Assembly (NCBI RefSeq): GCF_030269665.1
Contig: NZ_BSTS01000001.1
Location: forward strand, 372,001 to 436,000
DNA length: 64,000 nucleotides
Reading direction: 5' to 3'
Origin: Actinomycetospora sp. NBRC 106375
GTDB taxonomy: Bacteria > Actinomycetota > Actinomycetes > Mycobacteriales > Pseudonocardiaceae
Shown: positions 1 to 64,000 of the stretch, piece after piece
How the letters are laid out: every line of letters begins with the position of its first letter
Position numbering within the stretch: the first letter of the stretch is position 1
Position numbers and translations under genes: made by a program
The notes under the pieces: generated by a model
What the model saw: only the letters and a program-made list of their open reading frames with translations
What the model was told of the DNA's origin: nothing
The model's database searches: none

Positions 1-1
1 G

Positions 2-1450
2 AGCCTCGGCGCGGTGTGGGCGTCGTGCGCGCCGGAGTTCGGGGCCCGCAGCGTCGTCGACCGCTTCGCCCAGATCGAGCCGACCGTCCTGCTCGCCGTC
101 GGCGGGTACGTCTACGGCGACAAACCCGTCGACCGCACCAGCGAGGTCGCCGCCCTGCGCGCCGCCCTGCCGACGCTGCGCCACGTCGTCGGGATCCCCT
201 ACGGCCCGGGCACGGTGCCCGACGCGACCCCCTGGTCGGAGCTGGTCGGCACGGCCGCCGAGCCCGCCTACGACCCCGTCCCGTTCGATCACCCGCTGAT
301 GGTGCTGTTCTCCTCGGGCACCACTGGGCCGCCGAAGGCGATCGTCCACGGCCACGGCGGGATCACCGTCGAGCACCTCAAGAACCACGGCCTCGCCTGG
401 GACGTCCAGCCCGGCGACCGCCTGCTCTGGTTCACGACCACCGCCTGGATGATGTGGAACGCCCTGCTCTCGGGGCTGATCCACGGCGCCGCGCTGATCC
501 TCGTGGACGGCAACCCCCTGCACCCCGACCTCGCCTGGCAGTGGCGTCTGGCCGCGCAGGCCCGCGCCACGCACTTCGGCACCTCGCCGGCGTTCCTCAT
601 GACCTGCCGTAGCGAGGGCGTGCACCCGGCCCGCGACCACGACCTCGCGGCGCTGCGCCAGATCTGCGTCGCGGGGAGCCCGCTGCCACCGGAGGGCTAC
701 CGGTGGGTGGCCGCGGAGTTCGGGCCGGCCGTCCTGCTGCTCGTCGGCAGCGGCGGCACCGACGTGTGCAGCGGCATCGTGCAGGGCGGGCCGTGGCAGG
801 ACGTGGTCGAGGGCGAGATCTCCGGCCGGGAGCTGGGCGTCGACACCGCCGCCTTCGACGAGGCCGGGAACGAGGTGGTCGGCGAGCGCGGCGAGCTCGT
901 CATCCGCTCCCCCATGCCGTCGATGCCGCTGTTCTTCTGGGGCGACGACGACGGCTCGCGACGGCACGCCGCCTACTTCGACACCTACCCGGGCATCTGG
1001 CGCCACGGCGACTGGGTGCGGTTCTCCCCCACCGGCTCGGTCGTGGTCTCGGGTCGCTCGGACGCCACGCTCAACCGGGGCGGGGTCCGGCTCGGGACCG
1101 CGGAGTTCTACGCCGTCGTCGAGGAGATGCCCGAGGTCACCGACAGCCTCGTGGTGCACCTCGAGGACCCGGGCGGCGGTCCCGGCGAGCTGCTGCTGTT
1201 CGTCGTGCCGGCCGCGGGCCACACGGTCGACGAGGCCCGTGTCCGCGCCGAGCTCCGCGCGGCGCTCTCGCCGCGCCACGTCCCCGACCGCATCCACGCG
1301 ATCGCGGCCGTGCCGCGGACCCGCACCGGCAAGAAGCTCGAGGTGCCCGCCAAGCGGATCCTGCTCGGGGCCGACCCCGACGCCGTGGCCTCGCGGGACT
1401 CCCTCGTCGACCCGGACGCGCTCACGGCGTTCGTGGGGTTCGCCCGGTGA
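2..1450 (+). CDS. Acetoacetyl-CoA synthetase (AMP-forming), 5' end missing
   Basis: The reading frame is open to the left edge, so only the C-terminal 482 residues or so are present; intact acetoacetate-CoA ligases are about 650 residues. The first visible residues (SLGAVWASCAPEFGARS) match the nucleotide-binding half of the ANL superfamily. The phosphate-binding loop FSSGTTGPPKAIVHGHGG follows near 300-355, and the C-terminal lid ends in RTRTGKKLEVP, whose second lysine is the adenylation-active one. The family activates acetoacetate or a related short 3-oxoacid with ATP and CoA in the cytoplasm. A hydroxyacyl-CoA dehydrogenase starts 31 bases later on the same strand, which suggests a catabolic operon. 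The exact acid is not certain. Confidence 0.85.
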   Translation, partial: SLGAVWASCAPEFGARSVVDRFAQIEPTVLLAVGGYVYGDKPVDRTSEVAALRAALPTLRHVVGIPYGPGTVPDATPWSELVGTAAEPAYDPVPFDHPLMVLFSSGTTGPPKAIVHGHGGITVEHLKNHGLAWDVQPGDRLLWFTTTAWMMWNALLSGLIHGAALILVDGNPLHPDLAWQWRLAAQARATHFGTSPAFLMTCRSEGVHPARDHDLAALRQICVAGSPLPPEGYRWVAAEFGPAVLLLVGSGGTDVCSGIVQGGPWQDVVEGEISGRELGVDTAAFDEAGNEVVGERGELVIRSPMPSMPLFFWGDDDGSRRHAAYFDTYPGIWRHGDWVRFSPTGSVVVSGRSDATLNRGGVRLGTAEFYAVVEEMPEVTDSLVVHLEDPGGGPGELLLFVVPAAGHTVDEARVRAELRAALSPRHVPDRIHAIAAVPRTRTGKKLEVPAKRILLGADPDAVASRDSLVDPDALTAFVGFAR

Positions 1451-1481
1451 GGCGGGAGACGAAGCGCAGCGGAGCTCGACC

Positions 1482-2336
1482 ATGAGGGTCGCGGTGGTCG
1501 GGACGGGCGTCATCGGGACGAGCTGGGCGCGGCTGTTCCTCGAGCACGGGCACGACGTGGTGGCGACGGACCCGGCGCCCGGCGCCCGCGAGCGCCTCGA
1601 GGACGCGCTGGGACGGTCGGTCGCGTTCACCGACGACCCCGCCGAGGCCGTCGCCGGCGCGGACGTCGTCCAGGAGAACGGCCCGGAGCGTCTCGAGGTC
1701 AAGCACCAGCTCCTCGCGGTGCTCGACGCCGCCGCCCGCCCCGACGTCGTCATCGCGAGCAGCTCGTCGATGCTGCGGCCCACCGACCTCGCCCGCGGGG
1801 CCCCGCACCACCCCGAGCGCGTGCTCGTCGGGCACCCCTTCAACCCGCCCCACCTCGTCCCGCTGGTCGAGGTCGTGCCCGGGGAGGCGACGTCGGAGGC
1901 GGCCGTGGACGCGGCGATGGCGTTCTACGCGGGCGTCGGCCGCACGCCCCTGCGCCTGCGCGCCGAGCTGCCGGGCCACCTCGCCAACCGCTTGCAGGCC
2001 GCCCTGTGGCGCGAGGCGTACTCCCTGGTCGAGCGGGGTGTCGCGACCGTCGCCGACGTCGACACCGCGATCACCGAGGGCCCCGGGCTCCGGTGGGCCG
2101 CGCTCGGCCCGATCACCGGGCAGCACCTCTCCGGCGGCGCGGGCGGGCTCGCGCACGTCCTCGAGCACCTGCACCCCGGCACCGAGGCCCTGTGGGCCGA
2201 CCTCGGATCCCCCACGATGACACCGGAGCTCGCCGCCCGCCTCGTCGACCAGGTCACCGAGGTGGCCGCCGACCCCGACGACCTGGTCGCCCGCCGCGAC
2301 GCGGTGATCCGCGCGGCCCTGGAGGCACGCACCTGA
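1482..2336 (+). CDS. 3-hydroxyacyl-CoA dehydrogenase family (carnitine dehydrogenase/lambda-crystallin type)
   Basis: A 284-residue NAD(P)-dependent dehydrogenase. The N-terminal Rossmann motif VGTGVIGTSWA binds the cofactor, and GHPFNPPHLVPLVEVV is the conserved active-site stretch with the catalytic His, followed by the helical C-terminal domain. The HPFNPPH signature and short single-domain form resemble L-carnitine 3-dehydrogenase and lambda-crystallin proteins as well as 3-hydroxybutyryl-CoA dehydrogenase, so the substrate is open. I start at the ATG at 1482; the longer open frame upstream lies inside the synthetase gene. The stop codon shares one base with the start of the next gene (TGATG), so the two are translationally coupled. 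Confidence 0.85.
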   Translation: MRVAVVGTGVIGTSWARLFLEHGHDVVATDPAPGARERLEDALGRSVAFTDDPAEAVAGADVVQENGPERLEVKHQLLAVLDAAARPDVVIASSSSMLRPTDLARGAPHHPERVLVGHPFNPPHLVPLVEVVPGEATSEAAVDAAMAFYAGVGRTPLRLRAELPGHLANRLQAALWREAYSLVERGVATVADVDTAITEGPGLRWAALGPITGQHLSGGAGGLAHVLEHLHPGTEALWADLGSPTMTPELAARLVDQVTEVAADPDDLVARRDAVIRAALEART

Positions 2337-3199
2337 TGGACCTCGACGCCCTGACCGCCATCGACGTCCACACCCACGTCGAGCAGGACGCCCACGGGTG
2401 CTTCGCCCTGACCGACGAGCTGCTCGACGCGTCGGCGCAGTACTTCCGCAGCGACCAGGACCGGACGCCGACGGTGGAGGCGATCGCCGCGCACTACCGC
2501 GAGCGGTCGATGGCCGCGGTCGTGTTCACCGTCGACGCCCCGGCCGCGACCGGGCACCCGCCGCTGTCCAGCGAGGAGATCGTCGAGCGGGCCGCCGCGT
2601 TCCCCGACGTGCTCATCCCGTTCGGCTCGGTCGACCCGCACGGCGGGCGGGCCTCGGTCGCACGGGTGCGCCGGCTGGTGGCGCAGGGGGCGCGGGGCTT
2701 CAAGTTCCACCCCACGCTGCAGGGCTTCGAGCCCCACGACCGCACGTACTACCCGCTCTACGAGGCGATCGCCGAGGCCGGCGTCCCCGCGCTGTTCCAC
2801 ACCGGACAGACCGGGATCGGGGCGGGCCTGCCGGGCGGGGCGGGGCTGAAGCTGCGCTACTCCGACCCGATGCTGCTCGACGACGTCGCGGCCGACCACC
2901 CCGACCTCACGATGATCTTCGCCCATCCTTCGGTGCCCTGGCAGGACGCGGCCATCTCGATCGCGACGCACAAGGCGAACGTGTTCATCGACCTGTCGGG
3001 GTGGTCCCCGAAGTACTTCCCGCCCCAGCTCGTCCGCGCCGCGTCGCGGCAGCTGCGCGGCAAGGTCCTCTTCGGCTCGGACTTCCCGGTGATCACCCCG
3101 GACCGCTGGCTGCGGGACTTCGCCGACCTCGACATCCCCGACGACGTGCGGCCGCTCATCCTCAAGGACACCGCGGTCCGGGTGCTCGGGCTGAGCTGA
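2336..3199 (+). CDS. Amidohydrolase, PF04909 (amidohydrolase 2) family
   Basis: A 287-residue TIM-barrel metal-dependent hydrolase or decarboxylase. Seen: the N-terminal metal ligands IDVHTH, a central FHTGQTG (ligand His), IFAHPSVPW, and the terminal Asp ligand in LFGSDFPVITP. This is the arrangement of the ACMS decarboxylase/amidohydrolase 2 family, whose members open lactones or remove carboxyl groups from small aromatic-derived acids. The ATG overlaps the upstream stop by one base. The neighbours suggest a role in degrading a small acid whose product enters CoA chemistry; the substrate cannot be read from sequence. Confidence 0.85.
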   Translation: MDLDALTAIDVHTHVEQDAHGCFALTDELLDASAQYFRSDQDRTPTVEAIAAHYRERSMAAVVFTVDAPAATGHPPLSSEEIVERAAAFPDVLIPFGSVDPHGGRASVARVRRLVAQGARGFKFHPTLQGFEPHDRTYYPLYEAIAEAGVPALFHTGQTGIGAGLPGGAGLKLRYSDPMLLDDVAADHPDLTMIFAHPSVPWQDAAISIATHKANVFIDLSGWSPKYFPPQLVRAASRQLRGKVLFGSDFPVITPDRWLRDFADLDIPDDVRPLILKDTAVRVLGLS

Positions 3200-3240
3200 G
3201 GCGGACCGCTCCCGTCCGCCACCGACGCGAGCGTGACGCC

Positions 3241-3984
3241 ATGTCCTTCGAGCGCGTCACGACGACGGTCCACGGCACCGAGCTGGTCGCCCGGGTCGGC
3301 GGGAGCGGCCCCGGGCTCCTGCTGCTGCACGGGTTCCCGCAGACCCACGAGGCCTGGCGCCACGTCGCGCCCGAGCTCGCCCGTTCCCTCGGGCACGAGA
3401 CCGTGGCGGTCGCCGGACACGACCGCGGCGCGCTCGTCGCGGTGCTTGCGGCCCTCGACCGCCCGGACGCGGTCACCCGTCTCGCCGTCCTCGACGTCCT
3501 CCCGGCCCTCGACCTGTGGCACAGCCTCCACGGCACGGCCGGGGTGTTCGCGTTCCACCTGTTCCTGCTCGCCCACCCCGCCCCGCTGCCCGAGACGATG
3601 CTCGCCGCCGCGCCCGACGCGTTCTTCGGGCACTTCCTCGACACCTGGACCCTCGTGCCCGACGCGATCCCCGCCGAGGTGCGGGCCCGCTACCTGGCGG
3701 CGGGCCGGCGGTCGATCGACGCCGTCCGCGCCGACTACCGCGCGAGCGCCGGCGTCGACCTCGAGCACGACCGCGCCGACCGACGGGCCGGCCGCACGGT
3801 CGCGGCACCCACCCTGGCGCTGTGGCAGGACCCGGGCGACGCCGAGCTGCCCTTCGACCCCGGCGCGGTGTGGGCCTGCTGGGCGCCGGATCTGACCACG
3901 GGCGTCGTCGCCGGCGGCCACTTCCTGCCCGAGGAGGCGCCGGAGATCGTCACCGAGGCACTCCGGCGGCACCTGGCCCGATAG
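3241..3984 (+). CDS. Haloacetate-dehalogenase-like alpha/beta hydrolase with an internal deletion
   Basis: A 247-residue relative of fluoroacetate/haloacetate dehalogenases and epoxide hydrolases, which are normally about 290. The N-terminal LLLLHGFPQTHEAW, the nucleophile elbow GHDRGA (Asp61), LAVLDVLP, the family segment DLEHDRAD, and the catalytic His in GGHFLPEEAPE are all present. Between residue 47 and the LGHE motif the usual 40-45 residues are absent. That block holds the strand ending in DLRGYGDS and the following helix. The join is clean and in frame. Losing this core strand should harm folding or oxyanion geometry, so the protein may be inactive. It starts 41 bases after the amidohydrolase. 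Confidence 0.75.
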   Translation: MSFERVTTTVHGTELVARVGGSGPGLLLLHGFPQTHEAWRHVAPELARSLGHETVAVAGHDRGALVAVLAALDRPDAVTRLAVLDVLPALDLWHSLHGTAGVFAFHLFLLAHPAPLPETMLAAAPDAFFGHFLDTWTLVPDAIPAEVRARYLAAGRRSIDAVRADYRASAGVDLEHDRADRRAGRTVAAPTLALWQDPGDAELPFDPGAVWACWAPDLTTGVVAGGHFLPEEAPEIVTEALRRHLAR

Positions 3985-4048
3985 CCGGTCACATCCGTGC
4001 GCCGCCGCGGGTCCTCCCTGCGACACCGGAGCGACCGAGGAGCCCGCC

Positions 4049-4447
4049 ATGACCACGCGCATCTACTGGATCTCGACCGCGATCACCGCATTCGTCCTGC
4101 TCTCCGGCGGGCTGGCCGACCTGCTCGGCGCGGACTGGGCCGTCGCCGGCATCACCGCGCTCGGCTATCCCGCCTACCTCGCGGCGATTCTCGGCGTGTG
4201 GAAGCTCCTCGGCACCGTGGCGATCACCGTGCCCGGCTACCCGCGGCTCAAGGAGTGGGCCTACGCCGGAATCGTCTTCGACCTCAGCGGCGCGGCCGTG
4301 TCCCACCTGGTCATGGGCAGCCCGGTCTTCCACCCCGTGGTGACCACGACGCTGGTCGTCGTCGCCGGGCTCTCCTGGGCGACCCGGCCCGCGTCGCGCC
4401 GGCTCGCCGCGCCCCCGTCGCCCCAGCGCGAGCCCGTGGCGGCCTAA
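4049..4447 (+). CDS. DoxX-like family small membrane protein
   Basis: A 132-residue integral membrane protein with four predicted hydrophobic helices and the DoxX-like pattern: [16 protein letters not shown], then [17 protein letters not shown], then [18 protein letters not shown]. The family is widespread in actinobacteria, and its biochemical role is poorly defined (quinone- or thiosulfate-related in some DoxX members). A GAGGAG ribosome site lies nine bases before the ATG. The stop codon overlaps the convergent hisS stop by four bases, so the two genes meet tail to tail with no room for a separate terminator. Confidence 0.8.
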
Positions 4448-5718
4448 CCGTCGTGCAGCGCCCGGTCGACGGCCGCCGCCGCGTCGTCCAGCGCGATCGC
4501 GGTCTGGCTGCCGTCGGCGAGATCCTTGAGCTGGATCTCGCCGGCCTCCAGGTCGCGGTCGCCGAGCACGAGCGCGAACCGGGCTCCGGAGCGGTCGGCG
4601 GCCTTCATCGCGCCCTTGAGGCCGCGGTTGCCGTAGGCGAGGTCGGCGCGGATGCCGGCGCGGCGCAGGGCCCCGACGATGTCGACGATCTGGTCCTTGG
4701 CCTTCTCGCCCAGCGGGACGCCGAACACCTCGACGCGCGCGGCGGCGGCGTGCCCCGCCTCCTCGACCCGGCAGGCGAGCAGGGCCCGGTCGACGCCGAG
4801 ACCGAAGCCGACGCCGGAGAGGTCCTGCCCGCCCAGCTCGGCCATCAGCCCGTCGTAGCGCCCGCCGCCGCCGATGCCCGACTGCGAGCCCAGGCCGTCG
4901 TGGACGAACTCGAACGTCGTCTTCGTGTAGTAGTCGAGCCCGCGCACCATCCACGGGTTCTCGACGTAGGCCACGCCGAGGTCGTCGAGGTGGCGCTTCA
5001 CCGCCGCGTGGTGCGCGGCCGCGGCGTCCGAGAGGTGGTCGATCATCAGCGGCGCGCCCTCCAGCTGGGCGCGGACCTCGGGGCGCTTGTCGTCGAGCAC
5101 GCGCAGCGGGTTGATCCGCGCACGCTCGCGGGTGGCCTCGTCGAGGTCGAGCTCCTCGAGGAAGGCCGTCAGCGCGTTCCGGTAGTCCGGGCGCGTCGTC
5201 GCGTCACCGAGGCTCGTGATCTCCAGCCGGTAGCCGCGCAGGCCCAGCGCGCGGAAGCCGGCGTCGGCGACGGCGAGCACCTCGGCGTCGAGCGCCGGGT
5301 CGTCGACGCCGATGGCCTCGACGCCCACCTGCTGGAGCTGGCGGAACCGTCCGGCCTGGGGCCGCTCGTAGCGGAAGAACGGCCCGTCGTAGCGCAGCTT
5401 GACCGGGAGCCCGCCCTTGTCGAGGCCGTGCTCGATCACCGACCGGACGACACCGGCGGTGCCCTCGGGCCGCAGGGTCACCGACCGGCCGCCGCGGTCG
5501 TCGAACGAGTACATCTCCTTGGACACGACGTCGGTCGACTCGCCCACCCCGCGGGCGTAGAGCGCGGTGTCCTCGAAGACCGGCAGCTCGATGTGCGCGT
5601 AGCCGGCGCGGTCGGCCTCGCGGATCAACGTGTCCCGGATCGCGGTGAACTCCGGGCCGACGTACTCGGGGATGCCCTTCGGCGCGGCGAAGCCCCCGGG
5701 CGGGATCGACGCGCTCAC
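4444..5718 (-). CDS. hisS: Histidine--tRNA ligase
   Basis: A class II aminoacyl-tRNA synthetase of 424 residues, the usual length. It charges tRNA-His in the cytoplasm. Visible marks are the N-terminal APKGIPEY, motif 2 region [24 protein letters not shown], the histidine-specific loops [14 protein letters not shown] and GGGGRYDGL, motif 3 [11 protein letters not shown], and a C-terminal anticodon-binding domain with [19 protein letters not shown]. The start is the GTG at 5718, which overlaps the upstream MBL stop as GTGA, so translation is coupled. The order cyclophilin, MBL hydrolase, hisS is conserved in actinobacteria such as Mycobacterium. Confidence 0.97.
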
Positions 5719-6407
5719 AGGTGACGTCCCGGCGCGCTCGTCAGGCCCTGCACGAACGGGTTCGTCTGACGCTCCTGACCGACCGTGGTCATCGGTCCGT
5801 GGCCCGGCAGCACCGCCGTCTCGTCGGCCAGGCTGAGGATCTTGTCGCGCAGCGAGGCCATCATCTCGTCGGTCGAGCCGCCGGGCAGGTCGGTGCGCCC
5901 GATCCCGCCCTGGAACAGCGTGTCGCCGGCGAGCAGGAACGGCTGGCCGTCCTCGGTGGCCGACCGGAAGACCACCGACCCGCGCGTGTGGCCCGGGGTG
6001 TGGTCGACGGTCAGGTGCAGGCCGGCGAGGTCGAGCTCCGCGCCCTCGGTGAGCAGCTCGACCGAGCGCGGCTCGCGGAACTCCAGGCCGGGGTACATCG
6101 CGGCGAGCTGCTGGCCCATCGGGCCGACGGACCCGAACGGGTCGGCGAGCATGCTGCGGTCCTCGGGGTGGATCCAGGCCGGGATGTCGTCGCCGTCGCA
6201 CACCGGCGTCACCGACCACATGTGGTCCATGTGGCCGTGGGTCAGCAGCACCGCGACCGGCGAGAGCTTGTGGCGCGCGATCACCTCGCGCAGCCCCTCC
6301 TCGGCGTCCTGCCCGGGGTCGACCACGACACAGGACTCCCCGGGGCCGGGCGCGACCACGTAGCAGTTGGTCTGGAACACCCCGGCCGCGAAGGCCTCGA
6401 CCAGCAC
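5715..6407 (-). CDS. MBL-fold metallohydrolase (glyoxalase II-like)
   Basis: A 230-residue metallo-beta-lactamase-fold enzyme. The dinuclear metal motif THGHMDH is complete, followed by the ligand His in [11 protein letters not shown], the Asp ligand in [19 protein letters not shown], and the final His in VLPGHGPMT. This spacing is typical of type II glyoxalase-like or persulfide dioxygenase-like proteins. The GTG start has a GAGGAGGAC ribosome site. It is the first gene of a two-gene operon with hisS, and a TAGGGT -10 box lies upstream at 6444-6449. The substrate is unknown. Confidence 0.88.
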
Positions 6408-6443
6408 GTTCTCGTCCTCCTCGCGCGTCGTCCTGCGCCGTCC

Positions 6444-6449
6444 ACCCTA
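6444..6449 (-). promoter_or_regulatory. -10 box for the MBL-hisS operon
   Basis: TAGGGT on the minus strand, 37 bases before the GTG at 6407. A transcript starting about seven bases downstream would have a short leader that carries the GAGGAGGAC ribosome site. I see no convincing -35 hexamer, which is common in actinobacterial promoters. Confidence 0.45.
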
Positions 6450-6490
6450 GTCGAGACCCTCACGGAGACCGGTCGGCGCGGTTCGGCACG

Positions 6491-7312
6491 ATGTCGGCCG
6501 TGCCGACGAACGAGCAGCGCCGGAAAGCCGCCAAGCGCAAGCTGGAACGCCAGATCGAACGGCGGGCCGAGCGCGCCAAGCGCCGCCGGCAGCGGCTCAC
6601 GGTGATCTCCGTGGTGGCCGTCGTCGCGGTCGTCGCGGTCGCCGCGGGGATCTACTTCCTCGTCTCCGACTCCGGCGAGCCCGCGCCCGAGGCGGCGCCG
6701 CCCTCGACGTGCCGGTACAACCCGTCCGAGCAGGCGGCGAAGCCCAACACCCCGCCCGAGCCGAACCCGCCGACGACCGGCACAGTCGGCGTCACCCTGC
6801 AGACCTCGCAGGGCGCGATCCCGATGACGCTCGACCGCGCGTCGGCACCCTGCGCGGTCAACGCGGTCGTCAGCCTCGCGCAGCAGGGCTTCTACGACGA
6901 CACCCCGTGCCCGCGCCTGGTCACCAGCAAGGGCAGCCTCGAGGTCCTCCAGTGCGGCGACCCGACCGGCTCCGGTGCGGGCGGGCCGGGCTACCAGTAC
7001 GCCGAGGAGCCCCCGCAGGGCCTCGCGCCCTTCCCGGGCGCGGGCGGCCAGGCCTCGACGTACTCCCGCGGGCTGATCGCGATGGCCAAGAGCTCCCAGC
7101 CGGGCTCCACGGGCAGCCAGTTCTTCCTCGTCTACGGCGACTCGGCCCTGCCGCCGGAGTACTCGGTGATCGGGCGGATCTCCACCGACGGGCTGGCCGT
7201 GCTCGACAAGGTCGGCGCGGGTGGCGACGACGGCTCCAACCAGGCCGGCGGCGGCGCCCCGCGCATCCCGGTGCAGATCCAGCGCGCCGTCGTGGCCCCG
7301 CCTGCGCCGTAG
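6491..7312 (+). CDS. Membrane-anchored cyclophilin-type peptidyl-prolyl isomerase
   Basis: A 273-residue protein. Residues 1-37 are very basic and helical, residues 38-57 form one transmembrane segment (VVAVVAVVAVAAGIYFLV), then comes a proline-rich linker and an extracytoplasmic cyclophilin domain. Domain marks: GAIPMTLDRASAPCAVN, CPRLV (the Arg position of the active site), QCGDPTGSGAGGPGY, and SQFFLVYGDS. It should catalyse prolyl cis-trans isomerisation outside the membrane. It is divergent from the MBL-hisS operon, an arrangement related to that of mycobacterial ppiB. The C-terminal 20 residues are a G/N/Q-rich tail. Confidence 0.9.
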   Translation: MSAVPTNEQRRKAAKRKLERQIERRAERAKRRRQRLTVISVVAVVAVVAVAAGIYFLVSDSGEPAPEAAPPSTCRYNPSEQAAKPNTPPEPNPPTTGTVGVTLQTSQGAIPMTLDRASAPCAVNAVVSLAQQGFYDDTPCPRLVTSKGSLEVLQCGDPTGSGAGGPGYQYAEEPPQGLAPFPGAGGQASTYSRGLIAMAKSSQPGSTGSQFFLVYGDSALPPEYSVIGRISTDGLAVLDKVGAGGDDGSNQAGGGAPRIPVQIQRAVVAPPAP

Positions 7313-7321
7313 GGCGTCCCC

Positions 7322-7463
7322 CGCGACACCGTCGCGCCCGAGACGGTCGCCGCCGTCGCCCGGGCCTGCCGGGAGTCCGAGCCGATGCGCTTGCGTCCGC
7401 GACCTCGCGGCCCGCTACGCCGACGCCGTGACACCGGTCGACAGCGCTCCGGCAGCCGGCTGA
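7322..7463 (+). pseudogene. Possible remnant of a YafY/WYL-type transcriptional regulator
   Basis: The 219 bases between the cyclophilin and the lipase contain no intact gene. From 7322 one frame reads DTVAPETVAAVARACRESE, which resembles the linker just before the WYL ligand-binding domain of YafY-like regulators. The frame then degenerates into arginine-rich shadow, while a second frame (7395-7463) gives DLAARYADAVTPVDSA before a stop. This would fit a decayed gene with a frameshift. The match is short and comes from memory of the family only, so confidence is low. Confidence 0.22.
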
Positions 7464-7531
7464 CAGCGCGGGTCCGCGACCGTCGGGCGACCGCGCCGGG
7501 CCTCGGCGCGGACCGACGAGAGGACCTCGCC

Positions 7532-8383
7532 ATGCCCACGTTCCCCGGCGCCGCCGGTCGCGTCGTCCACGACAGCTGGCTGCCGCGCGGTGACGCCCGC
7601 GCCGTCGTCGTGCTCCTGCACGGCTACGGCGAGCACCTCGGTCTGTACGACGCGCTCGCCCGCCGGCTCACCGCGCACGGCATCGCCGTGCACGACCTCG
7701 ACGCCGTCGGTCACGGCCGCAGCGACGGCGAGCGCGCCCTGATCCCGTCGTGGGACCTGTTGGTCGACGACGCCCGCACGCTCGCCGGCATCGCCCGCGC
7801 GCAGCACCCCGGTGTCCCGCTGACCGTCGTCGGGCACTCCGGCGGCGCGGTGGCCGCGACACTGCTCGCGCTGCGGTCGCCGGAGATCGTCGACGCCGTC
7901 GTCCTGTCCGGGGCGCCTGTGCGGGCCCAGGAGTGGATCCAGGAGTGGCTCGCGCTCGGGGAGCCGGAGCTCCCGATGGACGACCCGCGCGAGGGCCTGA
8001 GCACGCACCCGGAGTACGTGGACACCCTGCTTCACGACCCGCTGACCCACCACGGCGGCTTCCGTCGCGAGACGCTGGCCGCGGTGGCGGTGACCTGGCC
8101 GGAGATCGCCGACGGCCTCGCCGCGGGGCGCCCCGACGTGCCGGCGCTGCTCGTGCACGGCGAGGCCGACCCCCTCGTGCCGGTGGAGCACGCGCGGCTC
8201 ACGGCGGCCCAGCTCCCGGACGCGTGCGTGGTCACCTTCCCGGGCGACCAGCACGACGTCCTCAACGAGCACGACCGCGACGCCGTGCACGACGTCGTCG
8301 TCGCGTTCGTCGCGTCGGTGGGGGCGGCAACGGTGCCGCGGACCTCCGATTCGTCCAAGTCACCGGCGCCAGTGGCGCCCTAG
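7532..8383 (+). CDS. Alpha/beta hydrolase, monoacylglycerol lipase-like
   Basis: A 283-residue cytoplasmic hydrolase. Seen: VVLLHGYGEHLGLY, DLDAVGHGRSDGER (oxyanion and cap entry), the nucleophile elbow VVGHSGGAVA with the catalytic Ser, the acid in LLVHGEADPLVP, and the catalytic His in DQHDVLNEHDR. This matches Rv0183-like monoacylglycerol lipases and lysophospholipases. The ATG at 7532 follows GAGAGGAC; the longer frame upstream lacks family similarity. The last 15 residues (SDSSKSPAPVAP end) are an unstructured tail, and its TAG stop lies inside the -10 box of the next gene. Confidence 0.85.
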   Translation: MPTFPGAAGRVVHDSWLPRGDARAVVVLLHGYGEHLGLYDALARRLTAHGIAVHDLDAVGHGRSDGERALIPSWDLLVDDARTLAGIARAQHPGVPLTVVGHSGGAVAATLLALRSPEIVDAVVLSGAPVRAQEWIQEWLALGEPELPMDDPREGLSTHPEYVDTLLHDPLTHHGGFRRETLAAVAVTWPEIADGLAAGRPDVPALLVHGEADPLVPVEHARLTAAQLPDACVVTFPGDQHDVLNEHDRDAVHDVVVAFVASVGAATVPRTSDSSKSPAPVAP

Positions 8384-8386
8384 CGT
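8381..8386 (+). promoter_or_regulatory. -10 box of a probable leaderless transcript (SnoaL-like gene)
   Basis: TAGCGT, followed by exactly seven bases and then the ATG at 8394. The spacing puts the transcription start on the A of the start codon, and there is no ribosome site in between. The upstream gene's TAG stop is the first half of the box. Confidence 0.5.
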
Positions 8387-8393
8387 CCCCGGC

Positions 8394-8774
8394 ATGGGTC
8401 GGGGTACCGAGGACGAGATCGTCGCGCTGACCGACGCCTGGAGCGAGGCGATCGTCAGCGACGACGCCGACCGCATCGCCGAGTACATGGACGACGACTG
8501 GGTCATCGTCTCGTGGTCCGGGATCACGACCCGGGACGATTTCCTGTCCTTCGTCCGCTCGGGCGCGCTGGGGCACACGCGGATGGAGGGTGTGGGTGAG
8601 CGCCGGGTGCGGGTGCTCGGGGACACGGCGCTGCTCAGCGTCCGTGTCCTGAGCACCGCGCAGTACGGCGGCGCGGACATCGACGCCGACGAGTGGACCA
8701 CGGACGTCTTCGTCCGCCGGGACGGGCGGGGGCGGTGCACGCTCACCCACATCACGCCGGTGTCGAGTGGTTGA
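8394..8774 (+). CDS. SnoaL/DUF4440-like (NTF2-fold) protein
   Basis: A 126-residue small alpha+beta protein of the NTF2/SnoaL superfamily. The opening helix EDEIVALTDAWSEAIVSDDADRI, the YMDDDWVIVS strand, and the antiparallel strands ending RCTLTHITPVSSG fit the cone-shaped fold used by ketosteroid isomerase-like and DUF4440 proteins. The family includes isomerases, hydratases and ligand-binding proteins, so the function cannot be assigned. The transcript is probably leaderless (TAGCGT box directly upstream). Two hairpins between its stop and the convergent gltD could terminate both genes. Confidence 0.78.
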   Translation: MGRGTEDEIVALTDAWSEAIVSDDADRIAEYMDDDWVIVSWSGITTRDDFLSFVRSGALGHTRMEGVGERRVRVLGDTALLSVRVLSTAQYGGADIDADEWTTDVFVRRDGRGRCTLTHITPVSSG

Positions 8775-8776
8775 CG

Positions 8777-8844
8777 CCGCTGTGCACAGCGGGTGCGTCC
8801 CGTCGCGCCGGTGATCGAAGTACCGATACGGACGCTGAGCGTCC
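8777..8844. terminator. Two hairpins between SnoaL-like gene and gltD
   Basis: A perfect 16-base palindrome CCGCTGTGCACAGCGG lies at 8777-8792. A 6-base stem with a three-base loop, GGACGC tga GCGTCC, lies at 8830-8844. They sit in the 95-base space between two convergent genes. Neither is followed by a T-run, as is usual in actinobacteria. Confidence 0.5.
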
Positions 8845-8869
8845 GCGACGGCACTTCGCTGACAACACC

Positions 8870-10384
8870 TCAGCCGGCGGGGCTCAGGGGCAGGGCGCCG
8901 GGGTGGAGGGGGGCGGGGAGGTCGGTGGTGCCGTCGGGGTCGAGGTAGCGGTCGACCGCGGCGGCGGCGGAGCGGCCCTCGGCGATCGCCCAGACGATCA
9001 GTGAGGCGCCGCGGTGGGCGTCGCCGCACACGAAGACACCGGGGGCGTCGGTCTGCCAGTCCGACCCGCACGGGACGGAGCCCTTCGGGGACCGCTCGAT
9101 GCCCAGCGCGGGCAGCAGGGCCGTGTCGTCTGGGCCCGTGAAGCCGATGGAGAACAGCACGAGGTCGGCCGGCATCTCGTGCACCTGCTCGCTGGTCGGC
9201 ACGACCTCCCGCGAGCCGTCCTCGCCGCGGCGCACCTCCACCGACGAGAGCTCGACCGCCCGGACGTGGCCGCGGTCGTCGCCGACGAAGCGGCGCACCG
9301 CGGTGGCGAACAGCCGCTCGCCGCCCTCCTCCAGGGCCGGGGGCGTCCGGAAGACGTAGGGCCAGGTCGGCCACGGCGACGAGGACTCCTCGCGGGTCTG
9401 CGGGGGTGGGGGGTACTGGTCGAGCTGGTGCACCCCGATCGCGCCCTGACGGGTGGCGGTGCCGTAGCAGTCGGCGCCGGTGTCGCCGCCGCCGATGATC
9501 ACGACGTTGCCGCCGCGGGCGCTGATCGGCGACGGCCCGTCGCCCTCCTGCTCGCGGTTGGCGGGCACGAGGTACTCCATCGCGAGGTGGATGCCGTCGA
9601 GGTCGCGCCCCTCGACGGTCCGGTCGTCGCGGCCGGCGAGCGCGCCGACCGCGAGGACCACGGCGTCGTGCTCGGCGCGCAGGCGATCGACGGGCAGCGC
9701 GGTGCCGCCGACCTCGCAGTTCACGACGAACCGGGTGCCCTCGGCGCGCATCTGCTCGAGGCGCCGGTCGACCTCCCATTTCTCGAACTTGTACTCCGGG
9801 ATGCCGTAGCGCATCAGCCCGCCGAGCCGGTCGTCGCGCTCGTAGACCGTGACGTCGTGACCGGCCCGCGTGAGCTGCTGGGCGGCGGCGAGCCCGGCGG
9901 GCCCGGAGCCCACCACGGCGACCCGCCGACCGGTGCGGATGGCCGGCGGCTGGGGCTCGATGTGGCCGTCCGCCCAGCCGTTCTCCGCGATCGACCACTC
10001 GACGCGCTTGATCGCCACCGGTCCGGGCTGGCTCGTGATCGACAGGACGCACGCGGCCTCGCACGGGGCGGGGCAGAGCGCGCCGGTGAACTCGGGGAAG
10101 TTGTTCGTCGCGTGCAGCCGGCCGGTCGCCCGGGCCCACTCGCCGCGCCGGACGTGGTCGTTCCACTCGGGGATGAGGTTGCCCAGCGGGCAGCCCGCGC
10201 CGCCGGAGTGGCAGAACGGGATGCCGCAGTCCATGCACCGGGAGGCCTGGACCTCCGTGCCTGCGCGGACCGCCGGGTCGGTCAGCGGCGCGTAGAGCTC
10301 GTGCCAGTCGGTGCGCCGCTCCTCGATCGGACGCTTCGGGTTGTCCTCGCGGGCGTGCTTGAGGAAACCGCGCGGGTCAGCCAC
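8870..10384 (-). CDS. gltD: Glutamate synthase (NADPH) small subunit
   Basis: A 504-residue beta subunit. It oxidises NADPH on FAD and passes electrons to GltB through [4Fe-4S] clusters. Visible: N-terminal cluster cysteines in [15 protein letters not shown] and [15 protein letters not shown] loop [14 protein letters not shown], the NADPH-site motif [15 protein letters not shown], and the terminal FAD motif [18 protein letters not shown]. The start is a GTG at 10384 ([10 protein letters not shown]), eight bases inside the end of gltB, so the subunits are translationally coupled. Together with GltB it makes glutamate from glutamine and 2-oxoglutarate. Confidence 0.97.
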
Positions 10385-13300
10385 CGGCCGCCACCTCCAT
10401 GATCACCTCGTCGGGGTCCCGTCCCTCGGCCTGGGCGCGCTGCGTCGCGTCGAGCACGCGCCGGAAGTCGTCGGGCATGACCTTGGTGAACCGGCGGACG
10501 GCGTCGTCCCACCGGTCGAGCAGGGCCGCCGCGCGCGGCGAGCCGGTGAGCTCGCGGTGGCGCAGGACGGCCCCGTGCAGCCAGTCCGCGTCCTCGTCGT
10601 CGACCTCGAGCAGCGAGACCATCTCGGGGTTGACGCGGGTCTCGGGCAGGTCGAGCACGAACGCGATGCCCCCGGACATGCCCGCGCCGAGGTTGCGGCC
10701 GGTGGCGCCGAGCACCACGACGCGGCCGCCGGTCATGTACTCGCAGGCGTGGTCGCCGGTGCCCTCGACCACGGCGAGCGCCCCGGAGTTGCGCACGCAG
10801 AAGCGCTCGCCGACCTGCCCGCGCAGGAACACCTCGCCGGCGGTGGCGCCGTAGGCGATGACGTTGCCGGCGATGACGTGCTGCTCGTCCTGGCCACGGG
10901 ACTCGACGCCGGCGGCGAAGGGCGCGTCCTCGGGCGGCCGCACGATCACCCGGCCCCCCGAGAGCCCCTTGGCCAGGTAGTCGTTGGCGTCGCCGACGAG
11001 GTCGAGCGTCATCCCGGGCGGCAGGAACGCGCCGAACGACTGGCCCGCCGAGCCGTGGAACTCGACGTGGATCGTGTCGTCGGGCAGCCCGTCCCGGCCG
11101 TGGCGGCGCGTGACCTCGGCGCCGGTCAGCGTGCCGACCGTGCGGTTGACGTTGCGGACCGGCATCTCCAGGCGCACCGGGCTCCCGTCGGCCAGCGCCC
11201 CCTCCGCGAGCTGCATCAGGGTGCGGTCCAGCGCCCGGTCGAGTCCGTGGTCCTGGGTCGTCGTCCGGATGCGGTCGGTGGACGCGCCGGTCGGGACGTC
11301 CGGGACGGTGAACAGCGGCGTCAGGTCGATGCCGCGGGCCTTCCAGTTCTCGACCGCCTCGCGGCCGTCGATCAGCTCGGCGTGCCCGATCGCCTCGTCG
11401 AGGGTGCGGAAGCCGAGCTCGGCGAGGTGCTCGCGGACCTCCTCGGCGATGAACCAGAAGAAGTTCTCGACGAACTCCGGGCGGCCCGTGTAGCGCTTGC
11501 GGAGCTCCGGGTTCTGCGTGGCGACCCCGACCGGACACGTGTCGAGGTGGCAGACGCGCATCATGACGCAGCCGTTGACGACCAGCGGTGCGGTGGAGAA
11601 GCCGTACTCCTCGGCGCCCAGCAGGGCCCCGACGATGACGTCCCGGCCGGTCTTCATCTGGCCGTCGACCTGCACCGTGATCCGGTCACGCAGCCCGTTG
11701 AGCATGAGGGTCTGCTGCGTGTCGGCCAGGCCGATCTCCCAGGGTGCCCCGGCGTGCTTGAGCGAGGTCAGCGGCGCGGCGCCGGTGCCGCCCTCGTAGC
11801 CGGAGATCAGCACGACGTCGGAGTGCGCCTTCGCCACGCCGGCCGCGACCGTGCCGACGCCCACCGAGGACACGAGCTTGACGTGGATGCGGGCGTGCTC
11901 GTTCGCGTTCTTCAGGTCGTGGATGAGCTGTTTGAGGTCCTCGATCGAGTAGATGTCGTGGTGCGGCGGCGGTGAGATCAGCCCGACGCCCGGCGTCGAG
12001 TACCGCACCTCGGCGATCCACGGGTAGACCTTCTGGCCGGCCAGCTGGCCGCCCTCCCCCGGCTTCGCGCCCTGCGCCATCTTGATCTGGATGTCGGTGG
12101 CGTTGACCAGGTACTCGCTGGTCACGCCGAAGCGCCCGGAGGCGACCTGCTTGATCGACGAGCGCTGGGACGGGTCGTAGAGCCGCACCGGGTCCTCGCC
12201 GCCCTCGCCGGTGTTCGACTTGCCGCCGATGTTGTTCATCGCGATCGCGAGGTCGGTGTGCGCCTCGGCGGAGATCGACCCGTAGGACATCGCCCCGGTG
12301 GCGAACCGCTGGACGATCTCGGTGGCGGGCTCGACCTCCTCGAGCGGGACGGGCGTGCGCTCCTCCGTCCGGAGCCGGAACATGCCCCGCAGGGCCCCGC
12401 CGGATTCGATCAGCCGGTTCGCCTCGGCCGTGTAGCGCTTGAACACGTCCCACTGCTTCGTCCGCGAGGAGTGCTGCAGCAGGAACACCGTCTCGGGGCT
12501 GAACAGGTGCAGCTCGCCCTCGCGGCGATAGGCGTACTCCCCGCCGACCTCGAGCTTGCGGTGGGTGCGCTCCCCCGGGTTGTCCGGGTAGGCGCGGCGG
12601 TGGCGCTCGGCGGTCTCCCGGGCCACGAGGTCCAGGCCGCCGCCGCCGAGCTTCGACGACGTCCCCCAGAAGAACTCGTCGATGAGCTCCTGGGACAGGC
12701 CGAGCGCCTCGAACGCCTGGGCCGCCGTGTAGCCGGAGATCGTCGAGATCCCCATCTTCGACATGACCTTGCGCACGCCCTTGACCAGGGCACCGATGTA
12801 GTTCCGGATCGCCCGGTCGCACTCGACGCCCTGCAGCCACCCGTTGTTGATCATGTCTTCGATCGACTCGAAGGCCAGGTACGGGTTGACCGCGGCGGCG
12901 CCGTATGCGAGCAGCAGGGCGACGTGGTGGACCTCGCGGGCGTCGCCGCACTCCGCGACGAGGGCGACCTGGGTGCGCTCGCGGGTGGCGACGAGGTGGT
13001 GGTGCACCGCCGAGACCAGCAGGAGCGCCGGGATCGGCGCCCACTGCGCGTCCGAGTCGCGGTCGGAGAGCACGAGGATGCGCTTGCCGGCCGCGATGGC
13101 CTCGGACGACTCCCGGCGCACCCGGTCGAGCGCAGCGCGCAGGGCCTCCTCGCCGCCGTCGACCTCGTAGAGCCCGCCGATGACCGTGGCGGCGAAGCCG
13201 GGCATGTCGCCGTCGTCGTCGATGTGGATGAGCTTGGCCAGCTCGTCGTTGTCGATCACCGGGTCCGGGAGCACGACCTGGCGGCAGGACGCCGGACCGG

Positions 13301-14975
13301 GGTGGAACAGGTTCTGCTCGGGCCCGATCGCCCGCGCCATGCAGGTGACGAGCTCCTCGCGGATCGCGTCCAGCGGCGGGTTGGTGACCTGCGCGAACAG
13401 CTGGACGAAGTAGTCGTAGAGCATGCGGGCCCGCGACGAGAGGGCCGCGGTGGGCGTGTCGGTGCCCATCGAGCCGAGCGGCTCGGCGCCCGTGCTCGCC
13501 ATCGGCACGAGCAGGATCCGCTGCTCCTCCTCGGTGTAGCCGAACGTCTGCTGGCGGCGCATCACCGACTCGTGGGTGTGCACCACGTGCTCGCGGGCCG
13601 GCAGCTCGTCGAGCCGGATCAGTCCCGCGCGCAGCCAGTCGTCGTAGGGCTCCTCGGCGGCCAGCCCGCTCTTGTAGGCGTCGTCGTCGACGATCTCCCC
13701 GGCGCGGGTGTCGACCAGGAACATGCGGCCCGGGCGCAGCCGGCCCTTCGCCAGCACCCGGGCGGGCTCCACGTCGAGCACGCCGGACTCGCTGGCCAGC
13801 ACCACGCGGTCGTCGTCGAGGTGCCACCAGCGCGAGGGCCGCAGGCCGTTGCGGTCGAGCGTCGCGCCCATGACCGTGCCGTCGGTGAAGGTGACGCACG
13901 CCGGCCCGTCCCAGGGCTCCATGAGGCTCGCGTGGAACTGGTAGAAGGCCCGCTGGTCGGCGGGCATCTCGTCGTGGTTCTCCCAGGCCTCGGGCATCAT
14001 CATCATGACGGCGTGCGGGACCGGGCGGCCGCCGAGCGTGAGCAGCTCGAGGACCTCGTCGAAGCTCGCGGAGTCCGACACGTCCTCGGGGCACACCGGC
14101 ATCGCGCGCTGCAGGTCGCCGGGGAACAGGTCGGTCGCGAGGAGCGCCTCGCGGGCCCGCATACGGTTGCGGTTGCCGCGGATGGTGTTGATCTCGCCGT
14201 TGTGCGCCATGACGCGGTAGGGGTGGGCCAGGGGCCAGCTCGGGAACGTGTTGGTCGAGAACCGGCTGTGGACCACGGCGATGGCGCTGACCAGGCGTTC
14301 GTCGCGCAGATCCGGGAAGAACAGCGGCAGCTGGTCGGTGGTCAGCATGCCCTTGTAGGTCATCGTCCGGCTGGAGAGCGACGCGATGTAGAGCCCGCAG
14401 CCCTCCTCCTGCGACTGGCGCTCCGCGCGCTTGCGCACGATCCAGGCGAGACGGTCGAGCGCGATCCCCGTCACCGACCTGTCGGGCGCGGCGACGACCA
14501 CCTGGCCGAAGTGCGGCATCGCGCCGCGCGCCACGGAGCCGACGTCGGCGCCGTCGGGGTCGACGGGGACCTCCCGCCAGGCGAGGACGTCGAGGCCCTC
14601 CTCGGCGGCGATCCGTTCGAGCAGCGAGACCGCCTTGACTCGGTCGTCGGGGTCGGCCGGCAGGAACGCCAGGCCCGTCGCGTACGCCAGCACCGGCGCG
14701 CCGCCGTCCGGGGACGGCCGGGGCTCGGGGAGCTCGACGTCGACCGTGGCGCGCAGGAGCGCGTCGGGGACCTGCAGCATGATCCCGGCGCCGTCACCGC
14801 TGGTCGGCTCGCTGCCGGCCGCCCCGCGGTGGTCCAGGTTGTGCAGCACGACCAGCGCGTCCCGCACGATCGCGTGGCTGCGCTCGCCCCGGACGTGCGC
14901 GACCGCGCCGACGCCGCAGGCGTCGTGCTCGTAGGCGGGGTCGTAGAGCCCCTGGCGTGCGCTCGGTGCCGGCAT
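10377..14975 (-). CDS. gltB: Glutamate synthase (NADPH) large subunit
   Basis: A 1532-residue alpha subunit of normal length. The N-terminal glutaminase has its catalytic Cys at about residue 20 in [11 protein letters not shown], so a short propeptide must be removed. The central domain is followed by the FMN/2-oxoglutarate synthase domain, with [21 protein letters not shown] split across loops and the [3Fe-4S] cysteines in [15 protein letters not shown]. The C-terminal beta-helix is the GXGXG domain. The ATG at 14975 follows a GAGGAGGC ribosome site; the longer upstream frame is arginine-rich shadow. A -10 box lies about 200 bases upstream, so the leader is long. Confidence 0.97.
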
Positions 14976-15255
14976 CCGGCGCCTCCTCGTCGTCGCGCGG
15001 GCGGGTGGTGCGGAGGAACCCGGGGACGACGGTGGCCCTGGACGGTGGTGCGGCGATCGGCAGCCGGCAGCGCGGCCTCTCGGCCCTGATGACGGCGCGT
15101 GTTCGGTCCCGGACGACGGGGACGACACACCGACGGCGGCGCCGGACCCCGACGTCCCGCGCGGTGCGCACCCGATCCTAGACGGTCGCGCCGCCGCGGG
15201 CAGGCCCGTGCGCCCGGCGTCGTCCGTGCCCGGCCGACCCGCTCCGCCGGGTCGA
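14976..15255 (-). other. Long untranslated leader of gltB and lgt-gltB spacer
   Basis: No gene fits in these 280 bases. A TAGGAT -10 box at 15175-15180 (minus strand) would start a transcript near 15168 and leave about 190 bases of leader before gltB. The leader is G+C-rich with many short inverted repeats but shows no riboswitch consensus I recognise. Leader-level control of nitrogen assimilation is possible but unproven. Confidence 0.4.
15175..15180 (-). promoter_or_regulatory. -10 box for gltBD
   Basis: TAGGAT on the minus strand, the best -10 hexamer between lgt and gltB. No clear TTGACN -35 lies 16-18 bases upstream. Confidence 0.4.
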
Positions 15256-16392
15256 TCAGCTCGTGGTGCGCGACGGCGGCTCCGCCGTCACGTCCTCCTC
15301 GTTCTCCTGCGCCGGATCGGCGGGGGCGGCGTCGACACTGGTGGGGTTGGACGCCCCGCCCGTGCCGCCCGGCTCCGCCGCCGACGACTTCTCGACGCGG
15401 CGACCCTCGACCTCGTTGCGGGCGCGCTCGTCCTCCGTGCTGTCGTTCGTCGTCACAGGCGCGGGCGTACCCGACGCCCCGTCCGACGAACCGGCCGTGC
15501 CGCCGTCGGTGTCGGGGGTCTCGGCGTCGCGGCCGAACACCTCGCGCGGCCTGCCGCGGAACCAGATCATGTAGGCGACCGCGCCGACGAACACCACGGC
15601 CGCGACGACCACGTTGATGCGCACGTCGCCGAACACCCGCGTGGCCGGATCGGTGCGCATCAGCTCGATGACGAACCGCCCGGCGGTGTAGCCCGCGACG
15701 TAGAGGGCGAACGCGCGGCCGTGGGACAGGCGGAAGCGCCGGTCGGCCCACACCACGAGCGCCGCGACCAGGAGGTTCCACACCAGCTCGTAGAGGAAGG
15801 TGGGCTGGACGATCGCGACCGGTGTGCTGTCGACCGCGACGCCGGTGAGGTTGTCCGGGATACCGGTCGCGGGATCGACACGGCGGTAGATCTCCAGACC
15901 CCACGGCAGCGTCGTCGGGGCGCCGTAGAGCTCCTGGTTGAACCAGTTTCCCAACCGGCCGATCGCCTGCGCCGTGACGATGCCGGGCGCGGCGGCGTCG
16001 GCGAACGCCGTCAGCGGCACCCCGCGGCGCCGGCAGGCGATCCACGCCCCGACGCCGCCGAGCGCGATCGCGCCCCAGATCCCCAGCCCGCCCTGCCAGA
16101 TGTAGAGCGCCGCGAGCGGGTTGCCGCCGGGCCCGAAGTACGTCCGCCAGTCGGTCGCCACGTGGTAGAGCCGCCCGCCGATGAGGCCGAACGGCACCGC
16201 GAACACCGCGACGTCGGTGACGGTGCCCGGCTCGCCGCCGCGCGCGACGAAGCGCCGCTCGGTCCACAGGATCGCCACGACGATCCCGGCGATGATGCAC
16301 AGGGCGTACGCCCGCAGCGGGATCGGCCCGAGCTCCCAGACCCCTTGAGGCGGGCTGGGCAGGTAGGTGGGCAGGGCGAGCACGGCGGCCAC
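15256..16392 (-). CDS. lgt: Prolipoprotein diacylglyceryl transferase
   Basis: A 378-residue membrane enzyme. It transfers diacylglyceryl from phosphatidylglycerol to the lipobox cysteine of prolipoproteins. It has about seven membrane helices and the Lgt signature [22 protein letters not shown] and [13 protein letters not shown] are also conserved. From about residue 275 a hydrophilic, acidic T/S/E/P-rich tail of some 100 residues extends into the cytoplasm, as in other actinobacterial Lgt proteins. The GTG at 16392 follows GGGAG and gives a normal N-terminus. It lies downstream of trpA, an order also common in mycobacteria (trpA-lgt). Confidence 0.95.
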
Positions 16393-16443
16393 GCTATCTC
16401 CCGCGCGTCGTGGCTCCGTGTGGCGGCCCGGGCACGCGGCGGG

Positions 16444-16455
16444 GTTCGCGCGAAC
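16444..16455. promoter_or_regulatory. Palindrome in the lgt-glycosyltransferase divergent spacer
   Basis: GTTCGCGCGAAC is a perfect 12-base palindrome about 50 bases before the lgt start and 70 before the glycosyltransferase start. It could be an operator for either gene. A palindrome of this length in G+C-rich DNA can also be chance. Confidence 0.25.
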
Positions 16456-16525
16456 GGCGCCTTGCCCGCGGGGAACGTGAGAGGGGCCAATGACCTCGGC
16501 CGGTTCCGGCGCCCGGGGGGAAGCG

Positions 16526-17653
16526 ATGGCACGGGTACTCGCGGTGACGTGGGACGGCGGCGGCAACGTCCCGCCCCTGCTGGGTGTGGCGACGCAGCTG
16601 GTCCGGCGGGGCCACGAGGTGCGGGTGCTCGGGCACGCGGGGCAGCGCGACGACGTCGAGGCCGCCGGTCTGGCGTTCGTGGCCTATCGGCACGCCCGCC
16701 CCTGGGCGGCGACCGACCCGCTCTCGGGGCCGCGTCACGCGCTCGCCTACGTCGCCCTGTTCAGCGACCGCGGGCCGGGGCGCGACGTCGCCGCGGAGGT
16801 CGGTGACGTGGACCTGGTGCTGGCCGACGCCATGAGCCTCGCGGCCCTGCAGGCGGCGCAGCGGGCCGGCGTGCCGACCGTCGTGCTCGTCCACCTGTTC
16901 CGCCGGTACCTCACCGCGGTCTGGGCGCGCGGCCCGATGGGGCTCGCGGCGGCGGTGCGCGGCATGCGCCCGACCCGGCTGTGGGACGCGGCGCGGCGGG
17001 TGCTGGTGGCGAGCGACCCCGTGCTTGACCCGGGCGCTCCGGGCTCGCTGTCCGGCAACGTCCGCTACGTCGGCCCGGTCGGGCCACCGGTCCGGCCGGC
17101 CGCGGTGCGCTCCGAGCCCCTCGTGCTCGTCAGCCTCAGCACGATCTTCTACCCGGGCCAGGAGGACCTCCTCGCGCGCCTGCTCGAGGCGCTCGCGCCC
17201 CTGCCGCTGCGGGTGGTGGTGACCACCGGCCCGGCTGTCGACCCCGACGCCCTCGACGCCCCGTCGAACGCCGAGATCGTCCGCTACCGCCCGCACGGCG
17301 AGCTGATGCCGCAGGCGTCCCTCGTCGTCAGCCACGGCGGGCACTCGACGGCGATGCTCGCGCTCGCCCACGACCTGCCCGTGCTCGTGCTGCCCCTGCA
17401 CCCCCAGCTCGACCACCCGCTGGTGGGCGCGGCGATCGCCGACGCCGGCGCAGGGCGGGTCCTGCCGGCCGCGAGCGACCCGCCGGCGATCCGCGACGCC
17501 GTGCGGGAGCTCGTCGCCGACGGTCCGCACCGGGGTGCCGCGGCCGCGATCGGGGCACGGCTGCGGGCGCGGGACGGGGCGGCGGTGGCGGCCGACGAGA
17601 TCGAGATCGTGCTGCGGGGCCGGGAGCGGGCGTCGGCCCGGCGTCCGCTCTGA
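16526..17653 (+). CDS. UGT/MGT-type glycosyltransferase (GT1 family)
   Basis: A 375-residue GT-B glycosyltransferase. The N-terminal acceptor domain begins VLAVTWDGGGNVPPLLGVA and the C-terminal donor domain carries SLVVSHGGHSTAMLALAHDLPVLVLP, the nucleotide-sugar signature of the macrolide and sterol glycosyltransferase group. Such enzymes move glucose, rhamnose or other sugars from UDP or dTDP donors to lipophilic acceptors. The ATG at 16526 has GGGGGAAG upstream and begins the family's first beta strand; an in-frame ATG 12 codons earlier lacks this. It is a single gene between lgt and the trp genes, with no biosynthetic cluster around it, so the acceptor is unknown. Confidence 0.85.
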   Translation: MARVLAVTWDGGGNVPPLLGVATQLVRRGHEVRVLGHAGQRDDVEAAGLAFVAYRHARPWAATDPLSGPRHALAYVALFSDRGPGRDVAAEVGDVDLVLADAMSLAALQAAQRAGVPTVVLVHLFRRYLTAVWARGPMGLAAAVRGMRPTRLWDAARRVLVASDPVLDPGAPGSLSGNVRYVGPVGPPVRPAAVRSEPLVLVSLSTIFYPGQEDLLARLLEALAPLPLRVVVTTGPAVDPDALDAPSNAEIVRYRPHGELMPQASLVVSHGGHSTAMLALAHDLPVLVLPLHPQLDHPLVGAAIADAGAGRVLPAASDPPAIRDAVRELVADGPHRGAAAAIGARLRARDGAAVAADEIEIVLRGRERASARRPL

Positions 17654-17672
17654 GCGAAGGGCACCTTCGCTC
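17652..17672. terminator. Hairpin between glycosyltransferase and trpA
   Basis: GAGCGAAGG, loop gca, CCTTCGCTC: a perfect 9-base stem beginning within the glycosyltransferase TGA stop. The convergent trpA stop lies 41 bases further, so the hairpin can serve both directions. Confidence 0.6.
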
Positions 17673-17712
17673 GACGAGACGGGCGAGGGGCGCCCTCCGC
17701 TGGAACGCGGGG

Positions 17713-18561
17713 TCAGCGCCCCGTGTGCTGGCCCCGGACGCCCGCCGCGAGCTCCGTGGTCAGGCGGGCGACGGTCGCGCGGCCGTGCTCGGCGGCGCTC
17801 ACGAGCGCCGAGCCGACGATGACGCCGTCGGCGAAGCCCGCCACCTCGCCGGCCTGGGCGCCGTTGCGCACCCCGAGACCCACGCCGAGCGGCAGGTCGG
17901 TGTGGGTGCGCGTCCGGGACACGAGCCCGGCGGCGGCATCGGAGACGGCGTCGCGGGCGCCCGTGACGCCCATGGTCGAGGCCACGTAGAGGAACCCGCG
18001 GGTGGCGGCGGCGGTCGCGGCGATGCGCTCGTCGGTGGACGACGGCGCGACGAGGAAGATCGGCGCGAGGCCCTCGCGGTCGGCGGCGGCGAGCCAGCCC
18101 GCGGCCTCGTCGGGCACGAGGTCCGGGGTGATGACCCCCAGCCCGCCGGCGTTCGCCAGGTCGCGCGCGAACGCGTCGACGCCGTAGCGGAGCACCGGGT
18201 TCCAGTACGTCATGACGACCGCGCGGCCGCCGCGCGCCGAGAGCTGCTCGACGACCTCGAGGGTGTCGCGCACCCGGACGCCGGCCTTGAGCGCCGCGTC
18301 GACCGCGTGCTGGATGACCGGGCCGTCGAGCACGGGGTCGGAGTACGGCAGCCCGACCTCGACGAGGTCCGCGCCCGCGTCGAGGGTCTGGGTGAGCAGG
18401 CCCAGCGAGCCCTTCACCGTCGGGTAGCCCGCGGGCAGGTAGCCGATGAGCGCGGCGCGGCCCTCGGCCCGGGTCGTCCCGAACAGCTCGCCGAGGCGGT
18501 CCACGCCCGTCAGTGTCGATGCTCCGGCTCCGCTGCGCTCCGCGTCGGCAGAAGTGGTCAC
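17713..18561 (-). CDS. trpA: Tryptophan synthase alpha chain
   Basis: A 282-residue TIM-barrel subunit that cleaves indole-3-glycerol phosphate and channels indole to TrpB. Conserved: [32 protein letters not shown] (catalytic Glu and Asp), [25 protein letters not shown], and [25 protein letters not shown] for phosphate binding. The GTG start overlaps the trpB stop as GTGA. The first 20 residues are a loose extension ([10 protein letters not shown]) compared with mycobacterial TrpA. It is the last gene of the trp operon. Confidence 0.97.
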
Positions 18562-19886
18562 AGCTCCCGCTCCCCGCTCGCCGCGGCCCCGTCGGCGTCG
18601 GCCGCCGGCAGCGGTTCCTCGGTCGGCAGCGACTCCGGGTCGACGACCCCGAACCAGCGGGCGGCGGTGTCGACGTCCTTGTCGCCGCGCCCGGAGAGGT
18701 TGACCAGGATCGTGGCGTCGGGCCCGAGCTCGCGTCCCAGCCGCAGCGCGCCCGCGATCGCGTGGGCGGACTCGATCGCCGGGATGATCCCCTCGGTGCG
18801 GCAGAGCAGCCGGAACGCCTCCATCGCCTCGGCGTCGGTGACCGGCTCGTAGGTCGCGCGCCCGGTGTCGGCCAGGAAGGCGTGCTCCGGGCCGACGCCC
18901 GGGTAGTCGAGCCCGGCCGAGATCGAGTGCGTCTCCAGCGTCTGCCCGTCGGCGTCCTGCAGGAGGTAGGACATCGCCCCGTGCAGCGCCCCCGGGGACC
19001 CGCCCGTGATCGAGGCGGCGTGCCGGCCGGTGTCGACACCGTCGCCGGCGGCCTCGAAGCCGACGAGCCGCACCCCGGCGTCGTCGAGGAACGGGTGGAA
19101 GATGCCGATGGCGTTCGAGCCGCCGCCGACGCACGCGGTGACCACGTCGGGCAGGCGGCCGTAGGCCTCGAGCACCTGCTCGCGGGCCTCGAGCCCGATC
19201 ACGCGGTGGAAGTCGCGGACCATCATCGGGAACGGGTGCGGGCCCGCCGCCGTCCCGAGGATGTAGTGGGTGTGGCCGACGGTGGAGACCCAGTCGCGGT
19301 AGGCCTCGTTGAGGGCGTCCTTGAGCGTGCGCGAGCCGGTGGTGACGGGCACGACCTCCGCGCCGAGCAACCGCATCCGCGCGACGTTGAGCGCCTGGCG
19401 CTCGGTGTCGACCTCGCCCATGTAGACCATGCACTCGAGGCCCATGAGCGCCGCGGCGGTGGCGGTCGCGACGCCGTGCTGGCCCGCCCCGGTCTCGGCG
19501 ATCACCCGCTTCTTGCCCATGCGGCGGGTCAGCAGGGCCTGACCGAGCACATTGTTGATCTTGTGCGAGCCCGTGTGGTTGAGGTCCTCGCGCTTGAGCA
19601 GGATGCGGGCGCCGCCGGCGTGCTCGGACAGCCGCCGCGCGTCGGTGACGGGCGAGGGCCGCCCCGCGTAGTCGCGCTGGAGCCGGTCGAGCTCGGCGAG
19701 GAACGCCGGATCGTGGCGGGCCTTGTCGTACTCCGCCGCGACCTCGTCCACGGCGGCGATGAGGGCCTCGGGCATGAAGCGGCCGCCGTAGGGCCCGAAG
19801 TGGCCGGTGTCGTCCGGCTCGTGGGTGGTCCCGGCGAGGCCCTGGCTGGCCGTGCTGGCCGTGCTGGCCGTGCTGGCCGACGTCAT
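18558..19886 (-). CDS. trpB: Tryptophan synthase beta chain
   Basis: A 442-residue PLP enzyme that condenses indole with serine. The PLP lysine lies in [15 protein letters not shown]; phosphate binding is GGGSNAIG, and GRGDKDVDT closes the fold. Residues 27-34 ([10 protein letters not shown]) begin the conserved protein. The first 20 residues contain a repeated STA unit encoded by a 9-base tandem repeat, and the C-terminus has an acidic extension beyond GRGDKD of about 30 residues. The ATG at 19886 is 68 bases after trpC; trpA overlaps its stop. Confidence 0.97.
19842..19880. repeat. 9-base tandem repeat in the 5' end of trpB
   Basis: The unit GTGCTGGCC (plus strand) is repeated about four times head to tail, giving a Ser-Thr-Ala repeat near the TrpB N-terminus. 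Unit length is a multiple of three, so changes in copy number keep the frame. Confidence 0.8.
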
Positions 19887-19954
19887 CTCACGGACTTCTT
19901 CCTGCGCGGGGACGGGCGTACGCCGGAGATGCTACGAGGCGGAGCGAGGGGGAA

Positions 19955-20764
19955 TCAGCGCGCGGGCTTGGGGCACGCCGGGTGCGACCCGGCCGTGACG
20001 AGCTGGCGCACCGCGGCCCGCGGGTCCTCCGCCGTCGCCATCGCCTCGCCGACCAGGACCGCGTCGGCGCCGTGGCCCGCGTAGGTCATGAGGTCGCCCG
20101 GACCACGCACTCCGGAGGCGGCCACGCGGATCACCTCGCCGGGCAGCCCGGCCGCGATCTGGCCGAAGACCCCGCGGTCGACGTCGAGGGTGTGGAGGTT
20201 GCGCGCGTTGACCCCGACGAGCTTGGCCCCGGCGCGCAGCGCCATGTCGGCCTCCTCCTCGTTGATCACCTCGACCAGCGCCGTCATGCCCAGCGACTCG
20301 ACCCGGTCGACGAGCGCGTCGAGGGCGTTCTGCTCGAGCACCGAGCACATGAGCAGCACGAGGTCCGCGCCGTGGGCGCGCGCCTCGTGCACCTGGTAGG
20401 TGCCGACGACGAAGTCCTTGCGCAGCACCGGCACGTCGACCGCCGCGCGCACCGCGTCGAGGTCGTCGAGGGAGCCTTCGAAGTACCGCCCCTCGGTGAG
20501 CACGCTGATGATCCGCGCGCCGCCGTCGACGTAGCGGCCGGCGAGCCACGCGGGATCGGGGATGTCGACCATGTGGCCCCGGGAGGGGCTGGCGCGCTTG
20601 ACCTCGGCGATGACACCGATGCCGGGACCCTGCAGGGCCGCCAGGGCGTCGCGTGCCGGCGGCGCGGCGGCCGCGCGGTCCTTGATGACGTCGAAGGGGA
20701 CGGCGGCTTCCCGGGCGGCGAGGTCGGCCCGGACCCCTTCGAGGATCTGCTCCAGGACGCTCAC
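19955..20764 (-). CDS. trpC: Indole-3-glycerol-phosphate synthase
   Basis: A 269-residue TIM barrel that closes the ring of CdRP to indole-3-glycerol phosphate. Key segments: [16 protein letters not shown] (catalytic Glu and Lys), [37 protein letters not shown], and [15 protein letters not shown] use the GTG at 20764 ([12 protein letters not shown]), which matches mycobacterial TrpC and has AAAGGGG upstream. An in-frame ATG at 20803, one base after the preceding stop and with its own GGGGGAG, would add 13 residues and cannot be excluded. Confidence 0.96.
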
Positions 20765-20804
20765 GCCGGGTCTGCCCCTTTCCCCCGTCCGAGTTCGTTC
20801 CATG

Positions 20805-21518
20805 TTAACCCGCTCCCCCTCGCGCGCCGCCCACCCCGTCGGGCGGTCCGGACCGTGGCCCCGACGACGGCTCGTCCTCCGGCGGGTGCTCGACGGGATC
20901 GCGCGTGGGGTCCTCACCCTCGTCCAGCGCCTCCCAGAAGGCGCGGTCGGGGTCGGCCGGCCGCGGACGGCGCCCGTCGGCGCCGGCGGCGCCCGGGGCG
21001 TCGTACCGGGCGCCCATCCGCGGCAGCACGGCCGCCCACCGGACCGCGAGCAGGCCCGCCGCCACCATGAGCAGGCCGCCGAGCACCCCCAGCAGCGGCC
21101 CCGCCACGAGGGCCTCGGGCGGCAGCGGGCGGTCGCCGGGACGCAACCCGTCGGGCAGGGCGCCCGCCGTGGGCGCCACCAGCCCGGTGGCGCCCCGCAG
21201 TACCGCCCACAGCCCCGCGACGGCGACGAGCGTGCCGACGACCCGGCGCCCCCAGCCGGCGGTGGCGACCAGGCCGCCGACCGCGGCCAGGCACAGCAGC
21301 GCCCACGGCACGAGGATCGGCTCCGCGGTCGCGCCGTCCGCCGTGGTGGTGCGCTGGCCCGTCACGCCCTCGACGACCTGGCTGACCCACGTCAGCCGCG
21401 AGGCCCCCCACAGCACGCCCGCCGCGACCACCAACAGCAGCGCCAGCAGCCCGAGCAGCCGACCCGGCGGGTGTGCGGGAGAGCGGCCGCCGGCGGGGCG
21501 GTGGGGCGCGGCGGTCAT
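20805..21518 (-). CDS. Trp biosynthesis-associated membrane protein (TIGR02234 type)
   Basis: A 237-residue protein with four predicted membrane helices: [56 protein letters not shown], and [21 protein letters not shown]. It ends in a soluble tail rich in D, E, P and R ([20 protein letters not shown]). A protein of this kind sits between trpE and trpC in most actinobacteria and has no proven function; transport or assembly of the pathway is only a guess. The ATG overlaps the trpE stop as ATGA. The TAA stop is followed within one base by an alternative trpC ATG. Confidence 0.9.
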
Positions 21519-23140
21519 CGCGCGGCCGGCTGGGGATCGGAGCGGTGCACGTGCTCGGCGGGGGCCGTCGTCGGCGTCGGCGTCGCGACCGTGCCGGCGG
21601 CCGCGACCGCGGCCAGCACGGCCCGGGCCTTGTTGACGCACTCGGCGTCCTCGGCCACCGGGTCGGAGTCGGCGACGATGCCGCCGCCGGCCTGCACGTA
21701 GGCGACGCCGTCGCGCAGGAGACCGGTGCGGATCGCGATGGCCGTGTCGGCGTCACCGGCGAAGTCGAGGTAGCCGACGATGCCGCCGTAGAGCCCGCGC
21801 CGCGTCGGCTCGAGCTCCTCGATGATCTCGAGCGCCTTCGGCTTCGGCGCGCCCGAGAGCGTGCCCGCCGGGAAGCAGGCCGCGACCGCGTCGAACGCCG
21901 TGCGCCCCGCCGCCAGCCGGCCGCTGACGGTGCTCACCAGGTGCATCACGTGGCTGTAGCGCTCGATCTCGAAGAACCGCCGCACCGTCACCGTGCCCGG
22001 CACGCAGACGCGCCCGAGGTCGTTGCGCCCCAGGTCGACGAGCATGAGGTGCTCGGCGCGCTCCTTCTCGTCGGCGAGGAGGTCCTTCGCGAGGAGGGTG
22101 TCCTCCTCCTCGTCGGCGCCCCGCCAGCGCGTGCCCGCGATCGGGTGGGTGGTCGCGACCCCGTCCCGGACCGTCACGAGCGCCTCCGGGCTCGACCCGA
22201 CGATCTCGAACGGCCGGCCCTCGGCGTCGGCGAGGCGCAGCAGGTACATGTACGGGCTGGGGTTGGTCATCCGCAGCACGCGGTAGACCTCCAGCGCGTC
22301 GGCCGCGGTCTCGGCCTCGAAGCGCTGCGACACGACGATCTGGAACGCGTCGCCGGCGCGGATGCGCTCCTTGGCGACCTCGATGGCCGCGTGGTGCTCC
22401 GCGGGCGACCGGCGCCGCCGCACGTCGCCCGGCCCGCCGGGCGTGCCGACCGTCGCCACCGTCGACGGCGCCGGCGCGGCGAGCTCGGCGGTCATCCGGT
22501 CGAGCCGGGCGAGCGCGTCGTCGTAGGCGACGTCGGCGCGCTCGGGGCTGTCGTCCCAGTTCACGGCGTTGGCGATGAGCGTGACCGTGCCCTCGTGGTG
22601 GTCGAGCGCGGCCACGTCGGTGGCGAGCAGCATGACCGTCTCGGGGATCCGCAGGTCGTCGGCGGCGTGCTCGGGCACGCGCTCGAGCCGGCGCACCGCG
22701 TCGTACCCGACGTAGCCCACCAGCCCGCCGGTCAGCGGCGGCAGCCCGGGCAGCGGGTCGGTGCGCAGGCGCTGCAGCGTCTCGCGCAGGACCGCCAGCG
22801 GGTCGTCCCACTCGTGCTCGTCGTCCGGCCCGCCGGGCAGCCCCACCGGCACCTGGCCCGTCCAGGTCGCCCGGCCGCCGGACTCGGTGAGCGTGGCCGC
22901 GCTGCGGGCGCCGACGAAGCTCCACCGCGACCACGACTCGCCGTGCGCCGCCGACTCCAGCAGGAACGTGCCCGGCCGCTGCCCCGCGAGCTTGCGGTAG
23001 AGCCCCACCGGCGTCTCGCCGTCGGCCAGCAGCCGCCGCGTCACCGGGATGACCCGGTGGTGCGCCGCGAGCGCGTGGAACCCCGCGCGATCGGGCACCA
23101 CCTCGCCGAGCGGGGCGGAGGCGTGGCTGGATCCGGACAC
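21515..23140 (-). CDS. trpE: Anthranilate synthase component I
   Basis: A 541-residue chorismate-utilising enzyme. It aminates chorismate to anthranilate together with a TrpG/PabA amidotransferase that is not in this window. The N-terminal half has the tryptophan feedback element [16 protein letters not shown]; the C-terminal catalytic part has SPSPEALV-like [45 protein letters not shown], and [11 protein letters not shown]-like [13 protein letters not shown]. The start is the GTG at 23140, with a CAGAAT box six bases upstream and no ribosome site. The trp order is trpE, membrane protein, trpC, trpB, trpA; trpD is elsewhere. Confidence 0.96.
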
Positions 23141-23146
23141 GGACCC

Positions 23147-23152
23147 ATTCTG
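23147..23152 (-). promoter_or_regulatory. -10 box of a probable leaderless trpE transcript
   Basis: CAGAAT on the minus strand, followed by six bases and the GTG of trpE. A leaderless trpE message leaves no room for a leader-peptide attenuator. Control, if any, would be by repressor or by the enzyme's feedback site. Confidence 0.4.
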
Positions 23153-23190
23153 GCCCCCGCCCCCGACAGCCTCCGTCGCCCGGGGTGGCG

Positions 23191-24201
23191 TCAACCACGC
23201 TCCGGTGCGGGCTCGGCCGGGATGGTCGGGCCGGCCGGCTCGCCCGCGGGCTCCGGCGCCGCGCGCGTCCGGGCGGCCACCGCGACGGCGCCGAGGACGA
23301 CCGCGCAGCCGACCAGCTGGAGCACGCCGGGCACCTCGCCGAGCACCAGCGCGCCGAGCAGCACCGCGCCCACCGGCTGGAGCAGCAGGATCGAGGCGCC
23401 GGTGGAGGACGCGAGCCGCGGCAGCGCCGAGGCGATCAGCACCCAGCCGATCACCTGCCCGACGACCGCGAGCGTGATCAGCCAGCCCAGCGCGGGCCAG
23501 CCGGGCGCGAGGTCGACGCCCTGCCAGAACGAGCCGACGACGAAGGACGTCGCCGCCGCGCCGACGGTGGCGATCGCGACGGGCGTGAACCGCTGCCCGG
23601 GACCGGCCCCGAGCCGCACGAAGAGCAGGTAGCCCGCGTACGCGACCGCGGCGATCAACGCCGTCACCGTCCCGCGCACCGGGGCGGGCGCCGTGACGGC
23701 GTCGGTGCCGCCGACCAGCCCGCCCGCCAGCGCGACACCGACCAGCATCACCGGCACCGCGAGCACGAACGTCCGCCGCACCCGCTCGCCGAGCACCAGG
23801 AACGCCAGCAGCGGCAGGATCACGACCTGGGCGTTGACCACGACCGTCGACACCCCGGCGCCGACCGCCCGGACCGACTCCGCCCACAGCGTCATGTCGA
23901 GCCCGAGCAGCGCGCCGCCCACGAGGAGCACGACCGGGCGGTTGCCGGCGGAGGCTGCGACGCGGCGCCGGCGGCGCCACTCGAGCAGCGCCAGCGGCAC
24001 GAGCAGCGGCAGCGCCAGCGCGCAACGGAAGAACGTGGCGGTCCCCGGGCTCACGTCCGCGAGCGCGATGAAGATCGGCGAGAACGCGATGCAGAGGCTG
24101 CCCGCGACGGCGACGAGGCGCGGGTCGAGACGGGAGCGGTCGGTGGACCCGGTCGGGCCGGGCGCCGGAGCGCGGCGGTCGAGGGAGCGCGTCACGCCCA
24201 T
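23191..24201 (-). CDS. EamA/DMT-superfamily transporter
   Basis: A 336-residue, ten-helix drug/metabolite transporter made of two EamA repeats (first with [18 protein letters not shown] and [18 protein letters not shown], second with [16 protein letters not shown] and [21 protein letters not shown]). Members export amino acids, purines or other small metabolites. I start at the ATG at 24201; a TTG at 24225 is the only longer option and would place the palindrome inside the coding region. It is divergent from a LysR regulator with a palindromic site between them, and is probably controlled by it. The gap to trpE is 50 bases. Confidence 0.88.
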
Positions 24202-24204
24202 GAT

Positions 24205-24219
24205 GTTGCGTTCCGCAAC
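24205..24219. promoter_or_regulatory. Palindromic operator between EamA exporter and LysR regulator
   Basis: GTTGCG ttc CGCAAC is a perfect 6-3-6 inverted repeat. It contains the T-N11-A core (T at 24206, A at 24218) expected for LysR-type regulators. It ends four bases before the exporter ATG and lies 50 bases upstream of the LysR start. Confidence 0.65.
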
Positions 24220-24256
24220 CGTCAAGGACCAGCGATCATTTCTGCGCTCGACCCGT

Positions 24257-24262
24257 TACATT
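24257..24262 (+). promoter_or_regulatory. -10 box of a probable leaderless LysR-gene transcript
   Basis: TACATT followed by seven bases and the GTG at 24270, with no ribosome site between. The start of transcription would coincide with the start codon. Confidence 0.5.
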
Positions 24263-24269
24263 CCCTACC

Positions 24270-25262
24270 GTGTTCGCGCTGGATCACCTCCGCGCCCTCG
24301 ACGCGCTCGCCGCGCAGGGCTCGGTGGCCGGCGCGGCCACGTCGCTGCACCTCACGCCGTCCGCGGTGTCCCAGCAGCTGGCCAAGCTCGAGCGCGAGGC
24401 CGGGGCGCCGCTCACCGAGCCGGCCGGGCGCGGCCTGCGCCTGACCCCGGCCGGGCGGATGCTCGCCGAGCACGCGACGCAGATCCTCGCCCGTGTCGCG
24501 GCGGCGCGGCTCGACCTCGACCGTCTGCGCGACGAGGTGGTGGGCGAGCTGCGGATCGGCGCGATCCCGACCTCCGTGCACGCGCTCGCGCCCACCACCT
24601 TGGCCCGCCTGCGCACCGCGCACCCCGACCTGCGGGTCGCGCTCGCCGACGGGGAGGCCGAGGAGACCCTCCCGGCGGTCCTCGCCGGCGACCTGGACCT
24701 CGCGGTGGTCGAGAACTGGGAGGGCTCCCCCGCCCCCATCCCGCCCGGCACCTCACGGGCGCGGCTCTGCGAGGACGTCATCGACCTCCTGCTGCCCGCG
24801 CACCACCGCCTCGCCGGTCCCGGTCCGGTCGACCTCGCCGCGGTGGACGACCTCGACTGGGTCGCCGACGGCAGGGAGAACCGCGCGGGGGTGTGGCTCG
24901 TGCAGACGCTGCGCGGCCTCGGCCTCGAACCGCGCGTGACGTGCCAGGTGCGGGGCTTCGGGATGCACGTCGAGCTCGTCGCGGGGGTGGGGGTCGCGGC
25001 GCTGGTCCCGCGCCTGGCCCGTCCCCCGCTGCCGCCGGGCGTGGTCGCCGCGACGACCGTCCCGGCGATGCGCCGCAGCATCGACGCCGTGTGGCGCACC
25101 GACCGCGGGACGGCGGCGGTACGTGCCGCGGTCGAGGAGTTCACCGCCGTCGCCGCCGAGCGCGACGCGGGTCCGGCGGCTCCGGCGGGTCCGGCGGGTC
25201 CGGCGGGTCCGGCGGCTCAGGCCTCGGGCGCGAGCAGCTGGTCGGCGTCGAAGCAGGTGTGA
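24270..25262 (+). CDS. LysR-family transcriptional regulator
   Basis: A 330-residue regulator. The N-terminal winged helix is clear: [39 protein letters not shown], here split by eye into turn and recognition helix, with [16 protein letters not shown] in the wing. A periplasmic-binding-like effector domain follows. From about residue 296 the C-terminus degenerates into a run of Pro-Ala-Gly units coded by a 9-base tandem repeat. The frame then runs 46 bases into the convergent hisI gene before stopping. The natural C-terminus was probably shorter. It most likely controls the divergent EamA exporter and itself. Confidence 0.88.
25173..25216. repeat. GGTCCGGCG tandem repeat at the LysR 3' end
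   Basis: Three perfect head-to-tail copies of GGTCCGGCG with degenerate flanking copies (GGTCCGGCGGCTCCGGCG). It encodes a Pro-Ala-Gly run in the regulator and stops exactly at the convergent hisI stop codon. Confidence 0.75.
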
Positions 25263-25570
25263 TCGCCGGTGTGGCAGGCCGCGCCGGACTGGTCGACGAG
25301 CACCAGCACGGTGTCGCCGTCACAGTCGAGGCGCACCTCGACGACCTTCTGGACGTGTCCGGAGGTCGCGCCCTTGACCCAGAGCTCGTCGCGCGAGCGG
25401 GACCAGTAGGTGCCCTCGCGGGTGGCGAGCGTGCGGGCCAGGGCCTCGTCGTTCATCCACGCGACCATGAGGACCTCGCGGGTGTCGTACTGCTGCGCCA
25501 CCGCGCACACCAGGCCGTCGGGGGTGCGCTTGAGCCGCGACGCCACCGCCGCGTCGAGCGTGAAGGTCAT
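25217..25570 (-). CDS. hisI: Phosphoribosyl-AMP cyclohydrolase
   Basis: A 117-residue zinc enzyme for the third step of histidine synthesis; it lacks the HisE pyrophosphohydrolase domain. Conserved: [30 protein letters not shown], the Zn and Mg ligands in [16 protein letters not shown], and [10 protein letters not shown]. The ATG overlaps the hisF stop as ATGA. The 3' end overlaps the convergent LysR gene by 46 bases. Confidence 0.96.
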
Positions 25571-26340
25571 CGGACCTCCACCCCGTCGGCCCGCAGCGCG
25601 TCCTTGACCTCACCGATCCGCATGATCCCGAAGTGGAACACGCTCGCCGCGAGCACCGCGTCCGCCCCCGCCGCCACGGCCGGGGGGAAGTGGTCGACCT
25701 CGCCCGCGCCGCCGCTGGCGATCACCGGGACGTCGACCAGCGCGCGCACCTTCGTGATCATCTCGAGGTCGAAGCCGGCCTTGGTGCCGTCGGCGTCCAT
25801 GGAGTTCAGCAGGATCTCGCCGACGCCCAGCTCCTGGCCGCGCTGGGCCCACTCGAGCGCGTCGATGCCGGTGCCGCGGCGCCCGCCGTGGGTGGTGACC
25901 TCGAACCCGGACGGCGTCGGCTGTCCGTCGGCGGGCACGCGCCGGGCGTCGACCGACAGGACGATGCACTGCGACCCGTACCGCCGGCTGGCCTCGCCGA
26001 GGAACTCCGGGCGGGCGATCGCGGCGGTGTTGATGCCGACCTTGTCCGCACCCGCGCGCAGCAGCCGGTCGATGTCGTCGTTGGTGCGCACGCCGCCGCC
26101 GACCGTCAGCGGGATGAACACCTGCTCGGCGGTGCGGCGCACGACGTCGTAGGTGGTCTCGCGCTCGCCGGACGAGGCGCTGACGTCGAGGAACGTCAGC
26201 TCGTCGGCGCCCTCGGCGTCGTAGAGCCGCGCCATCTCGACGGGGTCGCCGGCGTCGCGCAGGTCGACGAAGTTGACGCCCTTGACCACCCTGCCGGCGT
26301 CGACGTCCAGACAGGGGATCACGCGCACCGCGACACCCAT
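25567..26340 (-). CDS. hisF: Imidazole glycerol phosphate synthase, cyclase subunit
   Basis: A 257-residue TIM barrel. With HisH it makes imidazole glycerol phosphate and AICAR from PRFAR and glutamine-derived ammonia. The catalytic Asp lies in [18 protein letters not shown], and [14 protein letters not shown] carries the second. [11 protein letters not shown] and [13 protein letters not shown] bind the phosphates. The transcript may be leaderless: a TAGGCT box ends seven bases before the ATG. hisF and hisI may therefore form their own unit beyond the palindromic repeat that follows hisA. Confidence 0.97.
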
Positions 26341-26347
26341 ACCGATC

Positions 26348-26353
26348 AGCCTA
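26348..26353 (-). promoter_or_regulatory. -10 box of a probable leaderless hisF-hisI transcript
   Basis: TAGGCT on the minus strand, then seven bases, then the hisF ATG. It lies just past the palindromic repeat at the hisA stop, which fits a new transcription unit after a terminator. Confidence 0.5.
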
Positions 26354-26388
26354 ACCGCGCGAGGGAGGCGCGAAGACCGCCGGCCTCC

Positions 26389-26428
26389 GTGAGCAGTCGG
26401 CCCCCCTATCGGGGCGCCAACTGCTCAC
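26389..26428. repeat. Dispersed palindromic repeat, copy 1 (hisA 3' end)
   Basis: Right arm GGGGCGCCAACTGCTCAC at 26411-26428 and left arm GTGAGCAGTCGGCCCCCC at 26389-26406, with 16 of 18 positions able to pair. The right arm is identical to that of the copy at 62182-62222. The hisA TGA stop (26425-26427) lies inside the right arm. The hairpin can terminate hisA transcription. Confidence 0.8.
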
Positions 26429-27159
26429 GTACGGGTCGCGGCGAGGGCGTCGGCGAGGGTGAAGTTGCCCGCGTAGAGGGCCTTGCCGACGATCGCGCCC
26501 TCGACGCCCCGCGGCGCCAGGTCGGCGAGCACCCGCAGGTCGTCGAGCGACGAGACCCCGCCCGAGGCCACCACGGGCCGGTCGGTGCGGGCGCAGACGG
26601 CCTCGAGGAGCTCGGTGTTCGGGCCGGTCAGCGTCCCGTCACGGCCGACGTCGGTGACGACGTAGCGCGCGCAGCCCTCGGCGTCGAGACGGGCGAGCAC
26701 GCTCCAGAGGTCGCCGCCGTCGGACACCCATCCGCGCGCGGCGAGACGGTGGCGCCCCTCGGAGATCTTCACGTCGAGCCCGACGGCCACCCGGTCGCCG
26801 AACTCGGCGATCGCCGACGCGCACCACGCCGGGTCCTCGAGCGCGGCGGTGCCGATGTTCACCCGCGCGCAGCCGGTGTCGAGCGCCCGGCGCAGGGAGG
26901 CGTCGTCGCGGATGCCGCCGGACAGCTCGACCTTGATGTCGATCTTCTCGACGACGGACGCGAGCAGCGGCGCGTTGGAACCCCGGCCGAACGCCGCGTC
27001 GAGGTCGACCAGGTGCAGCCACTCCGCGCCGCCCGCGGCCCAGGTCTCGGCGGCCTCGAGGGGATCGCCGTAGCCGGTCTCGCTGCCGGCACGGCCCTGG
27101 ACGAGACGGACCGCCTGGCCGTCCACGACGTCCACGGCGGGGAGCAGGTCGATGGTCAC
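26425..27159 (-). CDS. hisA: Phosphoribosyl isomerase A (HisA/PriA)
   Basis: A 244-residue TIM barrel. In actinobacteria this enzyme isomerises both ProFAR in histidine synthesis and PRA in tryptophan synthesis (PriA). That fits the absence of trpF beside the trp genes here. Seen: [63 protein letters not shown], and [13 protein letters not shown]. The GTG start overlaps the stop of an ECF sigma gene as GTGA, so its translation is coupled to a stress regulator. Its own stop lies in a palindromic repeat. Confidence 0.97.
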
Positions 27160-28436
27160 GGGGCGCGATCGTAGCCAGCGGGCTCCCGCGCCCCGATCAG
27201 GTCCGCCCGCCGCCGGGCGAGCAGCTCCCGCTCGGCGACGGTGCGCACCAGCTCGAGGGCGCGGTCCAGCTCGCCGACGGCCTCGTCGACGCGGCCGAGC
27301 GTGACGAGCATGTCGGCGCGGACGGCCGGGAGCAGGTGGTAGCCGGCCATCACCGGTTCCGCGCGCAGCGGCTCGAGGACCGCGAGCCCGGCCTCGGGCC
27401 CCTCGGCGCGCGACACCGCCACCGCACGGTTCAGCTCGATCACCGGCGACGGGGTCAGCGCGGCGAGCTCGGCGTAGGTCGCGGCGATCGCCGCCCAGTC
27501 GGTGTCGGCGGTGGACCGCGCCCGGGCGTGGCAGGCGGCGATGGCGGCCTGCAGCGTGTACCGCCCGCGGGGCCCGCCCTGCTCGGCCCGCGCGAGCGCG
27601 GCGAGCCCGCGCTGCAGCAGGACGCGGTCCCACAGGGCCCGGTCCTGGTCGCCGAGCAGCACGGGCTCCCCCGACGGCCCGATCCGCGCCCGCAGCCGCG
27701 AGCCCTGCAGCTCCATGAGGGCGACGAGGCCGTGCACCTCGGGCTCGTCGGGGCAGAGCGCGGCGAGGACGCGCCCGAGCCGCATCGCCTCGACACACAG
27801 CGTCGGGCGGGTCCAGTCGACGCCGGTGGTGGCCGCGTAGCCCTCGTTGAACACGAGGTAGACCACCTCGAGGACCGCGCCGACCCGCGCGGTGAGCTCC
27901 TCGCCGACCGGGACGACCAGCGCCTCGGGGCCGACACCGGCCAGGCGCTTCTTCGCGCGGGAGATCCGCTGGCCGATCGTCGGCGACGGCACGAGGAACG
28001 CGTGGGCGATCTCGTCGGTGGTCAGTCCGCCGAACAGCCGCAGGGTCAGCGCGACCCGGGACTCGCGGGCGACCGCCGGGTGGCACGTGGCGAACAGCAG
28101 CGCGAGGACGTCGTCGCCCACTACCGCCGCCCCGTCGCCGACCGTCTCGTCGGCCGCCGGAGCCACCCTCGCGTCGTCGAGCATCTCCGTCTTGCGCGCG
28201 AGGTTCTGCTCCCGGCGGATGGCGTCGATCGCCCGGCGCCGCGCCGTCGCCGACAGCCACGCCGCCGGGTTGTCCGGCACGCCCTCGCGGGGCCACTGCT
28301 CCATCGCCGCGACGAGCGCGTCGTGGGCGAGCTCCTCGGCCCGGCCCACGTCCCGCACCACGCGCGCGACGCCGGCCACGATCCGGGCGGACTCCATCCG
28401 CCAGACCGTCTCGAGGACGGCGTAGGGATCGGTCAC
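27156..28436 (-). CDS. ECF42-group RNA polymerase sigma factor with TPR-like C-terminal extension
   Basis: A 426-residue protein. Region 2 ([20 protein letters not shown] and [21 protein letters not shown]) and region 4 ([20 protein letters not shown], then [13 protein letters not shown]) make up the sigma part. About 230 residues follow with tetratricopeptide-like helices ([41 protein letters not shown]). This architecture plus the two DGPF-motif genes directly upstream defines group ECF42, which has no anti-sigma factor and is thought to be regulated through its extension. The GTG start overlaps the DGPF gene stop and its own stop overlaps the hisA start. Confidence 0.93.
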
Positions 28437-28855
28437 CGCTGCTGGTGCGCGGCTCGCGCGCGCAGCTCCTCCTCGGCCTCGAGCACCTCGGGCGGGGCGA
28501 TGCCCTCGAAGTCCTCGGCCTCGGTCACGCGGCGCACCTCGATGCGCTCCCCGTCGCGGAACGGCGCCCGGCGCGCCCACGAGACGGCGTCGGCGAGGGA
28601 GTCGACCTGGAGGATCCAGAACCCGCCGACGAGCTCCTTGGCCTCGGCGAACGGGCCGTCGGTGACGGTCGGCTCCTCGCCGTCGAACGCGACGAGTGCA
28701 CCCTTGGCGCTGGGCAGCAGGCCCTCGCCGGCGAGCAGCACCTCGGCGTCGACCATCGCGGTGTTGAACGTCGCCATCTCCTCGAAGAGGGCGGGGTCGG
28801 GCGGCGTGGCCATCTGGGCGGCCTCGTCGTACTTGAGCAGCAGCATGAAGCGCAC
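28433..28855 (-). CDS. DGPF/YCII-related protein 1
   Basis: A 140-residue YCII-fold protein with the name-giving [20 protein letters not shown] motif and an N-terminal [13 protein letters not shown] strand. DGPF proteins are the constant partners of ECF42 sigma factors, and their activity is unknown. GTG start with a GAGGAG ribosome site; the stop overlaps the sigma start. It is a paralogue of the next gene upstream, sharing length, motif and C-terminal [13 protein letters not shown]. Confidence 0.92.
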
Positions 28856-28886
28856 GGGGATCTCCTCGGGAACGACGGGTGACGGG

Positions 28887-29321
28887 TCAGGCCTGGTCGC
28901 GCTCGGCGATCCGCCGGCGCAGGGTGGCCTCGGCGTCGAGCACCTCGGCCGCGGCGACGTCCTCGAACTCGCTCATCTCGGCGATGCGGCGCACCGAGAG
29001 GCGCACGCCCGGGCCGATCGGGCAGCGCTTCGCCCACTGCACGGCCTCCTCGCGGGAGCCGACCTCGAGGATCCAGAACCCGGCGACGAGCTCCTTGGCC
29101 TCGGCGAACGGGCCGTCGGTGACGCTCGCGGTCTCGCCGTCGTGGGTGACGGCGAAGCCCTCGGCACTCGGGGCGAGACCCTCGACCGCCAGCAGCACGC
29201 CGGCCTCCACGAGGTCGTGGTTGTACCGGCCCATGGCCTCGAAGGTGTCCTCCGGGCGCGGCGCGTCGGCCTCGCCGACGGCCATCGACTCCGGGGCCTC
29301 CATGATCAGCATGTAGCGCAC
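28887..29321 (-). CDS. DGPF/YCII-related protein 2
   Basis: A 144-residue paralogue of the neighbouring DGPF protein: RYMLIMEAPESMAVGE at the start, [20 protein letters not shown] in the middle, and a final helix with AEVLDAEATLRRRI. It is the first gene of the ECF42 module. GTG start, GAGGAG ribosome site seven bases before it, and an ECF42-like promoter about 60 bases upstream. The function of the family is not known. Confidence 0.92.
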   Translation of the reverse strand: MRYMLIMEAPESMAVGEADAPRPEDTFEAMGRYNHDLVEAGVLLAVEGLAPSAEGFAVTHDGETASVTDGPFAEAKELVAGFWILEVGSREEAVQWAKRCPIGPGVRLSVRRIAEMSEFEDVAAAEVLDAEATLRRRIAERDQA

Positions 29322-29377
29322 GGCGCTGCTCCTCGCGGGGTCGTCGGCGAGGCCCTCCCCCGCCGCTCACCCCGTGC

Positions 29378-29404
29378 GTCGAACGAGTCGGGCGTTCTTC
29401 GACA
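29378..29404 (-). promoter_or_regulatory. ECF42-type promoter upstream of the DGPF-sigma module
   Basis: On the minus strand TGTCGA (29404-29399), a 17-base spacer, then CGAC (29381-29378). As I recall, the motif described for ECF42 promoters is TGTCGA at -35 and CGWC at -10. A start near 29371 would leave about 50 bases of leader before the first DGPF gene. This supports positive autoregulation of the module. Confidence 0.65.
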
Positions 29405-29434
29405 CCGGTCGGGGACGACCTCTCCCCGCGATTT

Positions 29435-30109
29435 CTACCGCAGCGCGTCGAGCCAGTTCGACAGCAGTGCCGCGCCCGCTTCGCCCGATTTCTCCGGGTG
29501 GAACTGGGTGGCCGACAACGGCCCGTTCTCGACGGCGGCGACGAAGTCCTCGCCGTGGTGGGCCCACGTGACCGAGGCCGGTCGGAACCGCTCGGAGACC
29601 TGCTGCTCCCAGCGCCGCACCGCGAACGAGTGAACGAAGTAGAACCGCGTGCCGGGGTCCATCCCGGCGAACAGGACGCTGTCGGCGGGGGCGCTGACCG
29701 TGTTCCACCCCATGTGGGGCAGCACGTCGGCGTGCAGCTTCTCGACGGTGCCGGGCCACTGCCCCGCGCCCGCGGCCTCCTCGCCGAACTCGACCCCGCG
29801 CTCGAAGAGCACCTGCATGCCCACGCAGATGCCCAGCACCGGACGGCCTCCGGCCAGGCGTTGGTCGATCAGCCGCTCGCCGTGCACCGAGCGCAGACCC
29901 GCCGCGCAGGCGGCGAACGCCCCCACGCCGGGGACGACGAGCCCGTCGGCCTCGAGCGCGGCCCGGCCGTCGGCGGTGACCTCGACGTCGGCGCCGACGT
30001 GCTCGAGGGCGCGTTCGGCGGAGCGCAGGTTGCCCGAGCCGTAGTCGAGGACGACGACGCGCGGGGTCCGGGTACGGGGTGCGGGGGCCGTGGCCGACGG
30101 CGAGGTCAC
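29435..30109 (-). CDS. hisH: Imidazole glycerol phosphate synthase, glutaminase subunit
   Basis: A 224-residue class I glutamine amidotransferase. Triad: Cys in [14 protein letters not shown], and His and Glu in TQFHPEKSG. Oxyanion strand: [10 protein letters not shown]. It feeds ammonia to HisF. The GTG start at 30109 overlaps the methyltransferase stop as GTGA. The first 19 residues before [10 protein letters not shown] are an S/A/P/R-rich extension. In most actinobacteria hisH is followed directly by hisA; here 2.3 kb of ECF42 module separates them. Confidence 0.96.
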
Positions 30110-30762
30110 GACCGCCAGGCTACCGAGCGTCCCGGCCCCGGGACCTCCCGCGCCTCGAGCACCAGCAGCCGGCCGGGGCCGTCGGATGGCCGCGGCACGT
30201 CGTCGACCGGACGTGCGTAGCCGCCGGCGACGAGCCGGTCGACGGCGAGCTCGTAACCGAGCGCCCAGGTCTCGTCCGCCATTCCCGCGACGAGCACCCC
30301 GCCGGGCCGCAGCACCCGGAGGAAGCCGACGAGCGCGCGAGGACCGAGGTGTCCCGGCGCCAGTCCGCCGGCACACGTCACGGCGCCGAACTTCTCGCCC
30401 GCCCCCGGCACATCGTCGCGCAGGTCGGCGGGGCCGAGGTCGGTGTAGACGCGACGCCGGCGAGCCCGCCGCACCATCATCGGCGAGAGGTCGAGGCCGT
30501 CGACGGACCGGAACCCCCGCTCGGCGAGCGCCGCCCCCACGAGGCCGGTCCCGCAGGCCGCGTCGAGGACCTCGGTGCGGGGGTCGACGAGTGTCGCGAG
30601 GTGCGCGGCCACCGCCGCGGGCGCCGGGCTGCGCAGGTGGGCGGCGACGTCGGCGTCGTCGTAGGTCTCGGCCCAGGCGTCGTAGAGGGCCCGGAGGTCG
30701 TCGACGCTCGTCGCGGCGCCGACGAGCGCGAGCCGCTCCGCCACGTCCGTGGCGCCGTCCAC
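30106..30762 (-). CDS. Class I SAM-dependent methyltransferase
   Basis: A 218-residue Rossmann-fold methyltransferase: [15 protein letters not shown] at the N-terminus, SAM motif [30 protein letters not shown] for the ribose acid, and [15 protein letters not shown]. The substrate is unknown; the fold family includes small-molecule methyltransferases. The GTG at 30762 is preceded by GGGAGG at ideal spacing, which favours it over the upstream ATG. Its stop overlaps the hisH start, so it belongs to the his transcription unit. Confidence 0.85.
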
Positions 30763-30832
30763 TCTGCCTCCCGGTTCGGTCGTGCCCGACCGGAAGTGCC
30801 CGCTCCGTGCGCCCGCCGAACCGTGAGGTGGG

Positions 30833-30997
30833 TCAAGCAGGCAGCAGGCGCAGGACGGCACCGCCCACGGCCAGCAGGGCGAGCACGCCGAGGACGACGG
30901 CGGCGACGCGGTTGCGCGACCAGAAGCTGACGACGCCGCCGACGAGGAAACCGGCGAGCGCGAGGAGCCCGACGATCAGGAGGTCGGAGCCGCTCAT
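30833..30997 (-). CDS. Small two-helix membrane protein in the his operon
   Basis: A 54-residue protein with two hydrophobic helices, LLIVGLLALAGFLVGGVVSFW and AVVLGVLALLAVGGAVLRLL, joined by a basic turn (SRNRVA). It lies 34 bases after hisB and 70 before the methyltransferase. A small membrane protein at this position is familiar in Pseudonocardiales his operons, but I cannot name a family or function. Confidence 0.7.
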   Translation of the reverse strand: MSGSDLLIVGLLALAGFLVGGVVSFWSRNRVAAVVLGVLALLAVGGAVLRLLPA

Positions 30998-31031
30998 CGG
31001 ATGGTCCAGCTCCGCTGCGCTGCGTGTCCCG

Positions 31032-31637
31032 TCACGACTCCAGGACGCCCTTGGTGGACGCCGGGCCCTCCAGCCGCGGGTCGGGCTCGGTGGCGGCGCG
31101 CAGCGCGCGGGCCATCGCCTTGTACTCGGCCTCGGTGATGTGGTGCGGGTCGCGACCACCGGTGACCCGCACGTGCAGGGCGATGCCGGCGTGGAACGCG
31201 ATCGACTCGAACACGTGGCGGTTGAGCACGGTCGGGTAGTGGCCGCCGACGACGAAGCCGGCCATCGCGTCGGGCTCGCCGGTGTGCACGCAGTACGGCC
31301 GCCCGGAGACGTCGACGACGGCCTGGGCGAGCGCCTCGTCCATCGGGATCCAGGCGTCGCCGAAGCGGCGGATGCCCGACTTGTCACCGAGCGCCTGCTT
31401 GAGCGCCTGGCCGAACACGATCGCGACGTCCTCGACGGTGTGGTGCGCGTCGATCGCGACGTCGCCACTGGCCCGCACCACGAGGTCGAGCGCACCGTGC
31501 TTGCCCACCGCGTCGAGCATGTGGTCGAAGAACGGCACCCCGGTGGCGACCTCGGTGCGGCCCGTGCCGTCGAGGTCGATCTCGACGAGCACGCTCGACT
31601 CCTTGGTCACGCGCTCCACGCGTCCCGTCCGTCCCAC
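31032..31637 (-). CDS. hisB: Imidazoleglycerol-phosphate dehydratase
   Basis: A 201-residue single-function HisB, without the phosphatase domain of enteric HisB. Duplicated Mn-binding repeats are clear: [14 protein letters not shown] with [11 protein letters not shown], and [10 protein letters not shown]-like [14 protein letters not shown] with [17 protein letters not shown]. The GTG at 31637 gives the usual N-terminus ([16 protein letters not shown]). A TAACCT box ends seven bases before it, so the message is probably leaderless. This starts a new transcription unit separate from hisD-hisC. Confidence 0.96.
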
Positions 31638-31644
31638 GGGGTCC

Positions 31645-31650
31645 AGGTTA
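31645..31650 (-). promoter_or_regulatory. -10 box of a probable leaderless hisB transcript
   Basis: TAACCT on the minus strand, seven bases, then GTG. No ribosome site is present in this spacer. Confidence 0.55.
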
Positions 31651-31813
31651 CGCACCGCTCCGGCTCGCCACGGGAGCTGCCCGTTCGGCCGATCGCTCTT
31701 GCCCGCTCCGTCACTTAGCGTCGAAGACGTCCGCATCACGGGGGGACGGGATGCTCGGACGGGAGGGGTGACCGCGGCTCGCGGTCGCTCCGCGTGACTC
31801 GGGGGGAGCTCTC

Positions 31814-31990
31814 ATGGTGTGCCGGCGCTGCTTCCTGTCGTCCGGCCGCGACTTCGCCCCGTACCCCCTGGGCAAATGGGTCTACCGGCGCTGCCGCCGC
31901 TGCAACGGGACGGGACGGCACGTGCGGCCCATGCGGAGGGTCCTCGGCGGGCCACTGGAGGACGGCAGCGGGGTGTGGCAGGGCCCGTAG
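31814..31990 (+). CDS. 58-residue zinc-ribbon/DnaJ-knuckle-like peptide
   Basis: Too short for standard ORF cut-offs but well supported. The ATG follows GGGGGGAG with seven bases of spacing. The peptide has two CxxC pairs, MVCRRC at residues 3-6 and RRCRRCNGTGRH at about 33-36; the second has the C-x-x-C-x-G-T-G form of DnaJ-type zinc knuckles. Four cysteines fit one bound zinc. It ends in a short hydrophilic tail and stops four bases before the convergent reductase gene. A TAGCGT box at 31716-31721 and a 7-3-7 hairpin (GACCGCG at 31770) lie in the leader. Function unknown. Confidence 0.6.
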   Translation: MVCRRCFLSSGRDFAPYPLGKWVYRRCRRCNGTGRHVRPMRRVLGGPLEDGSGVWQGP

Positions 31991-31994
31991 CCGG

Positions 31995-32654
31995 TCAGCG
32001 CCGGACGACGCGGACGTGGACCGCGCCGCTCTCGCCGGGCGTGAACCCCTCGACGCGGTAGCCCGCCGGCAGCGCCGCGAGACCGTCGAAGAGACGCTCC
32101 CCCGCGCCGGCGAGGATCGGCGCGATCACGAGGCGCAGGTCGTCCACGAGACCCTCGGCGAGGAACGCCCGCACCGTGGCGACCCCGCCGCCGAGCCGGA
32201 CGTCGCGGCCGTCGGCGGCCTCCGTCGCCCGGGCCAGGACCTCCCGCGGCGAGCCGTCGACGAAGTGGAACGTCGTCCCGCCCGCCATCGGCAGGGACGG
32301 CCGCGGGTGGTGGGTCAGGACGAAGACGTCGTGGTGGTAGGGCGGGTCCTCGCCCCACCAGCCGCGCCAGCTCTCGTCGGGCCAGTCGCCCCGCACCGGG
32401 CCGAACATGTTCCGGCCCATGATCGTGGCGCCGACGTTCTCCTCGCCGGCCAGGAACGCGGCGTGGTCCGCCCCGCTCCCCTCGCCGTCCGGAGGGTCGA
32501 GCTCCGCTCCGCTTCGTCTCCGGGAGAAGCTCGGCATCATCCAGTCGTGCAGTCCCTCGACGCGGTCGCCGAAGGGTGCGTCGGCCCGCTGGTCGGTGCC
32601 CGTGCCGAACCCGTCGAGCGTGAGCGTGAAGGCGTGGACGCGGAGCCGGGCCAT
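31995..32654 (-). CDS. Dihydrofolate reductase/RibD C-terminal-family protein
   Basis: A 219-residue protein of the RibD_C/DHFR-like superfamily. It has FTLTLDGFGTGTDQR at the start, TIMGRNMFGPVRG for the cofactor-adjacent loop, VFVLTHHPRP, LGGGVATVRAFLAEGLVDDL (the NADPH-binding glycine stretch), and IAPILAGAGERLF. This yfjR/YwjB-like group is NADPH-dependent with unknown substrates; it is not the folA enzyme. ATG at 32654 with GAGGGGG upstream. It diverges from an HxlR regulator and is probably its target. Confidence 0.85.
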   Translation of the reverse strand: MARLRVHAFTLTLDGFGTGTDQRADAPFGDRVEGLHDWMMPSFSRRRSGAELDPPDGEGSGADHAAFLAGEENVGATIMGRNMFGPVRGDWPDESWRGWWGEDPPYHHDVFVLTHHPRPSLPMAGGTTFHFVDGSPREVLARATEAADGRDVRLGGGVATVRAFLAEGLVDDLRLVIAPILAGAGERLFDGLAALPAGYRVEGFTPGESGAVHVRVVRR

Positions 32655-32687
32655 GGTGCCCCCTCGAGCTGGTGATGGCATTTCACA

Positions 32688-32736
32688 ACTGGTTGGACCG
32701 GAGGATAGGGACATCCAGTGGTAAAGTGCAACCAGT
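32688..32736. promoter_or_regulatory. Inverted half-sites between reductase and HxlR genes
   Basis: ACTGGTTG at 32688-32695 and its complement CAACCAGT at 32729-32736, with centres 41 bases apart (about four helical turns). On the minus strand TTGCAC (32731-32726), 18 bases, TATCCT (32707-32702) form a plausible promoter for the reductase that overlaps the second half-site. This is the natural place for HxlR binding. Confidence 0.5.
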
Positions 32737-32753
32737 CGGTGAGGAGGCTCCGG

Positions 32754-33254
32754 ATGCGGCAGGACGGACGGTCGGGCTGCCCGATCAACCGGGCGGTCGA
32801 GGCCCTCGGCGACCACTGGACCCTGCTGGTCCTGCGCGACATCACCTTCGGCGGCCGGCGGCACTTCCGCGAGCTGCTGGCCGGGTCCGAGGAGGGGATC
32901 GCCTCGAACATCCTCGCCGACCGGCTCCACCGCCTCGTCGACGACGGGATGCTCACCCGGGACGACCCCGGCCGCGGGCGCCGCGCGACCTACAGCCTCA
33001 CCGAGGCGTCCATCCAGCTGATCCCGGTGTTCGTCGCCCTCGGATCGTGGGGCCTGCGCCACCGCGAGACCACCGACGAGCTCCGCGTGCGTGCCGAGCT
33101 GCTCGAGGAGGGCGGCCCCGCGATGTGGGCCGACTTCATGGCCGAGCTGCGGGTGACCCACCTCGGCGCCCCGGAGCCCGCGCACCCGCGCGAGCCCGTG
33201 GTCGAGCGCCTGCGCGCGGCACGCGAGGGCGCCCGGGAACCCGCGGCCGGCTGA
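32754..33254 (+). CDS. HxlR-family transcriptional regulator
   Basis: A 166-residue winged-helix regulator. After the CPINRAVEALGDHWTLLVLRD signature (the Cys near residue 8 is the family's frequent redox or aldehyde sensor position) come FGGRRHFRELL, GIASNILADRLHRLVDDGML and the wing DPGRGRRATYSLTE. The ATG at 32754 has GAGGAGG six bases upstream; a GTG 12 codons earlier is less likely. It faces away from a RibD-like reductase, the usual partner layout for HxlR proteins that sense aldehydes or oxidants. Confidence 0.92.
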   Translation: MRQDGRSGCPINRAVEALGDHWTLLVLRDITFGGRRHFRELLAGSEEGIASNILADRLHRLVDDGMLTRDDPGRGRRATYSLTEASIQLIPVFVALGSWGLRHRETTDELRVRAELLEEGGPAMWADFMAELRVTHLGAPEPAHPREPVVERLRAAREGAREPAAG

Positions 33255-33281
33255 CGGGTCCGCTCCCGACCTCGAGCGTGG

Positions 33282-35748
<2,467 letters not shown>

Positions 35749-35754
35749 GCACCC

Positions 35755-35760
35755 AGGGTA
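35755..35760 (-). promoter_or_regulatory. -10 box of a probable leaderless hisDC transcript
   Basis: TACCCT on the minus strand, then six bases, then the hisD GTG. The predicted transcript start falls on the start codon. Confidence 0.5.
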
Positions 35761-35783
35761 GCCAGGGCCCACGACGAGAGGAC

Positions 35784-36251
35784 TCAGGTGCAGGTCCGGT
35801 GACCTGTGCGTCCGAACACGAACCAGCGCATCGCGCAGTACATGAACACGGCCTCGCACAGCCCCGCGGCGAGGCGGGCGAGCTGGACCGGCGCGCCGGT
35901 CGCGACGACGCCGTGGGTCACGCCGAGCACGATGGCGGCGTAGTTGACGGCGATCACCGCGACGTAGCGCCCGATCTGGGTGCCGACCGGGCGCTCGGGG
36001 TCGAAGTTCAGCCACCGGTTGAGCACGAAGCTCAGCGCGAAGGCCGTGCCGTAGGCGACCGTCACGGCCGCGGACAGCGGCAGCCGCAGGCCGTCGATCA
36101 GCACCGAGAGCAGGAGCAGGTCGACACCGAAGGTGAACCCGTTGACCGCGGCGAAGCCGACGACGCTCGGGGCGACCACGCGCCGCAGACGGCCCGGCAG
36201 GACGGCGACCACGGCGTCACAGGCCCGCCGGAAGCGCTCGCGGGCCGTCAC
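35784..36251 (-). CDS. GtrA-family membrane protein
   Basis: A 155-residue protein with four membrane helices: [42 protein letters not shown] (the family's RWLNF-like motif), [20 protein letters not shown], and [20 protein letters not shown]. GtrA proteins are thought to flip polyprenyl-linked sugars for cell-surface glycosylation. The GTG start at 36251 has GGAG just upstream. No glycosyltransferase lies beside it; the nearest neighbour is a secreted cellulase. Confidence 0.85.
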
Positions 36252-36325
36252 CGCTCCATCAGACCGGTCGGGACGCCCCGTCCGCGGGGGATCCGACGAC
36301 GAGCGGACGAACGTCGGGTGAACCT

Positions 36326-37117
36326 CTACAGCCCGTTGCGGGTCACCGAGAACGTCGACGTCCGCAGGCCCGTGCCGCCCGTCCACGGCTCGAAGCCGGC
36401 CTGGACGCTGGTGAGGAACCAGGTCGACCTCACGACGCCCGCGCGGGTGGCCTCGCGGACGAAGTCGGTCAGCGGGAGGTTCGTCACCGACGTCACCGGG
36501 GTCTTGCGGACGAACGAGATCACCGGCAGGTCGATCCGCCCGTACCAGACCTCCCAGCGCGTGCCGGCGATCGTGATCTCGTAGTACTTGCGCCCGATCG
36601 GCTGCACCCAGGAGGTGCGGTTGAGCCAGACCATCATCTCCGCGCCGGTGTTGCGGCCGGCCTGGGTCGCGCTGGGGTCGAACCAGACGTCGTACGCGGT
36701 GTTGTACTGCTGCGTGCCGCCCGCCGTGGGCCGCGACGTCGCCCACGTCGAGCGCAGCGTGCCGAGGTCGGAGACGCGGCGCGGGAACGGGCTCTTCGCG
36801 GTGCAGTAGCCGTAGACGCAGCCGCGGTAGACCGAGGGGTAGCCGGCGGGCCCGGTGTTGTTGACGTGCCGCGCGGTGTCCACCGTGAGGCCCACGCCGG
36901 TCGCGGCCGCGGTGATGCACTGCTCGGTGCTCGCGCCCCACCGGTTGTTCTGCACGACGTAGGTCGCGCCGGCCAGCGGGAACGACCCGAACTGGTCGCA
37001 GGTCCGCGCGGGGGCCGCGACACCGGACCCGGAGCCGACGAGCAGCCCGGTCCCGATCAGCCCCGCGATCACCGCCCCCGCGAGCCATCGCGTCGAGCAC
37101 CGCATCCGTCGCACCAC
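36326..37117 (-). CDS. Secreted glycoside hydrolase family 12 endoglucanase-like protein
   Basis: A 263-residue exported protein. A signal peptide (RRMRCSTRWLAGAVIAGLIG, then GTGLLVGSGSGVAA) is followed by a complete GH12 jelly-roll of about 225 residues. Seen: VVQNNRWGAST, YPSVYRGCVYGYCT with the paired cysteines, AYDVWFDP, the nucleophile Glu in GAEMMVWLN, and the acid/base Glu in AGFEPWTGG. GH12 enzymes cut beta-1,4-glucan or xyloglucan by a retaining mechanism. No cellulose-binding module is present. The GTG at 37117 has GAGGGGAC upstream. An inverted repeat lies in its promoter region. Confidence 0.88.
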   Translation of the reverse strand: MVRRMRCSTRWLAGAVIAGLIGTGLLVGSGSGVAAPARTCDQFGSFPLAGATYVVQNNRWGASTEQCITAAATGVGLTVDTARHVNNTGPAGYPSVYRGCVYGYCTAKSPFPRRVSDLGTLRSTWATSRPTAGGTQQYNTAYDVWFDPSATQAGRNTGAEMMVWLNRTSWVQPIGRKYYEITIAGTRWEVWYGRIDLPVISFVRKTPVTSVTNLPLTDFVREATRAGVVRSTWFLTSVQAGFEPWTGGTGLRTSTFSVTRNGL

Positions 37118-37177
37118 GTCGTCCCCTCGAGACCGTGCCGGTCGTTCCGCGACACGACGACCCGGACGCCCGGGAGG

Positions 37178-37217
37178 GTGGTCACCCGCTCGGGTGCGGC
37201 GACGAGCCGGTGACCAC
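37178..37217. promoter_or_regulatory. Inverted repeat between GH12 and gnd
   Basis: GTGGTCACC at 37178-37186 and GGTGACCAC at 37209-37217, perfect 9-base arms 22 bases apart, in the 181-base divergent spacer. It could be an operator for the cellulase. It is unlike the CebR box (TGGGAGCGCTCCCA). Confidence 0.45.
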
Positions 37218-37298
37218 GGGCGACGGTCCGGTGACGCGCGGCGTCGATCACCGATCGGTACTGGTGTGACGGGCAGTCGGGTGGGCACTCTGCATCGC

Positions 37299-38738
37299 GT
37301 GAGCGCGAAAGCCGAGATCGGCGTCAGCGGCCTGGCCACCATGGGGCGCAACCTCGCCCGCAACCTCGCCCGCCACGGGCACGTCGTGGCGGTGCACAAC
37401 CGCAGCGCGCAGCGCATGCGCGAGCTCGTGGAGAACTTCTCCGACGAGGGGACGTTCGTCGGGGCCGAGTCGGCGCAGGAGTTCGTCGACGCCCTCGAGC
37501 GGCCCCGGCGGATCGTGCTGATGGTCCCCGCGGGCGCGGCGACCGACGCGGTGATCGACGAGTTCACCCCGCTGCTCGAGCAGGGCGACGTGATCATCGA
37601 CGCCGGCAACGCCCACTTCCTCGACACCCGCCGTCGGGAGAAGGCGCTCTCCGAGAAGGGCCTGAACTTCGTCGGGATGGGCGTCTCGGGCGGCGAGGAG
37701 GGCGCCCTCAACGGCCCGTCGATCATGCCGGGCGGGCCCAAGGAGGCCTACGACGCGCTCGGCCCGCTGCTCGAGGACATCGCGGCGAAGGTCGACGGGG
37801 AGCCGTGCTGCACCCACATCGGCGCCGACGGCGCGGGCCACTTCGTGAAGATGGTCCACAACGGCATCGAGTACGCCGACATGCAGCTCATCGCCGAGGC
37901 CTACGACCTGTTGCGCAAGGGCCTCGGCCTCGACCCCGCGGCGATCGCGGACACGTTCCGTTCCTGGAACTCCGGCCGTCTCGACTCCTACCTCATCGAG
38001 ATCACCACCGAGGTCCTCGCCCACGTCGACGCCGACACCGGCAAGCCGTTCGTCGACGTCGTCGCCGACGAGGCCGAGCAGAAGGGCACCGGGCGCTGGA
38101 CGGTCCAGGGCGCCCTCGAGCTGGGCGTGCCGGTCACCGGCATCGGCGAGGCGGTGTTCTCCCGCTCGCTCTCGGGCCACCGCGACCTGCGCGACGCCGC
38201 CCGCGGGCTGCCCGGCACGTCCGGCGCGGTGCTCGAGGGCGCCGCCGCGGAGGGCTTCGCCGACGACATCGAGCAGGCCCTCTACGCCTCGAAGATCGTC
38301 GCCTACGCCCAGGGCTTCAACCAGATCCAGGCCGGCGCCGAGGAGTACGACTGGTCGATCGACCTGGGCGCGGTCGCCTCGATCTGGCGCGGCGGCTGCA
38401 TCATCCGGGCGCGGTTCCTCGACGAGATCACCGCCGCCTACCGCCGCGACCCGGCGCTGCCCACGCTGCTGACCGACCAGTCCTTCAGCGAGGCCCTCGC
38501 GGGCGCCCAGGACGCCTGGCGCCGCGTCGTCGCCGTGGCCGCCCAGCTCGGCATCCCGGCGCCCGGGTTCTCGACGGCGCTCGCGTACTATGACGCCCTG
38601 CGCGCCGAGCGCCTGCCCGCGGCCCTGATCCAGGGCCAGCGCGACTTCTTCGGCGCGCACACCTACCGGCGCACCGACCGCGAGGGCACGTTCCACACCC
38701 GCTGGGCCGAGGAGGGCCGTCCGCAGGAGGAGCGCTGA
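37299..38738 (+). CDS. gnd: 6-phosphogluconate dehydrogenase, decarboxylating
   Basis: A 479-residue NADP-dependent enzyme of the long (dimeric) type. It converts 6-phosphogluconate to ribulose 5-phosphate and CO2. Conserved: GVSGLATMGRNLARNLARHG, VVAVHNRSAQRM, FVGMGVSGGEEGALNGPSIMPGG, HFVKMVHNGIEYADMQLIAE with the catalytic Lys, KGTGRWTVQGALELG, and the C-terminal QRDFFGAHTYRR. The GTG at 37299 has no ribosome site, and a CACTCT hexamer ends seven bases before it, so it may be leaderless. The stop is 10 bases from the convergent metalloprotease gene. Confidence 0.97.
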   Translation: MSAKAEIGVSGLATMGRNLARNLARHGHVVAVHNRSAQRMRELVENFSDEGTFVGAESAQEFVDALERPRRIVLMVPAGAATDAVIDEFTPLLEQGDVIIDAGNAHFLDTRRREKALSEKGLNFVGMGVSGGEEGALNGPSIMPGGPKEAYDALGPLLEDIAAKVDGEPCCTHIGADGAGHFVKMVHNGIEYADMQLIAEAYDLLRKGLGLDPAAIADTFRSWNSGRLDSYLIEITTEVLAHVDADTGKPFVDVVADEAEQKGTGRWTVQGALELGVPVTGIGEAVFSRSLSGHRDLRDAARGLPGTSGAVLEGAAAEGFADDIEQALYASKIVAYAQGFNQIQAGAEEYDWSIDLGAVASIWRGGCIIRARFLDEITAAYRRDPALPTLLTDQSFSEALAGAQDAWRRVVAVAAQLGIPAPGFSTALAYYDALRAERLPAALIQGQRDFFGAHTYRRTDREGTFHTRWAEEGRPQEER

Positions 38739-38748
38739 GTGCCGGCGC

Positions 38749-41700
38749 TCAGCCCTCGAACAGCCGGGTGACCGGGGAGACGACCTCGGCGAACCGCACG
38801 TCGCCGACCCGCGCGACCAGGCATATGACCTCCTCACCGAGTTCGACCCGGGTCCGTAGGTCGTCCGACAGCGGCAGGTAGGCGTCGCCGTCGTCGGCGA
38901 TGGCGGCAGCGGAGCGCCAGTGATCCGTCGGTGCCTCCGTCCACCAGGCCACGAGACGGGCGTCACCGCTGTCGACGGGGTCGGGAGCCTGCGACGAGCC
39001 CCAGCGGAAGCTCGCCCGCACCCCGTCGGAGGTCAGCCCGACGTCCGAGACCCAGCATCGCCGGCCGGCGAACAGCCTGATCGTGCCGCCGAAGTGCGGG
39101 CGGGCGGTGCGGCACCGCGTGCCCGCGCCGGGGTCCGCCCAGCTCGAGACGGACACGGTGCTGGTCGGCACGATCTCGGACGCTGCCGCGTCGAACACCT
39201 CTCCGTGGACGGGGTCCCCGGCCAGCGACTCGTACGACAGTCCGACGGACGCGGTCTCGCCCACGTCCAGCCGACGCCATGCGGCGTCGAGATACACACG
39301 GAAGAGCTCGCCGGTCTGGTGGAGCCCGAACCGGTAGCGCGTCGGGCGTGAGCGCGTGTTGGTCGCCGCGACGACCGTGCCGGAGCGTTCCGACGGCGAC
39401 CCGTGGGGAAGCCACGTGGTCGAGAAGTTGGACTGGGCCCAGTTGTCGTCGACCACGATCTCCTTCGTCATGTGGACCGGGTCCACGTAGTGGTCGACCT
39501 GGACCTGGAAGCAGAAGTGATCGATCTCGACCCCTGTGGCCGGGTCGGGCACCGAGGCATCGACCTCCCACTCGATGATCACTTCATGCGAGCCCGGGGA
39601 ACCATTCACGTCGCGTGCCGGGACGGCGAACGGTTCCGGATCCTTCAGCTTCCGCACCGCACCAGCAGTCGTCGTGAACGGGAGCCATCCTGCATGGATC
39701 TGCACCTTGTCCGCGGCGAGCGTCCCTGTGTTCCACACCCGGACGCGCACCTTGTTGGTCGCTCCCTTGACGACACGAGGAGCGACCTTCTCGGTGACCG
39801 GGAGCAGCTCGATGTCCTTGCTGAGGTAGTCCCCGCGCCCAGGCGCGGGGTGGATGACCAGCTGCGGGCGGTTCGCCTCCAGGTACTCGATCGTCATCGT
39901 CGCCGTGTCGGTGCCGCCGGCTCCGGGGACGGCCGTCGCGGTGGCGACGAAGTCGTACATCCGTTGCGGGTTGGTGACGTCGCTGTCGCGGTAGTCCTGG
40001 CCGGCGTGCAGGCCCGGTCCGTCCCCGTCGACGTCGAGAGGTAGCCGGAGGATCGGCGGACGCGCCACCCCGCCGAGAAAAGGCAGCTCGTCGCGCGGTT
40101 CCGTTCCGGGGGGCGGGACGCGGACATCGGTGCCCATGACCAATCTCGATCTCGCCGGATGGTGGAACTCCCCGTCGAACGCCTTGATGTCTTGATCGCC
40201 CACCTGACCGGTCTGTCGCCTGCGGTACTCGAAGAAGTAGCTCCAACCGTCGTCGATCGGGATCTCGATCGCCGCCTTCTCCGTGCCGGGCGGCCCCGAG
40301 GCCGTCAGGTCCTCGATCGCGTGCAGAGCGACCTCGCCGCCCTCCTGCCGGACCCGGAAATCGAAGACCTTCACCCAGCTCCGCGGCAGCCATCCGAGCC
40401 GCATCCGGTTGGCCACCGAGAAGTGCGGTCCGCGGGCGTTCTCGTCCATGAGGTCACCACGACCCACCAGTCTGGGTGCGATCTCGGCCGGGATGTCGAA
40501 CCCGCCGTCGTAGAGATCGTCCAGTCCGAGGGTGTGTCCGAGCTCGTGGCAGAGGTCGAACGTGTTGGTGTCCGGGAACCGGAACGGCAGATCGGGGTTC
40601 GCGACGAGGTACGCCGGGTAGGCGCTCGGCATCAGGACCGTCGGGATGCGTCGCCGGTCGTCCAGGACCAGCAACGAGTTCATGTTCCAGTAGTCGAAGG
40701 CCGAGTCCTGGATGGCATGGATGTACCGGGTCGGCAGCTGTTTCCCGGGGCCCACCGGCACCGGCCCGTCCGGCGCCGGCGTCCGCACGACGAGGACGAC
40801 CGCGTCGGCGTCCCGCAGGATCGCGGCGCCGTCGGGCTGGCCGCGGAGGTAGAAGCTCACGGCGACGCCCAGGAAGCCGATCGCGTCGTCGCGGTGGATC
40901 CAGCCGTCGTCGAGGTCTCCCGGGGTGCTCTGCTCGAACAGCGTGCCCCAGCCGCTGGCGAGGTCGATCGGGCCGAGGACCCGGTTGCCGAGCAGCTCCA
41001 TCGTCGTGCCGTGGCTGCCGGCCGCGAAGTACGAGACCTCCTCGTAGAAGGCGCGGGCCGACACCGGCGAGCCGCGCAGGCGCCCGTCCCACTCGGTGGC
41101 GGCCGCCGCGGCCTCCGCCGCGGTGAACGCTCCCTCCGCGGTAGTGAGGAGGACGACCGCGACCTTCCAGGTCCTCGGCGCCGTCTGGTGAGCCTTCGTG
41201 TAGTTCGGGATCGCGCCGGTGCCGCCCCAGTTGAACAGGGTCGCGGGGCCGGTGAGGACGACGGGCGGCCCGACCTCGTCGTCCGGCCAGCCGGCGCTCA
41301 CCCGATAGCGGTGGGTGGCGAGGAGGTCGCCGGTGGAGCGCTCGAACGCCTGCAAGTGGTACTCGCCCGGGACCGCTCCCGCCAGCACGACGACACCGTC
41401 GGTCCCGTCGTCCGCACGCGGCTCCCGGCCGGCCGACACCGACCCGCCGTCGAGGCCCTCGGCCACGGCGAAGTCGACATCGTCGAGAGACCGTCCCCCG
41501 AGATCGACCCGCAGACGCATCCATCCGCCGACGGCCAGGAGCGCGATCGCAGGCATGATCGCCAGCGCGCCCGCGTCGAGCTGCCATTCGTGGAGGACGA
41601 GATCGCCGCCGGCTGTCGCAAGCAGGATCGCCGAACCCCAATGGCTCATGCACGTCACTGACCCTGCGCCCGCTTCGGTCGACTGCGAGCCGTCGTCGTA

Positions 41701-42321
41701 CAGGAGGTGCAACTCCCCGCCGGCGTCGACCACGAGGGCGTCGCAGTAGCCCCACGGGACCGCGATCGCCGCAACGATGCCGGTCAGCGAGTGCGGCAGC
41801 ACGGTCGCCGTGCCTGCATCGTCGACGACGACCAGCACCTGATCATCGTCGGACGGCCCCCGCAGGAGCAGCGTGCGTGCCCGAGCCCGGTCGACCGACA
41901 TCGCCCGGACGTCGCCGAGGTCGGTAGCGAGCGTGCGGACGTCGTTCGTGTCCGGATCGAGGGACACCAGGTCGGCGCTCCCGCCGCGGTCCACCAGCAG
42001 ACGGACCAGCATTCCGTCGATGTCAGCCGCGAGGATCGGGCCGGACATCGTGGCCAGCGACAGGGCGCCGACCCGGTCGACGTCGTTGCGGGAGGTCAGC
42101 CAGATCGCGCCGTTGCGCTCGGCCACCACGAGCCGCAGCCCGTCAGCGAGCGGCAATGCGGACACCGGGTCGGCGTAGCCCCCTCCTCGACGGCGAACGG
42201 CCCCGTCGAGGAGCCGCACCGTCCTGATGGTCCCGTCGACGCCCGTCAACCAGGCCACGTTCGCCGGATCGTCGTACGTCATCGCGACAGTCGCGACATC
42301 GGATGCCACCGTCAGCGCCAC
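38749..42321 (-). CDS. Large beta-propeller/M6-type metalloprotease with C-terminal CARDB-like domains
   Basis: 1190 residues from the GTG at 42321. Residues 1 to about 260 form six or seven blade-like repeats of 40-45 residues (for example VSALPLADGLRLVVAERNG and ILAADIDGMLVRLLVDRGG). A beta-sandwich follows, then a peptidase unit with the zinc motif HELGHTLGLDDLYDGG at about residue 592, the M6 (immune inhibitor A-like) form with its downstream DLMD. C-terminal Ig/CARDB-like repeats include KVRVRVWNTGTLAADKVQ. There is no signal peptide or membrane helix, unusual for M6 proteins. The start is set by AGGAGGT seven bases before GTG; longer frames lack this. Base composition looks slightly less G+C-rich than its neighbours. 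Confidence 0.8.
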   Translation of the reverse strand: MALTVASDVATVAMTYDDPANVAWLTGVDGTIRTVRLLDGAVRRRGGGYADPVSALPLADGLRLVVAERNGAIWLTSRNDVDRVGALSLATMSGPILAADIDGMLVRLLVDRGGSADLVSLDPDTNDVRTLATDLGDVRAMSVDRARARTLLLRGPSDDDQVLVVVDDAGTATVLPHSLTGIVAAIAVPWGYCDALVVDAGGELHLLYDDGSQSTEAGAGSVTCMSHWGSAILLATAGGDLVLHEWQLDAGALAIMPAIALLAVGGWMRLRVDLGGRSLDDVDFAVAEGLDGGSVSAGREPRADDGTDGVVVLAGAVPGEYHLQAFERSTGDLLATHRYRVSAGWPDDEVGPPVVLTGPATLFNWGGTGAIPNYTKAHQTAPRTWKVAVVLLTTAEGAFTAAEAAAAATEWDGRLRGSPVSARAFYEEVSYFAAGSHGTTMELLGNRVLGPIDLASGWGTLFEQSTPGDLDDGWIHRDDAIGFLGVAVSFYLRGQPDGAAILRDADAVVLVVRTPAPDGPVPVGPGKQLPTRYIHAIQDSAFDYWNMNSLLVLDDRRRIPTVLMPSAYPAYLVANPDLPFRFPDTNTFDLCHELGHTLGLDDLYDGGFDIPAEIAPRLVGRGDLMDENARGPHFSVANRMRLGWLPRSWVKVFDFRVRQEGGEVALHAIEDLTASGPPGTEKAAIEIPIDDGWSYFFEYRRRQTGQVGDQDIKAFDGEFHHPARSRLVMGTDVRVPPPGTEPRDELPFLGGVARPPILRLPLDVDGDGPGLHAGQDYRDSDVTNPQRMYDFVATATAVPGAGGTDTATMTIEYLEANRPQLVIHPAPGRGDYLSKDIELLPVTEKVAPRVVKGATNKVRVRVWNTGTLAADKVQIHAGWLPFTTTAGAVRKLKDPEPFAVPARDVNGSPGSHEVIIEWEVDASVPDPATGVEIDHFCFQVQVDHYVDPVHMTKEIVVDDNWAQSNFSTTWLPHGSPSERSGTVVAATNTRSRPTRYRFGLHQTGELFRVYLDAAWRRLDVGETASVGLSYESLAGDPVHGEVFDAAASEIVPTSTVSVSSWADPGAGTRCRTARPHFGGTIRLFAGRRCWVSDVGLTSDGVRASFRWGSSQAPDPVDSGDARLVAWWTEAPTDHWRSAAAIADDGDAYLPLSDDLRTRVELGEEVICLVARVGDVRFAEVVSPVTRLFEG

Positions 42322-42375
42322 CACACCTACCTCCTGATGGAGCACGGACGCCACACCAGGCGTAGTAGTTGACGG

Positions 42376-42381
42376 AAAGTA
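42376..42381 (-). promoter_or_regulatory. -10 box for the propeller-metalloprotease gene
   Basis: TACTTT on the minus strand; a start near 42369 gives a leader of about 48 bases that carries AGGAGGT. There is no -35-like hexamer at 16-18 bases; that region is occupied by the inverted repeat at 42391-42415. Confidence 0.5.
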
Positions 42382-42390
42382 CTCGACGCC

Positions 42391-42415
42391 GGTGATCTCT
42401 CGGCGTGAGATCACC
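42391..42415. promoter_or_regulatory. 9-7-9 inverted repeat over the -35 region of the metalloprotease promoter
   Basis: GGTGATCTC, seven bases, GAGATCACC, with perfect arms. Relative to the TACTTT box it covers roughly -22 to -46. That is where an activator or repressor dimer would sit. No regulator gene is adjacent. Confidence 0.6.
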
Positions 42416-42537
42416 CATTGAGTCCAGTCTTGATGACTGTTCGTAGTAGAGACAACGGACGCACGCCGCGAATCCGACCGGGGCAGGATCATGGCGCTTC
42501 CGGGGAGAACCGAACGCGTCGCGAACGTTGACCGGTC

Positions 42538-43218
42538 ATGCTCGTCGCCGCTCCCCCGACCGACGGTGGTCTCGCCGGCTGGGCCACCGACCTCATGGCG
42601 TCCTTCGGCGCGCCCGGGGCCGGCCTCATCGTCGCGCTGGAGAACCTCTTCCCGCCGATCCCCAGCGAGATCGTGCTGCCGCTCGCGGGGTTCGCGGCCG
42701 GGCGTGGAGAGTTCTCGCTCGTCGCGGCGGTCGGGTGGACCACCGGCGGGTCGGTGGTCGGCGCCGTGGCGCTCTACCTGATCGGGATGCTCGCCTCCGA
42801 CTCCTGGCTGCGCCGCACGCTGGCACGCATGCCGCTGGTGCACGAGCGCGACGTCGTCAAGGCCGAGCAGTGGTTCGACCGCAACGGGCGCGCGGCGGTG
42901 TTCGTCGGGCGGATGATCCCCGGGGTCCGCTCGTTCGTGTCGATCCCGGCCGGGCAACGCCGGATGCCCTGGTGGGAGTTCGTCGGGCTGACCGCTCTGG
43001 GCAGCCTGATCTGGAACACCGTGTTCGTCGCGGGCGGCTTCGCGCTCGGCTCGCGGTGGCACCTCGTCGAGCGCTACGCCGGCGTCTTCCAGACGGTCGT
43101 GCTGGTCGTCCTCGTCGCGCTCGTCGTGCTGATGCTGGCGCGCCGCTACCGGCGCCACCGCGAGGTCAAGCGGATGGAGGCCCCGACCCAGGTGATCGAG
43201 CGCCCGACGTTCTGGTGA
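42538..43218 (+). CDS. DedA-family membrane protein
   Basis: A 226-residue VTT/DedA-domain protein. It has the re-entrant GLIVALENLFPPIPSEIVLPLAGF motif, the amphipathic FVGRMIPGVRSFVSIPAGQRRM motif with its key Arg residues, and a C-terminal helix VVLVVLVALVVLMLARRYRRH. DedA proteins are implicated in undecaprenyl-phosphate or phospholipid flipping and membrane energetics. It is divergent from the metalloprotease gene. Its TGA is immediately followed, with no spacer, by the convergent typA stop. Confidence 0.9.
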   Translation: MLVAAPPTDGGLAGWATDLMASFGAPGAGLIVALENLFPPIPSEIVLPLAGFAAGRGEFSLVAAVGWTTGGSVVGAVALYLIGMLASDSWLRRTLARMPLVHERDVVKAEQWFDRNGRAAVFVGRMIPGVRSFVSIPAGQRRMPWWEFVGLTALGSLIWNTVFVAGGFALGSRWHLVERYAGVFQTVVLVVLVALVVLMLARRYRRHREVKRMEAPTQVIERPTFW

Positions 43219-45135
<1,917 letters not shown>

Positions 45136-45172
45136 GCGGGAACTCCAGTCGGGACGCGGATGCGACCCCTCC

Positions 45173-45178
45173 AGGTTA
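45173..45178 (-). promoter_or_regulatory. -10 box for typA
   Basis: TAACCT on the minus strand. Its first three bases are the TAA stop of the upstream oxidoreductase. The hexamer is the same as the one before hisB. Confidence 0.4.
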
Positions 45179-46162
45179 CGGGGCGTGATCTCGCCCACCG
45201 GCGGCGACCGGCGTGTCCCCCACCACGTCGGCGGCGATCAGCTCGCCGAGACGGGGCGCGAGCTTCGCCAGGTTGTCGCCCCAGACCACGTGGACGGCGC
45301 CCGCCCGGGCCCGGTGGACGCCGTCGCCGGCGCCCCGGATCGGCGTGCAGCGCAGCTCGGTGACCGGCTCCGGGTCGAGGGACGGCAGGTGACGCCGGAC
45401 GTGGTCGACGACCGCGGCGCGTGACCGGCGGGCGACCTCGTCCGCTCCCAGCTCCCAGGCGGTGTCGGCGTCGGGCAGGTGCCCGCCGACCGCCCAGTGC
45501 CCGGAGGCGGTGCGGTGCTGGTAGGTGCTGGCGAGCGGCCCGTCGGGGCGTCCGTCGAGGTGGCAGGGCCGGCCGGCGGGCCCGGCGAACGTGAAACGGG
45601 CGTGGTGCTCGAGCTCGGCGGGCACGTCGATGCCGAGAGGCCCCACGAGCGCCGGTGTCCCCGCTCCTGCCGCGACGACGACGGCGTCGGCCTGCTCGGC
45701 GCCGCCGTCGGCGAGGTGCACGGTGCCGTCCGCGTCGATCCCGGTGACCTGCGCGCGCTCCGGGCGCACGGTCGCGGCGAGGAACGCCCCGGCCCCGGCG
45801 AGGTCGAGGACTCCGCCGGCAGGGTCGTGGAGCGCGCCCCGGGCCACCCGGTGGATCGCCCCGGCCGCCGTCATCGCCGCCGACCACGCCGGGACCCGCG
45901 GCCCGCTGACGACCAGGCGCTCGCCGCCGACGAACGTCCGGCCCGCGGTGAGCGACCAGTCGTCCCACAGCTCCGACGCGCGCCGGGCCTCGGCCACCAG
46001 CTCCGGGTCGCCGTGCGCGACCCGGAAGATGCGGGTGTCCCCCGCCGAGCGCGCGCCCATCGGCTCGCCCGCGTCGAGGCAGCGCACGTCGGCACCCGCG
46101 GCGCGCAGCGTGTACGCCGACGCCAGGCCGACGATGCCCGCGCCGACCACGACCACCCGCAT
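45176..46162 (-). CDS. FAD-dependent oxidoreductase (DAO family)
   Basis: A 328-residue D-amino-acid oxidase-fold protein. The dinucleotide-binding start VVVVGAGIVGLASAYTLRAAG, ARSAGDTRIFRVAHG, AVVVAAGAGTPALVG, and the C-terminal VVWGDNLAKLAPRLGELIA are typical of sarcosine oxidase/MSOX-like amine oxidoreductases. The substrate is unknown; GDTRIFR with an active-site Arg-His pair fits a secondary amine or amino acid. The ATG at 46162 follows GGGAGGGG with good spacing; a GTG two codons upstream overlaps that site. Confidence 0.85.
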   Translation of the reverse strand: MRVVVVGAGIVGLASAYTLRAAGADVRCLDAGEPMGARSAGDTRIFRVAHGDPELVAEARRASELWDDWSLTAGRTFVGGERLVVSGPRVPAWSAAMTAAGAIHRVARGALHDPAGGVLDLAGAGAFLAATVRPERAQVTGIDADGTVHLADGGAEQADAVVVAAGAGTPALVGPLGIDVPAELEHHARFTFAGPAGRPCHLDGRPDGPLASTYQHRTASGHWAVGGHLPDADTAWELGADEVARRSRAAVVDHVRRHLPSLDPEPVTELRCTPIRGAGDGVHRARAGAVHVVWGDNLAKLAPRLGELIAADVVGDTPVAAGGRDHAP

Positions 46163-46241
46163 GCGCACCCCTCCCGACCCCGAGACGGTTCAGGGTGCAC
46201 CCCGATCCCCCGGGTCGCAGACCGGCGGAGCATCTCCTGAC

Positions 46242-46448
46242 ATGAAGGTCGTGCTCTGGATTCTGGCGGGGATCGGCGCGGTGGTGCTGATCGGCGGTGT
46301 CGTGCTCCCGGTGGTGCACTGGCTGCTCGGGGCCGCGTTGTGGCTCCTGCCGGCGGCGCTGATCGTCGGTGGCGGGATCTGGCTCGCGCGGCGCGGGAAG
46401 GACCCGCAGCGGGTCAGCGCGCCGGACAAGCCCCAGCAGCTGGGCTGA
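46242..46448 (+). CDS. Small hydrophobic membrane protein
   Basis: A 68-residue protein with two near-continuous hydrophobic helices (VVLWILAGIGAVVLIGGVVL and LLGAALWLLPAALIVGGGIW) and a basic, soluble C-terminus (ARRGKDPQRVSAPDKPQQ). I recognise no family. It is a lone gene, divergent from the FAD oxidoreductase. Confidence 0.6.
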   Translation: MKVVLWILAGIGAVVLIGGVVLPVVHWLLGAALWLLPAALIVGGGIWLARRGKDPQRVSAPDKPQQLG

Positions 46449-46493
46449 GCGGTCCGAGATGCTGCCGCGAACGGGGACTTCGGACGCTGAGAG

Positions 46494-46516
46494 GCAGCGA
46501 ACAGCACGTTCGCTGC
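46494..46516. terminator. Hairpin between small membrane protein and SCO6745-like gene
   Basis: GCAGCGAAC, loop agcac, GTTCGCTGC: a perfect 9-base stem, 45 bases after the plus-strand gene and 11 before the convergent stop. It is suited to terminate both. Confidence 0.6.
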
Positions 46517-46527
46517 AACCCCCGGGG

Positions 46528-47421
46528 TCAGCCCTTCGCAGCGCGGGGCGAACCCGGGGCGAAGACGCCGTCGACGGCGAAGGCGGCCAGGACGGCCTTC
46601 GACAGCGGGCGGGAGACCTCGGCGAGTCGGGCCGTCCCCTCGACGCCGAGGTGGCGCCACGGCGCGAGCGACATGCGCGTCGTGTGCTCCTCGATCTCCG
46701 CGCGCAGGGCGGCGCCGGCGTCGGTGAGGCCGCCGGCGTCGTCGAGGAGACCGCGCTCGACGAGGCCCGCCGACGCGTCGGCCCACTGCTCCTCCGACCA
46801 GCCGCGGCTCTGCTGGGCGAACCCGACGGTGAAGCCCTTGCCGGTCGCGACGTGGGTGATCAGCGCCTCGATGCCCGACAGGCCCGCCGAGGTCAGCGCG
46901 TGCAGGTGGGCGTCGCCGCGGTGCTCGCGCAGCAGGGTGACGGCGTGCCACAGCATGAGGTGCGGCTCGTCGGGCCAGGGCAGGTCGGCGTGCGCGGCGT
47001 AGAGCGGGCGGTCCTCGCCCGTGGCGCCCTCGCAGGCGCGCCGGGCGAGGGTGGCGGACTCGGTCACGGCGGCCGACGACACCTCGTCGCCGAGCAAGCG
47101 GCGCAGCGCGGCGTCGGCGGCGCGCAGCCGCCCGTTGACGATGTCGGCCGGGGACGCGGACGACCAGACCGCCGGCACCGACCGTGCGATCAGCGCCGGG
47201 TTGAAGTTGAAGAACGTCGCCGCGACGACGCCCGGCCCGACCGCGCCCATCGGGGCCGCGCGCTGGGCGAAGTACTGCGCGCTGGAGCGCGTGATGCCCA
47301 GCGCGGAGAGCTCCTCGCCCACCTCGGGCACGAAGTAGATCATCGAGTGGAGGGGCTCGAGCCGCCCGGCGGTGCGGGCCGCCTCGGTCGGGTCGACGGC
47401 AGTGTCGGTCGGTGTGGCCAC
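46528..47421 (-). CDS. SCO6745-family protein
   Basis: A 297-residue mostly helical protein of the actinobacterial SCO6745-like family: ARTAGRLEPLHSMIYFVPE at the start, MGAVGPGVVAATFFNFNPALIARSVPAVW, a middle helical bundle with PHLMLWHAVTLLREHRGDAHL, and a winged-helix-like second half (WSEEQWADASAGLVERGLLD). The function is not established. The GTG at 47421 is chosen by family length, and its ribosome site is weak. Confidence 0.8.
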   Translation of the reverse strand: MATPTDTAVDPTEAARTAGRLEPLHSMIYFVPEVGEELSALGITRSSAQYFAQRAAPMGAVGPGVVAATFFNFNPALIARSVPAVWSSASPADIVNGRLRAADAALRRLLGDEVSSAAVTESATLARRACEGATGEDRPLYAAHADLPWPDEPHLMLWHAVTLLREHRGDAHLHALTSAGLSGIEALITHVATGKGFTVGFAQQSRGWSEEQWADASAGLVERGLLDDAGGLTDAGAALRAEIEEHTTRMSLAPWRHLGVEGTARLAEVSRPLSKAVLAAFAVDGVFAPGSPRAAKG

Positions 47422-47471
47422 GCCCGCACCGTCCCACGAGACATCGACATCCGCCGGGCACACTGGACGGC

Positions 47472-48302
47472 ATGGCGTCCTGGCCCGCGCGGGCACCGCT
47501 CGGCGGCCTGGCCCCGCGTCGGCGGGCCTTCGTGCTCGCGCTGCTCGCCCTGGCGGCCGTCCTGGTCGTCCTGGTCGGGGTCGGCGTCGCGCGCCAGTAC
47601 CGCGTCCCGCCGCCGGCCGACCCCGCCGTGCCCGGCGCGGTGGTCCTGGTGCCCGGCTACGGCGGCAACCGGGCGGCGTTCATCGCGCTGACCGACCGCC
47701 TGCGCGCCGACGGCCGCCGCGCGGTCATCGTCGAGCTGCCCTCCGGGGGCACCGGCGACCTGGTGGCGCAGGCGGCGACCATCGACGACACCGTCCGCGG
47801 GCTGCTCGACGAGGGCGCCCCGTCGGTCGACGTCGTCGGCTACTCCGCGGGCGGTGTGGCGACGCGCGTCTACCTCGACCGCGAGCGCACCGCCCCGGCC
47901 GTGCGGCGCGTGGTCACCCTCGGCTCGCCGCTGCGGGGTGCCGAGCTCGCCGCCGCCGGCGGCGCCCTGGTCCCCGGCGCCTGCCCCCGCGCCTGTCAGC
48001 AGCTCGCCCCCGGCAGCGCGCTGCTCAGCGGCCTCGCCACCGCGCCGCCCGGCCTGCCCTGGCTGTCGCTGTGGAGCGCCGACGACGAGACGGTCACCCC
48101 GCCCGACTCGGCGGACCTCCCCGGCACCGACGCCGTGCGGCTCCAGGACATCTGCAGCGACGCGACCGTCCCCCACTCCCGCCTGCCGGTGGACCCGCTG
48201 TCGGTCGGCCTCGTCCTGCGCGCCCTGGGCACCGGCCCCCTGCCCACCGCGGACGCCACCCAGTGCGACGCGCTGCGCACGGAGGGTTCGGAAGGCTCCT
48301 GA
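47472..48302 (+). CDS. Membrane-anchored or secreted triacylglycerol lipase-like hydrolase
   Basis: A 276-residue lipase of the LipA/EstA class. An N-terminal signal anchor (RRRAFVLALLALAAVLVVLV) is followed by an extracytoplasmic alpha/beta hydrolase with VVLVPGYGGNRAAF, the Ser elbow DVVGYSAGGVATRVY, TLGSPLRG, the catalytic Asp region WSADDETVTP, and the His in DATVPHSRLPVD. Cysteine pairs (GACPRACQQL) fit disulfides outside the cell. The ATG at 47472 has a CACACT hexamer seven bases upstream and no ribosome site. Divergent from the SCO6745-like gene. Confidence 0.85.
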   Translation: MASWPARAPLGGLAPRRRAFVLALLALAAVLVVLVGVGVARQYRVPPPADPAVPGAVVLVPGYGGNRAAFIALTDRLRADGRRAVIVELPSGGTGDLVAQAATIDDTVRGLLDEGAPSVDVVGYSAGGVATRVYLDRERTAPAVRRVVTLGSPLRGAELAAAGGALVPGACPRACQQLAPGSALLSGLATAPPGLPWLSLWSADDETVTPPDSADLPGTDAVRLQDICSDATVPHSRLPVDPLSVGLVLRALGTGPLPTADATQCDALRTEGSEGS

Positions 48303-48378
48303 GGCTGCGCCCGGCGGGTGCACGAATGGGGACGAAAGGCGGCTGCGGGGCTCCCGATCGGCCGCCCACGATGGACGG

Positions 48379-50055
48379 ATGCCCGGTGCGCTGGTCCCCC
48401 TCGAGCGTGCCGCGCACCGCCTCCCCGTCCCGGTCCGCCACCTCCTGGTGCTCGCGGTTGCCGGTCTCGGGTACACCGCCGCCGGGTTCACCGCGATGTC
48501 GTGGTTCGACCCGAACGGCCTCGGCCCGTCGTTCTTCCCCGCGGCCGGCTGGACGGTGGCGCTGCTGTGCGTCCTCGGGCGGCAGTGGTGGCCCGCGGTG
48601 CTGCTCGGGGCGGCCGTCGCCGAGGTCGCCATCGACCTCGCCACCGGGCTGAGCCTCGTCGCGGCCCTCGGGTACGCCGTCGCCAACACCGTCGAGCCCG
48701 CCCTCGGCGCGACCCTGGCCCGCGCGGTCGCCCGCGGCCGCCCGGACCTGAGCCGGCAGCGGGACCTCGCCGGGTTCCTCGGCGGCGCCGTCGTGATCGC
48801 CCCGCTGGCCGGCGGGTTCGTCGGCGCGCTGGCCGCGGAGCTCGCCGGCCCCACGCGGCCCTGGTACGCGTTCGTGGCGCGCTGGTGGCTCGGCGACGGG
48901 CTCGCCGTGCTCGTCGTCGGCACGGCGGTCGTGGCGGTGCTGACGCTGCCCTGGACCCGCCGCACCGTGCTGTCCACGGCCGCGGCGACCGTCGTGGCCG
49001 TCGGCACCACCGCCGCGCTGTTCTGGTCACAGACGCTCGTGCTGGTCTACCTGCCGACCCTGGTGCTGATCTGGGTCGCGCTGCGCCTGGGTGTCGGCGC
49101 CGTCGCGGTCGTCGGGCTCGCCACCGCCCTGACCGCGGCGCAGGGCGAGGCCGACGGTCTCGGGTTCTCGGCGACCCTCGGCGTCGCGCCGGGGGTCAGC
49201 CACATCCACCTGCAGATGCTGCTCGCGGTGCTCCTGCTGACGATGCTGCTGCTGGCGGTGCGCGTGGACGAGCAGCTGCGGGCGACGGTCGCGGCCGAGG
49301 TCGCGGCGCGCCGCAGCGACGACCTGGCCGCCTGGAACGCCGAGCTGGCGCGGAGCAACGCGGAGCTGGACACCTTCGCCTACGCGGCCTCGCACGACCT
49401 GCGGGAGCCGCTGCGCGCGGTGGCCCAGACGGCGGGCTTCGTCCTCGAGGACGCGCCGCACCTCGACGCCGAGTCGATGCGGCGCCTGCGCACGATCGGC
49501 CTGCTCGCGGTGCGCATGGACGACCTGCTCGACTCCCTGCTGCGCTACTCCCAGGCCGGCCGGGGCGAGCTGGACCCGGTGCTGGTGGACCTCGACGGCG
49601 TTCTCGACGAGGTCGCCGAGGTGGTCGCCGAGCGCTGCCGCGACGCCGGGGTGGAGCTCCGCCGCGACGGCCCGCTGCCCGCGGTCCGGGGCGACCGTGT
49701 CCAGCTGGGCGAGGTCCTCACCAACCTCGTGGTCAACGCCGTCAAGTACGCCGCCGACGAGCCCCGCTGGGTCGAGGTCGGCCTCGGTCCCCTCCCGGCG
49801 GGGTCCCGGGCGACCGACTGCGCGGTCTACGTGCGCGACAACGGCATCGGCATCCCCGACGAGCGCCGCGACCAGGTGTTCGCCCCGTTCCAGCGTCTGC
49901 ACCCCGGGCGCGCCGACGGTCTCGGGATGGGCCTCGCGATCAGCCGCAAGATCGTCGAGCGGCACGGCGGCCGGATCGGGGTCGACTCGGAGCCCGGTCA
50001 GGGCAGCTCGTTCTGGTTCACCGTGCCGAGCTCCGGCGCGGTGCCGAGCCAGTAG
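48379..50055 (+). CDS. MASE1-type sensor histidine kinase
   Basis: A 558-residue membrane kinase. The first 300 residues form eight or more hydrophobic helices of the MASE1 sensor (FTAMSWFDPNGLGPSFFPAAG; RWWLGDGLAVLVVG). A coiled linker leads to the dimerisation/phosphoacceptor domain FAYAASHDLREPL (His about residue 339). The ATPase domain follows: NLVVNAVKYAADE, DNGIGIPDERRDQVFAPFQRLH, GLGMGLAISRKIVERHGG. There is no PAS or receiver domain. Its last 58 bases are antisense to the response-regulator gene that follows. This HisKA type resembles phytochrome-like kinases that pair with Rcp1-like receivers. Confidence 0.9.
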   Translation: MPGALVPLERAAHRLPVPVRHLLVLAVAGLGYTAAGFTAMSWFDPNGLGPSFFPAAGWTVALLCVLGRQWWPAVLLGAAVAEVAIDLATGLSLVAALGYAVANTVEPALGATLARAVARGRPDLSRQRDLAGFLGGAVVIAPLAGGFVGALAAELAGPTRPWYAFVARWWLGDGLAVLVVGTAVVAVLTLPWTRRTVLSTAAATVVAVGTTAALFWSQTLVLVYLPTLVLIWVALRLGVGAVAVVGLATALTAAQGEADGLGFSATLGVAPGVSHIHLQMLLAVLLLTMLLLAVRVDEQLRATVAAEVAARRSDDLAAWNAELARSNAELDTFAYAASHDLREPLRAVAQTAGFVLEDAPHLDAESMRRLRTIGLLAVRMDDLLDSLLRYSQAGRGELDPVLVDLDGVLDEVAEVVAERCRDAGVELRRDGPLPAVRGDRVQLGEVLTNLVVNAVKYAADEPRWVEVGLGPLPAGSRATDCAVYVRDNGIGIPDERRDQVFAPFQRLHPGRADGLGMGLAISRKIVERHGGRIGVDSEPGQGSSFWFTVPSSGAVPSQ

Positions 50056-50441
50056 GCGAAGACCCCGCGCAGGATCGCCTGGAACGCGGCGAGCTCGACC
50101 GGCTTGACCACGTAGCTGTTGGCGCCCGCCCGGTAGCAGGCCTCGATGTCCTTCGGGCGCGTCGACGACGTCAGCACCACCACCGGGAGCCCGTCGAGCG
50201 GCGCCCGCCGGCGCACGGTCGAGAGCACGCCGTGGCCGTCGAGCCCGGGCACGTTGAGGTCGAGCAGGACGAGGTCGGGGAGCTCGGCCTCGGTGTCGGC
50301 GAGACGCTCGAGCGCGGACGTCCCGTCACCCAGGGCCTCGAGCCGCGCGTGCGGGTGCGCCGCCGCCAGGGTGCGCCCGACGGCCTCGACGTCCTGCGGG
50401 GAGTCCTCGACGAACAGCACGAGGGCGTCGGGTCCTGGCAC
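49998..50441 (-). CDS. Single-domain response regulator (Rcp1-like)
   Basis: A 147-residue receiver with no output domain. The acidic pocket is VLFVEDSPQDVEAV, the phosphoacceptor is LVLLDLNVPGLDGHG, then the Thr/Ser in VVLTSSTRPKDI and the Lys in SYVVKPVELAAF. This form is typical of Rcp1-like partners of phytochrome-type histidine kinases. The GTG at 50441 has AAGGA upstream. The gene is antiparallel to the neighbouring MASE1 kinase and the two share 58 bases at their 3' ends. That suggests partnership but prevents a shared transcript. Confidence 0.88.
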   Translation of the reverse strand: MPGPDALVLFVEDSPQDVEAVGRTLAAAHPHARLEALGDGTSALERLADTEAELPDLVLLDLNVPGLDGHGVLSTVRRRAPLDGLPVVVLTSSTRPKDIEACYRAGANSYVVKPVELAAFQAILRGVFAYWLGTAPELGTVNQNELP

Positions 50442-50529
50442 GTCGACGGTCCTTGCTCTCCGTGTCCGACTGCGGGCCTGAACACCGTAACCAGGGCCCG
50501 CCGTTCCCTCTATCGGCCGACCGGTGGTA

Positions 50530-51555
50530 TCAGCTCGTGACATCCTTGGTCGCGAAGTTGGCCCACGCCGCCAGCATGAGCACGACCACGTAGCCCGCCT
50601 GGAGCCACAGGCCGGCGGTGATGTCCCGCAGGAAGATCGGGTCGCGGAAGAAGTCGATCCACGCGAGCCAGTAGCGCGTGGGCAGGTAGGGCGTGACGGA
50701 CGACGCCGCGTCGAGGCTGACCAGCACCTGGCTCGTGATCAGGGCGGCGAGAGCGCCCAGGGTGGCGCCGAGCGACGACGTCGTGACCGTCGAGAGGAAC
50801 AGCGCGATCGCCGCGACGCCGAGCATCGACACGGTCACGTAGACCATCGCGCCGAGCATGCGCGCGGCGAGGTCGGCGGGACCGAGGGCGTCCCCCGACA
50901 GCGACGAGACCGACGACTGGGCGCGCTCGCGGGCGGCCTGGTCGTCGGCCGCGGTGGTGTCGCCGGTGTCGGCGCCTGGGCGGGCCGCCGGAGCGCCTGC
51001 CGCGCCCTGACCCCCCACCTGCCCGCCGGCGGCCGGCTGCTGCTGCGGCTGGCCGCCGCCGGACGGGCCGGTGCCCGCGACCGCGTCGTCGCCCCCGGTG
51101 ACCTCGGGCAGCGCCTGGACCACCGCGACCGGGTCGCCCGCGCCGAACAGCGACACGCCGACCACGTAGGACGTGCCCGCGACCGCCAGCACGGTCCCGA
51201 CCACGAACACCACGACCGCGACCAGCTTGGCCAGCAGGAGCGACGTCCGGCGCACGGGCCGCACGAGCAGGTAGCGCAGCGTGCCCTGCGAGGACTCGCC
51301 GGCCACGGAGTCGCCGGCGACGACCGCCACGGCCACCGGCAGGAAGATCGGCAGGACGAGGGCCAGCGCCGCGGCCGGGTAGAGCGAGCCCGACTGCAGC
51401 ACGGCGGACAGGAACGCCGCCCCCTGCCCGGGCGGCGGGGAGATCCGGGTGGTCGCGAGGAAGACGGCCACGATCGCCGGCAGGAGGCACAGCAGGCCGA
51501 CGGCCACCCACGTCCGGGGCCGGCGCACCAGCTTGAGGAGCTCCACGCGGATCAC
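50530..51555 (-). CDS. ABC-2-type transporter permease
   Basis: A 341-residue permease with six hydrophobic helices: RTWVAVGLLCLLPAIVAVFL, then ALALVLPIFLPVAVAVVAG, LVAVVVFVVGTVLAVAG, MLGAMVYVTVSMLGVAAIAL, a TLGALAALITSQ helix, and WLQAGYVVVLMLAAWANF. Between helices 3 and 4 is an unusual loop of about 75 residues rich in G, Q, A and P. The sequence ends in TKDVTS, almost the same as the permease at 58094-58933. The GTG start overlaps the ATPase stop as GTGA. Confidence 0.87.
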   Translation of the reverse strand: MIRVELLKLVRRPRTWVAVGLLCLLPAIVAVFLATTRISPPPGQGAAFLSAVLQSGSLYPAAALALVLPIFLPVAVAVVAGDSVAGESSQGTLRYLLVRPVRRTSLLLAKLVAVVVFVVGTVLAVAGTSYVVGVSLFGAGDPVAVVQALPEVTGGDDAVAGTGPSGGGQPQQQPAAGGQVGGQGAAGAPAARPGADTGDTTAADDQAARERAQSSVSSLSGDALGPADLAARMLGAMVYVTVSMLGVAAIALFLSTVTTSSLGATLGALAALITSQVLVSLDAASSVTPYLPTRYWLAWIDFFRDPIFLRDITAGLWLQAGYVVVLMLAAWANFATKDVTS

Positions 51556-52556
51556 GGGCGGGCCCCGTTCCGCCGCGCCCTCGCCGTGTCGGCATCGAAC
51601 CCGCCAGCTCTCCTATCGGCGTGCTCCCTTGAACGCTTCGTGTCGGACCCGGGGCCCGTCAGGTCGACCACCACGTCCTCGAGGCTGCGGCGCTGCTCGA
51701 CCAGCCCGTCGAGGGGCACCCCGTGCTCGACGAGGTGCCGCGCGAGCGCCGGCGGGCCGCCGGGGGCGCCGTCGACGACGAGGGTGTGGTCGTAGCGCTC
51801 GGCGACCGCGCGCCCGAGCACCCGGGCCGCCGCGTCCGGGTCGGGGGTCCGCACGACGAGCCGGCCCGTGGGACCGCGCACGGCGTCGAGGTCGTCCTCG
51901 AGCACGAGCCGCCCCCGGTCGACGACGCCGACGGTGGTGCACAGCGCCTCGATCTCGGCGAGCAGGTGGCTCGACAGGAAGACCGTGGTGCCCCCGGCGT
52001 TGAGGTCGCCCAGCAGGTCGCGCACCTCCCGGATGCCGTGCGGGTCGAGGCCGTTGGTGGGTTCGTCGAGCACGAGCAGTCGCGGCCGGTTGAGCAGGGC
52101 GCCGGCGAGCCCGAGGCGCTGGCGCATGCCCAGCGAGTACGCGCGGACGGGACGGCGGTCGACGGCGCCGAGCCCGACCCGCTCGAGGACCTCCTCGACC
52201 CGGTCGCGCCGGCGTCGCCCGTCACGGGACCGGCGCGGGCCGGAAGCGTCGAGCAGGGCGAGGTTCGCCCGCCCCGACAGGTGCGGGTACGCCGCCGGGC
52301 CCTCGACCATCGCGCCGATCTCGGGCAGCACCTCGGCCACCTTCGCGGGCACCGGCCTGCCCAGCACCGTGATCTCCCCGCGCGTGGCGTACACGAGCCC
52401 GAGCAGCATCCGCACCATGGTCGTCTTGCCCGACCCGTTGGGGCCGAGGAACCCGTAGCGGTCGCCCTCGGCGACGTGCAGGTCGACGTCGTCGACGGCG
52501 ACGTGCGCCCCGAAGCGCTTCGTCAGGCCGCGCGTCTCGATCACCAGACGGCTCAC
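51552..52556 (-). CDS. ABC transporter ATP-binding protein
   Basis: A 334-residue ATPase of the ABC-2/DrrA-like class: Walker A FLGPNGSGKTTMV, signature YSLGMRQRLGLAGALL, Walker B LLVLDEPTNGLDPHG, and switch FLSSHLLAEIE. The last 90 residues are an accessory beta domain plus a hydrophilic tail (GSDTKRSREHADRRAGG). It partners the permease directly downstream, and GTGA overlaps join it to both neighbours. The cargo is unknown. Confidence 0.92.
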   Translation of the reverse strand: MSRLVIETRGLTKRFGAHVAVDDVDLHVAEGDRYGFLGPNGSGKTTMVRMLLGLVYATRGEITVLGRPVPAKVAEVLPEIGAMVEGPAAYPHLSGRANLALLDASGPRRSRDGRRRRDRVEEVLERVGLGAVDRRPVRAYSLGMRQRLGLAGALLNRPRLLVLDEPTNGLDPHGIREVRDLLGDLNAGGTTVFLSSHLLAEIEALCTTVGVVDRGRLVLEDDLDAVRGPTGRLVVRTPDPDAAARVLGRAVAERYDHTLVVDGAPGGPPALARHLVEHGVPLDGLVEQRRSLEDVVVDLTGPGSDTKRSREHADRRAGGFDADTARARRNGARP

Positions 52557-53713
52557 GTCGCTCCCCCCGCCAGCAGGTCGGCCGCGCCGCTGTCGATCGT
52601 CGGCCGCGGCACCAGACCGGACAGGGCCCAGGCCCGCGCCCCGTCCTGGCTGCGCACCACCGCGAGCGTGAGCAGCGGGGTCTCCAGCGCCGAACCCTGG
52701 CCGTCGACGGTCAGCGTCCGGCCCGCCCCGGCCCGGTCGATCCCGGACAGGAGGTTGCCCGCGAGGTCCGGGGGCAGCGGCACGGCGATGAGCTGGCCGA
52801 GCGTGGTGCCGTACTGGCCCAGGGCGGGGAAGCGGCGCTCGGGCGGCTCACGGTCCCGGCCGGCGAGGCGGTCGGGCAGCGTCGAGCCGTCGCCGCGGCC
52901 GAGGACGCCGAAGAGGTCCGACGTGGGGCTGCGCGTGACCCCGGCACCCGGCCCGCGGCGCGGGGCGAGGGCGGCGGGATCGGGCGGACCCTGCGCCAGC
53001 TCGGCGAAGGCGGTGCTGATGAGCGGGTCGGGGACGCCCTTCGCCCGCACCTCCACCGCGACCGGGAGCCCGGTGGACGGGTCGGCCCACACGTCGAGCG
53101 CCCCGACGGTCGTCTCGGGGTCGGCGACGGTGACCCGCACGCCGGCGGCGTCCACCCCCGCCACACGCCGCGCCGGGAGCGCGGTCGCCGGGTCGCTCGG
53201 TGACGTCCCCGCCAGCAGCCGGCGGGCGAGGTCGGGCGGCAGCAGGTCCTCGGAGCGGGGCAGGCGCACCCGCGGATCGCGGGCGACGAGCGTGAGCAGC
53301 TCGGCGCCGTAATCCCACACCGCCTGGCCGCGGGGCGTGACGTAGCGGTCGCGCTCTCCCACCGGCGTCAGCACGTCGGTGCGCACCTGGTCGGGAGCGG
53401 CGTACCAGCCGCGCATGCGCGTCACGCCCGAGAGCAGCGTGCTCACGTCGGACAGGGCCGCGATGCGGGGCACACCGAGCGCGGCCCGCGCCTCGGCGTA
53501 GCCGGTCCAGGGCTTGTCGGCCGACGCGGTGACGAGGTCCCGCAGCTGCGCCGGGTCGGCCGTCGCGTCGCCGGGGCGGGCGGCGAGCACCGCGGGCACG
53601 CCGACCAGCAGCGCGCCCACGACGGCCACCACCGCCCACCGCCACGGGCTCCGCGGACCCGTCCACGAGCTGCGCCACGCGCGCCACGTCGCCGTCCCCG
53701 ACCGTCCCGCCAC
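52553..53713 (-). CDS. LolA-like exported lipoprotein-carrier/MucB-type protein
   Basis: A 386-residue extracytoplasmic protein. One N-terminal membrane segment (PWRWAVVAVVGALLVGVPAVLA) precedes a LolA/MucB-like beta domain. That domain has RGWYAAPDQVRTDVLTP, YVTPRGQAVWDYGAE, RRVAGVDAAGVRVTV and LDVWADPSTGLPVAVEV, the pattern of lipoprotein-binding or sigma-E-regulator folds. It is the first gene of an operon with the ABC ATPase and permease; the GTGA overlap couples it to the ATPase. A role in handling or sensing a lipid exported by the transporter is inference. Confidence 0.75.
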   Translation of the reverse strand: MAGRSGTATWRAWRSSWTGPRSPWRWAVVAVVGALLVGVPAVLAARPGDATADPAQLRDLVTASADKPWTGYAEARAALGVPRIAALSDVSTLLSGVTRMRGWYAAPDQVRTDVLTPVGERDRYVTPRGQAVWDYGAELLTLVARDPRVRLPRSEDLLPPDLARRLLAGTSPSDPATALPARRVAGVDAAGVRVTVADPETTVGALDVWADPSTGLPVAVEVRAKGVPDPLISTAFAELAQGPPDPAALAPRRGPGAGVTRSPTSDLFGVLGRGDGSTLPDRLAGRDREPPERRFPALGQYGTTLGQLIAVPLPPDLAGNLLSGIDRAGAGRTLTVDGQGSALETPLLTLAVVRSQDGARAWALSGLVPRPTIDSGAADLLAGGAT

Positions 53714-53792
53714 CGAGCTACCGACTCCCCTCGACCGATCCCCGTCGAGGGTGCCACCGAACCGCCCGGACGGTGGCGACCCGGTGAGGTCG

Positions 53793-54869
53793 TCAGGACC
53801 CCGAGGACCGGGACGTGCCCGCCGGATGGGCCTCCCGGTCCAACGGTGTCGGCCGGTCGGAGTCCTGCTCGGCGGCTCGATCGGGGCGGTCCGGGAAGAA
53901 GCGGACCTTGACGAGGCTCGCCACCGTGGTGATCGCCAGCACACCCACGATGACGCCGAGCGAGAGCTCGATCCCGATGACCCCCACGTCCACCGGACGG
54001 CCGCCGTTGAGGAACGGCAGCGTGTTGGTGTGCAGCGCCTCGAGCACGAGCTTGACGCCGATGAACGCGAGGATGATCCCGAGGCCGTACTGGAGGTACA
54101 CGAGCTTGCGCAGCAGGCCACCGAGCAGGAAGTAGAGCTGGCGCAGCCCCATCAGCGCGAACATGTTGGCGGCGAACACGATGTAGGGATCGCGGGTCAG
54201 CCCGAAGATCGCCGGGATCGAGTCGAGCGCGAAGAGCAGGTCGGTCGTGCCGATCGCGACCATCACGAACAGCATCGGCGTGACCAGCCACCGCACCCGG
54301 CCCGCGGCCGAGCGCCGCCGGACGACCGAGCGGGTGCCGACGTAGTCGTCGGTCATGGGCAGGACGCGCCGCAGCAGGCGCAGCACGGCGTTCTCGCGGT
54401 ACTCCTCGTCGTCGTCGGACTCCGTGACGACCTTGAGCGCGGTGAGCACGAGGAACGCGCCGAACAGGTAGAACAGCCAGCTGAAGCGCTCGATCGCCGC
54501 CGCGCCGGCCAGGATGAACGCGCCGCGCAGCACGAGCGCGATGAGGATCCCGAACAGCAGCACGCGGTGCTGGTAGGCGCGCGGGACCGCGAACGCGCTC
54601 ATGATCAGCAGGAAGACGAACAGGTTGTCGACCGAGAGCGAGTACTCGAGGACGTAGCCGGCGACGAACTCCGTCGCCTTGTCCTGCCCCGCCAGCAGGG
54701 CCAGCCCGCCCGCGAACAGCGCCGCGAGACCGACGTAGACGCCGACCCACCGGGCCGCCTCGTGCACCCCGACCTCGTGGGGGCGGCGGCCGACGATGGC
54801 CAGGTCCAGGGCGAGCACGGCCAGCAGCCCGACGATGGTCAGGGCCCACACCCAGAACGGCACGTACAT
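53793..54869 (-). CDS. TerC-family membrane protein (probable manganese exporter)
   Basis: A 358-residue, eight- or nine-helix TerC protein. Metal-site motifs: FVAGYVLEYSLSVDNLFVFLLIM in the first half and GTTDLLFALDSIPAIFGLTRDPYIVFAANMFALMGLRQLYFLL in the second (listed by motif, not as one ligand set), each with conserved D/E residues in the membrane. TerC proteins help exported proteins acquire Mn and guard against Mn excess. The ATG at 54869 begins the first helix. The C-terminal 40 residues are soluble. The 5' leader folds as a manganese riboswitch. Confidence 0.92.
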   Translation of the reverse strand: MYVPFWVWALTIVGLLAVLALDLAIVGRRPHEVGVHEAARWVGVYVGLAALFAGGLALLAGQDKATEFVAGYVLEYSLSVDNLFVFLLIMSAFAVPRAYQHRVLLFGILIALVLRGAFILAGAAAIERFSWLFYLFGAFLVLTALKVVTESDDDEEYRENAVLRLLRRVLPMTDDYVGTRSVVRRRSAAGRVRWLVTPMLFVMVAIGTTDLLFALDSIPAIFGLTRDPYIVFAANMFALMGLRQLYFLLGGLLRKLVYLQYGLGIILAFIGVKLVLEALHTNTLPFLNGGRPVDVGVIGIELSLGVIVGVLAITTVASLVKVRFFPDRPDRAAEQDSDRPTPLDREAHPAGTSRSSGS

Positions 54870-54918
54870 CCGACGGTCTCCGATCCTCCGGGGTGCCGTC
54901 AGGGCAGACGGCTCCGCC

Positions 54919-55034
54919 GGAGGTCTCTCCCGTCGTCCGTTCGGACGACCGGCGGCCCCGGGCACCGACACCGGTCCTCCGACCGGTGCGGCGGCCGTGC
55001 TGACGAGGCCGACGCGCAGGGATACTCCCCTCCG
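54919..55034 (-). ncRNA. yybP-ykoY manganese riboswitch upstream of terC
   Basis: On the minus strand the leader begins GGAGGGGAGTATCCC (55034-55020 region) and ends GGGAGAGACCTCC (54931-54919). The two ends pair as P1, with the consensus purine-rich GGGGAGTA and GAGACC elements facing each other; CGTCAGCACGG follows the first element as in the family. Internal hairpins GCACCGGTC/GACCGGTG and GTCGTCCG/CGGACGAC fill the arms. About 50 bases separate it from the terC ATG. High Mn would be expected to switch terC on. Confidence 0.75.
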
Positions 55035-55135
55035 CCACGCAGTGTGTCACCTCCGTGAGCGCAGCGCGACGGGGCCCCGGGTGGCGCGTCCCACCTCGAG
55101 GGGAGCGCTCACGACCAGCACAGACGGCGCTGGGT

Positions 55136-55141
55136 TAGCGT
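55136..55141 (+). promoter_or_regulatory. -10 box of a probable leaderless hydrolase-ABC transcript
   Basis: TAGCGT, seven bases, then the GTG at 55149; the same hexamer and spacing as before the SnoaL-like gene at 8394. Confidence 0.5.
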
Positions 55142-55148
55142 TGATTTC

Positions 55149-58097
55149 GTGATCAGCCGCCCGCTGCGGGTCCTCGGCGTCGTGCTCACCGTCGGCCTGC
55201 TCGGGCTCGTGACGGTGGCCGCGGCGCCCGCTCCCGCGCCCGGCGGGAGCGGGGTCCGCAGCCAGGACCTGCGCATCGACGTGCGCGACGGCGCGGCCCG
55301 CGACCAGCCGCAGAGCCTCGACGCCACCCTGTGGCTGCCCGCGACCTCCGGGCCCGCGCCGGCGGTGCTCGTCGCGCACGGCTTCGGGGGCAGCAAGGAC
55401 TCGGTCGCCGCGGACGCCCGCGCCTGGGCCGAGCGCGGCTACGTGGCGCTGGCGTGGTCGGCGCGCGGCTTCGGCGCCAGCACCGGGCAGATCGCCCTGA
55501 ACTCCCCCGACTACGAGGTCGCCGACGCCCAGCAGCTCGTCGACTGGCTCGCCGCGCGCCCCGAGGTCCGCCAGGACGCCCCGGGCGACCCGCGGGTCGG
55601 CGTGACCGGCGAGTCCTACGGCGGGGCGCTCGCGCTGCTGCTGGCCGGGATCGACCGCCGGGTCGACGCGACCATCCCCGTCATCACCTGGAACGACCTC
55701 GGCCAGGCGCTCTTCCCCGACCGGGCCGGTGCCGCCCCGGCGTCGACCCCGGCCGCGAGCGCGGCGGCGCCGGACGGTGTCTTCAAGCGGGCCTGGGCGG
55801 CGCTGTTCTTCGGCAGCGGCTCCCGCCCGGCGCCCGGGCAGGAGGCCGCGGCGCCCCAGGTGTGCGGACGGTTCCTGCCCGAGGTGTGCGCCGGGTACGT
55901 CGCGGCGATCACCACCGGGCGCGAGCCCGCCGACCTCGCGGGGTTCTTCGCCCGGGCGTCGCCCGCGAGCGTCGCCGGGCGCATCGCCGCGCCGACCCTG
56001 CTCGTCCAGGGCGAGCGGGACACCCTCTTCGGTCTCGACCAGGCGGACGCCACCGCCCGCGCGATCGCCGCGGGCGGCGGGACCGTCGCCGTGAGCTGGT
56101 TCGCCGGCGGCCACGACGGCGGCGGCCCCGACCAGCGGACCACCGCCCGCATGCAGGCGTGGTTCGACCACCACCTCGCCGGCACCGCCCCCGACCCGGG
56201 CACGGCGTTCACCTACGTCGTGCCGTCCGGGGTCCAGGCGCGCAGCGCCCCGACCCAGCGGACGATCACGGCGAGCACCTATTCCGGCCTCGACGGCGGC
56301 GCGGGCACCCCGCGGACGGCGCTGCCGTTGCGCGGCGAGGCGCAGGACGTCGTGGCCCCCGCGGGCGGTGCGCCGTCCGCGATCTCCTCCGTGCCGGGAC
56401 TGGCCGGGCTCGCCGGTGCGGCGGGCGGCGGATCGGGCGGTGCGGGCGGGTCGGGCGGATCGGGCGGTTCGGGGGACGACGAGGACGACGGCGGCTCGGG
56501 GGGCGGCTCCGGCGGCGGCTCGGGCGGCGGCGGCTCGGGGGGTGGCGGCGGCTCCGGTGGGGCGTCGGCGCTGCTGGGACGCCTCGCGTCGGATCTGCCC
56601 GGCCAGGCGGCGACGTTCTCGACCGACCCGCTGACCGCCCGCACGGTCGTCGCCGGCGCGCCCCGGGTGCGGCTCGCGGTGTCGACGGTGCCGGGACGCC
56701 CGTCGGGCGAGCCCGTGCTGTTCGCCAAGGTCTACGACGTCGCGGTCGGCGACGGCGGCCCGGGCACCCGGACGCTGCTCGGCAACGCCGTCTCGCCCCT
56801 GCGCCTGCCCGCCCCCGGTGCCACACCCACCGAGGTCGAGGTCAGCCTCCCGGCCGTCGTCGCGACGCTGCCCGCGGGACACCGGCTCGAGGTCGTCGTC
56901 GCGACCACCGACCAGGCGTACTCCGCGGCGACCGCGCCGGCGGTGTACCGCATCGGCCTCGCCGGCTCCGGCGACACGGCGGCGCTGTCGGTGCCGTCGG
57001 TGCCCGGTGACGTCCGCAGCGGCACCTCGGTGCCCCTCGCCCCGCTGATCGCGGCCGGGGTGCTGCTGCTCGGGGTGCTCGCCGCCTGGCTGACGGCCCG
57101 GGTGCTCGCCGCCCGGCGCCGGCGCCGCGACCTCGAGCCCGGCGGCGTCCTGGCCCTCGAGGAGGAGCTCGCCGACACGCCGCTGGTCGTGCGCGGGCTC
57201 TCGAAGTCGTGGCCCAGCGGGCTGGTGGCCGTCGACGACGTCTCGTTCACCGTCGAGCGCGGGCAGGTGCTGGGCCTGCTCGGGCCCAACGGCGCCGGGA
57301 AGACGACGACCCTGCGGATGCTGCTCGGCCTCATCGCCCCGAGCGCCGGCGAGCTGCGCATCTTCGGCCGCCGCGTGGTCGCCGGCGCGCCGGTGCTCTC
57401 GCGCGTCGGCGCGTTCGTCGAGGGCGCCGGGTTCCTGCCGCACCTGACCGGGCGCGACAACCTCGAGCTGTTCTGGGCCGCCACCGGCCTCCCGCCGGAG
57501 GAGGCGCACCTCGACGAGGCGCTGGAGATCGCCGGGCTCGGGACCGCGGTCGAGCGCGCCGTGCGGACCTACAGCCAGGGCATGCGCCAGCGTCTCGCCA
57601 TCGCCCAGGCGATGCTCGGCCTGCCCGACCTGCTCGTGCTCGACGAACCCACCAACGGCCTCGACCCGCCCCAGATCCACGCGATGCGCGAGGTGCTGCG
57701 CTCGTACGCGCGCGAGGGGCACCGCACGGTCCTCGTGTCGAGCCACCTGCTCGCCGAGGTCGAGCAGACGTGCGACCACGTCGTCGTCATGCACCACGGG
57801 CGCGTCGTGGCCACCGGCGAGGTCGCCGAGCTGGTCGCGGGCGGCCAGGTCGCCGTGACGGTGGCCGGGCACCGCGACGAGGCGGTGTCGGTGCTGCGCG
57901 GCCGCAACGGCGTGCGCGACGTCGAGCCCGACCCCTCGGACACCGACGTCGTCCTCGTCGACCTGGGCGGCGTCGACCGCGCCGAGGTCGTGCGCACCCT
58001 GGTGGAGGCCGGCTTCGACGTCCGCGGAGTCGGACCCCGGCGCCGCCTCGAGGACGCCTTCCTGGCGCTGATCGGAGAGGAGGCCCCCCGCCCGTGA
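55149..58097 (+). CDS. Fusion protein: exported CocE/X-Pro-peptidase-like hydrolase joined to an ABC ATPase
   Basis: A single 982-residue frame. Residues 1-27 are a signal or anchor helix. Residues 40-350 form a CocE/NonD-type alpha/beta hydrolase (VLVAHGFGGSKDS, nucleophile GESYGGA near residue 156, His in WFAGGHDGG). A G/S/D linker lies at about 425-475, followed by a beta domain of the X-Pro peptidase C-terminal type. A membrane helix (LIAAGVLLLGVLAAWLTARV, about 630-650) and an RRRRR stop come next. Then a full ABC ATPase: Walker A GPNGAGKTTT near 712, YSQGMRQR near 808, LDEPTNGLDPP. The hydrolase should be outside and the ATPase inside. The permease gene overlaps its stop. Confidence 0.9.
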   Translation: MISRPLRVLGVVLTVGLLGLVTVAAAPAPAPGGSGVRSQDLRIDVRDGAARDQPQSLDATLWLPATSGPAPAVLVAHGFGGSKDSVAADARAWAERGYVALAWSARGFGASTGQIALNSPDYEVADAQQLVDWLAARPEVRQDAPGDPRVGVTGESYGGALALLLAGIDRRVDATIPVITWNDLGQALFPDRAGAAPASTPAASAAAPDGVFKRAWAALFFGSGSRPAPGQEAAAPQVCGRFLPEVCAGYVAAITTGREPADLAGFFARASPASVAGRIAAPTLLVQGERDTLFGLDQADATARAIAAGGGTVAVSWFAGGHDGGGPDQRTTARMQAWFDHHLAGTAPDPGTAFTYVVPSGVQARSAPTQRTITASTYSGLDGGAGTPRTALPLRGEAQDVVAPAGGAPSAISSVPGLAGLAGAAGGGSGGAGGSGGSGGSGDDEDDGGSGGGSGGGSGGGGSGGGGGSGGASALLGRLASDLPGQAATFSTDPLTARTVVAGAPRVRLAVSTVPGRPSGEPVLFAKVYDVAVGDGGPGTRTLLGNAVSPLRLPAPGATPTEVEVSLPAVVATLPAGHRLEVVVATTDQAYSAATAPAVYRIGLAGSGDTAALSVPSVPGDVRSGTSVPLAPLIAAGVLLLGVLAAWLTARVLAARRRRRDLEPGGVLALEEELADTPLVVRGLSKSWPSGLVAVDDVSFTVERGQVLGLLGPNGAGKTTTLRMLLGLIAPSAGELRIFGRRVVAGAPVLSRVGAFVEGAGFLPHLTGRDNLELFWAATGLPPEEAHLDEALEIAGLGTAVERAVRTYSQGMRQRLAIAQAMLGLPDLLVLDEPTNGLDPPQIHAMREVLRSYAREGHRTVLVSSHLLAEVEQTCDHVVVMHHGRVVATGEVAELVAGGQVAVTVAGHRDEAVSVLRGRNGVRDVEPDPSDTDVVLVDLGGVDRAEVVRTLVEAGFDVRGVGPRRRLEDAFLALIGEEAPRP
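56400..56565. repeat. G/S low-complexity linker coding repeat
   Basis: A run of GGCGGNTCG-like units encodes about 50 residues of Gly, Ser and Asp between the hydrolase and its beta domain. The repeat is imperfect and in frame; length variation between strains is likely. Confidence 0.75.
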
Positions 58098-58933
58098 GCA
58101 CGACCTCGCTCGGCGAACCCCGCACGCTGCCCGTCCGCGTCGAGCTGGCCCGGCAGTGGCGCCGCCGGCGCACCCAGGTGACGCTCGGCCTGTTCGCGCT
58201 GCTGCCGGTGATCCTCTGGATCGCGTTCTCGGTCGGTGACGCCCCCCAGCGGGGCACCGCGGCCACGAGCCTCACCGACCTCGCCCAGGCCTCCGGGCCG
58301 AACTTCGCGGTGTTCGCGCTGTTCTCCTCGGCGAGCTTCCTGTTCGTCGTGGTCGTCGCGCTCTTCTTCGGCGACACGGTGGCGAGCGAGGCGTCGTGGT
58401 CGTCGCTGCGCTACCTGCTCGCGATCCCCGTGCCGCGCGTGCGCCTGCTGCGCCAGAAGACGATCGTCGCGGCGCTGCTGTCGCTGGCGACGCTCGTGGT
58501 GCTGCCCGTCGTGGCGATCGTGCTCGGGACGCTGGTGTACGGGGCGGGCGACTACCTCTCCCCCACCGGCGAGTCCCTGCCCTACGGCACGGCGCTCGTC
58601 CGGATCCTGCTCGCGGTGGCCTACCTGGCGATCCACCTGCTCTGGGTGGCGGGCGTCGCGACGCTGTTCTCGGTGCTCACCGACGCCCCGCTCGGCGCGG
58701 TCGGCGGCGCCGTGCTCGTGTCGATCCTGTCGCAGATCCTCGACACGGTCGACGCGCTCGGCTCGCTGCGCAACGTCCTGCCGACCCACGACGTGTTCGC
58801 CTTCGCCGACCTGTTGACCCTCGACGTCGACGGCACCGACCTCGCCCGCGGCGTCCTCTCGGCCCTGGTCTGGTGCATCGCCTTCGGCGCCACCGCGGTC
58901 TGGTACTTCCGCCGCAAGGACATCACCAGCTAG
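58094..58933 (+). CDS. ABC-2-type permease partner of the hydrolase-ATPase fusion
   Basis: A 279-residue permease with six hydrophobic helices, including TLGLFALLPVILWIAFSVG, FLFVVVVALFFGDTVASEA, LSLATLVVLPVVAIVLGTLV, LAVAYLAIHLLWVAGVATLF, and GVLSALVWCIAFGATAVWYF. It starts at a GTG that overlaps the fusion stop as GTGA and ends in RRKDITS, like the permease at 50530. The segment SEASWSSLRYLLAIPVPRVRLL is the usual coupling region. Two permease copies with two ATPases would make the transporter; the cargo is unknown. Confidence 0.88.
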   Translation: MSTTSLGEPRTLPVRVELARQWRRRRTQVTLGLFALLPVILWIAFSVGDAPQRGTAATSLTDLAQASGPNFAVFALFSSASFLFVVVVALFFGDTVASEASWSSLRYLLAIPVPRVRLLRQKTIVAALLSLATLVVLPVVAIVLGTLVYGAGDYLSPTGESLPYGTALVRILLAVAYLAIHLLWVAGVATLFSVLTDAPLGAVGGAVLVSILSQILDTVDALGSLRNVLPTHDVFAFADLLTLDVDGTDLARGVLSALVWCIAFGATAVWYFRRKDITS

Positions 58934-58940
58934 CCCGGAT

Positions 58941-58988
58941 CGAGCACCCGGTGTTCGAGCAATGCGGCTTTGCTGGCGTGTGACGCCA
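58941..58988 (+). terminator. Two hairpins after the ABC permease gene
   Basis: CGAGCA cccgg TGTTCG (58941-58957, one G-T pair) and TGGCG tgtga CGCCA (58974-58988), 8-55 bases after the permease stop. Both are modest stems without a T-run. Confidence 0.35.
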
Positions 58989-59180
58989 GGATCGCCACAT
59001 CCTCGCCTCGCCGCAGAGCACCCGGGCGTGTCGCGCACCGTGGGGTCGCGTCGAGGCACGGGTGTCCCGGCCCGGCCTCCACGCCGACGTCAGACATGAG
59101 GGGATCCACCCGCTCGACCTGTCGATCCGTCCGGCTCCGTCCGTGGTGGGGGTGACACCCGCCCTCCCGAGGAGCTCGCC

Positions 59181-59576
59181 ATGGTCACCACCGCCACGCT
59201 GATCGCCGTCCCCGCCGCGGCCGTCGCCGCGCTCGTCGCGAGCGGGACCTACTACGGCGCCCTCGGCGGCGTGCTCGCCCGAGTCCGACGGGCCGACGGC
59301 CCGGAGCGTTCGGGCGGGGCCACCGCGGCGGTGGAGCTCGCCCGCAACGTCGTGCTCGCCGCCGGGGTCGCCGTGCTGCTCGCCGCCGTCGGCGTCGCCG
59401 GCGTCGGGGCGGCGCTGCTGCTCGCGGCCGGGCTCTGGGTGGCGTTCCCCGTCGTCCTGCTCGCCGGCTCGGTGTTCCACGAGGGCGCGCCGACCGCGGT
59501 CGCCGCCCTGCACGCCGGCGACTGGCTGATCAAGCTCGTGATCGTCCTCGGCACCGTCGCCCTGATCAGCGCGTGA
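59181..59576 (+). CDS. DUF1761-family membrane protein
   Basis: A 131-residue protein with four hydrophobic helices (LIAVPAAAVAALVASGTYYG; NVVLAAGVAVLLAAVGVAG; AALLLAAGLWVAFPVVLLAG; DWLIKLVIVLGTVALIS). The SVFHEGAP turn and GDWLIKLV end are DUF1761 features. Function unknown. GAGGAG precedes the ATG. Its stop overlaps the convergent frameshifted gene by 11 bases. Confidence 0.75.
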   Translation: MVTTATLIAVPAAAVAALVASGTYYGALGGVLARVRRADGPERSGGATAAVELARNVVLAAGVAVLLAAVGVAGVGAALLLAAGLWVAFPVVLLAGSVFHEGAPTAVAALHAGDWLIKLVIVLGTVALISA

Positions 59577-59952
59577 GGTCCCGCTCGCGCACCAGCCGGC
59601 GCAGGCACCGGGCGATCTCCTCCGCCTCGTCGGCGGGCACCCGGCCGACGACCACCGTCGAGCGCCCGCCGGCGGTCAGCGCGACGTCGCTGCTGCCGTA
59701 CCGGTCGCTGCCCGAGCAGCCAGCAGCCCACGACGCCGAACAGCACGACGAACGGCGCGAGCACCACCGTCGCGACCGACCACGGAGCCGCCGCCAGCCC
59801 GACGGCACCGGCGACCGCCGCCACCAGCAGCCCGACCGCCGTCGCCCCGTCGAGACCACCCCGGCGCGGCCGGATATCTCGATCACGGCGGGCCGGGCGC
59901 GGACCGTCACGTGCGCGGTCTGCAGGACGTCGACGAACCCGTCGGTGCCCAC
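59566..59952 (-). pseudogene. Small membrane protein gene with two compensating frameshifts
   Basis: Coding sense jumps frames twice. From the GTG at 59952 the frame reads VGTDGFVDVLQTAHVTV and then ARPAVIEI. Near 59875 the sensible continuation moves to another frame: [31 protein letters not shown] and VATVVLAPFVVLFGVVG form two clear membrane helices. Near 59712 it returns to the first frame: SDRYGSSDVALTAGG, STVVVGRVPADEAEEIARCL, then RRLVRERDLTR. Read together they make a tidy protein of about 127 residues. Either the gene is decaying or two indel errors sit in the sequence. The unshifted frame is open throughout but Arg/Trp/Cys-rich in the middle. Confidence 0.65.
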
Positions 59953-60092
59953 CGCGGCGACGCTAGTGCACGCTCGTCACCCACCGCCCGACGGCGCAGC
60001 GGGTGTCGTTCACCGCACGAGGAGTCATTTCCTGCCCGAAAACGGGCAGGAAAGTGGCATCGAAGCGCCGGGCGAGGGCAATGTTGCCGGGC

Positions 60093-60350
60093 ATGGACCC
60101 CGAGCTCGTGCGCCACGTGGCGACGTCGACGGGTCTGCCCGGGGAGGTCGCCGCCCGCGTGGTGGCCGACGTCGTCGCCTTCTACTCCGAGACCACCGAG
60201 GAGTACGTGCGGCGGCGGCACCGGGAGCTGCAGGCCCGTGACCGTCGCAACGCCGAGATCTGGGCGGTGATCGCCGACGAGCTCGCGCACCGCCCCGTCG
60301 CGACGGGGACGGTCACCGCACGGCGCCTGCGGCGCATCGTCTACGGCTGA
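60093..60350 (+). CDS. Small helical protein upstream of glmS, unknown function
   Basis: An 85-residue soluble, charged protein: DPELVRHVATSTGLPGEVA, ARVVADVVAFYSETTEEYV, then RRRHRELQARDRRNAEIWAVI. It looks like three or four helices with a basic C-terminus (ARRLRRIVYG), possibly nucleic-acid binding, but I recognise no family. It ends 14 bases before glmS on the same strand, so the two are likely co-transcribed. An in-frame ATG four codons upstream is an alternative start. Confidence 0.6.
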   Translation: MDPELVRHVATSTGLPGEVAARVVADVVAFYSETTEEYVRRRHRELQARDRRNAEIWAVIADELAHRPVATGTVTARRLRRIVYG

Positions 60351-60364
60351 AGGGGGAGGCACTC

Positions 60365-62176
60365 ATGTGCGGCATCGTGGGGTACGTCGGCAACCGCCCG
60401 GCGACCAAGATCCTCGTGGAGGGGCTCGCGCGGCTCGAGTACCGCGGCTACGACTCGGCCGGGCTGGCCGTGGCGCACCGCAAGGCGCTGCGGACGACGC
60501 GCGCCGTCGGCCGGGTCGACGACCTGCGCGCGGCGGTCGGCGACGACGAGTCCCCCGGGCGCACGGGCATCGCCCACACCCGCTGGGCCACCCACGGCGA
60601 GCCCAGCGAGCGCAACGCCCACCCCCACACCGACGCGGCGGGCCGGATCGCCGTCGTGCACAACGGCATCCTCGAGAACGCCGACGAGCTGCGCGCGAAG
60701 CTGGCCGCCGAGGGCGTCGCCCTGCGCTCGGACACCGACACCGAGGTCCTCCCCCACCTCGTCGCGCGCGCCCTCGACGGCGGGTCGCCCTCGCTCGAGG
60801 AGGCCGTCCGCGAGGCGCTGCGCAGCGTCGAGGGCACCTACGGGCTGGTCGTGCTCGACGCGCGCCACCCCGAGGAGCTCGTCGTCGCCCGCAACGGCAG
60901 CCCCATCGTGCTCGGGCTCGGCGACGGCGAGATGTTCGTCGCCTCCGACGTCGCGGCGCTCGTGCGCCACACCCGGCAGGTGGTGTTCCTCGCCGACGGG
61001 GAGATCGCGACGCTGACCGCCGCCGGCTACGAGGGCTCGCGCCTCGGCCCGCCGACCACCGTCGACATGGACGACGCCGACTTCGACCTCGACGGCCACC
61101 CCGACTTCCTGTCCAAGGAGATCTACGAGCAGCCCGCGGCCCTGCAGCGGATGCTCGCGGGCCGGCTCGACGCGCGCTTCGCGACCGCCCGGCTCGACGG
61201 CCTGCACCTCGATCCCCGCGAGCTGCGCGGCATCCGGCGCGTGACGTTCCTGGGCTGCGGGTCCGCGCTCTACGCCGGGCAGATCGGCGCCGGGCTCGTC
61301 GAGGAGCTCGCCCGCATCCCGGCGGACGCCGAGCAGGCCAGCGAGTTCCGTTACCGCAACCCCCTCGTCGACCCCGAGACGCTCTACGTCGCCGTGAGCC
61401 AGTCCGGCGAGACCATCGACACCCTCGCCGCCGTCGAGGAGCTGCAGCGCAAGGGCGGCCGCGTCGTCGGCGTCGTCAACGTCATCGGCTCGGCGATCGC
61501 CCGCCAGTGCGGCGCGGGGACCTTCCTGCACGCCGGCCCCGAGGTGTCGGTGGCCTCGACGAAGGCGTTCAGCTCGATGGTCACGTCGTTCGCGCTGCTC
61601 GCGCTGCTGCTCGGGCGGGTGCGCGACCTGTCCTCGGCGCACGGCTCGCGGCTCGTCGAAGGGCTGCGACGGCTGCCGGACGCGGTCGAGACGGCGCTGG
61701 AGTCGGCCGACGAGGTCGAGGCGGTGGCGCGGCGCTACGCGGACGCGCGCTCGATGTTCTACCTGGGCCGGGTGCGGGGCGCCGCGGTCGCCCGCGAGGG
61801 CGCGCAGAAGCTCAAGGAGATCTCCTACGTGCACGCCGAGGCCTATGCGGCCGCGGAGCTCAAGCACGGCCCGCTCGCCCTGATCGACGCGGCCATGCCG
61901 TCGGTGGTCGTGATCCCCGACGACGAGCTGCTGAGCAAGAACATCAGCACCGTCGAGCAGATCAAGGCCCGCGGCGGCCCGGTGATCGCCGTGACCAACG
62001 CGGAGATCCCCGACGGGCTCGCCGACGCCGTCATCCGCGTCCCGCGCCTGGAGCCCGAGCTCGACCCGATCCTGCTCGGCGTGCCGCTGCAGCTGCTCGC
62101 CTACCACTGCGCGCGGGCGCTCGGCCGCGACATCGACAAGCCCCGCAACCTCGCCAAGAGCGTCACCGTCGAATAG
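60365..62176 (+). CDS. glmS: Glutamine--fructose-6-phosphate aminotransferase
   Basis: A 603-residue enzyme that makes glucosamine 6-phosphate for cell-wall precursors. The N-terminal Ntn glutaminase begins with the catalytic Cys (MCGIVGYVGNRPATKIL), then RLEYRGYDSAGLA and HTRWATHGEPSERNAHPH. Two SIS domains follow: TFLGCGSALYAGQIGAGLVEE with SQSGETIDTLAAVEE, and YLGRVRGAAVAREGAQKLKEI with HAEAYAAAELKHGPLALI. The C-terminal KSVTVE is the closing tail. GGGGGAGG sits five bases before the ATG. No ribozyme leader is seen. A palindromic repeat follows the stop. Confidence 0.97.
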   Translation: MCGIVGYVGNRPATKILVEGLARLEYRGYDSAGLAVAHRKALRTTRAVGRVDDLRAAVGDDESPGRTGIAHTRWATHGEPSERNAHPHTDAAGRIAVVHNGILENADELRAKLAAEGVALRSDTDTEVLPHLVARALDGGSPSLEEAVREALRSVEGTYGLVVLDARHPEELVVARNGSPIVLGLGDGEMFVASDVAALVRHTRQVVFLADGEIATLTAAGYEGSRLGPPTTVDMDDADFDLDGHPDFLSKEIYEQPAALQRMLAGRLDARFATARLDGLHLDPRELRGIRRVTFLGCGSALYAGQIGAGLVEELARIPADAEQASEFRYRNPLVDPETLYVAVSQSGETIDTLAAVEELQRKGGRVVGVVNVIGSAIARQCGAGTFLHAGPEVSVASTKAFSSMVTSFALLALLLGRVRDLSSAHGSRLVEGLRRLPDAVETALESADEVEAVARRYADARSMFYLGRVRGAAVAREGAQKLKEISYVHAEAYAAAELKHGPLALIDAAMPSVVVIPDDELLSKNISTVEQIKARGGPVIAVTNAEIPDGLADAVIRVPRLEPELDPILLGVPLQLLAYHCARALGRDIDKPRNLAKSVTVE

Positions 62177-62181
62177 CCCTC

Positions 62182-62218
62182 GTGAGCAGTTGGCGCCCCT
62201 CTGGGGGGCGCCAACTGC

Positions 62219-62222
<4 letters not shown>
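62182..62222. repeat. Dispersed palindromic repeat, copy 2 (glmS/Clp 3' ends)
   Basis: GTGAGCAGTTGGCGCCCC (62182-62199), a five-base loop, GGGGCGCCAACTGCTCAC (62205-62222): an uninterrupted 18-base stem. It lies six bases after the glmS stop and contains the TGA stop (62219-62221) of the convergent Clp-like gene. The right arm, plus the flanking CGTAC, is identical to copy 1 at 26411. It can terminate transcription in both directions. Confidence 0.9.

Positions 62223-64000
<1,778 letters not shown>

Follow-up and report, generated by a model that had tools for sequence, protein, structure and literature searches.

A genus-specific ECF42-type sigma factor module in the histidine gene cluster, upstream of a hisA gene with a predicted leaderless promoter

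Introduction

The closest described counterparts of the module analysed here are the ECF42 sigma factors Sven_0747 of Streptomyces venezuelae, ECF-10 of Pseudomonas putida and RpoE10 of Sinorhizobium meliloti (PMC8999054, PMC6180224). As far as the available parts of these papers describe them, they share with our locus sigma regions 2 and 4_2, a long C-terminal extension and one or more YCII genes directly upstream, as well as a promoter of the form TGTCGN-N17-CGWC (PMC8999054, PMC6180224). The promoters listed for S. meliloti RpoE10 in the accessible text have the same spacing by count and match by eye, and RpoE10 apparently lacks positive autoregulation (PMC6180224). A second point of reference is hisA of Corynebacterium glutamicum, for which the part of a review available to us reports an internal leaderless promoter found by RNA-seq (PMC3896937). 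The review cites unpublished data for this promoter and places its TANaNT -10 box 7 ± 1 nt upstream of the start. A TANNNT box at such spacing is a published signature of leaderless genes, according to the accessible part of the source (PMC3160421).

Here we describe an ECF42-type module that lies within the histidine cluster of the window (the whole 64,000-nucleotide stretch of Actinomycetospora DNA that was analysed). Judged by titles and abstract openings, no paper among the matches listed for ECF42 deals with his genes, and 'ecf sigma' was absent among the matches listed for the his-operon literature.

Results

Gene layout and class of the sigma factor

The initial annotation placed two DGPF genes and an ECF42 sigma gene between hisH and hisA on the same strand, and our gene calls and family matches agree with this arrangement (coordinates are those of the window).

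29435..30112, minus strand: hisH, upstream neighbour (TIGR01855; the start is our choice)
28887..29321, minus strand: DGPF1, YCII-family protein, 144 aa (PF03795, 2.7e-16)
28433..28855, minus strand: DGPF2, YCII-family protein, 140 aa (PF03795, 5.1e-17)
27156..28436, minus strand: ECF42-type sigma factor, 426 aa, with a long C-terminal extension (Pfam domains)
26425..27159, minus strand: hisA/priA, 244 aa, GTG start (TIGR01919, hisA-trpF)
25567..26340, minus strand: hisF, downstream neighbour (TIGR00735)
25217..25570, minus strand: hisI, downstream neighbour (PF01502, NF000768)

VTDGPF can be read in the translations of both DGPF1 and DGPF2. The DGPF2 stop overlaps the sigma start in the GTGA at 28433-28436, an overlap of 4 nt that recurs in 9 of 18 loci of the genus when the nearest start codon is used. 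The overlap of the sigma TGA with the hisA GTG, also noted in the initial annotation, is read directly as GTGA at 27156-27159. HisA scores 391.8 bits against the hisA-trpF model TIGR01919 (cut-off 306.45), and a trpF search (PF00697), positive in all 14 control genomes, found nothing in the window genome. The lack of a separate trpF match makes PriA a fair reading of HisA, so that the dual-use enzyme proposed in the annotation is probably what this gene encodes. Rfam returned no riboswitch or leader in the window at gathering threshold.

Several features flank the cluster. On one side, hisI and a LysR-family gene (plus strand, 24270-25262) converge and share 46 nt at their 3' ends (25217-25262), and beyond the latter lie an EamA transporter gene and, by eye, a trpE-like gene. 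On the other side, at 31995-33254, just upstream of the his genes, a gene that by eye resembles RibD_C/dihydrofolate reductase (minus strand) adjoins an HxlR-family regulator (plus strand); genes of the RibD_C family also feature in the candidate ECF42 regulon described below.

Pfam places Sigma70_r2 at residues 19-77, Sigma70_r4_2 at 118-165 and DUF6596, which we take to be an ECF42 marker, at 184-284 of the sigma protein. About 260 residues follow sigma region 4, in keeping with the extension of some 200 residues expected of ECF42 factors, and the two YCII genes directly upstream correspond to the ECF42 neighbourhood, at least one DGPF match being present upstream in 71 of 80 named ECF42 relatives. 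TPR repeats gave no Pfam match in the extension at E 0.001, and NCBIfam returned generic sigma models only, all under their cut-offs. No anti-sigma gene lies beside the sigma gene, which is flanked directly by DGPF and his genes. Taken together, the protein looks like an ECF42-type sigma factor, a class assigned here by domains, YCII partners and promoter motif (see below).

The module is confined to one genus among the loci read

The sigma gene (best match per genome) adjoins hisA in all 18 genomes of the window genus that were examined, which rules out chance adjacency. Sixteen of the 18 loci have the full order hisB-methyltransferase-hisH-DGPF1-DGPF2-sigma-hisA-hisF-hisI, and one more (L010) has the same order with only the methyltransferase match missing. 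The remaining locus (L005) begins inside the module; a second contig of the same genome (G014) ends with a promoter, hisH and a DGPF1 start (L178), which we have taken as the missing front of this module.

Outside the genus, hisA was located in 132 genomes of the family, and 60 loci from 45 genera were read. None of the 59 loci with hisH present had a sigma or DGPF match within the stretches read (inserts lying outside these stretches would escape the survey), and the sixtieth, L046, covered only 215 nt upstream of hisA. The interval between hisH and hisA exceeds 400 nt in 13 of these 59 loci, indicating that the junction often accepts extra sequence; one of the inserts is an HTH_31/DUF5753 gene, and two resemble LysR genes by eye. 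Among 397 genomes of the order, with four candidates per genome scored, at least 12 relatives of the sigma protein outside the genus were found at E 1e-145 (59-64% identity), and none of the 8 examined had a his gene within 1.5 kb. The 80 named ECF42 loci likewise gave no his match. Within the stretches read, the 59 family loci and these ECF42 relatives without a his match speak against an insertion linked to his genes and shared beyond the genus.

Among the loci read, the ECF42-type module is a genus-specific insertion in the his cluster. The insertion stated in the initial annotation is thus borne out (18 of 18 genus loci, 0 of 59 informative loci of other genera), and the comparison of hisH-hisA junctions that it had proposed, run here across the family, both confines the module to the genus and reveals a variable distance between sigma and hisA (-4 to 120 nt).

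An ECF42-type promoter and its candidate regulon

Upstream of DGPF1 lies a motif of the ECF42 kind.

29378..29404, minus strand: ECF42-type promoter motif, TGTCGA (29399-29404), 17-nt spacer, CGAC (29378-29381)

TGTCGA-N17-CGAC precedes DGPF1 in all 18 genomes of the genus (G014 counted through contig L178), and in the 17 loci measured it stands 52-56 nt from the start of the first gene. Of the 80 named ECF42 loci, 79 offered 100 nt or more ahead of the first gene; TGTCGN-N17-CGWC was found there in 48 of them, against 0-6 for each alternative spacing from 12 to 22 in the same loci.

With the strict motif, 24 sites were found in the 24 genomes searched, all of them in the genus (17 of 18 genomes; G003 escapes through one differing base). 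The six genomes from other genera had none, and the controls gave no hits. The hisA-linked module itself accounts for 16 of the 24. The other eight (L160, L162, L168, L169, L176, L182, L184 and L185) precede genes for alpha/beta hydrolases (three), DUF6069 proteins (three, one of them then trailed by a RibD_C-like gene) and RibD_C proteins (two), and in seven of the eight the distance to the gene start is 34-52 nt. Five of the target proteins were assigned with Pfam (one hydrolase, two DUF6069 and two RibD_C), the others by likeness. At L162, the site in the window genome (C26:11128-11154), the first reading frame differs from the hydrolase frame and the N-terminal part is seemingly lost or out of frame, which suggests that the hydrolase gene there may be truncated. 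The hydrolase, DUF6069 and RibD_C genes probably make up a small candidate ECF42 regulon.

Looser searches were less selective. A motif with a spacer of 15-18 matched the window 15 times, where shuffling predicts 4.6, and by itself says little; another form gave four sites in the window genome, including one (L161) for which no target could be recognised. The window genome has further ECF42-like genes, of which seven were examined, each with a DGPF match upstream. Two of these seven have the same motif with the 17-nt spacer upstream, and another of them, L188, has CCGTTCGAC with an 18-nt spacer. Since the motif also stands before paralogues, its assignment to one ECF42 paralogue is provisional.

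hisA has a predicted promoter of its own

Directly upstream of hisA lies a putative start signal.

27168..27173, minus strand: TACGAT, predicted -10 box for leaderless transcription of hisA, with 8 nt between it and the GTG

The first T of this TANNNT is 14 nt upstream of the hisA start. A TANNNT with its first T 11-15 nt before hisA is present in 73 of 78 loci (15 of 18 in the genus and 58 of 60 in the rest of the family), and no further TANNNT occurs within 45 nt upstream of hisA in any of the 78. The exceptions in the genus (L004, L008 and L010) carry CANNNT or GANNNT at the -10 place, and the two in the family (L052 and L062) are without TANNNT. A scan of 25000-35000 for two-hexamer sigma-70 promoters found none, at hisA or elsewhere, and we accordingly claim no -35 box for hisA. 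The arrangement is that expected of leaderless genes, with TANNNT some 12 nt upstream of the start codon, suggesting that hisA is probably driven by its own leaderless promoter. As the -10 box is present with and without the module, it most simply predates the insertion.

Possible read-through from the module into hisA

Transcription from the module may read through into hisA, and this could have a regulatory role: an active ECF42 promoter would be read through the module into hisA-hisF-hisI, adding a stress boost to the constitutive hisA promoter. The genes lie on the same strand at short spacing, the gap between sigma and hisA is below 50 nt in 14 of 18 genomes, the order is kept across the genus, and a scan of 25000-35000 found no terminator-like site. 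However, strong stem-loops, placed mainly between the end of the sigma gene and the hisA -10 box, are predicted in four of the 18 (fold z of -6.8 in L004, -3.9 in L008, -4.3 in L010 and -4.6 in L012, for regions that include some sigma-coding sequence). These four loci have the longest sigma-hisA gaps in the genus (at least 55 nt each), and their stem-loops, which show no obvious T run, might insulate hisA. Judged by reading frames, moreover, none of the eight non-module strict sites visibly leads a his or trp gene, and hisA retains its own -10 box. We regard such tuning of hisA as unlikely.

Low fold z is also seen in loci with a short gap or none (-4.0 in L001, -3.8 in L002 and -2.4 in L018, the window's locus), where the structures lie within or across coding sequence; the window species has no strong hairpin between sigma and hisA. 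Separately, three of the four long-gap hairpin genomes also have a weaker hisA -10 box.

A further version of this idea, which we consider quite improbable, is that the module became fixed across the genus because stress read-through raises hisA/priA, hisF and hisI, and with them histidine and, through PriA, tryptophan synthesis. It would add that sigma translation and hisA transcription start may interfere in the window species, where the sigma frame crosses the hisA promoter.

Possible read-through into the module from hisH

The leader of the module contains a predicted structure.

29345..29365, minus strand: predicted leader stem-loop, downstream of the ECF42 promoter and ahead of the DGPF1 start (single-sequence fold)

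Single-sequence folding predicts a GC-rich hairpin in 18 of 18 DGPF1 leaders of the genus, and one pair of the stem is G-C in ten leaders, C-G in seven and unpaired in one; the consensus fold is weak (-4.7, a value computed without a shuffle control). Such a stem-loop may keep transcription from hisH out of the module, or it may add to the stability of the mRNA. This bears on a dependence in the opposite direction, with transcription from the upstream his genes giving sigma its basal supply and the module being a guest of the his operon. The 96-136 nt between hisH and DGPF1 in the 17 loci that have both, on the same strand, and the empty terminator scan are in its favour, but the predicted hairpin, present in every leader, could stop or weaken the incoming transcription, and we find such a dependence improbable.

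The sigma-hisA overlap is derived and looks like a by-product

The initial annotation had read the GTGA overlap as making translation of hisA dependent on the sigma cistron. Within the genus this overlap is found in one of 18 genomes, in the window species only; in the other 17 the gap is 11-120 nt, and 25 nt in six of them. The sigma proteins of close relatives mostly end within about 10 residues of ERELLERR (that of L009 is longer). The last 10 residues of the window protein lie past the relatives' stop, and the Tyr-Asp found there is the translated TACGAT of the hisA -10 box. Alignment of the junctions shows the relatives' TGA replaced in the window species, with one base gained in between.

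All 78 hisA genes read begin with GTGA, and an upstream frame whose stop is lost will therefore terminate at that TGA if it is in the right register. Unrelated upstream genes have the identical overlap in four of 60 relatives (L026, L049, L057 and L066), which amounts to about three independent cases, as L057 and L066 come from one genus. Open frames of at least 90 codons run into the GTGA in 13 of the 18 loci of the genus and in 17 of the 60 from the rest of the family; they were counted as genes only if their codon GC was clearly coding-like (third position highest, second lowest, strong contrast), as was the case for the window's locus (L018) and for the four above, all four of the latter being also picked as genes in separate gene calling. 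One more frame (L023, 93 codons) fitted the pattern weakly, had no gene called and was dropped.

The overlap looks like a derived by-product of position and not a control device; coupled pairs are expected to keep their overlap or tight spacing in relatives, and sigma and hisA do not. That ribosomes finishing sigma reinitiate on hisA is very unlikely: although a 4-nt overlap without a terminator is also the usual form of translational coupling, which might thus operate in the window species alone, and by eye no obvious Shine-Dalgarno sequence stands right before hisA, the -10 box at leaderless spacing, found family-wide with the module or without it, accounts for the missing Shine-Dalgarno, the overlap arose through loss of the sigma stop in a single species, and unrelated genes have arrived at the same GTGA, so that the proposed dependence of hisA on sigma translation is not supported.

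Discussion

The above results are best explained by an inserted, autoregulated ECF42-type cassette followed by an independent, leaderless hisA, with the overlap as a by-product, and we hold this reading as a whole with good confidence. The DGPF1-DGPF2-sigma cassette would have entered the hisH-hisA junction in the ancestor of the genus and been kept since. Its motif suggests that transcription begins from a dedicated promoter of the ECF42 type (29378-29404), and that its sigma factor probably controls hydrolase, DUF6069 membrane and RibD_C-type genes elsewhere. The conserved spacing of the box at 27168-27173 suggests that a housekeeping -10 element starts hisA independently, the 5' end of the hisA mRNA being at the GTG or a few bases off. 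We infer that the junction tolerated the insertion because hisA already owned a promoter. In the window species sigma would then have lost its own stop, and its frame would have run on to the next one, the TGA within the first bases of hisA. Some transcription may also pass from the module into hisA, although hisA expression would not depend on it, and the gene order could have been kept across the genus through benefit rather than inertia.

This reading suggests that a regulator cassette can settle in a core biosynthetic cluster, apparently without harm, where the downstream gene owns a leaderless promoter. It also cautions against reading 4-base GTGA overlaps in high-GC actinobacteria as coupling, and it offers a compact and testable candidate ECF42 regulon.

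The module differs from the known ECF42 systems by its placement between hisH and hisA. Whereas S. meliloti RpoE10 apparently leaves its own operon unactivated, as far as the available text describes it (PMC6180224), here the motif stands before the first gene of the module. The closest parallel for its surroundings is C. glutamicum: in both, on the part of the review available to us (PMC3896937), hisA is leaderless inside the his operon, the promoter being mapped by RNA-seq in C. glutamicum and predicted in the window. The C. glutamicum operon, however, is hisHA-impA-hisFI, whereas in the window an ECF42-type module stands between hisH and hisA.
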